From Planctomycetota bacterium (GTDB lineage: Bacteria > Planctomycetota > Planctomycetia > Gemmatales > Gemmataceae): a DNA stretch of 54,764 bases. Position 1 is the stretch's first letter. Every line of letters begins with the position of its first letter. The notes below the pieces were generated by a model. It had not been told where the DNA came from. It was given only the letters and a program-made list of their open reading frames with translations, and made no database searches. The position numbers were made by a program, and so were the translations under genes. Location of the stretch: positions 1-54,764 of the forward strand of contig VGYC01000023.1 of NCBI GenBank assembly GCA_016873095.1, read 5' to 3'. This document shows positions 1-54,764 of this stretch, piece after piece.

Positions 1-104
1 GAAAGATCAGCGCCAAAGAAATGGCCACAATCAACCTGAAACGACATCGTTTTCACGGTGACTGGAACTACGAAATCCATCCCCGCCGGAAGCACGGAAA
101 CTGA
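1..104 (+). mobile_element. 3' end of an ISAzo13-like transposase (cut by window edge)
   Basis: From base 3 an open frame runs to a TGA at 102-104 and encodes about 33 residues. It includes EEM-like KEMATINL, then FHGDWNYEI and a basic end. The FHxxWNY motif close to the C-terminus is, as I recall, characteristic of ISAzo13-family transposases. Only the tail is visible, so family assignment rests on this motif. The IS end should lie between 105 and 136, directly beyond the stop of the LutA-like gene on the opposite strand. Confidence 0.6.
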
Positions 105-136
105 CAACTTAATTTGGCGCGGATCCTTAGCGCAAG

Positions 137-853
137 TCAACGCATCGCCAGCACCTGGGCCAGGTGCATCGTCCGGACCTTGCTGCCACGCCGGCGCAGG
201 CAGCCGCCGATATTCATCAGGCAGCCGGCGTCGGTGGCGACGACCGTGTCCGCGCCGCTCTTGTCGATAAAGCTCGCCTTGTCACAGACCATCGCGCCGC
301 TGATGCCGGGATAGCGGACCGAGAACGAGCCGCCGAAGCCGCAACATTCATCGTGCCGCTCCAGCGGCAGCAACTCCAGTTCCTTCACCTGTCGCAGCAG
401 CCGTTCCGCTTCGCCCCTGGCGCCAAGGGCCCGCAGATGACATGCCATGTGGTACGTTGCGCGCCCGGGACAACGAGCGCCGACATCGTCGATCTTCATG
501 ACATTGACCAGGAAATCCGACAGCTCATGAGTTCGCCAGGCAAGTTCCTCGGCCCGGCCATGCCAGACCGGGTCGTCGTGAAACAGATGCGGGTATTCGA
601 CCTGGACCATGGCGGCGCAGGAACCGGACGGCGTCACCACCAGGCGGTTTCCGGCAAAAGCCTGGATCGTGTGCCGGGCGACCTCGCGGGCTTCGCCGTG
701 GTAGCCACTGTTGAAGTGCGGTTGTCCGCAGCAAGTCTGCGCGGCGGGAAAATCCACATCCACTCCCAGCCGCCGCAACACCTTCACCGTCGCCACGCCG
801 ACATCGGGAAACAGCGCGTCGCCCAGACATGTCACCAGCAGGGATACTTTCAA
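137..853 (-). CDS. lutA: LutA/YkgE-like (Fe-S)-binding oxidoreductase subunit
   Basis: Cysteine-rich-domain protein of the lactate-utilisation LutA type, which acts with LutB and LutC in the cytoplasm to oxidise L-lactate to pyruvate. It shows both expected CCG motifs, TCCGQPHFNSG near residue 38 and ECCGFGGSFSVRYP near residue 190. Length is 238 residues, as in E. coli YkgE. I chose the TTG start at 853 because KVSLLVTCLGDALFP is the normal N-terminus and a GGAG lies 8-10 bases upstream; the frame is open further upstream but the extra residues look non-coding. No lutB or lutC follows: the next thing downstream is the IS tail at the window edge, so the operon partner may have been displaced. 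Function is inferred from family. Confidence 0.85.
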   Translation of the reverse strand: MKVSLLVTCLGDALFPDVGVATVKVLRRLGVDVDFPAAQTCCGQPHFNSGYHGEAREVARHTIQAFAGNRLVVTPSGSCAAMVQVEYPHLFHDDPVWHGRAEELAWRTHELSDFLVNVMKIDDVGARCPGRATYHMACHLRALGARGEAERLLRQVKELELLPLERHDECCGFGGSFSVRYPGISGAMVCDKASFIDKSGADTVVATDAGCLMNIGGCLRRRGSKVRTMHLAQVLAMR

Positions 854-962
854 CCGAGATCTCCAGATCGCTTGCGTCGCGCGCCGGCGCGTCCACGCAT
901 CCATCGGCGGCAAAGGTCCATTGGCGGCAAAGGATCTTTTTACGATGATGGGCTGCTACATG

Positions 963-1703
963 CTACAGCAACCGCCGACTCTCCTGATCCAGTCCCTGGT
1001 GCAGGAAGCGAATGGCGGGCTCGGCCATGTGGTTGAAATAGTCCCATGAATGTCCGCCGGCCTCCGTGGTCAGGTCGTGGGTGTGCGGAATTCCCAGAGC
1101 GGTGAGTTTCTCGTGGAGCCGGTCGTTGCCGCGCAGCCAGGCGTCGTCGCTGGGATCGATGCAGAAGAAAATGTGCGGCGGCGGATTGTACGGCGGCACA
1201 TGCAGAACCGCCGTGTCCTGCCGGCAATGCTCCTTGCTTTCATAGAGTTCGTCAAGCGGCGTGCCCCGGCCATAGAGTTCGTGATAGTCGAGCGCCGAGG
1301 CGATGCCGGCAGCCGCGGGAAACCGCTGCGGGTGCTTGAATGCCATCCGCAGCGCCGCCTGACCGCCCATGCTGATGCCAAGCAAGCCGATGGAACGCGG
1401 CGCCATACCGAAACGCTGCTTGAAGAATTCCGGCACATTCTCGCGCACAAATTGTTCAGGCGTCAGTCGGGAGTCGAAAGCGGGGCAGGGGCGGTCCACC
1501 CACCAGCACGGCCCGGCCGTGGGGCTGACGCAGGGAAGGTTCAGTTCATCGAAAACACGCGTGAAGGCGGGCTGATCGCGAAGAGTTTCACCGCCCACGC
1601 CGTGCAGAAAGATGATGCCAAAACGAGGCTTGCCGGTAGCCGCCGGTTGATAGACGTCAAGAACCTTGCCGTCGAGGATGATGGCAGACCACGTACCGTT
1701 CAT
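963..1703 (-). CDS. alpha/beta-hydrolase, putative esterase
   Basis: A 246-residue alpha/beta-hydrolase. After a glycine-rich HGVGGE oxyanion-type turn there is the nucleophile elbow GISMGG (Ser about residue 111). A likely acid lies in CIDPSDDAW and the histidine in GGHSWDYF near the C-terminus, so the triad is complete. The pattern resembles the esterase D/putative esterase family that cleaves small acyl esters. No signal peptide is visible. I started at ATG 1703 rather than the upstream in-frame codon because the preceding residues are arginine-rich and unlike the family. It lies 64 bases after the stop of the prenyltransferase-repeat gene on the same strand, so co-transcription is likely. 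The substrate cannot be told. Confidence 0.8.
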   Translation of the reverse strand: MNGTWSAIILDGKVLDVYQPAATGKPRFGIIFLHGVGGETLRDQPAFTRVFDELNLPCVSPTAGPCWWVDRPCPAFDSRLTPEQFVRENVPEFFKQRFGMAPRSIGLLGISMGGQAALRMAFKHPQRFPAAAGIASALDYHELYGRGTPLDELYESKEHCRQDTAVLHVPPYNPPPHIFFCIDPSDDAWLRGNDRLHEKLTALGIPHTHDLTTEAGGHSWDYFNHMAEPAIRFLHQGLDQESRRLL

Positions 1704-1767
1704 GGGTTGGATCAACCGCTCGCGGTTTCGCGTCCGTCCACGAAACCGCAAGCGCGGACTTGCTGCC

Positions 1768-3336
1768 TCACTTTGCCGCCATCTTGGCGCCGCTGTCGCG
1801 GTAGTAGAGGGGCAGATGACGATAGTAGACTTCGAGGGTGAGCAGGGACAGCGACGTGCTCATGAGCCGGCCGCCCGAGCCGGCATGCGGATCGCCTGCC
1901 GAGCTCCAGCTGCCCTTGTTGGGGCCGCTGTTGTCCTGCGTCTTGACCAGGTAGTCGCGCATCTTCTCGTTCCAGGCCTTCCAGGCCGAGCCGCCGAAGT
2001 GATGCATCACCTGCGTCGCGTAATAGTAGTAATAGATGTTCTTCTGGCCGGGCGGGTTGGTCTTCAAGTGGTTGTCCACACCCTTGATGAGGCTCAGGTT
2101 CTGCGGGCCCCAGGATTGCAGGTACTGGCGGCAGAGCAGGCCGACGGCGCTCATCGTCGGAGAGGGACCGGGGCCGGTGTAGCCGTAGCCCTTGGTGGAA
2201 TCCTCGCAGGCGTTCAGATAGGCCTGGGCCTTGCGCATCGTGATCTCCGGAACGTCGAGGCCCGCCATCTGAGCGCTCTTCAGAGCCATGACCTGCCAGC
2301 CGACAACCGAGGTGTCGCCGGCCTGTCCCGGAGAATAGCGCCAGCCGCCGGCGGAATGCTGAGCACGCACAATGTAGTTGACCGCCATCTGCGCCGGCCG
2401 GCGCAGAGCGGCGTCCTGCGTCAGGCCGTAAGCCTCGCACATCGCGATGGTGGCCAGACCGTGGGCATACATGCCGCCGCCGAAGTTGCCGGTCTTGCGG
2501 TCCTGCTTGCGCATGAGGTAAAGCAATCCCTTCTCGACCGGCTTGTCGAAATCGTTGTCCTTGGTTCGCTTGTGCGTTTTACCGGCGCCCAGGAGGGGCA
2601 ACAGGCCGAAGGCCGTGCCGGCGATATCATTGGGAGAACCGCGGTCCTTGAAGTTGCCGTCCAGCAGCCAGCGTCCGTCGGACGATTGATTGCGAACGAT
2701 CCATTGCAGGCCGCTGACGACCGCCGCCTCGGACTCCTTGGTGCCGCCGCCGTCGATCAGGACCTGTTTTCGGGTTGCGCCGCTTCGGCCATAGAAAGTC
2801 CCGGCAAGCGGCAAGCCTTTGAGACCATAGCCGCCGGCCATGCCGGGCGCCATGCTCGTTCCTTGACCGTAAGGGCTCTCGATGGCGCCCCCCTGACCGA
2901 TGCCGCCAAGACCACCCGGGGCAGGCAGGTTGATCGGCGGAGCATTCTTGTCTCCGTCCTGGATGCCAACTTGCTCCAGCGGAGTCACCTGGCCGGGAAC
3001 GCTCACTTCATTCTTGCGTTCGACGTTGAAGTTGATGTCCTGGTTCGGCGTCTGGGCAGCAGGGTCGATGTCGGTGGTCACGAGCGGATCGACATCCTTC
3101 TTGTCGTCTTGCGCCTGCTGTTGCACGGTCACATCCGGCGGGGTCGTATCGTCCAGCATGGCGTCCGCCTGGCCCGGCGCGAGCAGGAACAATCCGACCA
3201 ACCCGAAGTTGAACACAATACTTATCAGCACGGCCGGCAAGAGCCGCCGGAAATCGCTGTCCTTGTTGTCATTCTTGCGCCGCACTACCAGCGGCGAAAC
3301 CGGACGGGCTGGCTTGGAACTGGCCTGTGCTGCCAT
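1768..3336 (-). CDS. membrane-anchored prenyltransferase/squalene-oxidase-repeat protein
   Basis: 522 residues. A basic cytoplasmic N-terminus is followed by one membrane segment (about 32-52, LLPAVLISIVFNFGLVGLFLL region), then an Asp/Gln/Pro-rich linker (about 55-180). The C-terminal half has repeated GxxLPLLGAG, GLLYLMRKQ, GGWRYSPGQAGDTSVVGWQ and similar blocks. These are the alpha/alpha-toroid repeats found in squalene cyclases, prenyltransferases and complement-like proteins. The catalytic DxDD of cyclases is not seen, so I do not call it a cyclase; planctomycetes carry many such anchored repeat proteins of unknown role. The ATG at 3336 gives the expected positive-inside anchor. The next gene upstream on this strand starts at 4553. 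Confidence 0.8.
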   Translation of the reverse strand: MAAQASSKPARPVSPLVVRRKNDNKDSDFRRLLPAVLISIVFNFGLVGLFLLAPGQADAMLDDTTPPDVTVQQQAQDDKKDVDPLVTTDIDPAAQTPNQDINFNVERKNEVSVPGQVTPLEQVGIQDGDKNAPPINLPAPGGLGGIGQGGAIESPYGQGTSMAPGMAGGYGLKGLPLAGTFYGRSGATRKQVLIDGGGTKESEAAVVSGLQWIVRNQSSDGRWLLDGNFKDRGSPNDIAGTAFGLLPLLGAGKTHKRTKDNDFDKPVEKGLLYLMRKQDRKTGNFGGGMYAHGLATIAMCEAYGLTQDAALRRPAQMAVNYIVRAQHSAGGWRYSPGQAGDTSVVGWQVMALKSAQMAGLDVPEITMRKAQAYLNACEDSTKGYGYTGPGPSPTMSAVGLLCRQYLQSWGPQNLSLIKGVDNHLKTNPPGQKNIYYYYYATQVMHHFGGSAWKAWNEKMRDYLVKTQDNSGPNKGSWSSAGDPHAGSGGRLMSTSLSLLTLEVYYRHLPLYYRDSGAKMAAK

Positions 3337-3485
3337 CGCTCATACCCCCTCGAAGGCGAAACCTCTCCCCATGTATTATGTACCCCGCGCCGAGCGAGAT
3401 GCAACAACAAAATATCGCGACTGGCGCAACGCCGTTCCGATGCGGGCCCAGCGACAATCATCAGCGACACGCTGGCAGCGGGTCG

Positions 3486-4553
3486 CTACGTCCCATGCTC
3501 GTGCGGCTTGTCCGGCTCGAAGGGCTGCGGGCCTGAAAACGCCTCCAGTGCGCGTTCCGCTTGCCGTTGTGCCAGATGGTCGCGGACCTGACGGTCGCCG
3601 CGTCGAAACCAGAGGTTCAACGCCACCACTGTCAGGGCCACGGCGACGATGAAACCGACGAAGCCATAAAGCATGGTGGGCGTCACCACGGACGCCTGCT
3701 CATCCGGCGGCGGCTGGGGCGCCGGGATCACCGTCGGGCCGATCAAGAACGGAGTCTCCAGATCGCCGCGGCCGGAGCGATACTTGTAGCGATTGATCAG
3801 ATAGCCATAGAACTCCACCCAGCGGTTCATGTTCTCCGTGGGTTTCAGTTTCTCCGGCAGAATCGGGAACACAACGCAGATCGGGTGAGCCCCATCCGTC
3901 GGCAGGGCGATCCAGCCCTCGTAGATGTACTTGATGCCCTTGGCTTGCAGGCTCGGCGACGCATCAAATTCTCGTAGCCGCCGCAGGAAGCCCTTGATGG
4001 GAATCACCTTGCCTCGCAGCTTCCCGGTTTGCTGGTACATGCGCGCAAAGTTGACGTGCTCATTTTCCCTGGCACTCTTGATAAAAGCTCCGATCGGCGT
4101 CTGGAAGGAATTGACGAACGCTTGGTTGTAGATCGCGATGTAATCGCGTTCCGCCTTGGTGACCAGGTCTGGCGCGCGTTTTTCGAGGTTGGGCATCGGC
4201 TTGCCGTCGCGCTCGCTGATGGAGGCCAGCCGGCGGGCATCAAGGTCGGGAGCGCGTTCGCTGCCGAATTCCGTCTCACCCCATACCTGGAGAGCCTTTC
4301 CGGCGATGCGCAGGGCCGTCGCGGTGACAGGCTGCTGCGCGAGAATGAGCTGAGCGGTCGCCCCGGCGCGGGCGCGCACAGGGTCGAACCAGAATTCCAG
4401 CGGGTCGCGCTCCCTCTTGACGGCCTCGATCGGAACCGCCGGCGCCTCCGCGCCCAGTTCCTGAAAGCCGGACGCCGCGTTGTCGCAGAGTGCCGACAGG
4501 ACGAAAAGGGCCGCGAGGGCCAAGCAATCGAGTCGCGCCTGCCAGTGTTTCAT
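3486..4553 (-). CDS. exported protein with C-terminal membrane anchor, unknown function
   Basis: 355 residues that I cannot assign to a named family. An N-terminal signal peptide (about 1-29, CLALAALFVLSALC core) is followed by a soluble region. One membrane helix lies near residues 293-317 (FVGFIVAVALTVVALNLWF), and a short basic/helical tail rich in Arg, Gln and Glu follows. This predicts a domain outside the cytoplasmic membrane with a cytoplasmic tail. It lies 149 bases upstream of the prenyltransferase-repeat gene on the same strand and may share its transcript. Hypothetical planctomycete protein; no catalytic motif seen. Confidence 0.7.
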   Translation of the reverse strand: MKHWQARLDCLALAALFVLSALCDNAASGFQELGAEAPAVPIEAVKRERDPLEFWFDPVRARAGATAQLILAQQPVTATALRIAGKALQVWGETEFGSERAPDLDARRLASISERDGKPMPNLEKRAPDLVTKAERDYIAIYNQAFVNSFQTPIGAFIKSARENEHVNFARMYQQTGKLRGKVIPIKGFLRRLREFDASPSLQAKGIKYIYEGWIALPTDGAHPICVVFPILPEKLKPTENMNRWVEFYGYLINRYKYRSGRGDLETPFLIGPTVIPAPQPPPDEQASVVTPTMLYGFVGFIVAVALTVVALNLWFRRGDRQVRDHLAQRQAERALEAFSGPQPFEPDKPHEHGT

Positions 4554-4705
4554 CGGCCACCTCGTTGCACCAGTTGTTTAGATGCGCATCAGTGTTGAAA
4601 AGGTTCCCAGGTCAGCGCCGCCGCGGCAGATTGTGAAACCATGCGGAAGCTCCGTGCGAAGGAGAAGCAGGTGCATTGTATCCCAATGCTCGCGTTACCC
4701 ACAAC

Positions 4706-6184
4706 TCACGCCAGCAGTGCCGGCACCACGATTCCCGCCACGTCGGTGAGCCGGAAGTCGCGGCCCTGGTAGCGGTAGGTGAGGCGCAGGTGGTCGAGGC
4801 CGAAGAGGTGCAGGAGGGTGGCGTGGAAGTCGTTGATGTGCACCGGGTCGCGGGCGATGCCCCAGCCGATGTCGTCGGTCTGGCCGTGGATGTGTCCGCC
4901 CTTCACGCCGCCGCCGGCCATCCAGATGGTGAAGGCAAAGGGATGATGGTCCCGGCCGGTGGCGTTGGGGTTGCCGCCGCGGTTCTCACCCAGCGGCGTG
5001 CGGCCGAACTCCGATAGCCACAACACCAGCGTCGAATGCAGCAGGCCGCGACGCTTCAGATCCTTGAGCAACGCCGCCACCGGCTGGTCGGCCATCATCG
5101 AGTTGTGTGCCAGCTCGGCGTTGAGGTTGCTGTGATGGTCCCACGAGGCGTGATAGATGTTGACGAAGCGGACACCACGCTCGACCAGCCGGCGCGCGAG
5201 CAGGCAGTTGAGCGCGAATTGCCGGAACTGTCCCGGTCCGCCGCCGCGATGGGCAGCGATGGCGGGCTCGCTTCGGTCGATGCCGTAGTCGTCGAGAGTC
5301 CGCCGTGTCTCGCCGCTGACGTCGATCAGTTCCGGCGCGGCCGATTGCATCCGAAACGCCAGCTCGTAGGAAGCGATGCGGCTGGCGATCTCCGGGTCGT
5401 TGACATGGCGGTGGCGCAGGGCATTTAGCCGGCTGATCGCCTCGATGGTGCTGCGCTGCATCTCCCCCGTGAGACCGGGCGGGTTATTGAGATTGAGGAC
5501 CGGCTCTCCCTGGTTGCGAAAGAGCACGCCGGCGTAGGTGGTCGGCAGAAAGCCGCTCGACCAGTTGGACGTGCCGCCGCTGGTGCCGCGGCCGGCCGTG
5601 AGGACGACGTAGCCTGGCAAATTTCGCGATTCGCTCCCCAGGCCGTAGTTGAGCCACGAACCCATGCTTGGCCGGCCGAACGTCGGCACGCCGGTGTTCA
5701 TGAACAGTTGCCCGGGATGATGATTGAACGACTCGGTGTGCATGGAGCGAATCCAGCAGATGTCGTCCGCACACGTGGCCAGGTGCGGCAGGAAATCGGA
5801 CAGGTCCATGCCGCACTGGCCGTGCTTCGCGAAGCGGCGTGGGCTGCCGAGCAGCCGCGCCGTCGCCCGCTGGATGAAGGCGAAGCGAACGTTGCCGGTC
5901 ATTGACTCCGGCAGCGGCTGGCCATGCAGCTGATTGAGTCGCGGTTTTGGATCAAAAAGGTCGATCTGGCTCGGCGCGCCTTCCAGATAGATGCAGATAC
6001 AGGCGCGTGCCTTCGGCGCGAAGTGTGGCGGCCGCGGCGCCAGCGGGTTCGCCGAATCACGCTCCTGGGCAAGCAGGCCGTCCTGCTGCAGCAGCGAGGC
6101 CAGCGCCAGCCCGCCAATACCGCTGGCGGCGGAGGTGAGAAAGTGGCGACGGCTCGACAGAATCTGTTGCGCTAGCGGATGCAC
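4706..6184 (-). CDS. DUF1501 family protein with Tat signal
   Basis: 492 residues starting with GTG at 6184, nine bases after a GGAGG; the frame is open further upstream but this start places the twin-arginine signal SRRHFLTSAASG near residue 11. The mature part has the DUF1501 marks ACICIYLEGAPSQIDLFDPKP, HTESFNHHPGQL, a GSW block and ASWDHHSNL, and LSEFGRTP...RDHHPFAFTIWMAGGG. DUF1501 proteins belong to the alkaline-phosphatase/sulfatase-like fold and are abundant in Planctomycetes, usually exported; their substrate is unknown. It is transcribed divergently from a second DUF1501 gene 203 bases away whose N-terminus is built the same way (GTG, His, then Tat motif). Confidence 0.9.
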   Translation of the reverse strand: MHPLAQQILSSRRHFLTSAASGIGGLALASLLQQDGLLAQERDSANPLAPRPPHFAPKARACICIYLEGAPSQIDLFDPKPRLNQLHGQPLPESMTGNVRFAFIQRATARLLGSPRRFAKHGQCGMDLSDFLPHLATCADDICWIRSMHTESFNHHPGQLFMNTGVPTFGRPSMGSWLNYGLGSESRNLPGYVVLTAGRGTSGGTSNWSSGFLPTTYAGVLFRNQGEPVLNLNNPPGLTGEMQRSTIEAISRLNALRHRHVNDPEIASRIASYELAFRMQSAAPELIDVSGETRRTLDDYGIDRSEPAIAAHRGGGPGQFRQFALNCLLARRLVERGVRFVNIYHASWDHHSNLNAELAHNSMMADQPVAALLKDLKRRGLLHSTLVLWLSEFGRTPLGENRGGNPNATGRDHHPFAFTIWMAGGGVKGGHIHGQTDDIGWGIARDPVHINDFHATLLHLFGLDHLRLTYRYQGRDFRLTDVAGIVVPALLA

Positions 6185-6333
6185 GGGTTCACTCCTCCAA
6201 GAGATTATAGCAATAGTCGCCAGAGCCGGGTGAACCTCGCGTGACCATGGTGCCGGGTGAACATAGAGCCGCGCACGAACCGGGTGGCCAGCAGTATCCC
6301 TCGCGGAATCGTCTTCCATTACGTTTTCGTTGC

Positions 6334-6362
6334 TTTCATCATTCGAGCCAATCGGCTATACT
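6334..6362 (+). promoter_or_regulatory. candidate sigma70-type promoter for the + strand DUF1501 gene
   Basis: A TTTCAT (6334-6339) and a TATACT (6357-6362) are separated by 17 bases. The -10 is five of six to consensus, the -35 weak. The start would fall about 20 bases before the GTG at 6388, leaving just room for the GGAGG at 6375-6379. The intergenic region also holds two direct copies of GCCGGGTGAAC (6225-6235 and 6252-6262) and an inverted GTTCAC near 6187, which could be an operator. Confidence 0.4.
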
Positions 6363-6387
6363 TTCCATTATCCTGGAGGACCAAGCC

Positions 6388-7854
6388 GTGCACTCCTCGC
6401 AGCCGCTTACCCATCCGCGTATTTCCCGGCGAACCGCAATCCAGGCAGGAGCCGTCGGCATTCTTGGCCTGGGCATGAACCACCTGCGCGATCTACGCGC
6501 GGCGCAACCGGCGGGCGCTCGGGCCAGCGGCACGGCGCGATCATGCATTTACATTTTCTTGTCAGGCGGGCTGGCACAGCATGAGAGCTTCGACCTGAAG
6601 CCAAACGCCCCCGAAGGCATCCGCGGCGAGTTCCGGCCCATCAGGACGGCAACTCCCGGCATCGAGATCTGCGAGCATCTGCCAGGACTGGCGCGGCGCA
6701 GCCGGCACTGGGCCATCGTGCGTTCGCTGACGCATCCGACCAACGGCCACACCGATGGCCATTATTTCATGCTCACCGGCCGCAGCGTGGTGTCGCCTGG
6801 CTATCGCGGCGACCGCGAACCACGGCCGAGCGACTGGCCCGCCATCGCTTCCATCGTCGGCGATGCCGTGCCGCGACGCAGCAACAACCTGCCGCCCGCC
6901 ATCGTCCTGCCCGAACGGCTGGTCCACTGGTCCGGCGGCGTCATTCCCGGCGCCTATGCCGGGCAGATGGGCCGGCAGCGCGATCCGCTGTTCGTCGAGG
7001 CGTCGCCCTACGGCGACCCGATGTGGCGCGGCGCGTATCCGGAATACACATTTCCCAACAGCACCAAGGCGCCGCCGCGCCATCCGGATGCGCGCATCTT
7101 CCAGGCGCCCACCATCACGCTGGCGCCGGGGCTGAGCTTTGATCGCCTGCACAACCGGCTCGACCTGCTGCGCAACCTCGACGGCCAGCGGCAAGCGCTG
7201 GAGCGCTCGGCGACGATGCAGGGCTACGACGGCAATCGCCAGTCGGCCGTTTCGCTGCTCGCGGATTCGCGCGTCCGCCGCGCTCTCGACGTGACCAACG
7301 CCGATCTGCGAATCCAGGAACGCTATGGCCGCAACAGCTTCGGCTGGTCGTTGCTGATGGCGTTTCGCCTCGTGGAAGCGGGCGTCAACATGATCCAGGT
7401 CAACCTCGGCAACAACGAGACCTGGGACACGCACGGCGAGATCTTTCACCGGATGAAGGACAAGCTGCTGCCACCGACCGATCGCGCGCTGTGCGCCCTG
7501 ATCGACGACTTGCATTCGAATGGATTGCTGGACAGCACGCTGATCGTGATGGGCAGCGAGTTTGGCCGGACGCCGCGGCTGTCGACGCTGGCTGATTCGT
7601 ACAGCGGTCCTGGCCGGGATCACTGGGGCGCGGTGCAGAGTGTCTTCTTCGCCGGCGGCGGCATCCGCGGCGGCACGGTCATCGGCTCTTCGGACCGCTT
7701 CGGCGGCCACCCGGCCAGCAGCCCGCAGACCCCGGAAACCATGGCCGCCACCATCTACCACGCTCTCGGTATCCCCGCCACCGCCATGTGGCACGACGCC
7801 GTCGATCGGCCGCATCATATCTACCACGGGCAGCCGATTGCGGGGCTGGTGTAG
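6388..7854 (+). CDS. DUF1501 family protein with Tat signal
   Basis: 488 residues. I chose the GTG at 6388, eight bases after GGAGG, which puts the Tat motif SRRTAIQAGAVGILG at about residue 11. DUF1501 marks follow: SCIYIFLSGGLAQHESFDLKP, SLTHPTNGHTDGHY, ETWDTHGE and MGSEFGRTP...GPGRDHWGAVQSVFFAGGG. The fold is that of alkaline-phosphatase-like proteins; the protein is expected outside the cytoplasm and has no known substrate. In planctomycetes DUF1501 genes usually sit next to DUF1549/DUF1553 cytochrome-like genes; none is present here. Instead this gene is paired head to head with another DUF1501 gene. Confidence 0.9.
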   Translation: MHSSQPLTHPRISRRTAIQAGAVGILGLGMNHLRDLRAAQPAGARASGTARSCIYIFLSGGLAQHESFDLKPNAPEGIRGEFRPIRTATPGIEICEHLPGLARRSRHWAIVRSLTHPTNGHTDGHYFMLTGRSVVSPGYRGDREPRPSDWPAIASIVGDAVPRRSNNLPPAIVLPERLVHWSGGVIPGAYAGQMGRQRDPLFVEASPYGDPMWRGAYPEYTFPNSTKAPPRHPDARIFQAPTITLAPGLSFDRLHNRLDLLRNLDGQRQALERSATMQGYDGNRQSAVSLLADSRVRRALDVTNADLRIQERYGRNSFGWSLLMAFRLVEAGVNMIQVNLGNNETWDTHGEIFHRMKDKLLPPTDRALCALIDDLHSNGLLDSTLIVMGSEFGRTPRLSTLADSYSGPGRDHWGAVQSVFFAGGGIRGGTVIGSSDRFGGHPASSPQTPETMAATIYHALGIPATAMWHDAVDRPHHIYHGQPIAGLV

Positions 7855-7896
7855 TAGGTCGAGCTTGTTCGTCGCTCTCAAGCGAAGCGTGAACGA

Positions 7897-8157
7897 TCAG
7901 CCGAATAGCTGATTGAACATCGCAGGCATGATCTGATAGATCCGCTCGGCAAATTCATTGACATAGAACATATCAGGCAAGTATCGTTGGGCGCGCACGC
8001 GAATCTGAAAAGCAGGCTCTTCTGGATTCAACTCAAATAGCACTAATCCGATTCCAAAAAGCATGCATAGTGCCTCCAGCCTGCTGTAGTCTTCCTCGGA
8101 AATTGACTTTGGCATGACCACATACGACTTCGCTGAAAGCGGATTGCAACAGATCAT
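7897..8157 (-). pseudogene. short remnant, possibly C-terminal part of an HrgA/COG2958-like protein
   Basis: An 86-residue frame from ATG 8157 with natural-looking sequence: SYVVMPKSISEEDYSRLEALC, FGIGLVLFEL and PDMFYVNEFAERI blocks. The order 'preserved Y-V-P, then dLxxLCxxFGIGLvlF' recalls the C-terminal domain of HrgA/COG2958 proteins, but this is from memory. The frame continues upstream of 8157 without similarity and would run into the DUF4058 gene, so I read it as the tail of a gene whose front is lost. It may also be a genuine small protein. Confidence 0.35.
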
Positions 8158-8248
8158 CCCGAAACGCCAAAGAAAATGCCGCGAGCGGCTTTGGCACGAT
8201 TCTAGTCGGCATTGACGATTACGCCAATGACGGGCGAAGGATTCGAGC

Positions 8249-8273
8249 GCTGTACAATAGAGCTGTACAATAG
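8249..8273. repeat. 12-bp direct repeat in front of the DUF4058 gene
   Basis: GCTGTACAATAG occurs at 8249-8260 and again at 8262-8273, a 13-base period, ending 16 bases before the ATG at 8290. Each copy contains TACAAT, which resembles a -10 box; no matching -35 is seen. It may be a duplicated promoter element or simple slippage. Confidence 0.5.
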
Positions 8274-8289
8274 ATCGGTGAGGTTTACC

Positions 8290-9033
8290 ATGCCAATGCA
8301 CGATTGGTCCCGCGTCGATGCCGGGATTTACCACGCTTTCCACACCGCGTGGTCGTCGGAGATTCAGAAGGCGCTCAACGGCGGGTTGCTGCCGGAGGGC
8401 TACTATGCACTCATTGAACAGCATGCGGGCCAGGCGATTGCCGACGTGTTGACGTTGCACGCCAGCGCGCCGTCTCCGGAACTGCCGCCAGCCCCGTCAA
8501 CCGGCGGCGGGACGGCACTGGCGGAGGCGCCGCCCAGGGTTCGCCGCAAGCAGGTCATCGAACCGGTGGCCCATACGCGCCGGCGTTCTCTTGCGGTGCG
8601 GCACGTCAGCGGGCATCGCCTCATTGCTGTCATCGAAATCGTCTCGCCGTCGAACAAGGATCGGGCCGCCGAGGTCATCGACGTTGCCGAGAAGGTGGAG
8701 TACATGCTCCGCCACGGAATTCACGTCCTTGTTGTCGATCCGCTCTTGCCCGGCGTGCACGATCCGCGCGGCATTCACGACGTTATTCAGCGTTGTCTGG
8801 AGCTAGCGCCAGAACCGTACGACCTGCCGGCAGAAGAGCCGTTGACGTTGGCCAGCTACACTGCCGGGCCAACTGTGCAGGCCTATCTGGAGCATGCAGC
8901 CATTGGCGCTCCGGTGCCGGACATGCCGCTGTTCTTGGCGGCGGACCGCTACATCGGCGTTCCGCTGGAAAATACCTATCAGGTTGCTTATGCTGGCATG
9001 CCAAGTTACTGGCGAGGCTTGCTCGACGCTTGA
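8290..9033 (+). CDS. DUF4058 family protein
   Basis: 247 residues beginning MPMHDWSRVDAGIYHAFH, then GYYALIEQHAG, a Pro/Ala-rich linker, and the conserved core LIAVIEIVSPSNKDRAAEV followed by HVLVVDPLLPG. This order is typical of DUF4058, a family common in planctomycetes and cyanobacteria with no proven function; the VIEIVSPSNK block resembles nuclease-like folds but this is inference. ATG 8290 is preceded by GGTGAGG at a good distance. No signal peptide, so cytoplasmic. It is the first gene of a tight + strand run with the HEAT-redoxin gene (49 bases on) and the dehydrogenase. Confidence 0.85.
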   Translation: MPMHDWSRVDAGIYHAFHTAWSSEIQKALNGGLLPEGYYALIEQHAGQAIADVLTLHASAPSPELPPAPSTGGGTALAEAPPRVRRKQVIEPVAHTRRRSLAVRHVSGHRLIAVIEIVSPSNKDRAAEVIDVAEKVEYMLRHGIHVLVVDPLLPGVHDPRGIHDVIQRCLELAPEPYDLPAEEPLTLASYTAGPTVQAYLEHAAIGAPVPDMPLFLAADRYIGVPLENTYQVAYAGMPSYWRGLLDA

Positions 9034-9082
9034 TCGAAGCGCCTGTGGCCGCGGAGCGGAGTGACCATGGGAGAATAGTCCA

Positions 9083-10126
9083 ATGACCCGACTGATCCTG
9101 ATCCTGACCGGTCTCGCTCTTCTGCCGAGTGCCGGCTGGGCGCAGCCGACTTCGCCGCTGGAGAAGTACCGGAAACTGCGATTTCCTGCCAGGGACGAGA
9201 ACTTCGCGAAAGGCTGGCAAGAGCGCGTCGCGCTGGAGTACGAGATCATCAATGCCGCCGATCTCAGGGCGCTGCGGAACGCGCTCAAGGACGCGGACCC
9301 CTTCGTGCGCGCGATGGCCGCCCGTGCGCTTGGAATTCGGGGAGACAGGGACTCGGCCGATACGCTCGCGGAACTGGTCAGTGGCGACAAGGAGTATTCG
9401 GTCCGCCTGCGGGCGGTCGAGTCGCTGGGGTATCTGAGGATGAAGCCCGAGGCCATCCAGCGGGCGATCAAGGACCGCAACCCCGGCGTGAGCTGGGTGG
9501 CCAAGCTGGCCGCCGATCAGCTCAAGAGCGAGACGGACCACGCCAGGCAACTCCGCGAGGCCTATGCGACGCCCATCAAGCGCGAGGCCATGGGGACCGC
9601 CAAGGTCGGCCAGCCTGCGCCGGACTTCACCGCACTCACGTGCGATGGCAAGCCCTTCAAGCTGTCCACGGTCCTCGGGAAGAAGCCCATTGCCATCTAC
9701 TTCGCGGCCTACGACGGCTGAGGCGGGTGAATGCACCAGCAGGCGCAGTTGCGCCTCAAGAAGGACGAGGTCGAGAAGCTGGGAGCAGACGTGTATGTGG
9801 TGCTGGCGATGGACCTCCACCGGACGCGAGTGTTCAAGGAGGAAAATCGGTTGCTGTCCACGTTCAAGGGGCCGTTCTCCAGGGAGAAGAGCCTGGTATA
9901 CGCGACGGCCTTGTCGGACCCGGCCGGGTACGCATCGGCGCTCTACGGGGTTGCCCGGAAGTGTCTGCGCTGGGGCGCCTGGGTCGAGAATCAACCGCAC
10001 TGGATTGTCATCGATCGCAAGGGGACCATCACGTTCATGCTCGAACCCAGGTTCGATACGCCGACCGCGTACGAAAAGGACGTGGACCAGGTGCTGGAGG
10101 CGCTGAAGAAGGCGGCTCTTCGCTGA
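9083..10126 (+). CDS. exported HEAT-repeat/redoxin selenoprotein, SelL-like, with UGGU active site (two in-frame TGA)
   Basis: Read as one 347-residue protein with TGA at 9719-9721 and 9728-9730 decoded as Sec213 and Sec216. The frame before and after is the same (648 bases from ATG 9083 to 9731). Parts: signal peptide 1-20; HEAT-like helical repeats about 60-148 (DPFVRAMAARALG, YSVRLRAVESLG); redoxin domain from about 175 (VGQPAPDF, KPIAIYFAAYDG), then U-G-G-U where peroxiredoxin/thioredoxin-like proteins have CxxC. The rest of the fold follows: QLRLKKDEVEKLGADVYVV, HWIVIDRKGTITF. The SelL branch of Prx-like proteins carries a UxxU diselenide motif. ATG follows a GGGAG nine bases upstream. 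No base change is needed to join the halves. The alternative is two adjacent nonsense mutations. Sec machinery is not in this window. Confidence 0.72.
9741..9756 (+). promoter_or_regulatory. candidate bacterial SECIS hairpin
   Basis: AGGCGC (9741-9746) and GCGCCT (9751-9756) form a perfect 6-bp stem closing the loop AGTT, with G at loop position 2 (base 9748). Bacterial SECIS elements are short stem-loops inside the coding region with a small apical loop carrying a G near its start, about 16-37 bases after the UGA. Here the loop G is 17 bases after the second TGA and 26 after the first, so one hairpin could serve both. A competing 7-bp pairing, TGAGGCG (9719-9725) with CGCCTCA (9752-9758), would bury the first TGA. 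Confidence 0.5.
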
Positions 10127-10146
10127 ACGGTGCATACAACAAGCGC

Positions 10147-11142
10147 ATGAAACTCCTACTCTATCCCACCGTGGCCGAGGAGCGTCTGGCCAGGATTCGC
10201 GAGGCAGCCGGGCCGATGATCGTCGTCCAGGCGGCCGATGAGTCGCAGGCAATTGACGAGATTGCTGACGCCGATGCGCTTTTTGGCTATCTGACCCCTG
10301 CGATGCTGGAGGCCGCGACACGGTTGCGCTGGGCACAGGCGCCGACCGCCAGCATGGAGAAGTACCTGTATCCGCAGCTGGTCGAGTCGCCGGTCATTGT
10401 GACGAACATGCGCGGCATCTTCAGCGACGTCATCGCCGACCATGTGTTTGCCTTCATCCTCTGCTTCGCCAAGAACTTTCACACGTACATTCGCCAGCAG
10501 ATGCGCTGCGAGTGGCACATGCTGGGCCGGGACCCGGGCGAACTGCCGGGATACGGCGGCCCGGGCGAGGTCCATGCCTCCGATCGCGCGGCGATCACTC
10601 TTGCCGACTGTACGCTTGGCGTCGTCGGCCTGGGCGGGATCGGCGCTGAGACGGCGCGGCGCGGCCTGGCGTTCGGCATGCGCGTCCTTGGCAGTGATCC
10701 GAAGATGGCGGCGCCGCCGGGCGTGGGCTTCGTTCCGGCGAATCGGCTCGACGATTTGCTGAGCCAGAGCGACTTTGTCGTCATTGCCGCGCCGCACACG
10801 CCGGAGACATGCAAGCTCTTCAATCGCGAACGCATCCGCAAGATGAAACGGACGGCCCATCTCATCAATGTCGGCCGCGGCGTCATCGTCGATCTTGCGG
10901 ATCTGACCGCGGCACTCGAGGCCGGGGAGATTGCCGGCGCGGGGCTGGATGTGTTCGAGACCGAACCGTTGCCGGCCAATCATCCACTCTGGCGCATGCC
11001 GAACGTGATCATCACGCCGCACTGCGCCGCCGCCTCGCCGCGCGTGCCGGAGCGGCACCTGCAAGTGCTGCTCGACAACCTCCGTCGCTTCGTCGCAGGG
11101 CAGCCGCTATGCAACATCGTTGACAAGCGAATGTGGTGCTAG
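10147..11142 (+). CDS. D-2-hydroxyacid dehydrogenase, NAD(P)-binding
   Basis: 331 residues. The Rossmann motif GLGGIGAETARRG is near residue 160. The catalytic set follows: Arg in NVGRGVIVDL, Glu in FETEPLPANHPLW and His in ITPHCAAAS. It should interconvert a 2-keto acid and a D-2-hydroxy acid in the cytoplasm; the substrate is not predictable, but the N-terminal catalytic half resembles glyoxylate/hydroxypyruvate-type enzymes. The ATG at 10147 is 20 bases after the stop of the redoxin gene; a long in-frame upstream extension overlaps that gene and is a shadow. No strong ribosome site is seen, which fits translational coupling. Confidence 0.88.
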   Translation: MKLLLYPTVAEERLARIREAAGPMIVVQAADESQAIDEIADADALFGYLTPAMLEAATRLRWAQAPTASMEKYLYPQLVESPVIVTNMRGIFSDVIADHVFAFILCFAKNFHTYIRQQMRCEWHMLGRDPGELPGYGGPGEVHASDRAAITLADCTLGVVGLGGIGAETARRGLAFGMRVLGSDPKMAAPPGVGFVPANRLDDLLSQSDFVVIAAPHTPETCKLFNRERIRKMKRTAHLINVGRGVIVDLADLTAALEAGEIAGAGLDVFETEPLPANHPLWRMPNVIITPHCAAASPRVPERHLQVLLDNLRRFVAGQPLCNIVDKRMWC

Positions 11143-11207
11143 CGAGGAACCTTGCATTCAAGCGTAGTCGAGATTGGGTGGGGAAGTGCTGAATTAGCTT
11201 TTACCAG

Positions 11208-11282
11208 TCGGGGCGACTGGATTCGAACCAGCGACCTCACGGTCCCGAACCGTGCGCTCTAGCCAAACTGAGCTACGCCCCG
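11208..11282 (-). tRNA. tRNA-Pro(CGG)
   Basis: 75 bases fold as a full cloverleaf. Acceptor CGGGGCG pairs with CGCCCCG, T8 is present and the D arm is GCTC/GAGC. The anticodon stem is CACGG/CCGTG with loop TTCGGGA giving anticodon CGG with G37, and the T arm is GCTGG-TTCGAAT-CCAGT. A73 is present and CCA is not encoded. It reads proline codon CCG. Confidence 0.95.
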
Positions 11283-11331
11283 TCCTTGAAGCTTCCGCTT
11301 ACTGCTTCCGCTTCACGTCAATCTTTGAGTA

Positions 11332-11359
11332 AGAATAACGGGGGCGGCGATTTTGTCAA
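11332..11359 (-). promoter_or_regulatory. sigma70-type promoter of tRNA-Pro
   Basis: On the - strand a perfect TTGACA (11359-11354) is followed after 16 bases by TATTCT (11337-11332), a four-of-six -10. Initiation would be near 11325, giving a leader of about 43 bases before the tRNA. This is the best promoter in the window and lies in an otherwise non-coding stretch. Confidence 0.7.
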
Positions 11360-11450
11360 CCTGGGGTCGCGGGCGGCTTGCCTATCTTGCCCCGACGGCA
11401 TGAAACGGCGGTTGGCAACTGCAGCCGGCAACTGCGGAGGTCCAGCGCGG

Positions 11451-12512
11451 CTAGATCTTGCGTGCTGCTGCGCTTGCGGCTGCGCTCTTCGGCACAGGAA
11501 CCGTGCCGGCCGTGAGGGAGTCCATGATCAGTCCGCGCGTTACGAAGAATGCATGAGCCTCGCGCACGGCGTCGGCGATGCTGGTTGGTTGATAGCCCAG
11601 TTCCGACTTTGCCCTGGAACAATCGGCGCGGCGCTGCATGCGGAGCAAGCGCACGGCGCCGGGAGTGAAGCGACGCGGCACAGCGGGAAAGAAGCGCAGG
11701 GCCTGGTCGACGACAGCGGCGATGCCGGACATCAGTGGGCCGGGCAGCCGCAGCCTTGGCCGGCGCTGCCCTGTGACCTGCTCGAAGATGCCGAGCAGCT
11801 CATCCACGGTGAGGAACTGCGTGCTGAAGATGTAGCGCTGCCCGGGCCGGCCCCTGTCCATCGCCAGCAGATGTCCCTGGACCATGTCGCGAGCCGAGAC
11901 GAACTCGAAGCCGCCAGGGACGTAGGCCCGCAGCCGGCGGTTAGCGAAATCGACGAGCGTGCGGCCCATGCGCGACGGCTTGAAATCGTTGGGGCCCAGG
12001 ATCGCGCAGGACACGGCCACCACCACCGGCAGTCCCTCGGCGACGGCCTTCCAGCATTCATGCTCGACCAGCGCCTTCGAGAAGCCGTAGGGCAGGTTCG
12101 GCTCGAAGGGGTTGAAGAGATCGTCCTCGTTGCAAGGTCGATCCGGCGTGTGGCCGACAGCGCTAAGCGAGCCGGTGACGACGACGCGCTCGACGTCGGC
12201 CTCGCGCGCGGCACGCAGCAGGTTGCGCGTGCCCAGGACGTTGCACTCGAAGATGTCGCGGCGATGCTTGCGATTGCCGGCCAGCGTCGAGACCAGCGCG
12301 GCGCAATGGTGGATGCGCTGGCAGCCGGCGACGGCATTGCGGCAAGCGGCGAGATCGCGCAGGTCGCCGTAGGCCTTTTCGACATCGAGGCCGTCGAGAG
12401 CGGTCAGGTCGTTTTGCTGCCGGACCAGGACGCGGACGCGCTGGCCGTCGTCGAGCAGACGCCGCACCAGGTTGGCGCCGAGATGGCCGGTGCTGCCGGT
12501 GACGAGGAGCAT
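11451..12512 (-). CDS. NAD-dependent epimerase / 3beta-hydroxysteroid-dehydrogenase-like SDR
   Basis: 353 residues of the extended SDR type. The N-terminal MLLVTGSTGHLGANLVRRL is the NAD(P)-binding loop, CNVLGTRNLLRAA and VVTGSLSAVG follow, and the catalytic Tyr-Lys lies in LPYGFSKALVEHE. It most resembles the 3beta-HSD/HpnA/dihydroflavonol-reductase branch that acts on hydroxyl or keto groups of lipids and sugars. The C-terminal 30 residues are Ala/Lys-rich and non-conserved. It starts 17 bases after the end of a broken small gene. It is the last gene of a - strand series with a methyltransferase and two FAD enzymes, suggesting work on an isoprenoid lipid; that pathway role is inference. Confidence 0.85.
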   Translation of the reverse strand: MLLVTGSTGHLGANLVRRLLDDGQRVRVLVRQQNDLTALDGLDVEKAYGDLRDLAACRNAVAGCQRIHHCAALVSTLAGNRKHRRDIFECNVLGTRNLLRAAREADVERVVVTGSLSAVGHTPDRPCNEDDLFNPFEPNLPYGFSKALVEHECWKAVAEGLPVVVAVSCAILGPNDFKPSRMGRTLVDFANRRLRAYVPGGFEFVSARDMVQGHLLAMDRGRPGQRYIFSTQFLTVDELLGIFEQVTGQRRPRLRLPGPLMSGIAAVVDQALRFFPAVPRRFTPGAVRLLRMQRRADCSRAKSELGYQPTSIADAVREAHAFFVTRGLIMDSLTAGTVPVPKSAAASAAARKI

Positions 12513-12529
12513 GAGTTCTGCCAGCGCCC

Positions 12530-12889
12530 TTACTGACTATTTGGCGTCTCAGTGAGGACGGTTGTTGGAAGCGATGCGGGATTCAAGAACCCCATCTCAA
12601 TGGCCGCGGCCTTGTTCAGAATGTATTGCCGAGTGTGGCCGTCACGGATTTCCTCTTGACGCGTCCGCCCCCAATCAACCTGCTGTTGAACAGCCGTCCA
12701 AGCAAACTCATCCCCGGTGAGTCGGGTGAAGTATGCTGCTAATTCACGAAGGACTTCGTGGTAGCGTTCTTTTCGTCCTTCCGGCTAGGATGCCTTGATC
12801 CATTCATCGTGGCTGCCGAACTCCATGACAAGCCTGGAATACATAACCTTCCGAAGATCTTGCGTCCACTTGAGATTCGGGCTGGGCAT
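12530..12889 (-). pseudogene. small hypothetical gene with one internal TAG
   Basis: A frame from ATG 12889, five bases after GGAGAG, runs to TAA 12532-12530. It is broken only by a TAG at 12787-12785 (codon 35). The first part contains NLKWTQDLRKVMYSRLVMEFG and the second ERYHEVLRELAAYFTRLTG and TAVQQQVDWGRTR; both look like one helical, Trp/Arg-rich small protein of about 118 residues. No known family recognised; its style fits restriction/phage-type small proteins but that is a guess. Either a single nonsense mutation, a sequencing error, or two small proteins. It sits between the methyltransferase and SDR genes in the same direction. Confidence 0.55.
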
Positions 12890-12933
12890 TTCGACTCTCC
12901 TCAGCATCAAACGAGATTCCAATTGTCAACCTA

Positions 12934-13836
12934 TCATCCCTTCTGCTTCAGGGCAAGTGACGTAGTTTTTTGCGCGCACCACTGGCCGATGATGAACACG
13001 CCCGCCCGTGCCGCCTTGGAGAGCACCATGCCGCCGTCGGTGAGCAGGCGTAGCGTGGATGGGATGAGCCAGGGGAGCCAGCCGTGCAGGGCGCGGATGA
13101 CGTGGCCGTCGAGCAGTTCCCAGTTGCGGAAGATGTTGCCGTGCTCGGCCATGTTCTGGCAACGGCTCACCGACAGCCCGGCAGCCTTCAGTTGCTCGTC
13201 CAGTTCCACCAGCGAAACCATGTTGGGCACGCTGAACAACCGGCAGATTGGCTCGACGAACTTCTCGTCTTCCTGCGGCGTGGGGTTGTGCTTCTTGAAC
13301 CAGTCCTGGCCGAAGAAGACGCCGCCTGGCTTCAGGACGCGGGCGCATTCCTTGTAGAAGCTCGGCTTGTCCGGCATGTGGCAGCCGGCCTCGAAGAGAT
13401 AGACCGCGTCGAATGAATCGTCCGGGAAATCCATGTGCATGGCGTCGCAGAGCAGGAAGCGAGTCCGGTCGGCCAGGTTGCGCTTGACGGCACGTTCGCG
13501 GGCGATGGCAAGCTGGCTTTCACAGATGTTGACGCCGGTGACATCCACATCGGCGAAATCCGCGATGTTGAGCGCCGGCCCGCCCACGCCGCAGCCGACG
13601 TCGAGCACCTTCATCCCCGGCCGTAGATTGGCCTCCTCCACGAGCTTGCGCTCGGTGCTGACGAGTGCCTGCTCGAGCGGCTCGTCCCCATCGAAGATCG
13701 CAAAGTGGAACGATTCGCTCCACTTCTCGCGATAGGTTTCGGTGATGCGGTCGAAATATTCCGACACCATCGCGCGGTACTGCGTCTTGCGAGCGGCGGG
13801 GTCCTTGATGATCGTCTGAAACTGAGTCTCTTCCAC
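12934..13836 (-). CDS. SAM-dependent methyltransferase, sterol/tocopherol-C-methyltransferase-like
   Basis: 300 residues of class I methyltransferase fold. Motif I is VLDVGCGVGGPALNIA (near residue 80), followed by GVNICESQLAIARERA, DAMHMDFPDDSFDAVY and ARVLKPGGVFFGQDWF. The GVGGPA form of motif I and the PFPDxxFDxVY block are shared with sterol 24-C-, gamma-tocopherol and geranyl-diphosphate methyltransferases. No membrane segment is clear, although residues 255-290 are rather hydrophobic. It lies 180 bases after the geranylgeranyl-reductase-like gene on the same strand; the gap holds a two-hairpin repeat. In this setting an isoprenoid or quinone substrate is plausible, not shown. Confidence 0.82.
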   Translation of the reverse strand: MEETQFQTIIKDPAARKTQYRAMVSEYFDRITETYREKWSESFHFAIFDGDEPLEQALVSTERKLVEEANLRPGMKVLDVGCGVGGPALNIADFADVDVTGVNICESQLAIARERAVKRNLADRTRFLLCDAMHMDFPDDSFDAVYLFEAGCHMPDKPSFYKECARVLKPGGVFFGQDWFKKHNPTPQEDEKFVEPICRLFSVPNMVSLVELDEQLKAAGLSVSRCQNMAEHGNIFRNWELLDGHVIRALHGWLPWLIPSTLRLLTDGGMVLSKAARAGVFIIGQWCAQKTTSLALKQKG

Positions 13837-13854
13837 GGTGATGCTCCTGATGTC

Positions 13855-13937
13855 GTGGCAACAAGCTGCCAGCTTGTCAGCCTTGTGGGGTCATGCCCCC
13901 TGGGTTCGAGCTCGCAAGCTGGCAGCTTGCGGCTACG
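13855..13937 (+). repeat. two-hairpin dispersed repeat, copy 1
   Basis: Unit bounded by GTGGC and GGCTACG. Inside are two palindromes, ACAAGCT-GCC-AGCTTGT and CGCAAGCT-GGC-AGCTTGCG. The outer ends (GTGGC with GCTAC) can also pair, so the unit folds as a three-way junction. Further copies are at 28710 and 41008, all in the same orientation relative to the + strand. Confidence 0.8.
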
Positions 13938-14015
13938 TGGCCTTCGCGTTCGCACGACCCTTGCAAAAGGATTTCTATTCAGACAGGGGTGAGCGAGCGC
14001 GAAACGTAAACAGAA

Positions 14016-15296
14016 TCAGGTGATCATGGCGGGTTTTGGCTTGTCGCGGAACAGGCTGCGGCGCACCGCTTCCCAGAGGATCGGGCCGGTGACGGCGGGA
14101 CGGAGGAACTCGGTCTTTGGCTTGGCCCCGGTCATGACGGCGCCCCACTCGGCGAGGAAGCCGGCGCCGCGGCGCTGCGTGACGGCCGCACAAGCATCCA
14201 GAAACACGGGGAACTTGCCGCATGCCTTGGCCATCCAGCGCGCCCAGGTGAAATCCCGGCCAAAGGAGCGCTGCCAGCGCGCCTGATACTTCTTGAGGAA
14301 CGATGCGCGCAGGTTGTTGGCGGCAAACGCCTCGACCAGCGTCTGGGCGGCCAACTCGGCGGCGTCCATCGCATACTGGATGCCCTCGCCGGTGAGCGGG
14401 TCGATGTGCCCGGCCGCATCGCCCACAATCAGCAGGTGATCGCCGTAGCTGCGTGGAATGCCGCCGAGGCGCAGGCCGGCGCCGCGCATTTTGTCCAGCT
14501 CGGCGCGGGGGCCGAGGGCCTTTTTCACATCCGGATCGTTCTGGATCAGCCAGTGATGCATGCGTTGCAGATCGGGAGATGTGCAACGGCCGCCGGGGAT
14601 GATGTAGCAGGCGAAGTTTAGCTCGTCGCCGGCCTCGCGAAACAGGGCACAGTAGCCGGGCAACAAGTCGCGTGGATAGAAGACCACGCCGTCGGCCTCG
14701 AAGTCGCAGGTGCCGGCCTTGACGTAGGACCTGCTGCACACCGCGTCCGCCGGCGTCTTGACGATGCCCAGCGACTGCGCCAGCGCGGAGGACGCCCCAT
14801 CGCACGAGACCAGCACCCGGGCGCGATAGGTGGGCAGATGGGCGCCGCGGCCGTGGATGGTCCACGTGCCGTCCTTGCGAGAAAACTCCGCCCCGGCGAC
14901 GGTGTAATTCTCGACAAGGTTGGCGCCGGCGGCCTGGGCGGCGCGGGCGATCTTCTCGTCCAGCACCTTGCGCTTGATGGCGATGACCAGCGAGCCGTCG
15001 GTGTGCGGCGCCGAGTTGCCGATGAACGTGAGCCGCGACGGGCTGACCATGCCGCCGACTTCGGCCCAGCGGCCCTTGCCCTCGGCAAGAATCTGCTGCA
15101 GGACGCCCATGCGGCGGAGATGCACCTGGGCCCGGCTGCACACGGCGTCGCCGCAGATCTTGTCGCGCGGAAACTCCTTGCGCTCGAGCAGCAGGACATG
15201 CTTGCCCTGGCCGGCAAGGTAGTAGGCGCACGTTGACCCGGCGGGTCCGGCGCCGACGATGGCGACGTCGTAAACGGTAGCGCTTGTCAGAGCCAT
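14016..15296 (-). CDS. geranylgeranyl-reductase-family FAD oxidoreductase
   Basis: 426 residues. The FAD Rossmann motif VAIVGAGPAGSTCAYYLA (near residue 10) is followed by FPRDKICGDAVC, and GDAAGHIDPLTGEGIQYAMDAA near residue 290. That layout defines the geranylgeranyl-reductase family, which saturates isoprenoid chains or otherwise acts on lipids at the membrane surface. The ATG at 15296 overlaps the stop of the upstream FAD gene (15289-15287) within ten bases, so the two are translationally coupled. A longer upstream frame overlaps that gene and is a shadow. Whether it reduces a prenyl chain or a related lipid is not decided by sequence. Confidence 0.87.
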   Translation of the reverse strand: MALTSATVYDVAIVGAGPAGSTCAYYLAGQGKHVLLLERKEFPRDKICGDAVCSRAQVHLRRMGVLQQILAEGKGRWAEVGGMVSPSRLTFIGNSAPHTDGSLVIAIKRKVLDEKIARAAQAAGANLVENYTVAGAEFSRKDGTWTIHGRGAHLPTYRARVLVSCDGASSALAQSLGIVKTPADAVCSRSYVKAGTCDFEADGVVFYPRDLLPGYCALFREAGDELNFACYIIPGGRCTSPDLQRMHHWLIQNDPDVKKALGPRAELDKMRGAGLRLGGIPRSYGDHLLIVGDAAGHIDPLTGEGIQYAMDAAELAAQTLVEAFAANNLRASFLKKYQARWQRSFGRDFTWARWMAKACGKFPVFLDACAAVTQRRGAGFLAEWGAVMTGAKPKTEFLRPAVTGPILWEAVRRSLFRDKPKPAMIT

Positions 15297-16657
15297 TTGG
15301 TTCCTTGCAGGCGTTGCAGAGATCCCAGAACTTTCTTGAGCTTCGACTTCTCGGGCGCGACCGAGTCGGTATGGTCCTCGCCGGACATCTCCGCTTCCCC
15401 TGTCGCCAGCCAGCCAAGCCACCAGGCAAAGCCCTTCAAGGCGCGGGCGGTCTGCTTCCAGTCCATGGACAGCAGCGAGTCCTGCAGGACCTGCTGGGCA
15501 GCCTGCACGAGGACACGGACAAAGGCTCGGTGAAACTGTGCCGTGTCGGTCTCCTCGCCGGACAGCAGGCGCATGGTGCGGCGACTCTCGACGGGGCAGT
15601 GCCGCCATGTCTGGAAGATAGCGTGTCGCAGTGCCAGCGAGGCCACGTCGTTTTGCGTGAAGACACGATACAGCGAGTTGGCCAGCAGTTCCGCCGCCCC
15701 GCTCTGCGCCGTCCGCACGCGCCGGTAATCGGAAAACGACTTGCATTCCGCGAGATAGTAACCGTCCATGAAGCCTAGGGTCATGCCGACGGCAGTGAGC
15801 GGGTGATAATGGCCGACCGCGTCGCCGACAAGGGCAAGCCCAGGCCGGCCGTAATGCGCTCGCGACCGGCGCTGGTTGGAGGCCCAGGCAATCGGACGGT
15901 CGGCGAGTGCTTGCCGGAAGGCGCCGCGCCAGATCTCCGGCAAGGCCGGCTCAAAGGCAGCGTGCAACGATTCCTGGTCCTTCTCCATCCGACCGGGCGG
16001 GACATCGAGAAAGAGACGCACCTTGCTGGGGCCGATGCGGCAGGCGAGAATCGGCCCCGGGCCGCCGAGCAAGACCTGGCCGAAACCCTCGTGCAACAGC
16101 TGCACATCGTCAAGCAGGACGCCGGCCATCGATGAGACATAGTGACGCTGATCCTTCAGTCCAAGGCTGGCGCGCGCCAGCGACGACCGGCCGTCAGCGC
16201 CGACGATGAGGTCCGCTTGCACCGTGCGGCGCTGTCCGTTCTCATCTGCGAAGGTGACACGCTGGCCTGCGATGGCCAGTGCGTGACCGCTGGAGACAAA
16301 GTCGATGAAGTTGTGCCGGCTGGCTGCCGCGCGCAACGCCGAGACGAGCGCGACGTGCTCGCAGGTGAAGCCACATGCGCCATCGGGATATTGCAGCAGG
16401 ATCGGCTCGGATCCATCCGCGGGAAAGACTGCGAAGCCATGGCCCTGGTAACCGCTGCCCACGAGATCGCCGAGGCCGAGGCTCTCGAGAATGTGGACGC
16501 CGGTAGGATGCAGGCATTCGCCGGCCAGCCGATGTGACGAGCGCGGGTTGCCTTCGAGAAGGAGGACGCTGGCGCCTTTGCGGGCGAAGGCCAGCGCTGT
16601 CACGCAGCCAACAGGGCCGGCGCCAATAACCAGAATGTCAGTCGAGCGCGCTGTCAC
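15287..16657 (-). CDS. FAD-dependent monooxygenase, squalene-epoxidase-like
   Basis: 456 residues from the GTG at 16657, which leaves six residues before DILVIGAGPVGCVTALAFARKG; an in-frame GTG at 16708 is an alternative. LIVGADGRSSLARASLG and VGDAVGHYHPLTAVGMTLGFMDG complete the FAD site. The HPLTxxGMT block, and after it LLANSLYRVFT...LRHAIFQTWRHCP...LLSG, match the C-terminal order of squalene monooxygenases, which epoxidise squalene at the membrane. The usual NMRHPLTGGGMT is changed to HYHPLTAVGMT, so the true substrate may differ. Overlaps and is coupled to the geranylgeranyl-reductase-like gene. UbiH-type hydroxylase is the other option. Confidence 0.75.
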   Translation of the reverse strand: MTARSTDILVIGAGPVGCVTALAFARKGASVLLLEGNPRSSHRLAGECLHPTGVHILESLGLGDLVGSGYQGHGFAVFPADGSEPILLQYPDGACGFTCEHVALVSALRAAASRHNFIDFVSSGHALAIAGQRVTFADENGQRRTVQADLIVGADGRSSLARASLGLKDQRHYVSSMAGVLLDDVQLLHEGFGQVLLGGPGPILACRIGPSKVRLFLDVPPGRMEKDQESLHAAFEPALPEIWRGAFRQALADRPIAWASNQRRSRAHYGRPGLALVGDAVGHYHPLTAVGMTLGFMDGYYLAECKSFSDYRRVRTAQSGAAELLANSLYRVFTQNDVASLALRHAIFQTWRHCPVESRRTMRLLSGEETDTAQFHRAFVRVLVQAAQQVLQDSLLSMDWKQTARALKGFAWWLGWLATGEAEMSGEDHTDSVAPEKSKLKKVLGSLQRLQGTKWL

Positions 16658-16792
16658 CGGGTACCCATTGCTAGAGTTCCAGTCCTGGAAACATGCTTGC
16701 GCTATCACGCGCGCCTGCTCGCAAGCCGCTTGCCTCCTAATATATGATTCGCCATACTGGAAAACACCTCACACAGCCTGCTCAAGCCAGCG

Positions 16793-16810
16793 GCGGCCTG
16801 GGGAGGCCGC
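16793..16810 (-). terminator. hairpin between two - strand genes
   Basis: GCGGCCT (16793-16799) and AGGCCGC (16804-16810) form a 7-bp GC-rich stem with a four-base loop, 12 bases after the stop of the beta-lactamase/VanX gene. There is no T tract on the - strand side (one lies on the + side), so it is only a possible terminator or transcript end protector. Confidence 0.4.
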
Positions 16811-16821
16811 TTTCTTGACGG

Positions 16822-19176
16822 TCACTTCACGTCGGCAAACGGGAGATTCAGGATCGGGTAGAGGCGCCAGTCGCGATAATCGAAGTGCCACCACTCGCCC
16901 GGATAGACGCTGAAGCCCTCGTCCTCCATGGCCTTGCGTAGCAAGTCGCGTTGCCAGCGCTGCCGCGACGTGCCGCCGATGTAGTCGGCATAGGCGCGGT
17001 CGGAGAACTCGTCGTAGCCGCTGACCATGGCCACCGCCTTGCCGGACTTGCGGTCGAAGAGGGTGAGGTCGACGGCGCAGCCGCGGTTGTGCCGCGAACC
17101 TTGACGCGGATCGGCGACGAAATGATGGTACCGGTCCTCGGTGGCGTTCCAGAAGATCCTGGTGACGAACCAGGGTCGGTAGGCGTCGTGAAGCAGCAGG
17201 CCGTAGCCGTGCTTTTCCAGATTCTGGTGGACGCGCAGCAGCGCCTCGGCCGCCGGACGTTGCAGGAACGCGCGAGCGCTGCTATACAGCGGCGTGCCCA
17301 GAAAGTTATTCTTGCCTGCATAGCGAATGTCGAGACGGATGGACGGATCGAGCGTGGCGACATCGACGAGTTCGGGCTTGCGCATGAGTGGGTCGTTGTC
17401 CTGCGGCGGCCGGGCCGCCAAGGCGCTCTTGCGCAGCTCGGCGATCGGCCGCAAGGGCGTGAGCGTAAAGGTCTCGCCCATCTCGCCCTTGATGTTTCTG
17501 CGCTTGAATGGGACGCTGGCCGCCTCCACATGCGTTGCCCGGCCGGACCTGTCGCGCGTGAAGATCAGCTCGTCCCCCTTGTAGAGACCATAATCCGGAA
17601 ACTTGAAGACCGTCTCGGAGACTTCGCGGAGCGGATACAGAAATACCCATTCGATGAGCGCGTGCAGCTTGCCGTCCTTTTCGAGGATGAACAGCGTGTT
17701 GAAATCGGGGCCGTACTCGCCGATCAGGCCAAGAAACCTGGCGGGACAGTCGGCCGGCTTGCGGTCGGCCACGCGCCGGTACGTCGCGCCAGCCAGCTTG
17801 AGCGCGTCGCCGTCGTGCTGCAGCCTGGCGCCATGCGCCTGCGGGTCATCGATCATCAGGTCCTTGCCGTGCCGGCGCAGCTCCAGCAGGGCACCGCCCT
17901 TGTGCGACATGAAGAACAGCTTGCCGTTGCTCGCCCGCAGCTCGAACCCGGCTTTCTTGTCGTTGACATAGTTGCCCGCCAGCTTTCGCGTTTCGGTCCG
18001 GTCGAGCGGTCTGGTGCGGTCGATGGGGGGCAAAGGTTTGTTGCCGCGGACGGCAAGCATGTGCCGCAATGCCACGTCGGCGATGCGCGAGGTGACGCCG
18101 TTGGACACGTCGCGCGAGGCCGCCACGATGACGCCCAGCTTGTCGTCCGGCAATGCGGACAGCTGCGTGGCGAAGCCATAGACGGCGCCTCCGTGGCCGA
18201 CGCGCCGCTTGCCATCCAGCTCCGAGACATAGAAGCCGAGGCCGAATCCCTCCTTGGCCCCCTTCTTCTCGAACTGGATCTGCCAGGTTTTCTCGAGCGT
18301 CTCCTGCTTGAGTATCCGTCCCTTCGCCCCCTGGCCGCGAGCGAAGAGAAACGACAGGAACTTCGCCATGTCGTCGGCCGTGGAGTAGAGGTTGCCCGCC
18401 GGGCTCATACCGAATGCCCACGTCGGCGCCGGAAATTCCCGACCGTGGTACGTCCACATCGTCGCCCTGGCCAGCCGTTTGCGCAGCTCTGGAGTCAGGT
18501 CGAAGCTGCTGTCCGTCATGCCCAGCGGCGTGAGGAGTTTCTCCGTCATGGCCGTGGCGAACGGCTGCCTGGTGACGCGTTCGATGACGTGCCCCACGGT
18601 GGCAAGCGCCGCGTTCGAGTAACTGGTCGTGCTCTCCGGCACGAAGACCAGCCTGGTGGAGTTCAGGCTCTTGACCGTGTCCGCGATGGACGGCTCGGTG
18701 TCATCGAAGTAGTTGCCGACCGGCGACTCGCGTACCAGCCCGGAGCGATGCGACACGAGTTGCCGCAGCGTGATCGCCTTGCCGTGCGGGTTCTTCGGCT
18801 GAAACTCCGGCAGGTAGCGCTGCACCGGGACATCGAGATCGATAAGCCCCATCTCGACCAGGATCATGAGCAGCAGTGTCGTGAACGGCTTGGAGACGGA
18901 GCCGACGCGATAGACCGTTGTCGCCGTTGCCTCGGTTTTCGCCGCTGGATCGGCATGCCCGAAGCCGCGCGACCAGACCAGTTTCTGGTCGTCCACGAGA
19001 GCGATGGACAGGGCCGGCAGCTTCTTGTCGGCGACCTCCTGCGCGATCCATTTTTCGAGCGCGGCGATGGCGGGGGCGTATTGCACGCTGTCGCGCTGAG
19101 CTTCCAGAGTGGGGATGGGAAGGCAACTTGCCAGGATGAGGAAAACTGACATGCCGCGGAGTGCGTGGGTTGTCAT
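16822..19176 (-). CDS. exported serine beta-lactamase-fold protein fused to VanX-like D-Ala-D-Ala dipeptidase
   Basis: 784 residues with an N-terminal signal peptide (about 1-26). Residues 30-380 are a class C beta-lactamase/penicillin-binding-type hydrolase: Ser93-V-S-Lys96 in VGSVSKPFT, YSN at 186-188 and HGG in RRVGHGGAVYG. Residues about 590-784 are a VanX/DdpX metallopeptidase: LDIRYAGKNNFLG, LHDAYRP, the zinc motif SRHNRGCAVDL near 694 and EWWHFDY near 761. Both halves have complete catalytic residues. Together they suggest trimming of peptidoglycan D-Ala-D-Ala peptides or their recycling in the periplasm. The fusion in one chain is unusual. A single intact frame across the whole length argues for a real fusion rather than an assembly join. 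Confidence 0.88.
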   Translation of the reverse strand: MTTHALRGMSVFLILASCLPIPTLEAQRDSVQYAPAIAALEKWIAQEVADKKLPALSIALVDDQKLVWSRGFGHADPAAKTEATATTVYRVGSVSKPFTTLLLMILVEMGLIDLDVPVQRYLPEFQPKNPHGKAITLRQLVSHRSGLVRESPVGNYFDDTEPSIADTVKSLNSTRLVFVPESTTSYSNAALATVGHVIERVTRQPFATAMTEKLLTPLGMTDSSFDLTPELRKRLARATMWTYHGREFPAPTWAFGMSPAGNLYSTADDMAKFLSFLFARGQGAKGRILKQETLEKTWQIQFEKKGAKEGFGLGFYVSELDGKRRVGHGGAVYGFATQLSALPDDKLGVIVAASRDVSNGVTSRIADVALRHMLAVRGNKPLPPIDRTRPLDRTETRKLAGNYVNDKKAGFELRASNGKLFFMSHKGGALLELRRHGKDLMIDDPQAHGARLQHDGDALKLAGATYRRVADRKPADCPARFLGLIGEYGPDFNTLFILEKDGKLHALIEWVFLYPLREVSETVFKFPDYGLYKGDELIFTRDRSGRATHVEAASVPFKRRNIKGEMGETFTLTPLRPIAELRKSALAARPPQDNDPLMRKPELVDVATLDPSIRLDIRYAGKNNFLGTPLYSSARAFLQRPAAEALLRVHQNLEKHGYGLLLHDAYRPWFVTRIFWNATEDRYHHFVADPRQGSRHNRGCAVDLTLFDRKSGKAVAMVSGYDEFSDRAYADYIGGTSRQRWQRDLLRKAMEDEGFSVYPGEWWHFDYRDWRLYPILNLPFADVK

Positions 19177-19223
19177 GAGTGAACTCGTCGATTGGCTTGA
19201 TCAGTTTCGCGGCGGCCATGAGG

Positions 19224-19445
19224 CCCGCCGTTGACGGCGGGTGCAACGGTCCCTCGCGAGCCTTTCACCCCCGATCAACGGGGCTTCTCGCCGTTTCGCA
19301 TGAGCGATACATGTCACGCATACTATGGCTGAAGCCCTACGGCGAGAAGGCCCGTGAACGTGCCTGAACCCTCCGGCGGACTACGACCACCCGCCGTGAA
19401 CGGCGGGCCTTAACCGCGTCGCGGCAAGCCCCGTGGAACGGGGCT
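19224..19445. repeat. cluster of four GC hairpins
   Basis: Four short palindromes stand in a non-coding stretch: CCCGCCG-TTGA-CGGCGGG (19224-19241), CCCCG-ATCAA-CGGGG (19268-19282), CCCGCCG-TGAA-CGGCGGG (19390-19407) and GCCCCG-TGGAA-CGGGGC (19428-19444). Types A and B alternate (A, B, A, B), and flanking bases show the second pair is in opposite orientation to the first. No open frame fits across them. Confidence 0.65.
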
Positions 19446-19488
19446 GGGCATGTCTTTGCCTCGGGGGTCGCAGCCGTGGACAAGGCTG

Positions 19489-19600
19489 GTAACTTCTCAG
19501 TAAGTCTGGGTTGAAGCGGCCGAGGGACGCGCGTGGGTGTGTAAAACTCGTAAGCGCAAGGCAATCCAAAATGCCGCACCCAGGGAAATGGAGAACCAAC
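19489..19600 (+). repeat. dispersed repeat, about 112 bp, copy 1
   Basis: This stretch, from GTAACTTCTC to GAGAACC, aligns base for base without gaps to 49563-49675; by hand about 16 of 112 positions differ. Both copies are on the + strand in non-coding DNA, shortly before the end of a - strand gene. The short frame inside (MCKTRKR...) is not better kept than the DNA, so I do not call a gene. Confidence 0.7.
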
Positions 19601-19668
19601 GCTGGAATAATGCAACCCTTGTCCTGGTAGTCGGTTACGTGGTGGGCTGCCATTTGAGAGGATTTGCC

Positions 19669-19721
19669 GATGGGGTATATGTCACTTTCTGGACGAATAC
19701 TGGACGAATCTTTGGACGGAT
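19669..19721 (+). repeat. dispersed repeat with three tandem TGGACGAAT-like units, copy 1
   Basis: After a GGGGTATATGTC block come TGGACGAAT, TGGACGAAT and TGGACGGAT at 10-12 base steps. The reverse complement of 38618-38672 shows the same order and spacing (GGGGGTGTATGTC, then three units). The regular step suggests a protein-binding array or a mobile element end. Confidence 0.6.
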
Positions 19722-19761
19722 CGTCAGCATGTTGCCCGCGAAACCGCGGAGCGAAGTTCAC

Positions 19762-20478
19762 TCATGCTTGTCTGAATGACGCGATGACGCCGGCGAGAAC
19801 AATCGCCGCCGTCTCCACTCTGAGGATGCGCGGGCCCAGGTCCACGAGTTGCCAGCCGGCGGTCCGGGCGGTCGCGATTTCCTCTTCGCTGAAGCCGCCT
19901 TCGGGGCCGATGGCGAGCGCGATGTCGCGGGCGGCGGGCACACCCGGCTGGAGGTCGGCGAGCGGCAAGCCGCCTGGATGCGCCAGCATCTTCAGCCCGG
20001 CCAAGCTGCCGCGACGGCAGAAGTCCTCCCAGCTTGCCAGGGCGTCGATTTTCATGAGCACGTTGCGGCCGCACTGCTTGCTGGCCTCGATCACCTGCCG
20101 GTGGAGCTTGTCCGGGCGAAGCTCACGCGGATGCGGTTGCCGGCGCTGCGTCGACAGCGGCACGTAGCGCGTGACGCCCAGTTCGGTCAGCTTCTCGACC
20201 AAGAACTGGATGCGGTCCCCCTTGGGGGGCGGACAGGCGACGGTCAAGGAAAATGGCAGCTCGCGGTCCGGGCGGGCTGGCTCGAAGACCTCGAGGGCGA
20301 CCTGCCCGGACTCGATTTTCACGACGCGCGCCGGGAATTCCTGGCCGTCGCCGTTGAACAGGAAAAGCGGGTCGCCCAGGCGGAGCCGGCAAACGGCGGC
20401 GAGATGGTGGGCCTCTTCGCCGTCCAGCGAAGCGATTCCTGGCGATAGCGGACAGTTGATGTAAAACCGTTCTGACAT
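19762..20478 (-). CDS. rsmE: 16S rRNA m3U1498 methyltransferase RsmE
   Basis: 238 residues from ATG 20478 (MSERFYINCPL). It methylates N3 of U1498 in 16S rRNA in the assembled small subunit. Family marks: EEAHHLAAVCRLRLGD in the N-terminal PUA-like part, CPPPKGDRIQFLVEKLTELGV, EASKQCGRN, and the SPOUT knot IGPEGGFSEEEI with LGPRILRVETAAI near the end. Length fits the family (about 240). A longer upstream frame is Arg-rich and overlaps the next gene, so it is rejected. Divergent from the + strand gene starting at 20551. Ends 41 bases after a repeat. Confidence 0.93.
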   Translation of the reverse strand: MSERFYINCPLSPGIASLDGEEAHHLAAVCRLRLGDPLFLFNGDGQEFPARVVKIESGQVALEVFEPARPDRELPFSLTVACPPPKGDRIQFLVEKLTELGVTRYVPLSTQRRQPHPRELRPDKLHRQVIEASKQCGRNVLMKIDALASWEDFCRRGSLAGLKMLAHPGGLPLADLQPGVPAARDIALAIGPEGGFSEEEIATARTAGWQLVDLGPRILRVETAAIVLAGVIASFRQA

Positions 20479-20550
20479 CCCTGCTACAATAGGCGGCCCG
20501 CCGATCCCGGCGAGGCTTGGTAGTGGATCGCTCATTGCGAGGTGGCGCCG

Positions 20551-21249
20551 ATGTCGAGACGCAAATCGCCCGATCCTCTGGGCAACAGCAACACCCGGCA
20601 GATGCTCGACGAACTCGACGTGTTGATGGAGAAGATGCTGGCGCTGCCGGTGAACCAGGTTGACGAGAGCGTCGCGACGCTGCCGGCGCCGGCTGCCGTC
20701 GCGCCGCCGGCGGCGCGCGAAGCGCCCAGGCCGGCCGGCGACACAAGTCGTCGCGCGGAACAAGCGCCCGGCACCTTCGAAACGCAGGCACAGGTCCTGG
20801 TGGGCCAGCTATCGATCCTCCACAGTCCAGCGACGCATCAGGCGCTGCCCAGCCCAAAAACCCCGGCGCGCGACGACCGGGCCTCTGCCGCCGCGCTGGC
20901 CAAGGTCCCCGCTCGCGAGGACGCGGCACTCGGGTCGTTCAGCGTCGTCGATACAACGAGTGAGTTTCTGCCACCGCTGTCGAGCCTGGCGCCGGCCGTC
21001 GCGGAGATTCAGTTGCCGGCGCCGCGGCGCTTTCGACTTCGCTTCTCGCTTCGCCCACGCCCGCTGTTGTGGATCAATCAGGGATTCGATGTGCTCACGC
21101 AACGTCTGGGACTTCCGGGCAGCTGGTTGCGGCACACGAGCGGCCGCGCCTTGCTGGGTGCGCTGGGTCTAGTGCTCCTGTCCGTCGCTCTCACCTGGTG
21201 GCTCAAGGAAACGCTGGGTTGGACCTGGCCATGGGAGTCCGTAGAATGA
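20551..21249 (+). CDS. hypothetical protein with C-terminal membrane anchor
   Basis: 232 residues, no family recognised. The start MSRRKSPDPLGNSN follows GAGGTGG at a proper distance. Residues 15-35 look helical (QMLDELDVLMEKMLAL), the middle is Ala/Pro-rich and low in complexity, and one membrane helix lies near 196-218 (LLGALGLVLLSVALTWWL). It would place most of the chain in the cytoplasm or periplasm with a C-terminal tail anchor. First gene of a six-gene + strand run reaching 24223. Confidence 0.7.
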   Translation: MSRRKSPDPLGNSNTRQMLDELDVLMEKMLALPVNQVDESVATLPAPAAVAPPAAREAPRPAGDTSRRAEQAPGTFETQAQVLVGQLSILHSPATHQALPSPKTPARDDRASAAALAKVPAREDAALGSFSVVDTTSEFLPPLSSLAPAVAEIQLPAPRRFRLRFSLRPRPLLWINQGFDVLTQRLGLPGSWLRHTSGRALLGALGLVLLSVALTWWLKETLGWTWPWESVE

Positions 21250-21323
21250 AGAGCGAGGAGAATCCGGCACGCTCGTGGGCGAAGAATCCTCTGTGCAGCG
21301 ATTCCTTGCGGAGACCTTGATAC

Positions 21324-21944
21324 ATGTCCTCCGAAGCAAGTCCCATGGACTCGAGCCCGCAAGGCACGTCCTCGCAGCATTATTCCATCATGGCAGGCGT
21401 CTTGAGCTACCTGGTTCCCGGGCTGGGCCAGATCGTACAGGGCCGCGTCGGCAAAGGCCTGCTGTTCATGGTTTGCTTGCTGGGCATGTTCACGTGCGGG
21501 CAAGCGCTCGGCGGCTGGCAAAACGTCTATTTGCCGGATGTGGCCCGTGGGGTGGATCAACACTGGGAGAACAATCCCTGGCGGCTTCCCAGGCCGTTTC
21601 TGCCGCTGGCCAACTTGTATCATCGCTGGCATTTCGCGGGGCAGTTCTGGATCGGCATTGCGGCCTGGCCGGCCATCTGGCAGTACAACAAGCTGCCGGT
21701 CCCCACCGAAGAGGCAAGCCCGTTCTGGCACAACTTCGAGCGCGGGCCGCACAGCGAAGCCGCTCTCAATGAATACCTGATCAACAGCGACAAGACGCCT
21801 GACGTGGCGTGGGTCTACACGGTAATCGCCGGCGTGCTCAATATCCTGGTGATCTACGACGCATATGCGGGGCCAGCCTTCGGTGCGGCCGCGCCGCCCG
21901 TCGTTCCGCGCCCAGAGCCGCAACCGGCAGGGGGCGCGCCATGA
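21324..21944 (+). CDS. DUF6677 family membrane protein
   Basis: 206 residues. YSIMAGVLSYLVPGLGQIVQGRVGKG then FMVCLLGMFTCG, FAGQFWIGIAAWPAIWQ and VYTVIAGVLNILVIYDAYAG give about four membrane segments. The PGLGQIxQGRxGKG motif resembles the TM2-type turn and, as I recall, marks the planctomycete DUF6677 family of unknown function. The last bases (ATGA) overlap the start of the next small gene, so expression is coupled. Confidence 0.8.
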   Translation: MSSEASPMDSSPQGTSSQHYSIMAGVLSYLVPGLGQIVQGRVGKGLLFMVCLLGMFTCGQALGGWQNVYLPDVARGVDQHWENNPWRLPRPFLPLANLYHRWHFAGQFWIGIAAWPAIWQYNKLPVPTEEASPFWHNFERGPHSEAALNEYLINSDKTPDVAWVYTVIAGVLNILVIYDAYAGPAFGAAAPPVVPRPEPQPAGGAP

Positions 21945-22141
21945 TTCTCGCCGCCCTTCTTGGCATGTCACTGTACTGGCACCTGCCGATCTTGATCGTG
22001 CTGATCAGCCTGGTATATAGCGGTACTCGATACGATGCCTGGCCGGCCATTCTTGCCGAGGCCTTTCGCTGGGGATTGCGCATGGCCGGCTTCTTGCTGG
22101 TCATCGTCCTGGCGTTGTTTGTCTTGTCGCGCATGATTTGA
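21941..22141 (+). CDS. small membrane protein, 66 residues
   Basis: ATG 21941 overlaps the stop of the DUF6677 gene in ATGA. Two hydrophobic segments are seen: MILAALLGMSLYWHLPILIVLISL (1-24) and MAGFLLVIVLALFVL (about 48-62). They are separated by a loop with Arg/Asp. No family recognised; the tight overlap and continued operon make it a likely partner of the DUF6677 protein. Confidence 0.7.
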   Translation: MILAALLGMSLYWHLPILIVLISLVYSGTRYDAWPAILAEAFRWGLRMAGFLLVIVLALFVLSRMI

Positions 22142-22145
22142 CAGC

Positions 22146-23561
22146 ATGTCCGGCGCTTCTGATGGACGCCTTTCCATGGACGCATCTCCGCCGATGCCTG
22201 ACCCGCAAGGCTCAAGCCGGCCGGCAAGGGAGGCTTGGCGAACATACTTCCAGAAATCTGCGGACGCGCTCTATCTGCTCAATCGCCAGAGCCGCATTGC
22301 GTTCGTTAACCGCGCCTGGGAGGAGTTGACCGGAGTTTCCATCAGCGAGGCGCGCGGCCTTTCTTGCCGCCGCCGTTCCCGACAGGAAACGACGCCGTCC
22401 CTCGAGGTGCTCAGGGGGCTGCTGTCGCCGCCGCCGGAGACTCTGCGCGGCCAGCCGGCGCGGGTGTACCGGCTGGCCGTGCTGCCCGCTGCTTCCAGCG
22501 CGGCCGCCGGCGCAGGGCGGCGCTGGTGGCTCGTCGATTTCTTCCCGCTTCTCGACGAGCACGGCTTGCTGGGCATCTTTGGCAAGCTGGTGCCGGTGCC
22601 CGCCAAGGGTTTCTTTGCCAGCCAGCCGTTGCCGGAGAATGTCATTGCTCTGAGGCAACGCTTCGCTGACCATTTCAAGCTTGATCAGCTTGTGCTGGAA
22701 TTGCCGGCCATGCAGCGGGTCGCGGAACAGGCCCGGCTGGCAGCACGGACCACGCAACCCGTTGTGCTGCTTGGCGAGGCCGGCGCCGGCAAGCACTGGC
22801 TGGCCCGTTGCATTCACGGGCTGAGCGAAGCGCGCGACCAGGCGTTCGCCGCAATTGACTGCGACCGGCTGCCGCACGCAGCTCTGACCGAACTGCTGTT
22901 CGGCGACACCGGGCTGGGACGCCGTTTGCGACCGGGGACCGTGTATCTGCGTCAGCCGGAAGCACTGCCGCGCGAGATGCAAGATCGTCTGAATCGGTCC
23001 CTGGAGGACTGGCAGGCACAATCTCGCGGGCCGCGAATTCTGGCTGGCTTCCGTACAGATCCGCGCGACCTGGAGCAAGCCGGGCTGCTGGTTGCCGATT
23101 TCCATTGCCGGCTGAGCACGCTCGTCATTGACTTGCCGCCGCTGCGTGAACGCCGTGGCGACCTGGATTGGCTCATCGAACGCCTGCTGGCGCGCGCGGC
23201 AGGCGTGCTGGGCCGCCCCGCGCTCACGCTGGCGCCCGATGCCGAACAGGCGCTCAAAGCCCATGCCTGGCCTGGCAACCTGCGTGAGCTGCACGACGTG
23301 TTGCTGCAAGCGGCACAGTGCGGCCATGATGTGATCGAAGTCGGCGACTTGCCGTTCTATCTGCGTGCCACGCCGTTGCCCGTGCCCCGACAGTTGCCGC
23401 TCGATTCCTTGCTTGAGCAGGTGGAAAGACGGTTGATCGCGCTCGCTCTCAAGGATGCCAAGGGCAACAAGACCGATGCCGCACGCATGCTCGGCATCTG
23501 GCGTCAGCGGCTGGTTCGCCGCATGGAAGCCCTCGGCATTGTCTCGTCCACAGACCAGTGA
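22146..23561 (+). CDS. degenerate NtrC-like regulator: PAS, AAA+ lacking GAFTGA, Fis-type HTH
   Basis: 471 residues. A PAS-like part (about 25-75: SADALYLLNRQSRIAFVNRAWEELTG) is followed by a sigma54-activator-type AAA+ region (about 178-410) and a C-terminal HTH (KGNKTDAARMLGIWRQRLVRRM). Walker A is kept (GEAGAGKHW), and LRERRGDLDWLIERLL and HAWPGNLRELHDVLLQA are typical. The GAFTGA loop that contacts sigma54 is missing: after LLFGDTGLG the chain goes straight to RRLRPGTVYLRQ. The Walker B Asp-Glu of TLFLDE is replaced by VYLRQP. It therefore probably cannot remodel sigma54 holoenzyme. It may bind DNA as a structural or repressive relative. ATG is four bases after the previous stop. Confidence 0.8.
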   Translation: MSGASDGRLSMDASPPMPDPQGSSRPAREAWRTYFQKSADALYLLNRQSRIAFVNRAWEELTGVSISEARGLSCRRRSRQETTPSLEVLRGLLSPPPETLRGQPARVYRLAVLPAASSAAAGAGRRWWLVDFFPLLDEHGLLGIFGKLVPVPAKGFFASQPLPENVIALRQRFADHFKLDQLVLELPAMQRVAEQARLAARTTQPVVLLGEAGAGKHWLARCIHGLSEARDQAFAAIDCDRLPHAALTELLFGDTGLGRRLRPGTVYLRQPEALPREMQDRLNRSLEDWQAQSRGPRILAGFRTDPRDLEQAGLLVADFHCRLSTLVIDLPPLRERRGDLDWLIERLLARAAGVLGRPALTLAPDAEQALKAHAWPGNLRELHDVLLQAAQCGHDVIEVGDLPFYLRATPLPVPRQLPLDSLLEQVERRLIALALKDAKGNKTDAARMLGIWRQRLVRRMEALGIVSSTDQ

Positions 23562-23570
23562 GACATCACA

Positions 23571-24002
23571 ATGCAACTCGCGCAGGTCCTGATCTACGAA
23601 AAAGACGGCAGACTGGCGGAGAGCCTGCGCGCTCTCAGCGAGAGCCGCGGCATCTGGGTGCGCGAGCTTCGCCAGGCGCGGGCATGCCTCGATGCGCTGG
23701 CGCGCGGCGGCATCGGTGTGCTCGTCCTGAAGATCGGCCGCGATCTCGAACGCGAGTTGACGTTGCTACAGCAAGCCGCCTGGAACTTTCCTGATTGCCG
23801 CACGGTCGTCGTGGGCGACGTGGATCATCCCGCGCTGGCCGATCTGGCCTGGGACCTAGGAGCAGCCTTCGTCTTCATGCCGCCAACGCCGTTCAACCTG
23901 CTGCCGGAAGTAGTGGACCGACTACTGAAAAGCGGGCTCCCGCACATTGCCGCGCCTGCACACGGTGATCCGCAAGCCTCGGCCACGGGAGTTCGCGGAT
24001 GA
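23571..24002 (+). CDS. pseudo-receiver domain protein
   Basis: 143 residues with the length and beta-alpha rhythm of a CheY-type receiver: QVLIYEKDGRLAESLRALSE, IGVLVLKIGRD, CRTVVVGDVDHP and AAFVFMPPTPFNLLPEVVDRLL. The expected phospho-acceptor Asp after strand 3 is absent (VLKIG), the acidic pair at the start is reduced to E-K-D, and the conserved Lys before the last Pro is missing. It should therefore not be phosphorylated. It lies ten bases after the degenerate NtrC-like gene, and its stop overlaps the ferredoxin start, so the three probably work together. Confidence 0.65.
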   Translation: MQLAQVLIYEKDGRLAESLRALSESRGIWVRELRQARACLDALARGGIGVLVLKIGRDLERELTLLQQAAWNFPDCRTVVVGDVDHPALADLAWDLGAAFVFMPPTPFNLLPEVVDRLLKSGLPHIAAPAHGDPQASATGVRG

Positions 24003-24223
24003 ACGAGCCGCTTTACCTCAGCTACACCGCTGACCGCGAGATTCCGGTCGTTGACGCAAGCCGTTGCACCGGCTGCGGCGATTGCCCGGCAGTCTGCCCG
24101 ACGACATGCCTGGAAATGGCGGGCCGGCTGCCCTGGCTTCCCAGGCCGGGGCACTGCGTCAGTTGCGGGCTGTGCGTAGCCATCTGCCCGGCGGCCGCGC
24201 TGCGAATGGCTGCAACGGTGTGA
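23999..24223 (+). CDS. 2[4Fe-4S] ferredoxin
   Basis: 74 residues with two clusters: CTGCGDCPAVCP and CVSCGLCVAICP, each the normal CxxCxxCxxxCP. ATG 23999 lies in the last codons of the pseudo-receiver gene (ATGA overlap). A cytoplasmic electron carrier or a redox-sensing small subunit; being coupled to a regulator rather than an enzyme gene, a sensing role is possible but not shown. Confidence 0.88.
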   Translation: MNEPLYLSYTADREIPVVDASRCTGCGDCPAVCPTTCLEMAGRLPWLPRPGHCVSCGLCVAICPAAALRMAATV

Positions 24224-24234
24224 GCCGCGGCCAC

Positions 24235-24933
24235 TCATCCGAGCAACAACTGCAAGCCGGTGATCAGCACGAATACCAGGACAATCCGCGTGAACCACTC
24301 TCCGGACACGCGGCGATTGAGCAACACGCCCAGAATCGTGCCAGCCAGGACCACCGGCAGGAGCGGCAGGTCGAATAGCAGCATTTCCTCGTCCAGCGTG
24401 CCGAGATACCAGTACGGCAGCACCTTGCCCGCGTTGATCAAGAAATAGACCGCCGTTGTCGTGGCGACAAAGCGTCGGCTGTCGAGGCGCTGCGCCAGCA
24501 GAAACATCGTGGTGAGCACGCCGCCGACGTGCGCCAGCGTGGACACGAAGCCAGTTCCGAAGCCGACAACCACGCCCAGCCAGCCGGTCGGCCGCCACGG
24601 TTCCCGACGTGCCGGCAGCCAGTTGCGGGCGACCTGGATCATCGCAAAGGCAATGGCGATGCCGCCAATGAAGCGCGACAGCGCCTCGGTGGAGATAGCG
24701 TCCAGCGCCAGGCTGCCGGCGATGATTCCCACTGCCGCGCCGGCTGACAGCAGCACGAGATTACGAGGATCCCACTGACCCCAGAAGAAATACAGCGAAA
24801 TCACGTCACACGCCAGCAGCAGCGGCAGCATCAACCCCAGCGACTCGCGCGGGTCGATCAGTAGCGCCAGCACCGGCATGACCAGGATGCCAGTGCCGCC
24901 GCCGAAGCCGGCCTTGGACACGCCGATCAGCAA
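24235..24933 (-). CDS. TauE/SafE-family membrane transporter
   Basis: 232 residues from TTG 24933. About seven membrane segments, with GVSKAGFGGGTGILVMPVLAL and, in the second half, GVVVGFGTGFVSTLAHVGG, the paired glycine motifs of TauE/SafE proteins that move sulfite, sulfonates or related anions. The first helix really begins further upstream (HQYLVLSLAALLIG), where the only plausible start is an ATT at 24966, seven bases after GGAG and just behind the stop of the upstream bEBP gene. So 24933 is the conservative choice. Convergent with the ferredoxin gene, 11 bases apart. Confidence 0.82.
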   Translation of the reverse strand: MLIGVSKAGFGGGTGILVMPVLALLIDPRESLGLMLPLLLACDVISLYFFWGQWDPRNLVLLSAGAAVGIIAGSLALDAISTEALSRFIGGIAIAFAMIQVARNWLPARREPWRPTGWLGVVVGFGTGFVSTLAHVGGVLTTMFLLAQRLDSRRFVATTTAVYFLINAGKVLPYWYLGTLDEEMLLFDLPLLPVVLAGTILGVLLNRRVSGEWFTRIVLVFVLITGLQLLLG

Positions 24934-24978
24934 CGCCGCCAGGCTGAGTACGAGATACTGGTGAATGAATGGACTCCG

Positions 24979-26958
24979 CTATTTCCCGTCCAGCCCGAGC
25001 AGCTTCATCTTGCGGTACAGGTTGGGGCGATGCAGTCCGAGGATGCGGGCGGCTTCGCCCATGTTCCCGCTGGTGCGCTGGATGGCATGCTGGATGTGGT
25101 CGCGCTGGAAGGCGTCCGTCGCTTCCGAAAGCGGCAATTCCGCGTAACGGTTGGCCCCCTCCGCAGCGGGACGGATGATGAAGGCGAGGTCTTCCGCCTC
25201 AATCTTTTCATTGGGACAGAGATGGGCGATGCGCTCGAGCATGTTGCGCAGCTCTCGGACGTTGCCGGGCCATTCATGCTGCTGCAAGCGCTTGCGTGCC
25301 TCAGCCGTCATCTTCAAAGTCTTGCGACCCGCTTCCCGGCAAAACTGCTGCAAGAAATGCTCGGCCAGCACCAGCACATCGTCGCGCCGCTCACGCAGCG
25401 GCGGCAGATCGACGGTCACCACCGTGAGACGATAGAACAGGTCTTCGCGGAACTTGCCGGCGCGGACATGTTCAGCCAGATGTCGATTGGTGGCCGCCAC
25501 GATCCGCGTGTTGACCGGGATGGGCACGGTCCCGCCCACGCGGTAGACGGCCTTCTCTTCCAGCACGCGCAACAGCTTCGCCTGCCCGCCGGGGCTGAGG
25601 TCGCCAACCTCGTCGAGAAACAGCGTGCCGCCGTTGGCCGCCTCGAACTTGCCGGCGCGAGTGCTGTGCGCGTCGGTGAAGGCGCCTTTCTCGTGGCCGA
25701 ACAGCTCGCTTTCCAGCAATGTTTCGGCAATCGCGGCGCAGTTGACAGGAATGAACGGCTGCGATTGCCTGGGGCCGCTGTAATGCACGGCGCGAGCGAC
25801 GACTTCCTTGCCGGTGCCGCTTTCGCCGAGGACCAGCACCGGCAGATCGGTCCGCGAGACGCGCTCGATCGTGCTGCGCAGCGCCTGGATGGCCGGGCTC
25901 TCGCCGACGATGCGGGCCGCAAGCCGCGCCTGGCCTTCCAGTTCGGTGTGGCTGCGGACCAACGCTTCATGCTCGCGGACAGTCTGTAGCGCTGTCGTCG
26001 CTTGTCCGGCCAGGATCGATAGCGTCTCACGGTCGCGCGGCGTGAAGGTGCCCGCCTTGTTCATCACTTCCAGCGCGCCCAGTCGGCCACCTGCGGCGTC
26101 GGTTAGCGGCACGCACAGCAGGTTCTTGGTCTTGAAACCGGATGCCTTGTCGATGGCCGGGTTCCAGCTCGGGTCGGCTTGCACATTGTCTACCTGGACG
26201 GGCTGACCTTCGCGGATCACTTGCCCCACGATACCAGTGTCCTCCGCGATGCGCAGCTCGCCGTTGGGCAACCCCAGCGCCGGACGGCCGACAAGCTCCT
26301 TGCGATCCTTGTCCCACAGGAAGATGCTGGCCCGCTCGCAACCGAGCAATGCGGCTGCTTGCCTGGCGATGTGCTCCAGCAGGGGCACGGTCTCGCGCTC
26401 CTGCGCAAGCTGGCGAGAGATCGCGACGAGGGCTTCGAGCCGTTTTTGGTTGTCGCAGGTCTCCGTCCAGGCAGCACTACGCTCCATTACCAGGCCCAGA
26501 TAATGCCCGGCGGCGACGGCGTATTCCAGTTCCAGTTTTTCGAAGTCCTCGCGCGGCCGTGTCGCCAGCAATACGCGATTGGGTCGATCCGTGTAACTGA
26601 GGCACGCCGCCAGATACGCCGGCTGCTCGCGCTCGGGGCCAACGGCAACACCAGCCTCGCGATCGAGCACATCACTCAACAGCTGGGCCGGCAAGTTGCC
26701 GAATTTCTTGGCGCCGCGTCGCAAGAATTGCCAGCGCACTTGCCAGGCGGGAGTGGCCTCGACGATGGCCGCTCCATCGGCACGCAACGCCGAGCCGACT
26801 TCCTCCAGCATCAGGTCCGGCAGATTGTCGCTGCCCTGCTTGTTCAAGGCCAGCTCCAGCAGCCGTTGCAACAAGCGCAACCCCTGCGTGTCGGCCGATT
26901 CCGCATCAGTCTGCAGGAGTGGACAATCGGCCGCTCGCAACCAGTGTGTCGTGGCCAT
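24979..26958 (-). CDS. sigma54-dependent transcription activator: GAF, AAA+, Fis HTH
   Basis: 659 residues. The N-terminal half holds GAF-like sensing ([40 protein letters not shown]), with possibly an FHA-less leader. The AAA+ domain has Walker [24 protein letters not shown], Walker [40 protein letters not shown] and [13 protein letters not shown] Fis-type HTH ends the chain ([21 protein letters not shown]). The GAFTGA loop reads GAFTDA; in NorR a Gly-to-Asp change at this site keeps activity and escapes control, so function is likely. ATG 26958 is chosen; a GTG 30 bases upstream is possible. The target is unknown. Confidence 0.88.
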
Positions 26959-27316
26959 GAGAGAAGCCCATCGTGTCGGCGCTGGCACAGGATGCTATTA
27001 TGATACGAATTGCTCGACCTGTCACGATTGCAGGCGTGCGCCAGTATCAGAATGGCCGGCAAGGTCCTGGTACCGTGACTCGGTGGATCCTTCCTCGGCC
27101 AGCCAATTTGCCCCATGTGGCCAAATGCGGCCAACCAACAGTCGCCGTAACTCGCGACAACGCGGTTCTTTACGATTGCGAAAACAGGGGCTCGGCCAAG
27201 TTGTGCGTGTACCACGCCCTGCGTTCAGCTGGGCTCGCATAGTGCACATTCCACATGGCGCCACCCCAAAACGCTACAATTCCCTCAGGTAGCAATCTCT
27301 CGCCGGAGTGGGTCGC
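26959..27316. other. intergenic region between divergent bEBP and der genes
   Basis: I see no convincing gene here. A TACAAT at 27275-27280, 37 bases before the der start, could be a -10 box, but no -35 stands at the right distance. A TGGCAC near 26993 has the wrong spacing to the following GC for a sigma54 promoter. Confidence 0.5.
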
Positions 27317-28708
27317 ATGCCGTTGCCGCAGGTTGTCATCGTGGGCCGGCCGAACGTGGGAAAGTCGTCCCTGTTCAACTGGCTGGCGGGACGTCGGATC
27401 GCCATTGTCGATCCGACGGCGGGAGTGACGCGCGACCGGCTCACTGCCCCCATCCAGGCCGGCGACCGTTTCTTCGAGTTGACCGATACCGGCGGCATCG
27501 GCATCGAGGACCAGGACAACCTTACCGAGCACATCGAAAGGCAAATCCAAGCGGCCCTCGATCGCGCCGATCTCGTGCTCTTCGTCGTCGATGCCCGCTC
27601 CGGCCTGGCGCCGCTCGACGAGGAGGTCGTCCGACGATTGCGCAGCGTGTCCGTGCCGGTCCTGTGCGTGGCCAACAAGTGTGACTCGGTGGAGATGGAG
27701 CCGCAGGCGCTCGAGTTTCATCGCTTCGGCCTGGAAAAGCTCATCCCGGTGAGCGCCCTGCAAAACCGCGGCAAAGCGGCCCTGCTCGACGAGATCCTCA
27801 AAAGATTGCCGAAAAGCGATGGCCAGCCGCAGCCCGAGGTTGAGCTCAAGCTTGCCATCGTCGGCCGGCGCAACACCGGCAAGAGCACGTTCATCAACAG
27901 CCTCGCCCAGGCGGAGCGCGTCATCGTCAGCGAGGTCGCCGGCACCACCCGCGACAGCATCGATGTCCGCATTGAGCAGGACGGCAAGACCATCGTCGCC
28001 ATCGACACCGCAGGCGTCCGCAAGAAGAAGAGTGTCCGGTCCGACATCGAGTTCTACAGCGTGTCGCGTGCCGAACGCTCCATCCGTCGAGCTGACGTCG
28101 TGTTGCTCTTTCACGACTCGAAGAAGAGCATCAGCCAGGTGGACAAGCAACTCGCCGGTTACGTGCTGGAGAATCACAAGCCGGCCATCTTCGTCGTCAA
28201 CAAGTGGGATCTGCTGAAGAAACAGCTCAAGACCGGCGAATTCGCCGACTATCTGCGCAAGGTTTTCCCGAGCCTCGATTACGTGCCGATCGCGTTCATC
28301 ACGGCCAAGGACGGCAAGAACGTGCAAGCGGTGGTGAACCTCGCGCAGAACCTGCACAAGCAGGCCAGCGCTCGTGTTGGCACCGGCGATCTCAACCGCG
28401 TGGTGAAGCAGGCGCTCGCCAACCAGTCGCCGCCATTGCGGCAGAACCGTCAGCCGAAGGTGTTTTACACGACGCAGGTATCCGCCAACCCGCCGACCAT
28501 CGTGCTCTTCACCAACGGCCCGAAGCTATTCGACCCACCGTACCTGCGCTACCTGGAAAAAACCTTCCGCGATCAGTTGCCCTTCCGCGAAGTGCCGATC
28601 AAGATGTACCTGCGCCATAAGGGACACACGGAAACGGCGGCGACGACTGCCGCCGCGAAACGGCCTCGCGCGAGAAAGAAGAAGGAGCCGGAACTCTGGA
28701 ACGATTGA
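27317..28708 (+). CDS. der: ribosome-assembly GTPase Der (EngA)
   Basis: 463 residues with two GTPase domains and a C-terminal KH-like domain. Domain 1: GRPNVGKSSLF, DPTAGVTRDR, DTGGI, NKCD. Domain 2: GRRNTGKSTFIN, GTTRDS, DTAGVRKK, NKWD. It assists 50S subunit assembly. The start ATG 27317 follows GGAG by nine bases; an in-frame GTG nine bases earlier is less likely. The C-terminal tail is Ala/Lys-rich (RARKKKEPELWND). Stands alone. Confidence 0.95.
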   Translation: MPLPQVVIVGRPNVGKSSLFNWLAGRRIAIVDPTAGVTRDRLTAPIQAGDRFFELTDTGGIGIEDQDNLTEHIERQIQAALDRADLVLFVVDARSGLAPLDEEVVRRLRSVSVPVLCVANKCDSVEMEPQALEFHRFGLEKLIPVSALQNRGKAALLDEILKRLPKSDGQPQPEVELKLAIVGRRNTGKSTFINSLAQAERVIVSEVAGTTRDSIDVRIEQDGKTIVAIDTAGVRKKKSVRSDIEFYSVSRAERSIRRADVVLLFHDSKKSISQVDKQLAGYVLENHKPAIFVVNKWDLLKKQLKTGEFADYLRKVFPSLDYVPIAFITAKDGKNVQAVVNLAQNLHKQASARVGTGDLNRVVKQALANQSPPLRQNRQPKVFYTTQVSANPPTIVLFTNGPKLFDPPYLRYLEKTFRDQLPFREVPIKMYLRHKGHTETAATTAAAKRPRARKKKEPELWND

Positions 28709-28709
28709 C

Positions 28710-28797
28710 GTGGCGACAAGCTGCCAGCTTGTCAGCCTGGCAGGTGCGTCACGCCAACTGCGGGTATGAGCTCGCAAGCTGGCAGCTTGCGGCTACG
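28710..28797 (+). repeat. two-hairpin dispersed repeat, copy 2
   Basis: GTGGCGACAAGCTGCCAGCT begins the unit, and CGCAAGCTGGCAGCTTGCG followed by GGCTACG ends it, with a 30-base central linker unlike copy 1. It lies right behind the der stop, so it may serve as a transcript-end structure. Confidence 0.8.
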
Positions 28798-28812
28798 AAC
28801 TGAGGTTCGACA

Positions 28813-29286
28813 ATGAAGAAGAAATGCATGACTAGGCTTGGCATTCTGCTAGCCTTCAGCGCCGGCCTGATTCCCGCCCTGGTCCGCGGCGGCGATTCTT
28901 CCTTCAAGACGCAGGATTACAATGGCAAGGTGATCCCGCTCGCGGTCGCTCTGGAGAAGTTCAAGACCAAGCTCGATCCGGATGCTGCCCCGCATGCGCT
29001 GGCGCTGGTCACCGAGGACGACAAGATCTATCCGCTCATCAAGGACGCCGGCTCGCGGATGTTCTTCAAGGACAAGATTTTGCTGAATCGGCCGATGCGG
29101 CTCACCGGGCGGTTCGTTCCCGGCTCGCAGCTCCTGCAGGTCGTCAACGTGCACAGCTATCGCAAGGGGCAGCTCCACGAGGTCTATTACTGGTGCGACA
29201 TCTGCACGATCCGGGCTTCCGAGGGAGGCCCGTGCGGCTGCTGTGGAGCGCCGCTGGAGCTGCGCGAGGTTCCTGTGAAAAAATGA
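28813..29286 (+). CDS. small exported protein with C-terminal Cys clusters
   Basis: 157 residues, no named family. A signal peptide (about 1-26, LGILLAFSAGLIPALVRG) precedes an all-soluble domain. Near the end CDIC and CGCC form two cysteine pairs in WCDICTIRASEGGPCGCCG, a likely metal (zinc) site or disulfides. The start follows GAGG by seven bases. It sits between der and gcvT with no clear link to either. The block NRPMRLTGRF resembles other planctomycete exported proteins of similar size. Confidence 0.7.
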   Translation: MKKKCMTRLGILLAFSAGLIPALVRGGDSSFKTQDYNGKVIPLAVALEKFKTKLDPDAAPHALALVTEDDKIYPLIKDAGSRMFFKDKILLNRPMRLTGRFVPGSQLLQVVNVHSYRKGQLHEVYYWCDICTIRASEGGPCGCCGAPLELREVPVKK

Positions 29287-29360
29287 AGATCGTCGATCTG
29301 GATTGCAAATTGACCATTGACCATTGACAATTGCAAATCTTGAATTGAATTGGAAGAACG

Positions 29361-30437
29361 ATGGCGCTACGAACGGTTCTCCATGACTGGCATGTCGCGC
29401 ATGGGGCGCGGATGGTCGATTTCGCCGGCTGGGACATGCCGGTGCAGTACACCAGCATCGTCGAGGAACACACGGCCGTGCGCAGCGCCGCCGGCCTCTT
29501 CGACATCAGCCACATGGGCCGGCTCTCCTTCGGCGGCGACGGCGCCCTACCGCTCATCCAGCGCATCTTCACCAATAACGCCGCGACCATGAAGGACATG
29601 CAGGTCCGCTACGGCCTCGTCTGCAACGACCAGGGCGGCATCCGCGATGATGTCCTCGTCTATCGCTGGCCTTACGGCTGGGCCATGGTCGTCAATGCTT
29701 CCAACCGGGAAAAGATCGTCGCCTGGATCAACGAGTCGAAAGCCAGCTTCGACGTTCAGATGCAGGACCAGACGCTGGAAACCTGCATGGTCGCCGTGCA
29801 AGGGCCAAAGGCGATCGAACTGTGTCGTGGCATCACGGAGGCGGACGCTGGCGATCTCGGCTACTATTTCGCCACGCCGAGCCGGTATCGCGGGCAGCCG
29901 TGCGTCGTCAGCCGGACGGGTTACACCGGCGAGGATGGCCTGGAGATCATGGTTGGCAACACTCTCGGCGTCGCACTCTGGGAAGAGCTGATCGCCCGCG
30001 GCATCAAACCGTGCGGCCTGGGCGCCCGCGACACGCTGCGCCTCGAAGCCGCCATGCCGCTCTATGGCCACGAGCTCAGCGAGGAGATCGATCCATTCCA
30101 GGCGGGGCTGGCCTGGGCCGTGAAGCTCGACAAGGGAGAGTTCCGTGGCCGGGACGCCCTCCGCAAGCTGCGCGACGATCCGACTCGAAGACAGCGCGTC
30201 GGCCTGGCATTGCAAGGTAAGCGCATCGCCCGCGAAGGCGCAAAGGTGCTCGCCGACGGCAAGGAGATCGGCATCGTCTCGAGCGGCACCTTCGGGCCCA
30301 CGCTCAACAAGAGCATCGCCATGGCCTACGTCGATCCGAATCATCGCGCCGTCGGCAGCGAATGCGTCATCGATATCCGCGGCAAGCAAGAAGCGGCCAA
30401 AGTCGTGGCGCTGCCGTTTTACAAGCGGGAATCGTGA
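29361..30437 (+). CDS. gcvT: aminomethyltransferase, glycine-cleavage T protein
   Basis: 358 residues. It transfers the methylene group from the H-protein-bound aminomethyl arm to tetrahydrofolate and releases ammonia. Marks: [59 protein letters not shown] and [16 protein letters not shown]. Length is normal. ATG 29361 is preceded by GGAAG at about five bases. No gcvH or gcvP follows, so the other subunits are elsewhere. Confidence 0.93.
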
Positions 30438-30464
30438 GATACATAGGTTCTGCGAGACTGCAAG

Positions 30465-31319
30465 ATGTCTGGTCCGGATAAATCTGTTGCCCCTGCAGGC
30501 TTTGTCGCCTTTGATGCCATGAAGCAAATCTCAGAAGGACAGACGAGCAACACTGTTCGATCGCTTCTTGGAGAACCCGCTCTCGTGCTGGACGAAGACG
30601 GCTTAAATCGGTCAGGCGACGCGCGTTGGGTATACGGGCATCATCGGCGCGGTAAGCTTATCCTAACGCGGCTACTTGTGACGATCCTGGAATTCAAGAA
30701 TGAGCGCTTGATCGGTATCCAGAGGCTGGATTCTGGAAGGCCGCTAGACACGCCGATCTCGTCATTGTTTCCTGAACCAACGCACAAGACCCTTCCTGTG
30801 GTGCAGATGGACCTCGCCGGCTTGCTGGCAAGAATCGAGAACTTGAGAGTCGTTGGACGACCCCCAACTCCGATTTCCGATGATGAAATCAAGTTCGCCG
30901 AAAAGAACCTTGGAACGCACTTTCCATCGGGCTATCAACAGTACATCACGACGCTGGGCGAGGGAGTGCTGGGCGGAGCATTCGTGCGAATTTACCCTCC
31001 GCGCAAGGTCGTAGAGGAGCTGGCACAATGGCGCGAACGGATCGAAGAATACTGGTTCTGGAAAACCGAAGATGATGACTTCTCGAAGTCCAAGGCGCTC
31101 GAGTGTATTGTGTTGGGGGACACGCTACAAGGCGACGAAGTCATCTTCCATCCCTCGAATCCGGAACGCTTATTCGTATTGCCGCGACACGATGATGCTG
31201 CGTACTGGACCGACGGGTTCTTCGAAACGCTGGAATGGCTCTGTGCAAGCGGCGTGCTGACCGGCCCGTTCGAGGAGCGCGACTTTGAGCCTATCCAAGA
31301 CTCCGATGAGTTGACCTGA
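30465..31319 (+). CDS. SUKH (SMI1/KNR4) family protein with BamE-like N-terminal part
   Basis: 284 residues. Residues about 20-90 (ISEGQTSNTVRSLLGEPALV, DARWVYGH, ILEFKNERLIGIQ) follow the SmpA/BamE pattern 'G-x-T-x-x-x-V-x-x-L-LGxP ... W-x-Y ... F-x-x-x-x-L'. Residues about 135-270 are a SUKH domain: ISDDEIKFAEKNLGTHFPSGY, YITTLGEGVLGG and GDEVIFHP. SUKH proteins are often immunity proteins against contact or polymorphic toxins; none is seen nearby. No signal peptide. The composition is less GC-rich than its neighbours, which would fit acquisition, but I could not calculate it. Confidence 0.7.
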   Translation: MSGPDKSVAPAGFVAFDAMKQISEGQTSNTVRSLLGEPALVLDEDGLNRSGDARWVYGHHRRGKLILTRLLVTILEFKNERLIGIQRLDSGRPLDTPISSLFPEPTHKTLPVVQMDLAGLLARIENLRVVGRPPTPISDDEIKFAEKNLGTHFPSGYQQYITTLGEGVLGGAFVRIYPPRKVVEELAQWRERIEEYWFWKTEDDDFSKSKALECIVLGDTLQGDEVIFHPSNPERLFVLPRHDDAAYWTDGFFETLEWLCASGVLTGPFEERDFEPIQDSDELT

Positions 31320-31524
31320 GCAAGTATGCGGATGTCTTACTGAGCGGCGATGGATGTGTCGCCTTCACACATAGACGACTTGCACGCGCGTGCCGGCAAT
31401 GCCTGGTCTGCCGCACACACTCCTGGCTTGGCCACGATCCTTTCCGGATGAGTTTGGCCTCTTGCCTCGACCGATACAATGTCCTCGCATGCTGTGATCG
31501 TCCCCGAGGCTTACGGGCCCCTCC

Positions 31525-32448
31525 GTGAATTTCATCGATCTGGAGAATATCAGCCGCTGGTATGGCAAGCATCAGGCGTTGCGCGACGTGACGTTACGGT
31601 TGGAGCATGGCCGCATCGGCTTGCTGGGACCGAACGGGGCAGGAAAATCGACGCTGCTCAAGATCCTGCTGGGCCTGCTGCCGCCGTCGTCCGGCGTTGG
31701 CCGGGTGCTGGGGCACGATGTCCATCGTGATGGCACCGAGTTGCGCCGCGTCATCGGTTACATGCCGGAAGCGGATGCTCTGGTTCCGGGCCTGGCCGGG
31801 GCAAGCTACGTTGCCCTTGCGGGCCAGCTCTACGGCATGCCGCGCAAGCAAGCCCTTCGCCGGGCTCATGAAGTCCTCACCTATCTTGACCTGGAAGATG
31901 CCCGCTATCGCAAGCTGGAAGAGTACTCCACCGGCATGAAGCAGCGCCTCAAGCTGGCCCAGGCGCTGGTGCACGATCCGCCGGTGCTGTTGCTCGACGA
32001 GCCGACGAGCGGCATGGACCCGGCTGGCCGCGAGGGCATGCTGAATCTTCTTCTGAGTCTGGGGCGCGACCACGGCAAGGCGATCCTCCTGTCGACGCAT
32101 CTTCTGGGGGACATCGAAAAGGTTTGCGAGGGCGTGGTGATCCTGCATGAGGGTCGGGTGCTCTGCCATGGCAAGGTGGCCGAGCTTTGCCAGCGCCGGC
32201 AGGATCGCTTTCGCTTGCAGATTCAGGGCCCGCCCGGGCCGTTTCTCGAAGACCTGCGTCTTGAAGGCGTGCGCGTGGTCCACGACAATGGCAGGGGCGA
32301 TCTGCGCGTCGCCGTGCCCGATGGCTGGGTTACGCGGGCGTTCTTCGTCCTGGCGGATAACCACGGCGTGCTCATTCGCGGTTTGCAGAGCGATGACGAG
32401 GATCTCGAAGAGCTGTTTCATCGAGTTGTCGGTGAGAAAGCCGGGTAG
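31525..32448 (+). CDS. ABC transporter ATP-binding protein
   Basis: 307 residues. Walker A GPNGAGKSTLLK, Q-loop YMPEADAL, signature STGMKQRLKLAQAL, Walker B VLLLDEPTSGMDP and H-loop STHLLGDIE are all present, so it is a working ATPase of the ABC-2/CcmA type. The last 80 residues form the usual regulatory tail. GTG 31525 is the start. No permease gene is adjacent, so its partner must be elsewhere. The TACAAT at 31475-31480 may be its -10 box. Confidence 0.88.
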   Translation: MNFIDLENISRWYGKHQALRDVTLRLEHGRIGLLGPNGAGKSTLLKILLGLLPPSSGVGRVLGHDVHRDGTELRRVIGYMPEADALVPGLAGASYVALAGQLYGMPRKQALRRAHEVLTYLDLEDARYRKLEEYSTGMKQRLKLAQALVHDPPVLLLDEPTSGMDPAGREGMLNLLLSLGRDHGKAILLSTHLLGDIEKVCEGVVILHEGRVLCHGKVAELCQRRQDRFRLQIQGPPGPFLEDLRLEGVRVVHDNGRGDLRVAVPDGWVTRAFFVLADNHGVLIRGLQSDDEDLEELFHRVVGEKAG

Positions 32449-32503
32449 CGATTCAAGCAGTTTACGATTGACAAATGCCAAAAGGCAAACTGGCGGAGTG
32501 GGT

Positions 32504-34390
32504 ATGAGACGAGGAATTGCGTTCGCTTGTGCGTTGATCGTGGTGCTGGGGACGGGGGCCTTCGCGCTCGGGCAGGACAAGGCAGGTTTTTCGGTTCGCG
32601 AGCACTATATTCGCCAGGACCACAAGATCGCGATGCGTGACGGCACGCGGCTGTACACCGTGGTCTATTCGCCGCGCAATCGCTCGCACCGCTATCCAAT
32701 CCTGATGATGCGCACACCTTACGGGGTCGGGCCATATGATCAGGGCAGCTATCGCGACAAGCTCGGGCCAAACGCGCACTTCGCCAGAGAGGGCTACATC
32801 TTCGTCTACCAGGATGTCCGCGGCCGTTACATGTCCGAAGGTGAGTTCGAGAACATGCGGCCGCATCGCACCAGGCGCACCAGTGGCAACGACATTGACG
32901 AGAGCACCGACACCTACGATTCCATCGACTGGCTGGTCCGCCATGTCGGCAACAACAATGGCAGGGTAGGGCTGTGGGGCATCTCTTACCCTGGCTTTTA
33001 TGCATCGGCCGGCATGATCAACGCGCATCCGGCCCTGAAGGCCGTCTCGCCGCAGGCCCCGATCGCCGACTGGTATTTCGACGACTTCTTTCATCACGGG
33101 GCATTCTTCCTGCCGCACGCGTTCAACTTCTTCGCGTCGTTCGGCCAGCCACGGCCGGAGCCGACCACCAAGGGCAACCCCGGCTTCAAGCACGGCACGC
33201 CGGACGGCTACCAGTTCTTCCTCGACATGGGCTCGCTCAAGAACGTCAAGGAACGCTTCTACAAGAATCGCGTCGCCTTCTGGAACGAGTTTGTCGCGCA
33301 TCCGACCTACGACAAGTTCTGGAAGGAACGCAACATCCTGCCGCATCTCAACAACGTCGCCCCGGCGGTGATGACCGTCGGCGGCTGGTTCGATGCCGAG
33401 GACCTGTACGGCCCGCTCAAGACCTATCAAGCCATCGAAAAGCAGAATCCCGGTATCCACAACATGCTCGTCATGGGGCCGTGGGCACACGGCGGCTGGG
33501 CCCGCGGCGACGGCAGCCGGCTGGGAAACATTCACTTCGGCGCCAGCACCTCGGAGTTTTTCCAGAAAAACATCGAGCTGCCGTTCTTCAACCATCATCT
33601 CAAGGGCGGCGACGCGCCCGAACTGCCCGAGGCGTACGTCTTCCAGACGGGCGTCAATCGCTGGCGGAAGTTCGACACCTGGCCGCCCTGCAATCTCCAC
33701 AAGGGCACGCTGTATGTCCGCGCCAGGAACACCCTGTCATTCCATCCGCCGGAGGACGAACAAGGTTACGACGAGTATCCGAGCGACCCGCGCCGGCCTG
33801 TCCCCTTCACGGATCTGACCACGATTGGCATGCATTACGACTACATGACCGACGACCAGCGCTTCGCTTCGCGCCGCCCGGATGTGGTTGTCTATCAGAC
33901 GCCGGTCTTGAAGAAGGATGTCACGCTGGCCGGGCCGCTTCGAGCCAACCTGTTCGTCTCGACCTCCGGGACGGATTCCGACTGGATCGTGAAGGTGATC
34001 GACGTGTTTCCGGGCGAGACCGCGGATCCGCCGGGCGCGGCGCCGACGCGGCGGCTGGGCGGCTATCAGATGCACGTCCGCAGCGAGGTCTTCCGCGGTC
34101 GGTATCGGAACAGCTACAGCAAGCCGGAACCCTTTGTCGCCGACCAGCCGACCAAGGTTTCCTTCGAGTTGCAAGACGTGCTGCACACCTTCAAGAAGGG
34201 CCACCGCATCCTCGTGCAGATCCACAGCACCTGGTTCCCGCTCGTGGACCGCAACCCGCAGAAATACGTTCCCAACATCTTTCTCGCCGAGGAATCGGAC
34301 TTCATCCGCGCCACGCAGCGCGTCTATCGAAGCCAGCGCTACCCGACATCACTGGAAGTGAGCATCTTGCCGGAGCGCGACGAACCGTGA
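32504..34390 (+). CDS. exported CocE/NonD-family serine hydrolase
   Basis: 628 residues with an N-terminal signal peptide (about 1-23). The CocE fold is recognisable: MRTPYGVGPYD, QDVRGRYMSEGEF, DTYDSIDWLV, nucleophile elbow GISYPG, GGWFDAED with the acid and GPWAHGGW with the histidine. The C-terminal jelly-roll part shows VSTSGTDSDWIVKVIDVFPG and GHRILVQIHSTWFP. Relatives hydrolyse esters or amides of acyl amino acids (cocaine esterase, glutaryl-7-ACA acylase). ATG 32504 follows GGAG by six bases; upstream in-frame codons overlap the ABC gene. Confidence 0.88.
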   Translation: MRRGIAFACALIVVLGTGAFALGQDKAGFSVREHYIRQDHKIAMRDGTRLYTVVYSPRNRSHRYPILMMRTPYGVGPYDQGSYRDKLGPNAHFAREGYIFVYQDVRGRYMSEGEFENMRPHRTRRTSGNDIDESTDTYDSIDWLVRHVGNNNGRVGLWGISYPGFYASAGMINAHPALKAVSPQAPIADWYFDDFFHHGAFFLPHAFNFFASFGQPRPEPTTKGNPGFKHGTPDGYQFFLDMGSLKNVKERFYKNRVAFWNEFVAHPTYDKFWKERNILPHLNNVAPAVMTVGGWFDAEDLYGPLKTYQAIEKQNPGIHNMLVMGPWAHGGWARGDGSRLGNIHFGASTSEFFQKNIELPFFNHHLKGGDAPELPEAYVFQTGVNRWRKFDTWPPCNLHKGTLYVRARNTLSFHPPEDEQGYDEYPSDPRRPVPFTDLTTIGMHYDYMTDDQRFASRRPDVVVYQTPVLKKDVTLAGPLRANLFVSTSGTDSDWIVKVIDVFPGETADPPGAAPTRRLGGYQMHVRSEVFRGRYRNSYSKPEPFVADQPTKVSFELQDVLHTFKKGHRILVQIHSTWFPLVDRNPQKYVPNIFLAEESDFIRATQRVYRSQRYPTSLEVSILPERDEP

Positions 34391-34414
34391 CGCGCGGCGT
34401 GTCGAGGCATCCCG

Positions 34415-37400
34415 TCACTTGTCCCAGTCGCGGAACTGCGCCCGGAGTTCCTCCGTGGACACGATGATCTTCGGGATCGGATAGAACGATTCGACCAGGC
34501 GGACGAGGTCGGTGCGCGCGGTACGGACGCGCTGCACTTCCATGACGAGACGGCGGAGCCACACGGGCACATCCAGGCCGGCGCCGACGGGATTGTCGAT
34601 GAACGGTTGCAGTTCTCCCTCGAGTGGTGTCTGTGTCGCGCCCTTGCGGGCCTCATCCATCGCCGGTTCCACGCCCGAGACGAGGCGGTCGATCAGCAGC
34701 GGCTTGGTGAAGCGCTCCTTTAGGCGATCCGCAAGGGTACGCAGCACCATACCATGTTCCTTTTCCAGGCGGCGCAGCTCACCGATGTGTTCGTCGGCCA
34801 ACTCACGCGTCAAGCCTTGCACCTGCTCGCGCCACAGGTCGGCCGCGCGGCGTTGCCGGCGGGCCAGCACCTCGTGCACGAGTATCAGCGGCCGCAACTG
34901 CCAGGCGTTGCGTTCGTAGCTGAGCTTCAGACGCAGGAAGTCCAGAAGCTGGTGCAAGTTCTCGCCAAAATCCGATTGCGTCGTCGTGGCATTGAAGTCG
35001 CGATACTCCTCGTAGTTCTCGACGAGCGCCTGCAGGATGATATCCAGAGAGTTCTCGGCGTCTTCCTGCGCGATCCTGTGCTGCTCCAGGTCGTCCATGA
35101 GCTTGAGCGTGTGCAGCGGGTCAGGGTTCTCACGCAAATAGTTGAGGTATTGCTTGACGCCCTGATGCAGGATGCCGCGCAGGTTTCCCAGGGCGAGGAA
35201 GCGCGGCTGGAAGAGATCGTGTCCGTATTTCCTGATGAAGCTGCGCAGCCGATCCCAGGCTTCCGCCGAGTTGACCTGTTCAAGCACGCTCAGCCGTAGT
35301 GTCTTGCTATGCTGAATCCACAGGGCGAGAAACGGCTCGGTGACCGTCTCCAGCAGCGTGGCGATGTTCTCGGCATCGCTCTTGTCCCTGTCTTTCTTTT
35401 TCTTCTTGCTGGCGACAGCACCGTCCGTCAGCACCGAGTCGAGAAACGCTTCCACGGTGGCGCGGCAGGCTGCCTGGAAGAGATGATCGAATTCGGTGAT
35501 GCGCGGCCCCTGGAGTTGCTGGCTCTCCTCCATCTGCTGCGCGCTGCGGACCAGTTCGTAGGTCTCGCGGATCAGGCCGATGCGCGGCAAGTTCATCACC
35601 AGACCGCGCAGGATGATCTGTGCCAGGCTGGCTTGCAGGATCTGTCGGGGATGCCCCCCGGCCGCCAAAGGCGTGTACAGCAGCGGCTCGGAACGGAACG
35701 CCTCGATGAACGCCGGCAACGCCGCACGCGCCCGCGCGCCGTCACCCTTGGTCAATGCCTGCTCCAGTTCGAGGATCGCCGGCTCCCAGGCGGGGCGCTG
35801 CTCGGTCGCTGCGCTCGCTTCACCCAGGATTGCTTGCATGGCCCCGATGGCGAGGGTCGTGTCCATGCAAGCGCCGATGATCACGGTCAGCAGTCGCTCC
35901 TTCAAGAGCCGTCGGCGGTCGAACTCGACGACCGATTCATATGAACCGGACGGCTTCGGTACCTCGTGCTCATGTATCTTGTCCAGCAGCAAGAGCAGTT
36001 GCTGTTGATTGATCTTCGCGCGATCGCGCCATTCCTGAACCTTGTCGATGGCAAGCCCGGCGGGCAGGACGGCGGCGGGGCCGGCCAGGTGCCGGGCGGT
36101 GCGCGTCGCCAGATTCCAGAGCCGGGCGACGGTCGCCAGGAAACGCAGGCGCGTCTCCAGCTCCTCGCCGATCGCGGTCAGGTCGAAGTCCTTCTGCGGC
36201 ATGAAGTCGAGGACCTCGGCCTCCACGTCGTCGTCGGTGCTGTCCTCGTAAGTGACGTCCTCGTAGGCGGCCTCGTACGGATTGTCTTCTTCCTGCTCCT
36301 GTTGCCGGCCGCTGTCATCCGGGCCGATGGCGCCGACATCGAATGTTTCCGGCCGCGGAACATGCCAGAAATCCTCGGCGTTGGCTTCGAGGTAATCCAG
36401 AAACTTCGCGACCATTTCCAGACCGGCGCCGGCATCGGCGGCGTCGCTGGCGGTCGCCTGGTCCGGCGGCCCGCACACGCCCAGCATCCAGCGCAGCGCC
36501 AGCGAATGAAACGAATGATCCGCTTCTTCGAGCGACACGGTTGCGGCCTGGCCCACCCAGGTGACGAGCAGCGCCATGGCCGCCCGGTAATCCTCCTTGT
36601 GCAGGAGCGCATCGACGACGAGCGCGAACGACTTCGGCGACGTGAAGCTCTCCAGGTGCTCGCGCCAGAAAGCGAGATCCGAGCTGGCGGCGCCGCGCTC
36701 GCGCCAGCGGCCCAGCGCGCGGGCGACGTGTTCCGCCGAGGTCGTGGCCTCGCCGCCATGCACGCGCGGTACGCCGCTAACTTCATGCGTCGCGAACCGG
36801 TCCCACCAGTCGGCGAGCCGCTTCATCTGCTCCAGGCAATGGGCTTCGCCCTTGAAGTTCCCCTTGGCCGCCCCGTTGCTGAGCACCTGGAAATAAAGGC
36901 TGAAAAGCTGCGACATCACGGCGAGCAGCTCATCGATGCGATGATCGTGGACGCTGTCTTCCAGGGCGGCGAAACGCAGGTACTGCCCCTGGAAGCCGAG
37001 GATGTTCCAGGGGTCGACGACGGCGCCGCATTCAATGCCGCGGCGCAGATGTTCCTCGACCTCCGGCAGCAGCGCCGCCGCCTCGGCAAACGCGCCGCGC
37101 TCCACGTGCAGCCTTCCCAGGGCCAGCCGCAGGTGCATCTCCGCCAGCAGGCGAATCGACGCCACCGAAATGGTACGCGCCTGCCGCCGGCTCACATCGG
37201 GGTAACCCATCTCGGCCAGCAGCAGCGCCAGCTGTTTCTGCTGGAGCTGAAAGGCCCGCTGCTTCGCCAGGTAATTGTTCATGTATTGCCGGGCCGCGCC
37301 GAACGGCTGACGAGTGAGCTTCGCCTCCTGCCGCAGCCGGGCGGCATGCGTCTCCGGCAAGCGCTTGATCAGGCCGTTGTAAAACTCCTCGCGATACTTG

Positions 37401-38371
37401 GCGATGCGCGGCACCAGGCTCGACAGCGTCACCGACGAATCGTGCGTCTCCGGCCCGGAGCCGGACACCCCCGTCGCCATCAGGATCGTCCCCGCCAGCA
37501 CGCTCGCCGATTCAATGAACGCCTCGTCGGCGTCGATTTCGCCGCGCCCCTCGCCGGCCCGTTCCAGCAGGCCGTCGAGGATGAACTGGCGAGCAACATA
37601 GCGTCGATAGCGACCCTGGTTGTCGATGAGATGCGGGTCCCACTCGCCGAACACGTAGTTGGGCCGCTTGTCCGCCGGGTGGCCGAAATCGTAGCCGCGC
37701 GGATCCAGCGCCAGCTCGTCGAGCTGCTCCACGCTGAAGCAAGCTTCGTGCAGCAGATTCTGGTCCGTGTCCCCGAGGATTTCCAGAGCCTTCTCCACGA
37801 GCCGCTGATAGCGCCCCCAGGCGGCGCCGGCCCCCTTGATGAACAGCGGTATCGGCCGCAGACGCTCGTGCTCGTACGGTTCCCCCAGCGGCCGGCTCTC
37901 CAGCGTGGCGATGGGGCGATGCCCGACGTAGTCGTTCAGCCGCCGCAGCGCCCCCACGATGATGCGCTCGTCCTCATGCCATGGCCCGCGCTGGCCCAGC
38001 ACCGCCTCGAAGACGCGGGCCAGGAAGAACGGCTGCATGAGGTCGTTGTCGCTCTGGTGAAACAGCAGATCGGCATGGTGGCGGCGATACGCCGGCAGGA
38101 CCCCCTCGAAGACCAGTCGCAGCACGCCCTCCACCTGCTCCGTGTCGCGGAAAGCGCTGCTCTGACCCTCGCGCAGCACCACCAGCTCGGCCTGCAGCAG
38201 GTCGCGCAGCGCCTTCCACGGCTCGAACAGCCCGCGCTCGTGCAACGCCGACATGGCGTCGCTGAGCTGCTTCTGAAATCGCGCGTCGGCCCGGCCCTCC
38301 GAAAAATTGAGGTACCCCAGCAACGCCGGCAACGCCACCACCTTCTCCAACGCCGCTCGATGCTCGTCCAA
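34415..38371 (-). CDS. 1318-residue soluble orphan protein
   Basis: One intact frame from TTG 38371 (preceded by GAGGAGTGGGAG). No signal peptide, no membrane helix and no catalytic motif that I recognise. It is mostly helical in composition (LAEMHLRLALGRLHVERGAF, AEHVARALGRWRERG), resembling TPR-like or HEAT-like solenoids, with an acidic stretch near 690-725 (EQEEDN, YEDSTDDDVEAE) and a lysine run near 985 (KKKKKDRDK). Intact length and even codon use show it is expressed. Divergent from the kinase-NTPase gene, with 460 bases between. A cytoskeletal, scaffold or planctomycete-specific large protein is possible; no function can be given. Confidence 0.75.
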   Translation of the reverse strand: MDEHRAALEKVVALPALLGYLNFSEGRADARFQKQLSDAMSALHERGLFEPWKALRDLLQAELVVLREGQSSAFRDTEQVEGVLRLVFEGVLPAYRRHHADLLFHQSDNDLMQPFFLARVFEAVLGQRGPWHEDERIIVGALRRLNDYVGHRPIATLESRPLGEPYEHERLRPIPLFIKGAGAAWGRYQRLVEKALEILGDTDQNLLHEACFSVEQLDELALDPRGYDFGHPADKRPNYVFGEWDPHLIDNQGRYRRYVARQFILDGLLERAGEGRGEIDADEAFIESASVLAGTILMATGVSGSGPETHDSSVTLSSLVPRIAKYREEFYNGLIKRLPETHAARLRQEAKLTRQPFGAARQYMNNYLAKQRAFQLQQKQLALLLAEMGYPDVSRRQARTISVASIRLLAEMHLRLALGRLHVERGAFAEAAALLPEVEEHLRRGIECGAVVDPWNILGFQGQYLRFAALEDSVHDHRIDELLAVMSQLFSLYFQVLSNGAAKGNFKGEAHCLEQMKRLADWWDRFATHEVSGVPRVHGGEATTSAEHVARALGRWRERGAASSDLAFWREHLESFTSPKSFALVVDALLHKEDYRAAMALLVTWVGQAATVSLEEADHSFHSLALRWMLGVCGPPDQATASDAADAGAGLEMVAKFLDYLEANAEDFWHVPRPETFDVGAIGPDDSGRQQEQEEDNPYEAAYEDVTYEDSTDDDVEAEVLDFMPQKDFDLTAIGEELETRLRFLATVARLWNLATRTARHLAGPAAVLPAGLAIDKVQEWRDRAKINQQQLLLLLDKIHEHEVPKPSGSYESVVEFDRRRLLKERLLTVIIGACMDTTLAIGAMQAILGEASAATEQRPAWEPAILELEQALTKGDGARARAALPAFIEAFRSEPLLYTPLAAGGHPRQILQASLAQIILRGLVMNLPRIGLIRETYELVRSAQQMEESQQLQGPRITEFDHLFQAACRATVEAFLDSVLTDGAVASKKKKKDRDKSDAENIATLLETVTEPFLALWIQHSKTLRLSVLEQVNSAEAWDRLRSFIRKYGHDLFQPRFLALGNLRGILHQGVKQYLNYLRENPDPLHTLKLMDDLEQHRIAQEDAENSLDIILQALVENYEEYRDFNATTTQSDFGENLHQLLDFLRLKLSYERNAWQLRPLILVHEVLARRQRRAADLWREQVQGLTRELADEHIGELRRLEKEHGMVLRTLADRLKERFTKPLLIDRLVSGVEPAMDEARKGATQTPLEGELQPFIDNPVGAGLDVPVWLRRLVMEVQRVRTARTDLVRLVESFYPIPKIIVSTEELRAQFRDWDK

Positions 38372-38831
38372 CTCCCACTCCTCGCTGCCAGCGTTTCGCT
38401 TCCGGTGCCCCGCTCAATCCCCTGATTATAGCTTGATTGGACAGCGAGAAACGACATTCCTGCCCCGGGCCCGGCAGCAAATCCAGCGCTGCGCCGCGGC
38501 TTATCCAGGCCTTGCAACTTAAGTATCAACCAAGAAAGATGTTACGCCGCGGACCTCGCGCAGCCGCCGGGCCCGGCCTCCGGCCCACAGCCGGATCGAC
38601 GGCCGGGGAAGGACGCCATGCGTCCAGAACATTCGTCCAGGATTCGTCCAGATAACGACATACACCCCCTCGGCGCATCCCGACCTGGACGAATCGAGAG
38701 GGTCGAAAAATGGGGACACGACGCTGCGTCCGATGCCCCACCCGATCAAACTAGCTTGACCAGAAAATGCTTGCGAACCTCGCCAGGGTGTGGTTAACTA
38801 GCCGAATAGCGATCACCCGGAAACCACCCCC
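38372..38831. other. intergenic region with repeats
   Basis: Non-coding as far as I can see. It contains the second copy of the TGGACGAAT array (38618-38672, - strand) and, near 38706, AAAAATGGGGACACGAC, which is similar to the AAAAAGGGGACGCGAC at 42409 in a different repeat. Such sequences resemble REP elements linked with Y1 transposases. It separates the divergent 1318-residue and kinase genes, so promoters of both should lie here. Confidence 0.5.
38618..38672 (-). repeat. dispersed repeat with three tandem TGGACGAAT-like units, copy 2
   Basis: On the - strand: GGGGGTGTATGTC, then TGGACGAAT, TGGACGAAT and TGGACGCAT. The order and spacing match 19669-19721. It lies in the promoter region between two divergent genes. 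Confidence 0.6.
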
Positions 38832-41800
38832 ATGGCCGATTCCACTCGCCTGGTTGATCTTTTCATCCGCTGGCAGCAGCTACGCGAGCAGGGACAAGGC
38901 GTCACGCCCGAGGAACTGTGCCGCGACTGTCCGGAACTGGCCGAAGAGCTGAAGAAGCATGTCGACGCGATGGGTTCCTTGAACTCATTCGAGGGTGGGC
39001 AAATCACCAGGTCACTTGTTTCGCAACAAGAGCAGCAAGTGACCGTCTACCCTTTTCAGCCGCAATCCGATGTTCCCCTCATCAGTCGCTACCGGATCGA
39101 GAGCATTCTGGGCAAAGGGGCTTCGGCATCGTCTACTTGGCCCATGACGAGGAACTGAAACGGCGGGTCGCCATCAAGGTTCCGCGGACCCATCGTTATC
39201 GCGGCCCCAAGGATGCCGAGGCGTATCTGGTGGAGGCCCAGGTTCTCGCCGGGGTGGATCACCCGCATATCGTGCCGGTCTACGACGTCGGCCGTTCGGA
39301 CGATGGCCAGCCCTATGTCGTGTCCAAGTTCATCGAAGGTTGCAGCCTTGCCGACCGCATCAAGAAATCTCGCCTGGTGGTGCGGGAAGCGGTGGCGCTG
39401 GTGGCGAAGATGGCCGACGCCTTGCAATACGCCCATCAGCATCGCCTCGTCCACCGGGATGTCAAGCCGGGCAACATTCTCATCGACACCAGCAACAAGC
39501 CGTTCCTTGTCGATTTTGGCCTGGCCTTGAAGGAGGAAGATTTCGGCAAGGGCGGCGGGATCATGGGCACCCCCGCCTACATGAGCCCTGAACAGGCCAG
39601 CGGCGAAGGACATCTTGTCGATGGCCGCTCGGACATCTTCAGCTTGGGCGTGGTCCTGTACGAATTGCTGGTCGGTCGGCGTCCGTTTGAAGCTGACCCT
39701 GCTGACATCTTGCTGTCCCATGTTGCCACGCTGGATCCCCGTCCGCCTCGACAGATCGACCCCGCCATTCCCAGGGAACTGGAACGCATCACCCTCAAGG
39801 CCCTGGCGAAGAAAGCGACCGATCGTTTTGCCACGGCCCTGGATTTCGCCGACGACCTCAACCACTGGCTGCAACCGAAAGCGACAGCGGAAAAAACGCC
39901 AGCGCCGCTCAAGATCATTCCCAAGGGATTGCGCTCGTTCGATGCCGGCGATGCCGACTTTTTCCTGGAATTGCTGCCCGGTCCACGTGATCGGAACGGA
40001 CTGCCCGATACGCTGCGCTTCTGGAAGTACCGCCTGGAGGAAACAGTTGCCGAGCAGACGTTCCGGGTCGGCGTCATGTACGGACCATCCGGTTGCGGCA
40101 AATCGTCGTTCGTCAAGGCGGGGTTGCTGCCTCGACTTGCGAACTCGGTGCGGGTCGTGTACATCGAGTCCACGCCAGATGATACCGAAGCCCGTTTGCT
40201 GAAGGGCATCCTGAAAGCATGTCCCGAATTGTCCAATGACCTTTCCTTGCGTGAAGCCGTGGCCCATCTACGGCGGCAGGAGCGGCCACGGCACAAGCTC
40301 GTCCTCGTTCTCGACCAGTTCGAGCAATGGCTACACGGCAAGCAGGACCGGGAGAACGCAGACCTCGTGCAGGCCTTACGCCAATGCGATGGCGAACGGG
40401 TTCAGGCCATTGTCATGGTGCGCGATGATTTCTGGCTGGCCGTCAGCCGCTTCATGAAGAACCTGGAGATTCGTGTTCTTGAAGGTCAAAACTCGGCCCT
40501 GGTCGACCTCTTCGATCCCCGTCACGCCCGGAAAGTCCTGACTGCCTTCGGTCAAGCCTACGGCACCTTGCCGGAAAATCACGCGCCCGCCAAGGAGCAA
40601 GAAGCGTTTGTCGATCAAGCCGTCTCCAGTCTGTTCCCAGGAAGGCAAGATTATCTGCGTCCGCCTGGCCCTGTTTGCCGAGATGGTGAAGGGCAAGCCG
40701 TGGTCCCCGGGCACGCTCAAGGACGTTGGCGGCACGGAAGGCGTCGGCGTCACCTTTCTTGAGGAGACGTTCACCGCCACGACCGCCCCGCCGCAACATC
40801 GCCTTCACCAGAAAGCGGCCCAGGCGGTGCTGAAAGCCTTCTTGCCCGAAGCGGGTAGCGACATCAAGGGGCACATGCGCTCAGTCGAAGACCTCCGCGC
40901 CGCGAGTCGTTACGCGCATCGCCCGCGCGACTTCGAGGACCTCCGCCGCATCCTCGACAGCGAGCTTCGCTTGATCACGCCGACCGATCCGGAAGGAGCG
41001 GATGACCGTGGCGACAAGCAGCCTGCTTGTCAGCCCGACGAGCCCACAAGCAAGGCTGCTTGTGGCTACGAAAAAAACGACAGATACTACCAGCTTACCC
41101 ACGATTACCTCGTCCCTTCACTTCGCGACTGGCTGACGCGCAAGCAGAAGGAGACGCGGCGCGGCCGGGCCGAGTTGCTGCTGGCCGACCGGGCAGTGGT
41201 GTGGAAGGCTCGCCCGGAGAATCGGCAGTTGCCGTCGCTGCTTCAGTGGCTGCAGATTCGCTGGTGGACGCAGAAGAAGAACTGGACGCCGCAGCAGCAG
41301 AAGATGATGGGCCAGGCGAGCCGGTATCATGCCGTGCGAACCGCGATCACGGCCGTGCTGCTGGCCGTGGCGACGTTTACCGGCCTGACGATTCGGGATC
41401 AAGTTGTCGAGCAGCAGAAAGCAACCCTGGCCAAGGGCCTTGTCGATGCCCTTGTCAATGCAGACATGGCCCAGGTGCGAGCCATCGTGGACCAGATGGC
41501 CGATTACCGGCAATGGACCGATCAACACTTGCGTGACGAGAACGGCAAGGCCGCAGACAAGTCTCGTCAGCAACTGCACACCAGTCTGGCCCTGTTGCCG
41601 GTGGACCCCGCGCAGGTCGATTACCTGTACGGCCGGCTGCTCGATGCCGAACCGCAGCACGTGGCGGTGATTCGTGACTTCCTGGCGCCCCACAAGGATG
41701 AACTGTTGCCGAAGCTGTGGGTCGTGGTGGCAACACCCGCCAGGGGAAAGGAAGCGCAACGGCTGCGGGCCGCGGCTGCGCTGGCCAAGTACGATCCTGC

Positions 41801-42428
41801 CAACGCCAAGTGGGCCAAGGTTGCGTCCCTGGTGGTCAACGACCTCGTTCTGGAGAATCCGGTCTACCTGGGCCAGTGGAGCGAGGCGTATCGCCCTGTC
41901 CGGCAGGCGTTGCTGGCTCCGCTGTCTGTTTATTTCAAGGATCGCAGCCCGGAAAAAGCCGCCGAGCGCACGCTGGCGACCAACCTGCTGGCCGAATACG
42001 CCGCCGACAATTCACAGGTGCTCACCGATCTGCTGCTGGAGGCCGACGAAAGGCAGTATGCCCGCTTGTTTCCGCTGCTGGCGGGACGCGATGTGGATTG
42101 CCTTCCCTGGCTGGCCGAGGAGATCGCCAAAAAAGCAAGAGTGGCGGCGATCAGGGACAAGATGGTGTTCGAGACACAGGGAATGATTGCCGACGATGAT
42201 GCGAAGGTCAAGCCGTTGCAGGGCTCGGCGATGCCCGCCAAACGCTACGAGGTTCGCTTGCAAGGCGGCAAGAACTATGAGTTGACGATGGACAGCAAGG
42301 AACTGGACTCATTTCTGCTGCTGCAAGACAAGGCGGGCAACGAGCTGGCTTGGAATGATGATGGCGGCGGCCAACTGAATTCGCTCTTGCTCTACACTCC
42401 ACGGCGCGAAAAAGGGGACGCGACTTGA
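38832..42428 (+). CDS. Ser/Thr kinase fused to nSTAND-like NTPase, broken by two homopolymer frameshifts
   Basis: About 1198 residues if two shifts are corrected: one G missing in the G run 39117-39120, where GKG-GFGIVYLA is restored, and one C too many in 40636-40638, where LFQEGKIICVRLALF is restored. Both restore motifs exactly. Domains: N-terminal helical part (1-80); kinase about 83-340 (VAIKVP, HRDVKPGNIL, DFGLA, MSPEQ); nSTAND-type P-loop NTPase (GPSGCGKSS near 419, LVLVLDQFEQWL near 492); one membrane helix near 836-854; and a C-terminal repeat-like and pre-peptidase-like region (FLLLQDKAGNELAWNDDGG). The 3' end lies inside a dispersed repeat, so the last codons (REKGDAT) are repeat-derived and the final domain is cut short. 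Kinase-STAND fusions act in signal or conflict sensing. Confidence 0.75.
41008..41070 (+). repeat. two-hairpin dispersed repeat, copy 3, in frame inside the kinase gene
   Basis: GTGGCGACAAGC starts and GGCTACG ends the unit, as in the other copies. Hairpins are ACAAGCA-GCC-TGCTTGT and CCACAAGCA-AGGC-TGCTTGTGG. The CT/AG core of the other copies is changed to CA/TG on both arms, so pairing is kept. The 63 bases are a multiple of three and code for GDKQPACQPDEPTSKAACGY without a stop. Confidence 0.75.
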
Positions 42429-42508
42429 CGCGACTCGTTTTAAAAAATCGCCAGCGATCAAACGGTCAGCGATCTGCACGCACGGAATCGCGATTCCGTG
42501 CTACATCA
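42404..42508 (+). repeat. flanking direct repeat, copy A
   Basis: About 105 bases from GCGCGAAAAAGGGGACGCGA to GTGCTACATCA, matching 45206-45308 in the same direction. It contains a perfect 22-base palindrome at 42480-42501 (GCACGGAATCG with its complement). It overlaps the last codons of the kinase-NTPase gene and the leader of the next kinase. Confidence 0.7.
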
Positions 42509-42656
42509 AGGTTGCCCCATTTCGTTGTGCGAAATGTCCGGCCGCCTGCCAAGCCGCTCGGCGTGAGTGTCGAACGCGCGTGTGGGGATATCTTTTTGAG
42601 GATTCTTGTTGACCTGCCCGAAATCGCTGTCAACAATGGCGCCAGGAGTCGCCGTT

Positions 42657-44507
42657 ATGGTTGCCCGTCGTCCCGAATCTGAGCATCCGCTGAATGGCAT
42701 GAGCCCGTCCTCCTTCTCGCATCGTGCCACACCGTTCATGCTGCCTGGGCACGAAGAAGAGCCGACGACGTCACCGACAAATGCCGACATTGCGGGGTCA
42801 ACCGCGGAACCGGCGCTCGAAGCGCCGCTTCCACCGTTTGGCAGATTCGAGTTGCTGGCCAGAGTGGCGCAAGGCGGCATGGGGATCGTCTACAGAGCAC
42901 GTGATACTGGTCTCAATCGAATCGTTGCCCTGAAGGTCATGCGCTCGGGAGATCTAGCCGGCCCCGACGAGATCCTCCGCTTCCAGCGCGAGGCACAAGC
43001 GGGCGGCACGGTGTTTCACCCCAACATCGTGCCGATCTTCGAAGTGGGCCAGCATTCCGGCCAGCCGTACTTCACCATGCCTTTTGTCGCGGGCGGGTCC
43101 CTTCGAAATCACCTGGCTCGACTGGGCAATGACCCAACCACCTCTGTCGCCCTGATGATCAAGATCGCCCGAGGTGTTCAGCACGCCCACGATCAAGGAA
43201 TTCTCCACCGCGATCTCAAGCCGAGCAACATCTTGCTAGGCGACAATGGCGAGCCGCTCGTCGCGGACTTCGGGCTAGCCAAGCTGGCCGATAGCAGCCT
43301 CGATCTCACCCAGCCCGGTCAGCAACTTGGCACCCCGGCCTACATGGCGCCCGAACAGGTAGCCGGCCAAGTTGACCGTATCAGCAGCCGCACCGATGTC
43401 TGGGCTTTGGGGGTCATCCTCTATGAAATGCTGACGGGCAAGCTGCCCTTTTGCGGTGGAACGAAGGAAGAGGTTTTTCGTGCGGTCCTGCGCGACGAAC
43501 CTCCCGCGCTTCGGTCGCTCGTCCGGACACTGGACCGGTCGCTGGAAACGATTGTGCTCAAGTGTTTGGAGAAGGAGCCGAAAGTCTGCTGCAAGTCCGC
43601 GGGAGAACTGGCAGATGACTTGCAGCAGTGGCTGGCAGGCAAACGCATTCGCCCCACAGGCCTTTTCAAGACCCTGCGGCGCACGTGCCGGCGCCATCCA
43701 GTCTTGAGTCGCAGCCTTGTCCTTGCCGGCGTCACCGCCATCTTTCTGCTTGCCCTGCTGCCTTGGGTTTTCCGGCCCGATCCCATGAAGGTGACTGCGG
43801 ACAGGTTGGCCAGCGGTGAAGCGGTCACTTTCATCGGCGAAAACGGTCGCCCGCTGGCTTACCGGTTCAGTACCGGAGAGGACTCGGGGCGGGTATCCCT
43901 TAGTCACGATAATCATTTCTCGGTCGACTCCTGGAAGCTTTCTCTCGTGGAACTGGTGCAGAACCCCTGTCGCAGCTTCTTTTTCCAGGTCACGATGCGC
44001 CACGATCAGAGCGACTACAATGCCCGGGTTGGTTTGTACCTGTTTCACCAACAGCAGGATGGCGCCCGGGGTCGCCTCGACTTCCTTTACCAGTTTACAT
44101 TCAACGATTTGAAAGATCCGGCGGACCTTATCAAGATGAACAATCCGAAGTTTCAAGGAAAAGGAACCCACGCAACACTTCAGCCATTGTTTCATCTGGA
44201 TGCGCCGGGCGATCCCGAGGTCTACTTGCCGGCACTCACCTCCAGCCAGCATCCTCTGGCTCCAGGGAAATGGCGAACCTTGAAGGTGGAAGTCACTCCC
44301 CAGAAGGTCCGGGGATTCTGGGACGGACAATCCATCGGAGAATTGGAATGGGAAAGAATTGAAAGCGAGACGACTCGATTGAATCCTGCGATCACCAAGC
44401 TCGGCGCCCAGAGTTTCATGGATCCACGCAAGGGATCCGGCCTGGGCTTGCTGGTCCAGCGAGGTGCCGCGTCTTTCAAGAATGTCGTCGTGCAACCACT
44501 GGACTGA
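42657..44507 (+). CDS. transmembrane Ser/Thr protein kinase
   Basis: 616 residues from ATG 42657, eight bases after AGGAG; longer in-frame starts upstream are less likely. Kinase domain about 60-330: GGMGIVYRARD, ALKVM, HRDLKPSNILL, VADFGLAKL, GTPAYMAPEQ and DVWALGVILYEMLTG, all catalytic residues kept. One membrane helix near 352-372 (LVLAGVTAIFLLALLPWVF). The outer part (375-616) has HPLAPGKWRTLKVEVTP and VRGFWDGQSIGELEWE, resembling the lectin-like/DUF1080 fold, so it may sense or bind a carbohydrate. It lies between the two copies of a direct repeat. Confidence 0.88.
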   Translation: MVARRPESEHPLNGMSPSSFSHRATPFMLPGHEEEPTTSPTNADIAGSTAEPALEAPLPPFGRFELLARVAQGGMGIVYRARDTGLNRIVALKVMRSGDLAGPDEILRFQREAQAGGTVFHPNIVPIFEVGQHSGQPYFTMPFVAGGSLRNHLARLGNDPTTSVALMIKIARGVQHAHDQGILHRDLKPSNILLGDNGEPLVADFGLAKLADSSLDLTQPGQQLGTPAYMAPEQVAGQVDRISSRTDVWALGVILYEMLTGKLPFCGGTKEEVFRAVLRDEPPALRSLVRTLDRSLETIVLKCLEKEPKVCCKSAGELADDLQQWLAGKRIRPTGLFKTLRRTCRRHPVLSRSLVLAGVTAIFLLALLPWVFRPDPMKVTADRLASGEAVTFIGENGRPLAYRFSTGEDSGRVSLSHDNHFSVDSWKLSLVELVQNPCRSFFFQVTMRHDQSDYNARVGLYLFHQQQDGARGRLDFLYQFTFNDLKDPADLIKMNNPKFQGKGTHATLQPLFHLDAPGDPEVYLPALTSSQHPLAPGKWRTLKVEVTPQKVRGFWDGQSIGELEWERIESETTRLNPAITKLGAQSFMDPRKGSGLGLLVQRGAASFKNVVVQPLD

Positions 44508-44568
44508 ACGCAATCGCCCAGCGACTGCCTGAATAGAAGAGTCCCTTCAACCGAAAGGAAGGAGCGGC

Positions 44569-45197
44569 ATGCCAAGGAAGCCGAACAAGCCAAACCGGCC
44601 TGAGATTGTCATTCATCATCCGGATCCGAAAAAGACGCCTAAGCTAGAGGGGCCATTCATCGTCGCTCAGGGATTCGCGAAGGGACTGCATAGCTTGAAC
44701 TTTTCGGCTACCTGTGTCGCAAGGACAAGTCACGGGTTCTTCTTGGCAAGCCGTTTCCTTCATGCTGCAGTCACTGCCTGTGGGGAATTCCCTTCACGGA
44801 CGTGGAGCCTGGTAAATATGACTTGGTCATCTTTGAGCCGACAACTCAGACACACGAGCTTGCGACATTTGAGGTGACAGCTCATGGGGAATATGGCATC
44901 ACCATAAGTTGGCCGACCGACGGCGCGACCGGCTGCAGGGCGACCTTCCAACCTTACGGGACCGCCAACGCGGAAGAGGCGCCATTGCAGGCTACTATGA
45001 CCCGGACCGCCAACCCCGCCGACAACAAGAAGTTCACTGGGACATTTAGCCAGCAACCACTGGCCACGAATCCGGGCTGGGCCGTTTCCTTCCCCGGCCT
45101 CGAAGTGGGCACCTACACGTTAAGAGTCTGGGGTCAAGTGACCTTAGAAAACCAAGCAAAGACAGTCGCCAACATTCAAATCATGAACTGCCCCTGA
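44569..45197 (+). CDS. small Cys-containing protein broken by a T-run frameshift
   Basis: From ATG 44569 (after AAGGAAGGAG) the frame reads RPEIVIHHPDPKK and on to GLHSLNF. It then loses sense at the T run 44701-44704; adding one T joins LNF to FGYLCRKDKSRVLLGKPFPS and on to the stop at 45197. The corrected protein is about 209 residues. It has CCSHC near residue 65, a fibronectin-like part (VEPGKYDLVIFEP, VGTYTLRVWGQVT) and no signal peptide. The short ATG-led tail (44802 on) alone is the uncorrected alternative. No family recognised. It follows the Ser/Thr kinase by 61 bases and may be its substrate or partner. Confidence 0.55.
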
Positions 45198-45205
45198 AAC
45201 GCGTG

Positions 45206-45308
45206 CGGGAAAAGGATACGCGACTGGAATGCAACTCGAAAAACAAATCGCCGGCGATGAACCGTCAACGATCTTGCACGCACGCAATCGCAATTCCGTG
45301 CTACATCA
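45206..45308 (+). repeat. flanking direct repeat, copy B
   Basis: Matches 42404-42508 in the same orientation with scattered differences; its palindrome (45280-45301) has two mismatches. Together the copies bracket 2.8 kb with the second kinase and the small Cys protein. Confidence 0.7.
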
Positions 45309-45327
45309 GCCGCGCGGCGATCGGTAG

Positions 45328-46146
45328 CTATCCCGCCGTGGCCCAGACTTGCACGACCAGCGGGAAGCCGAACAGCGTCGTCTCATCATCGGCCAGCATC
45401 ATCAGCTCGCCGGCGATGCGCTCCACATCCGACTGCGACGCCAGCCCTTCGCGCACCAGTTCGGGAGCAAATTCCTGGAAGGTCATGCCGAGCAGGCGCT
45501 TCTGTTCGCCGCGGAGGGCGAGCGTGAAGTTCGTGCCGACCTCGGGGCGTGCCAGCCCGGCTTGCCGGAACAGCCGGTGCAGCGAGGCGCCGAGCCGAAA
45601 ATGTTCGTGGCGGCGTTCGCCCAGCGCGTCGTTCAGTTCGAAGAAGCGACGCATCGCTTCGGCCGGCGGGTCGCACAGCCAGCAGCCGAGATCCATTTCC
45701 TCGCAGACGACCGTGCCGCCGGGCCGCACCAGCCGCCCCATGGCCGACAGCGCCTTGCCCGGATCGGTGAGATGCATCAGCACCAGCCGGCAATAGGCGA
45801 CGTCGAACGAGCCTTCGGCCAGCCGTGGCGAGTAGGCATCGGCGACCTGGAATTCGATGTTCCGCAGTCCGCGCGCGTGCGCCTGCCGGCTCGCCTGTTC
45901 GATCTGAGCCGTGCTGTTGTCGATGGCGACCACCGTACCGGTCGGCCGCACCTGCTCCGCCACCCAGCAGGCGATGTTGCCGCTGCCGCAGCCGATCTCG
46001 GCGACGCGCAGGCCGTCGCGCAGACCGATGCGCCGGAACAGCGCCTCCGTGCCGGGCCCGTAAACCTGGTGGAGCAACCGCAGACGCTCGACGTCCTTGC
46101 CGCCGGTCGCCAGGATGTAGTGCTCGCTGTGTTGGGTCATCGTCAT
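45328..46146 (-). CDS. SAM-dependent methyltransferase
   Basis: 272 residues from ATG 46146 (the ATG at 46140 is equally possible). Class I fold: motif I VAEIGCGSGNIACWVAE, acidic strand VVAIDNSTAQIEQA, FQVADAYSPRLAEGSFDVAYCRLVLMHL and VRPGGTVVCEEMDLG. The UbiE/arsenite-like pattern fits small-molecule methylation; the substrate is unknown. The frame continues upstream of 46146 without a start of the right kind. Divergent from the radical SAM gene with 255 bases between. No family-specific motif beyond the fold. Confidence 0.82.
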   Translation of the reverse strand: MTMTQHSEHYILATGGKDVERLRLLHQVYGPGTEALFRRIGLRDGLRVAEIGCGSGNIACWVAEQVRPTGTVVAIDNSTAQIEQASRQAHARGLRNIEFQVADAYSPRLAEGSFDVAYCRLVLMHLTDPGKALSAMGRLVRPGGTVVCEEMDLGCWLCDPPAEAMRRFFELNDALGERRHEHFRLGASLHRLFRQAGLARPEVGTNFTLALRGEQKRLLGMTFQEFAPELVREGLASQSDVERIAGELMMLADDETTLFGFPLVVQVWATAG

Positions 46147-46401
46147 TGGACCTGCCGGGTGCCGGGGTGGACGGTGAATGCCAGCGCGGAACAGCTTACG
46201 AACATGACGTGCCGATTCAATCATCGGCTGGCGCTGACCGCAGGCGAACTTAACCCAGGCTGCCGCGCTTGCCCATCGCGCCGGGCCTGCGCCGGCGCCA
46301 ACGAGTTATTGCCACGAATGCTCAAAGATGCTTAAATCGGCCGCCGGCAAGTGCTCAGCCTACCGATCCCAGAAAGGTACAGTACCGCGAAAGGTATTAT
46401 C

Positions 46402-48243
46402 ATGGAACTGACAGCACGCAAGGGTGAGGACATCTTCGCGCCGGCTGGCGCCTTCCGCCGGATGCGTCAGCGCCTGCGGCAGCATCGGGCCAACCTTGGC
46501 GACCTCTCGGCCGTGGTCTTCGCTTGCTGGGATCCGCGCATCCGCAAGTTGCCGTTCGTCATCTACGACCGCTATATCTTCCCCGCCGGGCCGCGCAGCA
46601 TCGCCGGCACGCTTCACGATGCTGGCATCACCAGTACCCGCTGCGTCTATCAGCTCTGGAACCCGCGTTTCCGCCCCAGCCGGGCCCGACTCGACGGCCG
46701 GATTCCCGACATGCTGTTGCTGTCCGCCATGGGACACAGTTCCTCGCAGGCCTACGCCATGATTGCCGATGCCTGGCAGCTTGGCGAGCAACGACCGTTG
46801 ATTCTCGTGGGCGGACCGAAGGCCATCTATCAGCCCTACGATTACTGGCCGGTGCCGACGCCGCACGGCAACGTGGGACCGGACGCTGTCATCACCGGCG
46901 AGGCCTACGTCCTGGTCGATCTGCTCAACGTGCTCGCCGAGCATCGCCGCCCCGGCGAGCCGATCCGGGCGGCCTTCGAGCGGGCGCGTCACGCCGGCGC
47001 CCTGGACGACGTCCCGGGACTCGTCTACCTGGCGCCGGACGCCACCATCCAGGAGCCGCGGCTCATCGACACCGGCCTGCAGCGGCTCGTGCAATCGTTC
47101 GACGAATTCCCGGACGAGGCCGTCAACCTGTGCTTGCTGGAGCCGCCGCATCGCGGCACCGGCCTGTCGGCGGCGCCCATCCCGGCCCGCAGTGTCGGCC
47201 GACACGTGCGCATCGCCTCCATTCAGCTCACGCAGGGTTGCAAGTTCTCGTGCTCCTATTGCCCGATCCCGGCCGTCAACCAGAAAACCTGGCGCTTTCG
47301 CCGTCCCGAAGGCGTCGTCGCGCAGATGCGCGATCTCTACGACAGGTTTCATATCCGCTACATGATCGGCACCGACGACAATTTCATGAACAAGCGGCAG
47401 ACGGCCGAGGAGATGCTCGAGGCGCTGGCCCGGGCAACGACGTCCAAGGGCCGCGCGCTGGGCCAGCGCATCCGCTGGGCCACGGAGGCCACGCAGTTCG
47501 ACACCTACAAGAACCAGGACCTGCTGCCGCTGGCCCGTCGCGCCGGCCTGAACGCCATCTGGTTCGGCATCGAGGACCTGACCGCAGAGCTGATCAACAA
47601 GGGGCAAAAGCCGGAGAAGACGCTGGAGCTGTTTCGGCTGATGCATGCCAACAACATCGCGCCCATGGCAATGATCATGTACCACGACGGGCAGCCCTTC
47701 GACTCGCCGAATTCGCTGTACGGGCTGTCGAACCAGGTCAAGTTTCTCCGCGACGCAGGAGCCATCTCGCTGCAATGCACGGTGCACTCTCCCGGCGTCG
47801 GCACCAAGGAATGGGAAAACACCTTCGCGAATCCCGGCGTGCTGGCCGAGGTCGGCGGCCTCAAGATCGGCGACCGGCACCACGATGGCAACTACGTCAT
47901 CGTCAAGGGCCGCGAGTCGCACCTCGCCCGCCAACTCAAATGGCTCGGCGGCTACTGGTCGTTCTACAATCCCATCAACCTGCTCAAGGCCATGCGCAAG
48001 GACGGCTCGCCGTTGCGAAAGGTGCGCGTCGGCTATCAGATCGTGGGCATGTTCGCGGCCCTGTGGACGACGTTCAAGACCGTGCCGTTCCTCGTGAGAT
48101 TGCTGCGCGGCAAGCCACGCTACCATGCTGCCGTGCCCGCCGCCGTGCCGCTACCCGTCGAGCTGGCGCCGAACGCATTCCCACGCTATCCCACCGCTGC
48201 CCCGCTACCAAGACGCACACAAAAGACTAACCGTGCAGCATGA
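46402..48243 (+). CDS. B12-binding-domain radical SAM protein
   Basis: 613 residues from ATG 46402 (AAAGG eight bases before). The N-terminal third is a cobalamin-binding-type fold (MLLLSAMGHSSSQAYAMI, ILVGGPKAIYQP, GPDAVITGEAYVLV). The radical SAM core has Cys280-x3-Cys284-x2-Cys287 in QGCKFSCSYCPIP, then WATEATQFDTYKN and FGIEDLTAELINKGQKPEKT. Family members do methylation or rearrangement on unactivated carbons, for instance in hopanoid and cofactor pathways. The tail after residue 560 is Pro-rich. The B12-binding His of DxHxxG is not clear, so cobalamin use is unproven. Confidence 0.85.
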   Translation: MELTARKGEDIFAPAGAFRRMRQRLRQHRANLGDLSAVVFACWDPRIRKLPFVIYDRYIFPAGPRSIAGTLHDAGITSTRCVYQLWNPRFRPSRARLDGRIPDMLLLSAMGHSSSQAYAMIADAWQLGEQRPLILVGGPKAIYQPYDYWPVPTPHGNVGPDAVITGEAYVLVDLLNVLAEHRRPGEPIRAAFERARHAGALDDVPGLVYLAPDATIQEPRLIDTGLQRLVQSFDEFPDEAVNLCLLEPPHRGTGLSAAPIPARSVGRHVRIASIQLTQGCKFSCSYCPIPAVNQKTWRFRRPEGVVAQMRDLYDRFHIRYMIGTDDNFMNKRQTAEEMLEALARATTSKGRALGQRIRWATEATQFDTYKNQDLLPLARRAGLNAIWFGIEDLTAELINKGQKPEKTLELFRLMHANNIAPMAMIMYHDGQPFDSPNSLYGLSNQVKFLRDAGAISLQCTVHSPGVGTKEWENTFANPGVLAEVGGLKIGDRHHDGNYVIVKGRESHLARQLKWLGGYWSFYNPINLLKAMRKDGSPLRKVRVGYQIVGMFAALWTTFKTVPFLVRLLRGKPRYHAAVPAAVPLPVELAPNAFPRYPTAAPLPRRTQKTNRAA

Positions 48244-48296
48244 CCAGGCCAGATTTGCTGAACACTGAAAACTGAAAACTGAACACTGCGTCGAAG

Positions 48297-48371
48297 CGTC
48301 CCCGAGGAGATTTGAACTCCCGATCTCCACCTTGACAGGGTGGCGGCCACTCCAGGCTGGCCCGCGAGGAC
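48297..48371 (-). tRNA. tRNA-Asp(GTC)
   Basis: 75 bases. Acceptor GTCCTCG pairs with CGGGGAC (one G-T pair), D arm GGCC/GGCC, anticodon stem CCACC/GGTGG with loop CTGTCAA giving GTC, T arm GGGAG-TTCAAAT-CTCCT, G73; CCA not encoded. Position 8 is C rather than the usual T. Confidence 0.9.
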
Positions 48372-48436
48372 GTTTTGCCAACGATGAACGGCAGCATTCC
48401 CTCGATGCATTCCTCAGCCGTTCATCATTCCCACAG

Positions 48437-48509
48437 AGCGTCCAGGGGGATTTGAACCCCCGCATCCACCATGGCAAGGTGGCAGGCTGCCAGGCTACAT
48501 CATGGACGC
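48437..48509 (-). tRNA. tRNA-Gly(GCC)
   Basis: 73 bases. Acceptor GCGTCCA/TGGACGC, anticodon stem CCACC/GGTGG with loop TTGCCAT giving GCC, T arm GGGGG-TTCAAAT-CCCCC, discriminator T, CCA not encoded. The D stem has a mismatch (T-C), but the other arms are perfect. It lies 65 bases upstream of tRNA-Asp on the same strand, so they are probably one transcript. Confidence 0.88.
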
Positions 48510-48572
48510 ACTATCCACGGAAATAGACCGCGCGGCGTCGAGATGGTTCACTGGATTCGGCTCATACGAACA

Positions 48573-48607
48573 GAAAGACCCGAGGGACATGGTCCCTCGG
48601 GTCTTTC
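48573..48607 (-). terminator. perfect 16-bp hairpin terminator
   Basis: GAAAGACCCGAGGGAC (48573-48588) and GTCCCTCGGGTCTTTC (48592-48607) pair without mismatch around a three-base loop, 29 bases after the stop of the TIGR03000 gene. The right arm ends in TCTTTC, only a weak U tract, so termination efficiency is uncertain. It also insulates the tRNA pair downstream. Confidence 0.8.
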
Positions 48608-48636
48608 GCAGCGGATCGCGGACGGGAACTTTTCGA

Positions 48637-49287
48637 CTATTGCTCGTTCGACGCCTGCGCGGTGGCGCTGGCGGGCTGCGCCAGGTTCGTGAACGTGGCA
48701 CGGGCAATCTCGCCCGGACGCAGGATCACGCGCTGGTTCTCGCTGACGGTGCGGCCGTCGCGAACGACTTCGGCGCGGATTTCGTAGTAGTAGGTCCGGC
48801 CCGGTTGCAGCACCGGCGTCACGAACGTGCGGTTCGCGGACGTCGACGTCATCGGCTGATCGTCGATGAACAGCTTGGCGCCGGCCGGCACCTGGACGAT
48901 CAGGCGCGCCCGGTTGAGCTGGACCTCGCCCTTGTCCTTTTCCTTCTTGGGCGGCGGAGCTTGCTCTTCGCCCTTGGGAACCATGACTCCACCCGGAGCC
49001 ACGTAGATCGGGGCCGAGTAGGCGCTGCAGCCGTAGCAGCCGTAGCAGCCGTAGCAGCCGTAGCAGCCGTAGCAGCCGTAGCAGCTCCAGCAGCCGTGGC
49101 AATAGCCGGCGTAGCAGCCATGGCAGCCGTAGCACCCGCAACCGTAGCAACCCCAGCAACCGCAGCAACCGTGGCAACCCCAGCAGCCACAGTAGCACGA
49201 GCAGTGGCAACAACCGTGGCAGCGGTGACACCAGTTGGCCGTCGCCGGAGCACCCGTCATTGCCGCCATCAAAACCAGACTATACAT
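48637..49287 (-). CDS. exported TIGR03000 protein with Cys-Gly-Tyr repeat
   Basis: 216 residues from ATG 49287 (GGAGGAGGT nine bases upstream). After a short hydrophobic start (MYSLVLMAAMTGAPATA) residues about 18-90 are almost wholly Cys, Gly, Tyr, His and Trp, ending in perfect YGC repeats. The C-terminal domain (about 120-205) is the planctomycete TIGR03000 domain: RARLIVQVPAGAKLFIDDQ, RTFVTPVLQPGRTYYYEI and RVILRPGEIARATF. The Cys-rich part could bind metal or crosslink to the cell surface or outer matrix. Its own terminator stands just behind. Confidence 0.88.
   Translation of the reverse strand: MYSLVLMAAMTGAPATANWCHRCHGCCHCSCYCGCWGCHGCCGCWGCYGCGCYGCHGCYAGYCHGCWSCYGCYGCYGCYGCYGCYGCSAYSAPIYVAPGGVMVPKGEEQAPPPKKEKDKGEVQLNRARLIVQVPAGAKLFIDDQPMTSTSANRTFVTPVLQPGRTYYYEIRAEVVRDGRTVSENQRVILRPGEIARATFTNLAQPASATAQASNEQ
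49028..49081 (-). repeat. six perfect 9-base repeats encoding YGC
   Basis: CAGCCGTAG is repeated six times without error on the + strand; on the - strand it codes for Tyr-Gly-Cys units. Imperfect units continue to about 49190. The perfect copies suggest recent expansion by slippage. Confidence 0.85.
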
Positions 49288-49729
49288 GCGAGCTGACCTC
49301 CTCCCACAGGGGGGAATGTTAGGAACGACCGCACCCACCCAGAACCAAGGGAAAATGGGTTAATCTGGGGTAAATGGTAAATCCGGATAAATTACCAGTC
49401 AATCTATCTTCTCCAATTTACCTGAATTAACAAACTGCCCCCGCCGTCACAACTGGAACTTCGCCTTAAGTTATTGTCGAATAGCCATTTAGAAATCGAA
49501 TGCCGGCAGGCTCGGATCTGAGTCGCAACTGACTATTTCAATTGATGTTATGTCGAAGTTTCGTAACTTCTCGGCAAGTCTGGGGGGAAGCGGCCAAGGG
49601 ACGCGCGTGGATGTGCAAGACGCGTAAGCGCAACGCAAGCCAAGATGACGCACCCGGGGAAATTGAGAACCTACGACGCATCGCCGAGGTAGTCGGTGAT
49701 CTCGAACCCGGCCGGGGCCTGGGAGGGTT
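49288..49729. other. AT-richer intergenic region
   Basis: No gene recognised. The stretch 49345-49560 is clearly richer in A and T than the rest of the window and includes TAAATTACC-like runs, which fits the promoter region of the TIGR03000 gene. The end holds copy 2 of the 112-bp repeat. Confidence 0.5.
49563..49675 (+). repeat. dispersed repeat, about 112 bp, copy 2
   Basis: Ungapped match to 19489-19600, about 86 percent by hand count. Downstream GGTAGTCGGT is shared as well (19627 and 49688), so the element may be longer. It ends 55 bases before the stop of the SDR gene. Confidence 0.7.
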
Positions 49730-50491
49730 TCAGGGCAGCATGATGCGGCCGCCGCTTGCGGCTAGCGTCTGGCCGGTCATGAAGCTCGATTCTTCGCTCA
49801 GCAGGAAGCGGATCACCGCCGCCATCTCCTCGGCAGTGCCCAGGCGGCCCAGCGGCGTCTGCTCGATCACCGTCTGCATCGCCGCCGGCGGCAGCACTCG
49901 GGCCATCTCGGTGTCGATCAGCCCGGGGGCAACGCAATTGATGCGGACGTTGTGGCTGGCAAACGCCTCGGCGCAGCACCGCGTAAAGGCGATGACTCCA
50001 GCCTTGGCCGAGGCGTAGTGGATCTGCATCTGCCGCGGCCGCAGTGCTGCCACCGAGGACAGCGTCACGATGCGGCCAAAGCGACGCCGAATCATTTCGT
50101 CCTTGACCGCGAACACCACGAGGTATGTGCCCGTCAGATTGACATCGATGGTTTCTCGCCACAGCTCCAGGCTGAGTGTGCTGTGGTCCTGAATGTTGCT
50201 GATGGCGCCGTTATGCACAAGATAGTCGATCGGCCCGAGTTGCCGCGCCGTGTCAACGAGGCGCTGGACTTCTTCGGGATTGGCGACGTTGCAAGGGCAG
50301 TAAACTGCCTGCCGGCCAAGGGCGCGGATTGCCTTGGCCGTCTCCGCGGCGTCGTCAGCGCGGCTGGCATAACTGAATGCAATATCAGCCCCCTCGCTTG
50401 CCAGGCGCAACGCCGTCGCCCGTCCGATGCCGCGCGACCCACCCGTGATGAGCGCCACGCGCCCGCTGAATTCACTGGACATGCTGGCCAT
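49730..50491 (-). CDS. short-chain dehydrogenase/reductase, FabG-like
   Basis: 253 residues of the classical SDR type: ALITGGSRGIGRATALRLA, CNVANPEEVQ, HNGAISNI, VTLSSVAAL, YASAKAGVIAFTR with the Tyr-Lys pair, and VRINCVAPGLIDTEM. FabG reduces 3-ketoacyl-ACP, but many planctomycete paralogues act on other alcohols; the lack of fatty-acid genes nearby keeps the call general. ATG 50491 or 50482 may start it. Stands alone. Confidence 0.9.
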   Translation of the reverse strand: MASMSSEFSGRVALITGGSRGIGRATALRLASEGADIAFSYASRADDAAETAKAIRALGRQAVYCPCNVANPEEVQRLVDTARQLGPIDYLVHNGAISNIQDHSTLSLELWRETIDVNLTGTYLVVFAVKDEMIRRRFGRIVTLSSVAALRPRQMQIHYASAKAGVIAFTRCCAEAFASHNVRINCVAPGLIDTEMARVLPPAAMQTVIEQTPLGRLGTAEEMAAVIRFLLSEESSFMTGQTLAASGGRIMLP

Positions 50492-50899
50492 GGTACGGCG
50501 CTCCTGCTTGCGATTCGTTCGTACGTGGCTCCGTCGTCAAAAGCGCTTTCGAGCAAGACACAAGTCGTGCGGAGCCGTCCTGTGTCTATGGTAGCGATCG
50601 GCGTAAGCGCTCGCCGTTAGTCGTTCGCGGCACGCGCATCCACGACATCAAGATCACTACCGTGCACATGGCTCAAGGATGATCGCCGGCCTTTCGCAGG
50701 CACTGACTCGACGAATTGGCTCTGACGCTGTGGGCTGGTTTCAATCGTGCCGGGAGGTTAGACTGACTTGGTGACGTCCGCATGTCGGCCCATACGATTG
50801 CCTCGGTAACAAGGGAGTTCTGAACTCCGACAGCCCGCTGTTGAACAAGCCTCTCACCGTTGCCGCGCTCCGGCAATAAATGAGCGAGGTATTGGCACA
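50492..50899. other. intergenic region before the hybrid kinase
   Basis: 408 bases with no gene that I can support. No hairpin or promoter of note stands out. Confidence 0.4.
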
Positions 50900-53800
50900 A
50901 TGAGCCGGAAAGCGTCCTTGCAACCATGGTCCACGATCCTGGGCTTGACCGTCCTCTTCGGAATCGGCGCGGCCATCGTCTTCTGGCATTTGTCTCGGAT
51001 CTCGTCCGATCTCGTTACTACCGCATCGCGGCACGGCACGAAGTTATATGCCGATTCGCTTGAGAGGTTTCGCCGACTCTATGCCGAGCGCGTCGCCGAA
51101 CCGATGAGGCAAGCCGGGGTCGCAGTGACACATGATTATGCAGCCAGGAAGCACGCCATACCCCTTCCCGCAACCTTTACGATCGAGCTTGGAGAACAAG
51201 GCCAGGGAGAGGGAAGCAACATGGGAGTCCGGCTGTTCAGCGACCACCCATTTCCGTGGCGCAAGCAAGGCGGTCCGCGCGATGACGTCGAGCGGGATGC
51301 GTTGCATACGCTGGGTGTCGATCCAGAACACCCCTTTTTCCGATTTGGGGAGTACGAGGGCCGACCGGTGCTGCGTTATGCATTGGCCGATCGAATGTCG
51401 GCGAGCTGCGTGGCGTGTCACAACACGCATCCCGATTCTCCCAAGAAGGACTGGAAGGTGGGCGATACCCGGGGTGTTCTGGAGATCATTCGGCCGCTCG
51501 ATCCGCTCATTGCCGAGGTAAACCGCGGGCTCCGGGGGACATTCTACCTGCTGCTGGGCATGACCTTGCTGGGCGTGTCTGGACTCGGCTTCCTGTTTCA
51601 CCGGCTCGCGAGCATTTCGCAGGACTTGAAGCAACGCACCCTGGCCCTGGAGATTGAGAATCGGCAACGTCTCCTGATCGAAGAAAGGCTGCGGAGTGCA
51701 CACGCTCAACTGGAGCAGCGTGTCCTGGAGCGCACTCAGGAGCTGTCGGACGCCAATTCCGCCCTGACGGCCAGCGCGCAAAGAATCAGGGAAAGCGAGG
51801 AACTCCTGCACGACTTCTTCGAGAATGCCCCCGTCGGACTTCACTGGGTCAACGCGCAGGGAATCATCGAGCGCATCAACCATACCGAGCTGGAATGGCT
51901 CGGGTATTCCCGTGAGGAGTGTATCGGCCACGACATTGCGGAGTTCCACGCGGATCCGGAGAACATCGGAGTTTTCATGCACGGCTTGACCCGGGGGGAC
52001 ACGATAAAAGACTACCCGGCACAGTTGCGCTGCAAGAATGGCCCGATCAAGCACGTGCTGATCAACTCCAATGGGTTCTGGCGAGATGGCAAGTTCGTAC
52101 ATTCACGCTGTCTTACCGTCGACATTACCGAGCGCAAGCGTGCCGAGTCGGACCTGGACCGCTTTTTCAATCAATCCCTCAATCTCTTGTGCGTGGGAAG
52201 TTTCGAAGGTCGATTCAAGCGCGTCAATGCGGCCTGGCAAGACACGCTTGGTTTCACCGTGGAGGAATTGCTGGAAACGCCATACATGGAACTCGTCCAC
52301 CCCGACGACGTTCACACGACGGCAGCCGAGGTAGGCAAGCTCGCTACTGGCATCAATGCGATGTCGTTCGAGCATCGCCTGCGCTGCAAGGACGGCTCGT
52401 ACCGCTGGGTGCTATGGAATGCGACGCCACATACGGAGTTGAACGTATTCCATGCAACCGGGCACGATATCACGCAACGGCGGCGCGACGAGGAAGAACT
52501 GATCAAGGCTCGTGAAGCTGCCGAGGCCGCCACCAAGGCCAAGAGCGAGTTCCTTGCCAATATGAGCCACGAGATTCGCACGCCGATGAACGGCGTTCTG
52601 GGTATGACGGAATGGCTCCTGGGCACCGAGCTTACCCCCACGCAGCGCGATTATCTCAACACCGTTCAGACGTCTGGCCAGACCTTGCTCCGGGTCATCA
52701 ACGACATCCTTGATTTCTCCAAGATCGAGGCTGGCAAGCTGGATTTCGAACTTGTCGAGTTCGAGCTGCGCGACCTGCTTGGCGACCTGATGAAAGCCTT
52801 CGCCGTCCGCGCCCACGATAAAGGCCTGGAGCTACTCAGCGATGTCTCTCCCGATGTTCCCGATCGAATCGTCGGCGACTCTGACCGATTTCGGCAAATC
52901 CTGGTCAACCTGCTCGGCAATGCCATCAAGTATACGGAGCGCGGCGAAGTTGCGATTAGCGTACAAGCCGACCGGGTGACAGCCGCGGAGGTTTACCTGC
53001 GCGTCAGCGTTTCCGATACGGGAATCGGCATCCCACTCGACAAGCAAGGAGCCCTCTTTGAGCCGTTCACCCAGGCCGATTCCTCCACCACTCGCAAGTA
53101 TGGCGGCACGGGCTTGGGCCTGGCAATTGCCGCGCAGCTCATACGCCGCATGGATGGAAACATCGCCCTGGCAAGCGCGCCGGGTGCGGGCAGTACGTTT
53201 CACTTTACAGTCCGCTTCGGTTTGGCCGACAGCACTTTCCGCGACAAGCCGGCGCAGATGCCGGCCAAGCTCCGTGATCTGCCCGTGCTCGTTGTGGACG
53301 ACAATGCTACCAATCGCCGTATTCTCCACGACATGCTGGCCGGCTGGCAAATGAAACCCACAACTGTTAGCAGCGGCCAGGAAGCGTTGGCCGCGCTCGA
53401 CGCGGCGCTGGCGGCCGGCACACCGTTTGAGCTGGCATTGATTGACCACATGATGCCCGAAATGGACGGCTTCACCTTGATCGAACTCATCAAGAAGAAT
53501 CCGAGCTGCGCCAGCACAATCATTCTCATGCTCAGTTCCGGAAACCAGCATGGTGACGCAATCCGCTGTCGAGAACTGGGCGTGTCCCGATACCTGGTGA
53601 AACCAGTTATCGGGGAGGAACTCTTGCAGACCATCGTATCAGCGCTCAACGTATCGTGGCCCCGGAAGCAACCGCCGACGCCAACTGCTGTCACGGTCAA
53701 AGGGGCTGCTCTCAGTATCTTGCTGGCCGACGACAACCCCATCAATCAGATCGTCGCCGTCAATCTGCTGCAGAATCAGGGACACGCGGTTGTGGTCGTC

Positions 53801-54643
53801 AGTAACGGCAAAGAGGCGCTGGCGGCGCTGGCCCGGGCTGCGTTTGACCTCGTACTCATGGATTTGCAAATGCCGGTCATGGACGGCCTGGAAGCCACCG
53901 CAGCCATCCGCGCGCAAGAACAGGGGACCTCGAACCACATCACCATCATCGCCCTGACAGCTCATGCGATGAAGGGCGACCGCGAACGCTGTCTGGCCGC
54001 CGGCATGGACGGCTACCTGAGTAAGCCGATCCAGACGCAAGAGCTATTGCAGACCATTGCGGACCTCGTTCCTTCCGCAACTCGAGCAGCGACAACTCAA
54101 GCAGCCACCCAGATGACTCCTCGGCAAGCTGCATTGGGCGTCCTCGACCGCACAGCTCTTCTTGCCCGTGTGGGCAATAGCAGGCTGGTCCTGCAAAAGC
54201 TCATCGCAATCTTTGATGAAGAGTGCCCGAAGTTGCTGGAATCCATTCGCACGGCACTCGGCAAGCACGATGACTCGGCACTGCGAGACGCGGCACACAC
54301 GCTCAAGGGGGCCGTCGGCAATCTCGGCGCCATCAGCGCTTTCCATACCGCACAGCAACTGGAAGCGAACAACGGCGATTGGATCGCAGCGCGTCAGATC
54401 TTTGCCGCCCTGCCTCACGAACTACAGGCACGCGTCAATGTCGGTATTCGCATGGTGGAATTACAGCAGAGCTACGCCGACCGCGTCAAGGAACTTGAAA
54501 AGGCCTTGGCCCACGTCAAGCAGTTGCAAGGAATTCTGCCCATCTGCAGCTATTGCCGCAAAGTCCGCGGCGATCAAGACTACTGGCAACAGGTTGAGGG
54601 CTACTGTAGTGTTTCATCCCAACTGGCACATCGGCTAAGGTAG
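50900..54643 (+). CDS. hybrid sensor histidine kinase with haem-type sensor, 3' end replaced by IS DNA
   Basis: 1247 residues. Membrane helices near 12-30 and 213-233 enclose an outer Tll0287-like/DUF3365 sensor with a c-type haem motif Cys170-V-A-Cys173-His174 and RGVLEI near its end. Then two PAS domains (about 290-540), HisKA with His557 (ANMSHEIRTPMNG), an HATPase part (NLLGNAIKYTERG, GTGLGLAI), receiver 1 (VLVVDDNATN, IDHMMPEMDG), receiver 2 (LLADDNPINQ, MDLQMPVMDG) and HPt (DAAHTLKGAVGNLG). The tail LPICSYCRKVRGDQDYWQQVEGY is a known C-terminal type; it should go on with a His and Cys motif. Instead, after GY the chain becomes CSVSSQLAHRLR from the inserted element. A redox- or ligand-driven phosphorelay. 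Confidence 0.88.
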   Translation: MSRKASLQPWSTILGLTVLFGIGAAIVFWHLSRISSDLVTTASRHGTKLYADSLERFRRLYAERVAEPMRQAGVAVTHDYAARKHAIPLPATFTIELGEQGQGEGSNMGVRLFSDHPFPWRKQGGPRDDVERDALHTLGVDPEHPFFRFGEYEGRPVLRYALADRMSASCVACHNTHPDSPKKDWKVGDTRGVLEIIRPLDPLIAEVNRGLRGTFYLLLGMTLLGVSGLGFLFHRLASISQDLKQRTLALEIENRQRLLIEERLRSAHAQLEQRVLERTQELSDANSALTASAQRIRESEELLHDFFENAPVGLHWVNAQGIIERINHTELEWLGYSREECIGHDIAEFHADPENIGVFMHGLTRGDTIKDYPAQLRCKNGPIKHVLINSNGFWRDGKFVHSRCLTVDITERKRAESDLDRFFNQSLNLLCVGSFEGRFKRVNAAWQDTLGFTVEELLETPYMELVHPDDVHTTAAEVGKLATGINAMSFEHRLRCKDGSYRWVLWNATPHTELNVFHATGHDITQRRRDEEELIKAREAAEAATKAKSEFLANMSHEIRTPMNGVLGMTEWLLGTELTPTQRDYLNTVQTSGQTLLRVINDILDFSKIEAGKLDFELVEFELRDLLGDLMKAFAVRAHDKGLELLSDVSPDVPDRIVGDSDRFRQILVNLLGNAIKYTERGEVAISVQADRVTAAEVYLRVSVSDTGIGIPLDKQGALFEPFTQADSSTTRKYGGTGLGLAIAAQLIRRMDGNIALASAPGAGSTFHFTVRFGLADSTFRDKPAQMPAKLRDLPVLVVDDNATNRRILHDMLAGWQMKPTTVSSGQEALAALDAALAAGTPFELALIDHMMPEMDGFTLIELIKKNPSCASTIILMLSSGNQHGDAIRCRELGVSRYLVKPVIGEELLQTIVSALNVSWPRKQPPTPTAVTVKGAALSILLADDNPINQIVAVNLLQNQGHAVVVVSNGKEALAALARAAFDLVLMDLQMPVMDGLEATAAIRAQEQGTSNHITIIALTAHAMKGDRERCLAAGMDGYLSKPIQTQELLQTIADLVPSATRAATTQAATQMTPRQAALGVLDRTALLARVGNSRLVLQKLIAIFDEECPKLLESIRTALGKHDDSALRDAAHTLKGAVGNLGAISAFHTAQQLEANNGDWIAARQIFAALPHELQARVNVGIRMVELQQSYADRVKELEKALAHVKQLQGILPICSYCRKVRGDQDYWQQVEGYCSVSSQLAHRLR

Positions 54644-54764
54644 GCGATGGTTCTCTCCACGGGTAGGAAAAACCAAAACCCTCAGAAGGAGAGAAGCATG
54701 AACCAGGACCGGCGTCGGAAGTGGAGCTCGGCGGACAAGCTGCGGATCGTGCTGGCGGGGATGC
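54605..54764 (+). mobile_element. left end of an IS3-family-like element (cut by window edge)
   Basis: From about 54605 (TGTAGTGTTTCATCCC) the sequence no longer codes for the kinase tail. At 54698 an ATG after AGAAGGAGAG starts RRRKWSSADKLRIVLAGM, the N-terminus of an IS3-type orfA (HTH_Tnp_1-like) protein. The right end and target duplication lie outside the window. Confidence 0.75.
54698..54764 (+). CDS. IS3-family transposase orfA, 5' part only
   Basis: Twenty-two residues are visible, MNQDRRRKWSSADKLRIVLAG and Met. The basic start followed by W-x-x-A-D-K-L-R-I-V is the usual front of orfA, which binds the IS ends through a helix-turn-helix. The ribosome site GGAG is nine bases upstream. 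The frame is open to the window edge. Confidence 0.75.
   Translation, partial: MNQDRRRKWSSADKLRIVLAGM

What the first reader, a model, noticed from the sequence alone, without database searches (positions are those of the whole stretch)
9083..10126. Candidate bacterial selenoprotein with a UGGU (double selenocysteine) redox centre
Two TGA codons nine bases apart interrupt an otherwise continuous frame exactly where redoxins carry CxxC. The frame before and after is the same, both sides are clearly one peroxiredoxin-like domain, and no base change is needed to join them. UxxU is known in the SelL branch of Prx-like proteins, where the two selenocysteines form a diselenide. Ordinary annotation would report two broken genes or a short HEAT protein. 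In a planctomycete this would be a striking selenoprotein, and the arrangement with an N-terminal HEAT part is not one I know.
Basis: partly seen in the sequence, partly recalled or inferred. Interest (0 to 1): 0.92.

Follow-up and report, generated by a model that had tools for sequence, protein, structure and literature searches.

The report
HEAT-redoxin with two selenocysteines
This planctomycete gene very probably encodes an exported redox protein with two selenocysteines in its active site (U-G-G-U), joined to a HEAT-repeat domain; relatives in other planctomycetes keep the same in-frame stop codons, so it is a working selenoprotein of a known chemical type in an arrangement I did not find described.

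Summary
Frame 9083-10123 is open except for two TGA codons (9719-9721, 9728-9730) giving U-G-G-U at the CxxC/TxxC site of an AhpC-TSA (PF00578) domain, behind a signal-peptide-like N-terminus and HEAT repeats.

It is not a pseudogene or a sequencing error. Orthologues (64-68% identity) in two other genera also carry both TGAs (UGGU). Three more carry UGGC, and a distant planctomycete relative carries UPSU. The region after the TGAs is under purifying selection at least as strong as the region before. A hairpin that fits the published bacterial SECIS model lies 25 nt after the first TGA and 16 nt after the second. It is conserved and covaries across 11 relatives.

The window's genome has selA, selB and selD. 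tRNA-Sec was not found in this 548-contig assembly, but all five searched genomes with an orthologue have it.

Prx-like UxxC/UxxU selenoproteins are already catalogued in bacteria. The HEAT fusion, the planctomycete family and one hairpin serving two close UGAs are the new parts. The family is far below the curated SelL-related cut-off, so 'SelL branch' is a resemblance only. Most likely function (inferred): an exported thiol/diselenide oxidoreductase with HEAT repeats as docking surface.

The parts
9083..10126 (+). Whole gene: HEAT-redoxin double selenoprotein, 347 aa plus TGA stop
   Evidence: full-length orthologues
9083..9142 (+). Signal-peptide-like N-terminus (MTRLILILTGLALLPSAGWA)
   Evidence: Read from the sequence; similar hydrophobic starts in L003, L005 and L046. 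No signal-peptide program was run.
9215..9532 (+). HEAT-repeat region (about residues 45-150, helical in the model)
   Evidence: Pfam HEAT_2/HEAT; AlphaFold2 helices, block pLDDT 81-98
9596..10123 (+). AhpC-TSA (Prx-like, thioredoxin-fold) domain
   Evidence: Pfam PF00578, E 3.3e-16; VIA-align Z 21.3 to Bcp1 3drn
9719..9721 (+). TGA codon 1 = Sec213
   Evidence: TGA in all 13 Sec-form sequences examined
9728..9730 (+). TGA codon 2 = Sec216; TGA in L046, L047 and L075, TGC in L003, L004 and L005
9741..9756 (+). Predicted bSECIS hairpin AGGCGC-AGTT-GCGCCT; loop starts 25 nt after UGA1 and 16 nt after UGA2
   Evidence: model rules from PMC13188914

Best explanation
The gene encodes an exported selenoprotein. 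UGA 9719 and UGA 9728 are both decoded as selenocysteine by the SelA/SelB/SelD pathway, directed by one in-frame hairpin at 9741-9756. The product has a HEAT-repeat domain and a Prx-like thioredoxin-fold domain whose U-G-G-U sits at the N-terminus of the active-site helix. It most likely works as a thiol/diselenide oxidoreductase: Sec213 attacks, Sec216 resolves, and the pair cycles between diselenide and reduced forms, with the HEAT repeats binding a partner or client. Shown by computation: the frame, conservation, selection, hairpin covariation, Sec machinery genes and fold. Inferred: actual Sec insertion, export, diselenide formation, oxidoreductase rather than peroxidase chemistry, and the HEAT role. 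The confidence given is for a functional double selenoprotein; for the oxidoreductase mechanism it is about 0.6.
For: Two other genera have both TGAs (L046, L047; 68% and 64% identity) and three MAGs have UGGC. A distant planctomycete relative has UPSU. Two-Sec and one-Sec forms alternate by TGA/TGC: L047 UGGU and L003 UGGC are sisters with support 100/99. Against orthologues, dN/dS is about 0.1-0.23 after the TGAs and about 0.2-0.5 before. selA 571 bits, selB 381 and selD 287, all over their cut-offs. tRNA-Sec (anticodon TCA) is present in 5 of 5 searched genomes with a close orthologue. The hairpin pairs in 90.9% of cells, with 9 double-change cells; 0 of 500 shuffles reach either the pairing or the covariation score, and slid partners collapse. 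It meets the published bSECIS rules, which 2.6% of background coding positions match at this energy; the Cys homologue L074 lacks it. The hairpin's Leu codon is TTG in all 11 sequences, though TTG is 10% of Leu codons in the window. AlphaFold2 pLDDT 85.6, with UGGU starting helix 214-225 after strand 203-208.
Against: tRNA-Sec was not found in this MAG by five searches. The assembly is 95.5% complete in 548 contigs, and the covariance-model searches scored only 150 of over 1000 candidates, so absence is weak evidence. Hairpin energy alone is only moderately unusual for the protein sequence (window 8% of synonymous shuffles; L075 0.2%). There is no expression or peptide evidence.
Confidence: 0.92

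Rival explanations
1. Pseudogene or sequencing error: the TGAs are nonsense mutations or miscalls in a former CxxC gene.
For: Metagenome assembly; tRNA-Sec not found in it.
Against: The same TGAs occur in independent genomes, selection after them is strong, there is no frameshift or TAA/TAG, and both fall exactly on the redox positions.
Confidence: 0.03
2. Two separate proteins: translation ends at UGA1 or UGA2 and restarts at the ATG at 9731 (TGAATG), giving a HEAT protein and a short redoxin piece.
For: ATG follows TGA2 directly, and ordinary ORF calling gives 9731-10126, 131 aa.
Against: The AhpC-TSA domain starts about 40 residues before UGA1, so restart gives an incomplete fold. UGGC and UPVC relatives have no UGA at the second site. 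TGA/TGC alternation at one position is not explained.
Confidence: 0.03
3. Double-Sec protein, but a true peroxidase (Prx/PrxQ type) with Sec216 at the peroxidatic position.
For: Best folds are Bcp/AhpE peroxiredoxins; U216 aligns with the peroxidatic position of Bcp1.
Against: The PxxxTxxC signature is absent (A for P, U for T). The NRPATF Arg of most UPxC relatives is Q, H, Y or D in this branch. Sec213 is the invariant one, as the first Cys is in CxxC oxidoreductases.
Confidence: 0.25

Closest known systems
Prx-like thiol:disulfide oxidoreductase selenoproteins (PF00578, UxxC/UxxU), as listed in PMC9312934 and PMC13188914
   Same: PF00578 domain, UxxC/UxxU motif, one or two Sec, bacterial SECIS
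   Different: HEAT repeats and signal-peptide-like start fused in front; neither review mentions HEAT or planctomycetes
SelL / SelL-related redox proteins (NCBIfam NF040769)
   Same: Prx-like fold with UxxU; weak partial match to the first half of the model
   Different: 20 bits against a cut-off of 120; HEAT fusion. The diselenide in SelL is from general knowledge.
Prx-like 2 family of the GOS survey (PMC2398784)
   Same: Bacterial Prx-like sequences with UxxC and a few UxxU
   Different: That family matches pfam04592 weakly; this one matches PF00578 well. Its sequences were not compared directly.
PrxQ/Bcp and AhpE peroxiredoxins
   Same: Same fold, Z about 19-21
   Different: Lacks PxxxTxxC and the Arg of most UPxC relatives

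Membership tests
Bacterial selenoprotein (any) | In-frame UGA at a position that is Cys/Sec in homologues | tested here: met
Bacterial selenoprotein (any) | Hairpin fitting the bSECIS model (loop 3-9 nt, G in first two loop positions, 16-37 nt from UGA, MFE at or below -7.5) | tested here: met
   (25 and 16 nt, loop AGTT, -10.0); rules; covariation
Bacterial selenoprotein (any) | selA, selB, selD in the genome | tested here: met
Bacterial selenoprotein (any) | tRNA-Sec in the genome | tested here: inconclusive
   Not found in this fragmented MAG; present in 5 of 5 searched genomes with a close orthologue
Bacterial selenoprotein (any) | Sec shown in the protein | not testable with these tools
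   Needs mass spectrometry or 75Se labelling
Prx-like thiol:disulfide oxidoreductase selenoprotein (PF00578, UxxC/UxxU) | PF00578 domain over the Pfam cut-off with UxxC or UxxU | tested here: met
   59.8 bits against 26; UGGU
SelL-related (NF040769) | Score over curated cut-off (120 bits) | tested here: not met
   20 bits; 17-46 bits in the six relatives tested
SelL | Diselenide bond between the two Sec | not testable with these tools
   Needs protein chemistry
Peroxiredoxin | PxxxT/SxxC signature and catalytic Arg | tested here: not met
   Alignments
Peroxiredoxin | Prx-type thioredoxin fold | tested here: met

The most novel reading that the evidence does not exclude
A planctomycete family of exported HEAT-scaffolded diselenide oxidoreductases, not covered by any NCBIfam model I hit. 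One SECIS hairpin decodes two UGAs nine bases apart, and the second active-site residue toggles between Sec and Cys in evolution while the first stays Sec, so the HEAT part may direct the diselenide centre to a specific envelope client.
Probability: 0.45. Interest if true: 0.6.

Novelty: new variant of a known kind. Interest (0 to 1): 0.5.

Why it matters
Double-Sec UxxU centres in bacteria are catalogued, but their function is unclear. Here the second Sec alternates with Cys between close relatives by one base (TGA/TGC) while the first Sec and the hairpin stay fixed. That is a natural experiment on what the second Sec adds, and on how one SECIS serves two UGAs. Standard ORF calling splits the gene, so the family is probably missed in databases.

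Tried and rejected
tRNA-Sec in the window's genome: Rfam RF01852 hits were Leu/Ser and other tRNAs; two anticodon/T-arm patterns, a T-arm/acceptor pattern with 3 mismatches and a covariance model from five relatives found none. A gap with TTCAA in the C111 tRNA array (L034 1814-1897) looked tempting but scores in no Rfam family and reads, by eye, better as a degenerate Leu tRNA. Operon context: of the flanking genes only DUF1501 recurs, next to L046 and L073, and I consider that family too common in planctomycetes to infer function. Rfam shows no credible RNA family over the hairpin. No paper was found holding three of the terms HEAT repeat, selenocysteine, redoxin and Planctomycetes. Recoding of UGA to a residue other than Sec was rejected: relatives have Cys at these sites and the gene itself ends in TGA.

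Full report
OBSERVATION. Window 9083-10126 (+) is a single frame with no stops except TGA at 9719, TGA at 9728 and the terminal TGA at 10124. Read with TGA as a residue it gives 347 aa: a hydrophobic signal-like start, a HEAT region (HEAT_2 E 1.4e-12) and an AhpC-TSA domain (E 3.3e-16, residues 175-318) that spans both TGAs. In a six-frame scan of the whole window no other UxxU is flanked by at least 60 open codons on each side.

RELATIVES. tblastn and whole-genome searches gave five close orthologues (64-68% identity): L046 (G042) and L047 (G069) with UGGU, and L003, L004 and L005 with UGGC. More distant HEAT-redoxins, found in the same family and across the phylum, read UPIC (L048), UPVC (L049, L072, L073, L076, L077), UPSU (L075) and CPVC (L074), and three have lost the motif (L078, L079, L080). 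All 13 Sec-form sequences have TGA at the first position; the second is TGA or TGC. In the tree, L047 (UGGU) and L003 (UGGC) are sisters with support 100/99, and L004 and L005 (both UGGC) with 97/98. The window and L046 (both UGGU) are left unresolved beside these pairs, so the second position has probably changed at least twice.

SELECTION. Between the window and its orthologues, dN/dS is about 0.1-0.23 after the second TGA and about 0.2-0.5 before the first, where dS is not saturated. A decayed gene would not show this.

SEC MACHINERY. The window's genome (8.36 Mb, 548 contigs, 95.5% complete) has adjacent selB and selA on contig C81 and a selD on C117, all over the curated cut-offs. No tRNA-Sec was found by RF01852, by patterns or by a model from relatives. 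The five searched genomes that hold a close orthologue each have one tRNA-Sec with anticodon TCA by ARAGORN, 65-73 bits.

HAIRPIN. AGGCGC-AGTT-GCGCCT (9741-9756) starts its loop 25 nt after UGA1 and 16 nt after UGA2. The published bacterial model asks for a loop of 3-9 nt, a stem of 4-16 bp, G in the first two loop positions, 16-37 nt from UGA, and MFE at or below -7.5 (PMC13188914); all are met for both UGAs. In 11 aligned sequences the hairpin sits at the same place. 90.9% of cells pair, with A-U to U-A and G-C to C-G double changes; no shuffle of 500 reaches the pairing or covariation score, and slid versions pair 17-57%. Two further relatives (L076, L077) have a different hairpin, 30 nt away, that fits the rules; L073 has a shorter, interrupted stem; the Cys form L074 and the motif-less L079 and L080 have none of comparable strength, while L078 has an unrelated GC hairpin. 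Synonymous shuffling shows the energy alone is moderately unusual (window 8%, L075 0.2%), so covariation and position carry the argument.

FOLD AND CHEMISTRY. AlphaFold2 on the eight-row alignment gives pLDDT 85.6. The redoxin domain matches Bcp1 (Z 21.3, rmsd 1.8 over 149 residues) and AhpE. U213 falls on the Thr of the peroxiredoxin TxxC and on the first Cys of CGPC; U216 falls on the peroxidatic position and on the second Cys. The peroxiredoxin signature PxxxTxxC is missing, and the Arg seen as NRPATF in most UPxC relatives is Q, H, Y or D in this branch. I therefore favour thiol/diselenide oxidoreductase over peroxidase chemistry, as inference.

COMPARISON. Reviews already list 'Prx-like thiol:disulfide oxidoreductase, PF00578, UxxC/UxxU' (PMC9312934; PMC13188914), and the GOS survey reported UxxU in a Prx-like 2 family (PMC2398784). 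Planctomycete selenoproteins have been reported in two seaweed-associated genomes (PMC4807772). None of the passages read mentions HEAT. All NCBIfam matches of this protein and of six relatives lie far below their cut-offs, SelL-related included. Filed as a new variant of a known kind.

LIMITS. No protein data. The HEAT role, export and diselenide are inferred. The phylum survey covered 392 genomes drawn from a larger set and scored few candidates per genome, so the family is probably wider than seen here.

Noticed in passing
L034 600-2850 (G000 contig C111): Dense array of about 20 tRNA genes, some odd (one with a four-base anticodon call), resembling the degenerate tRNA clusters reported in planctomycetes (PMC4807772).
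   Followed up: partly
L031 3846-8123 (G000 contig C117): selD lies in a long frame behind what looks like an NAD/FAD dehydrogenase part, like the Ndh-SelD fusions of the GOS survey; Cys form (CGGC). Not tested by a domain search.
   Followed up: partly
L075 1501-2433: A second kind of two-Sec HEAT-redoxin, UPSU, in a distant planctomycete family (G384), with its own matching hairpin.
   Followed up: yes
L078, L079, L080: HEAT-redoxin relatives in one family (f33) that have lost the CxxC/UxxC pair.
   Followed up: partly
window 4706-6319 (-) and 6241-7854 (+): Two divergent DUF1501 genes whose listed ORFs overlap at their starts, near the finding.
   Followed up: no
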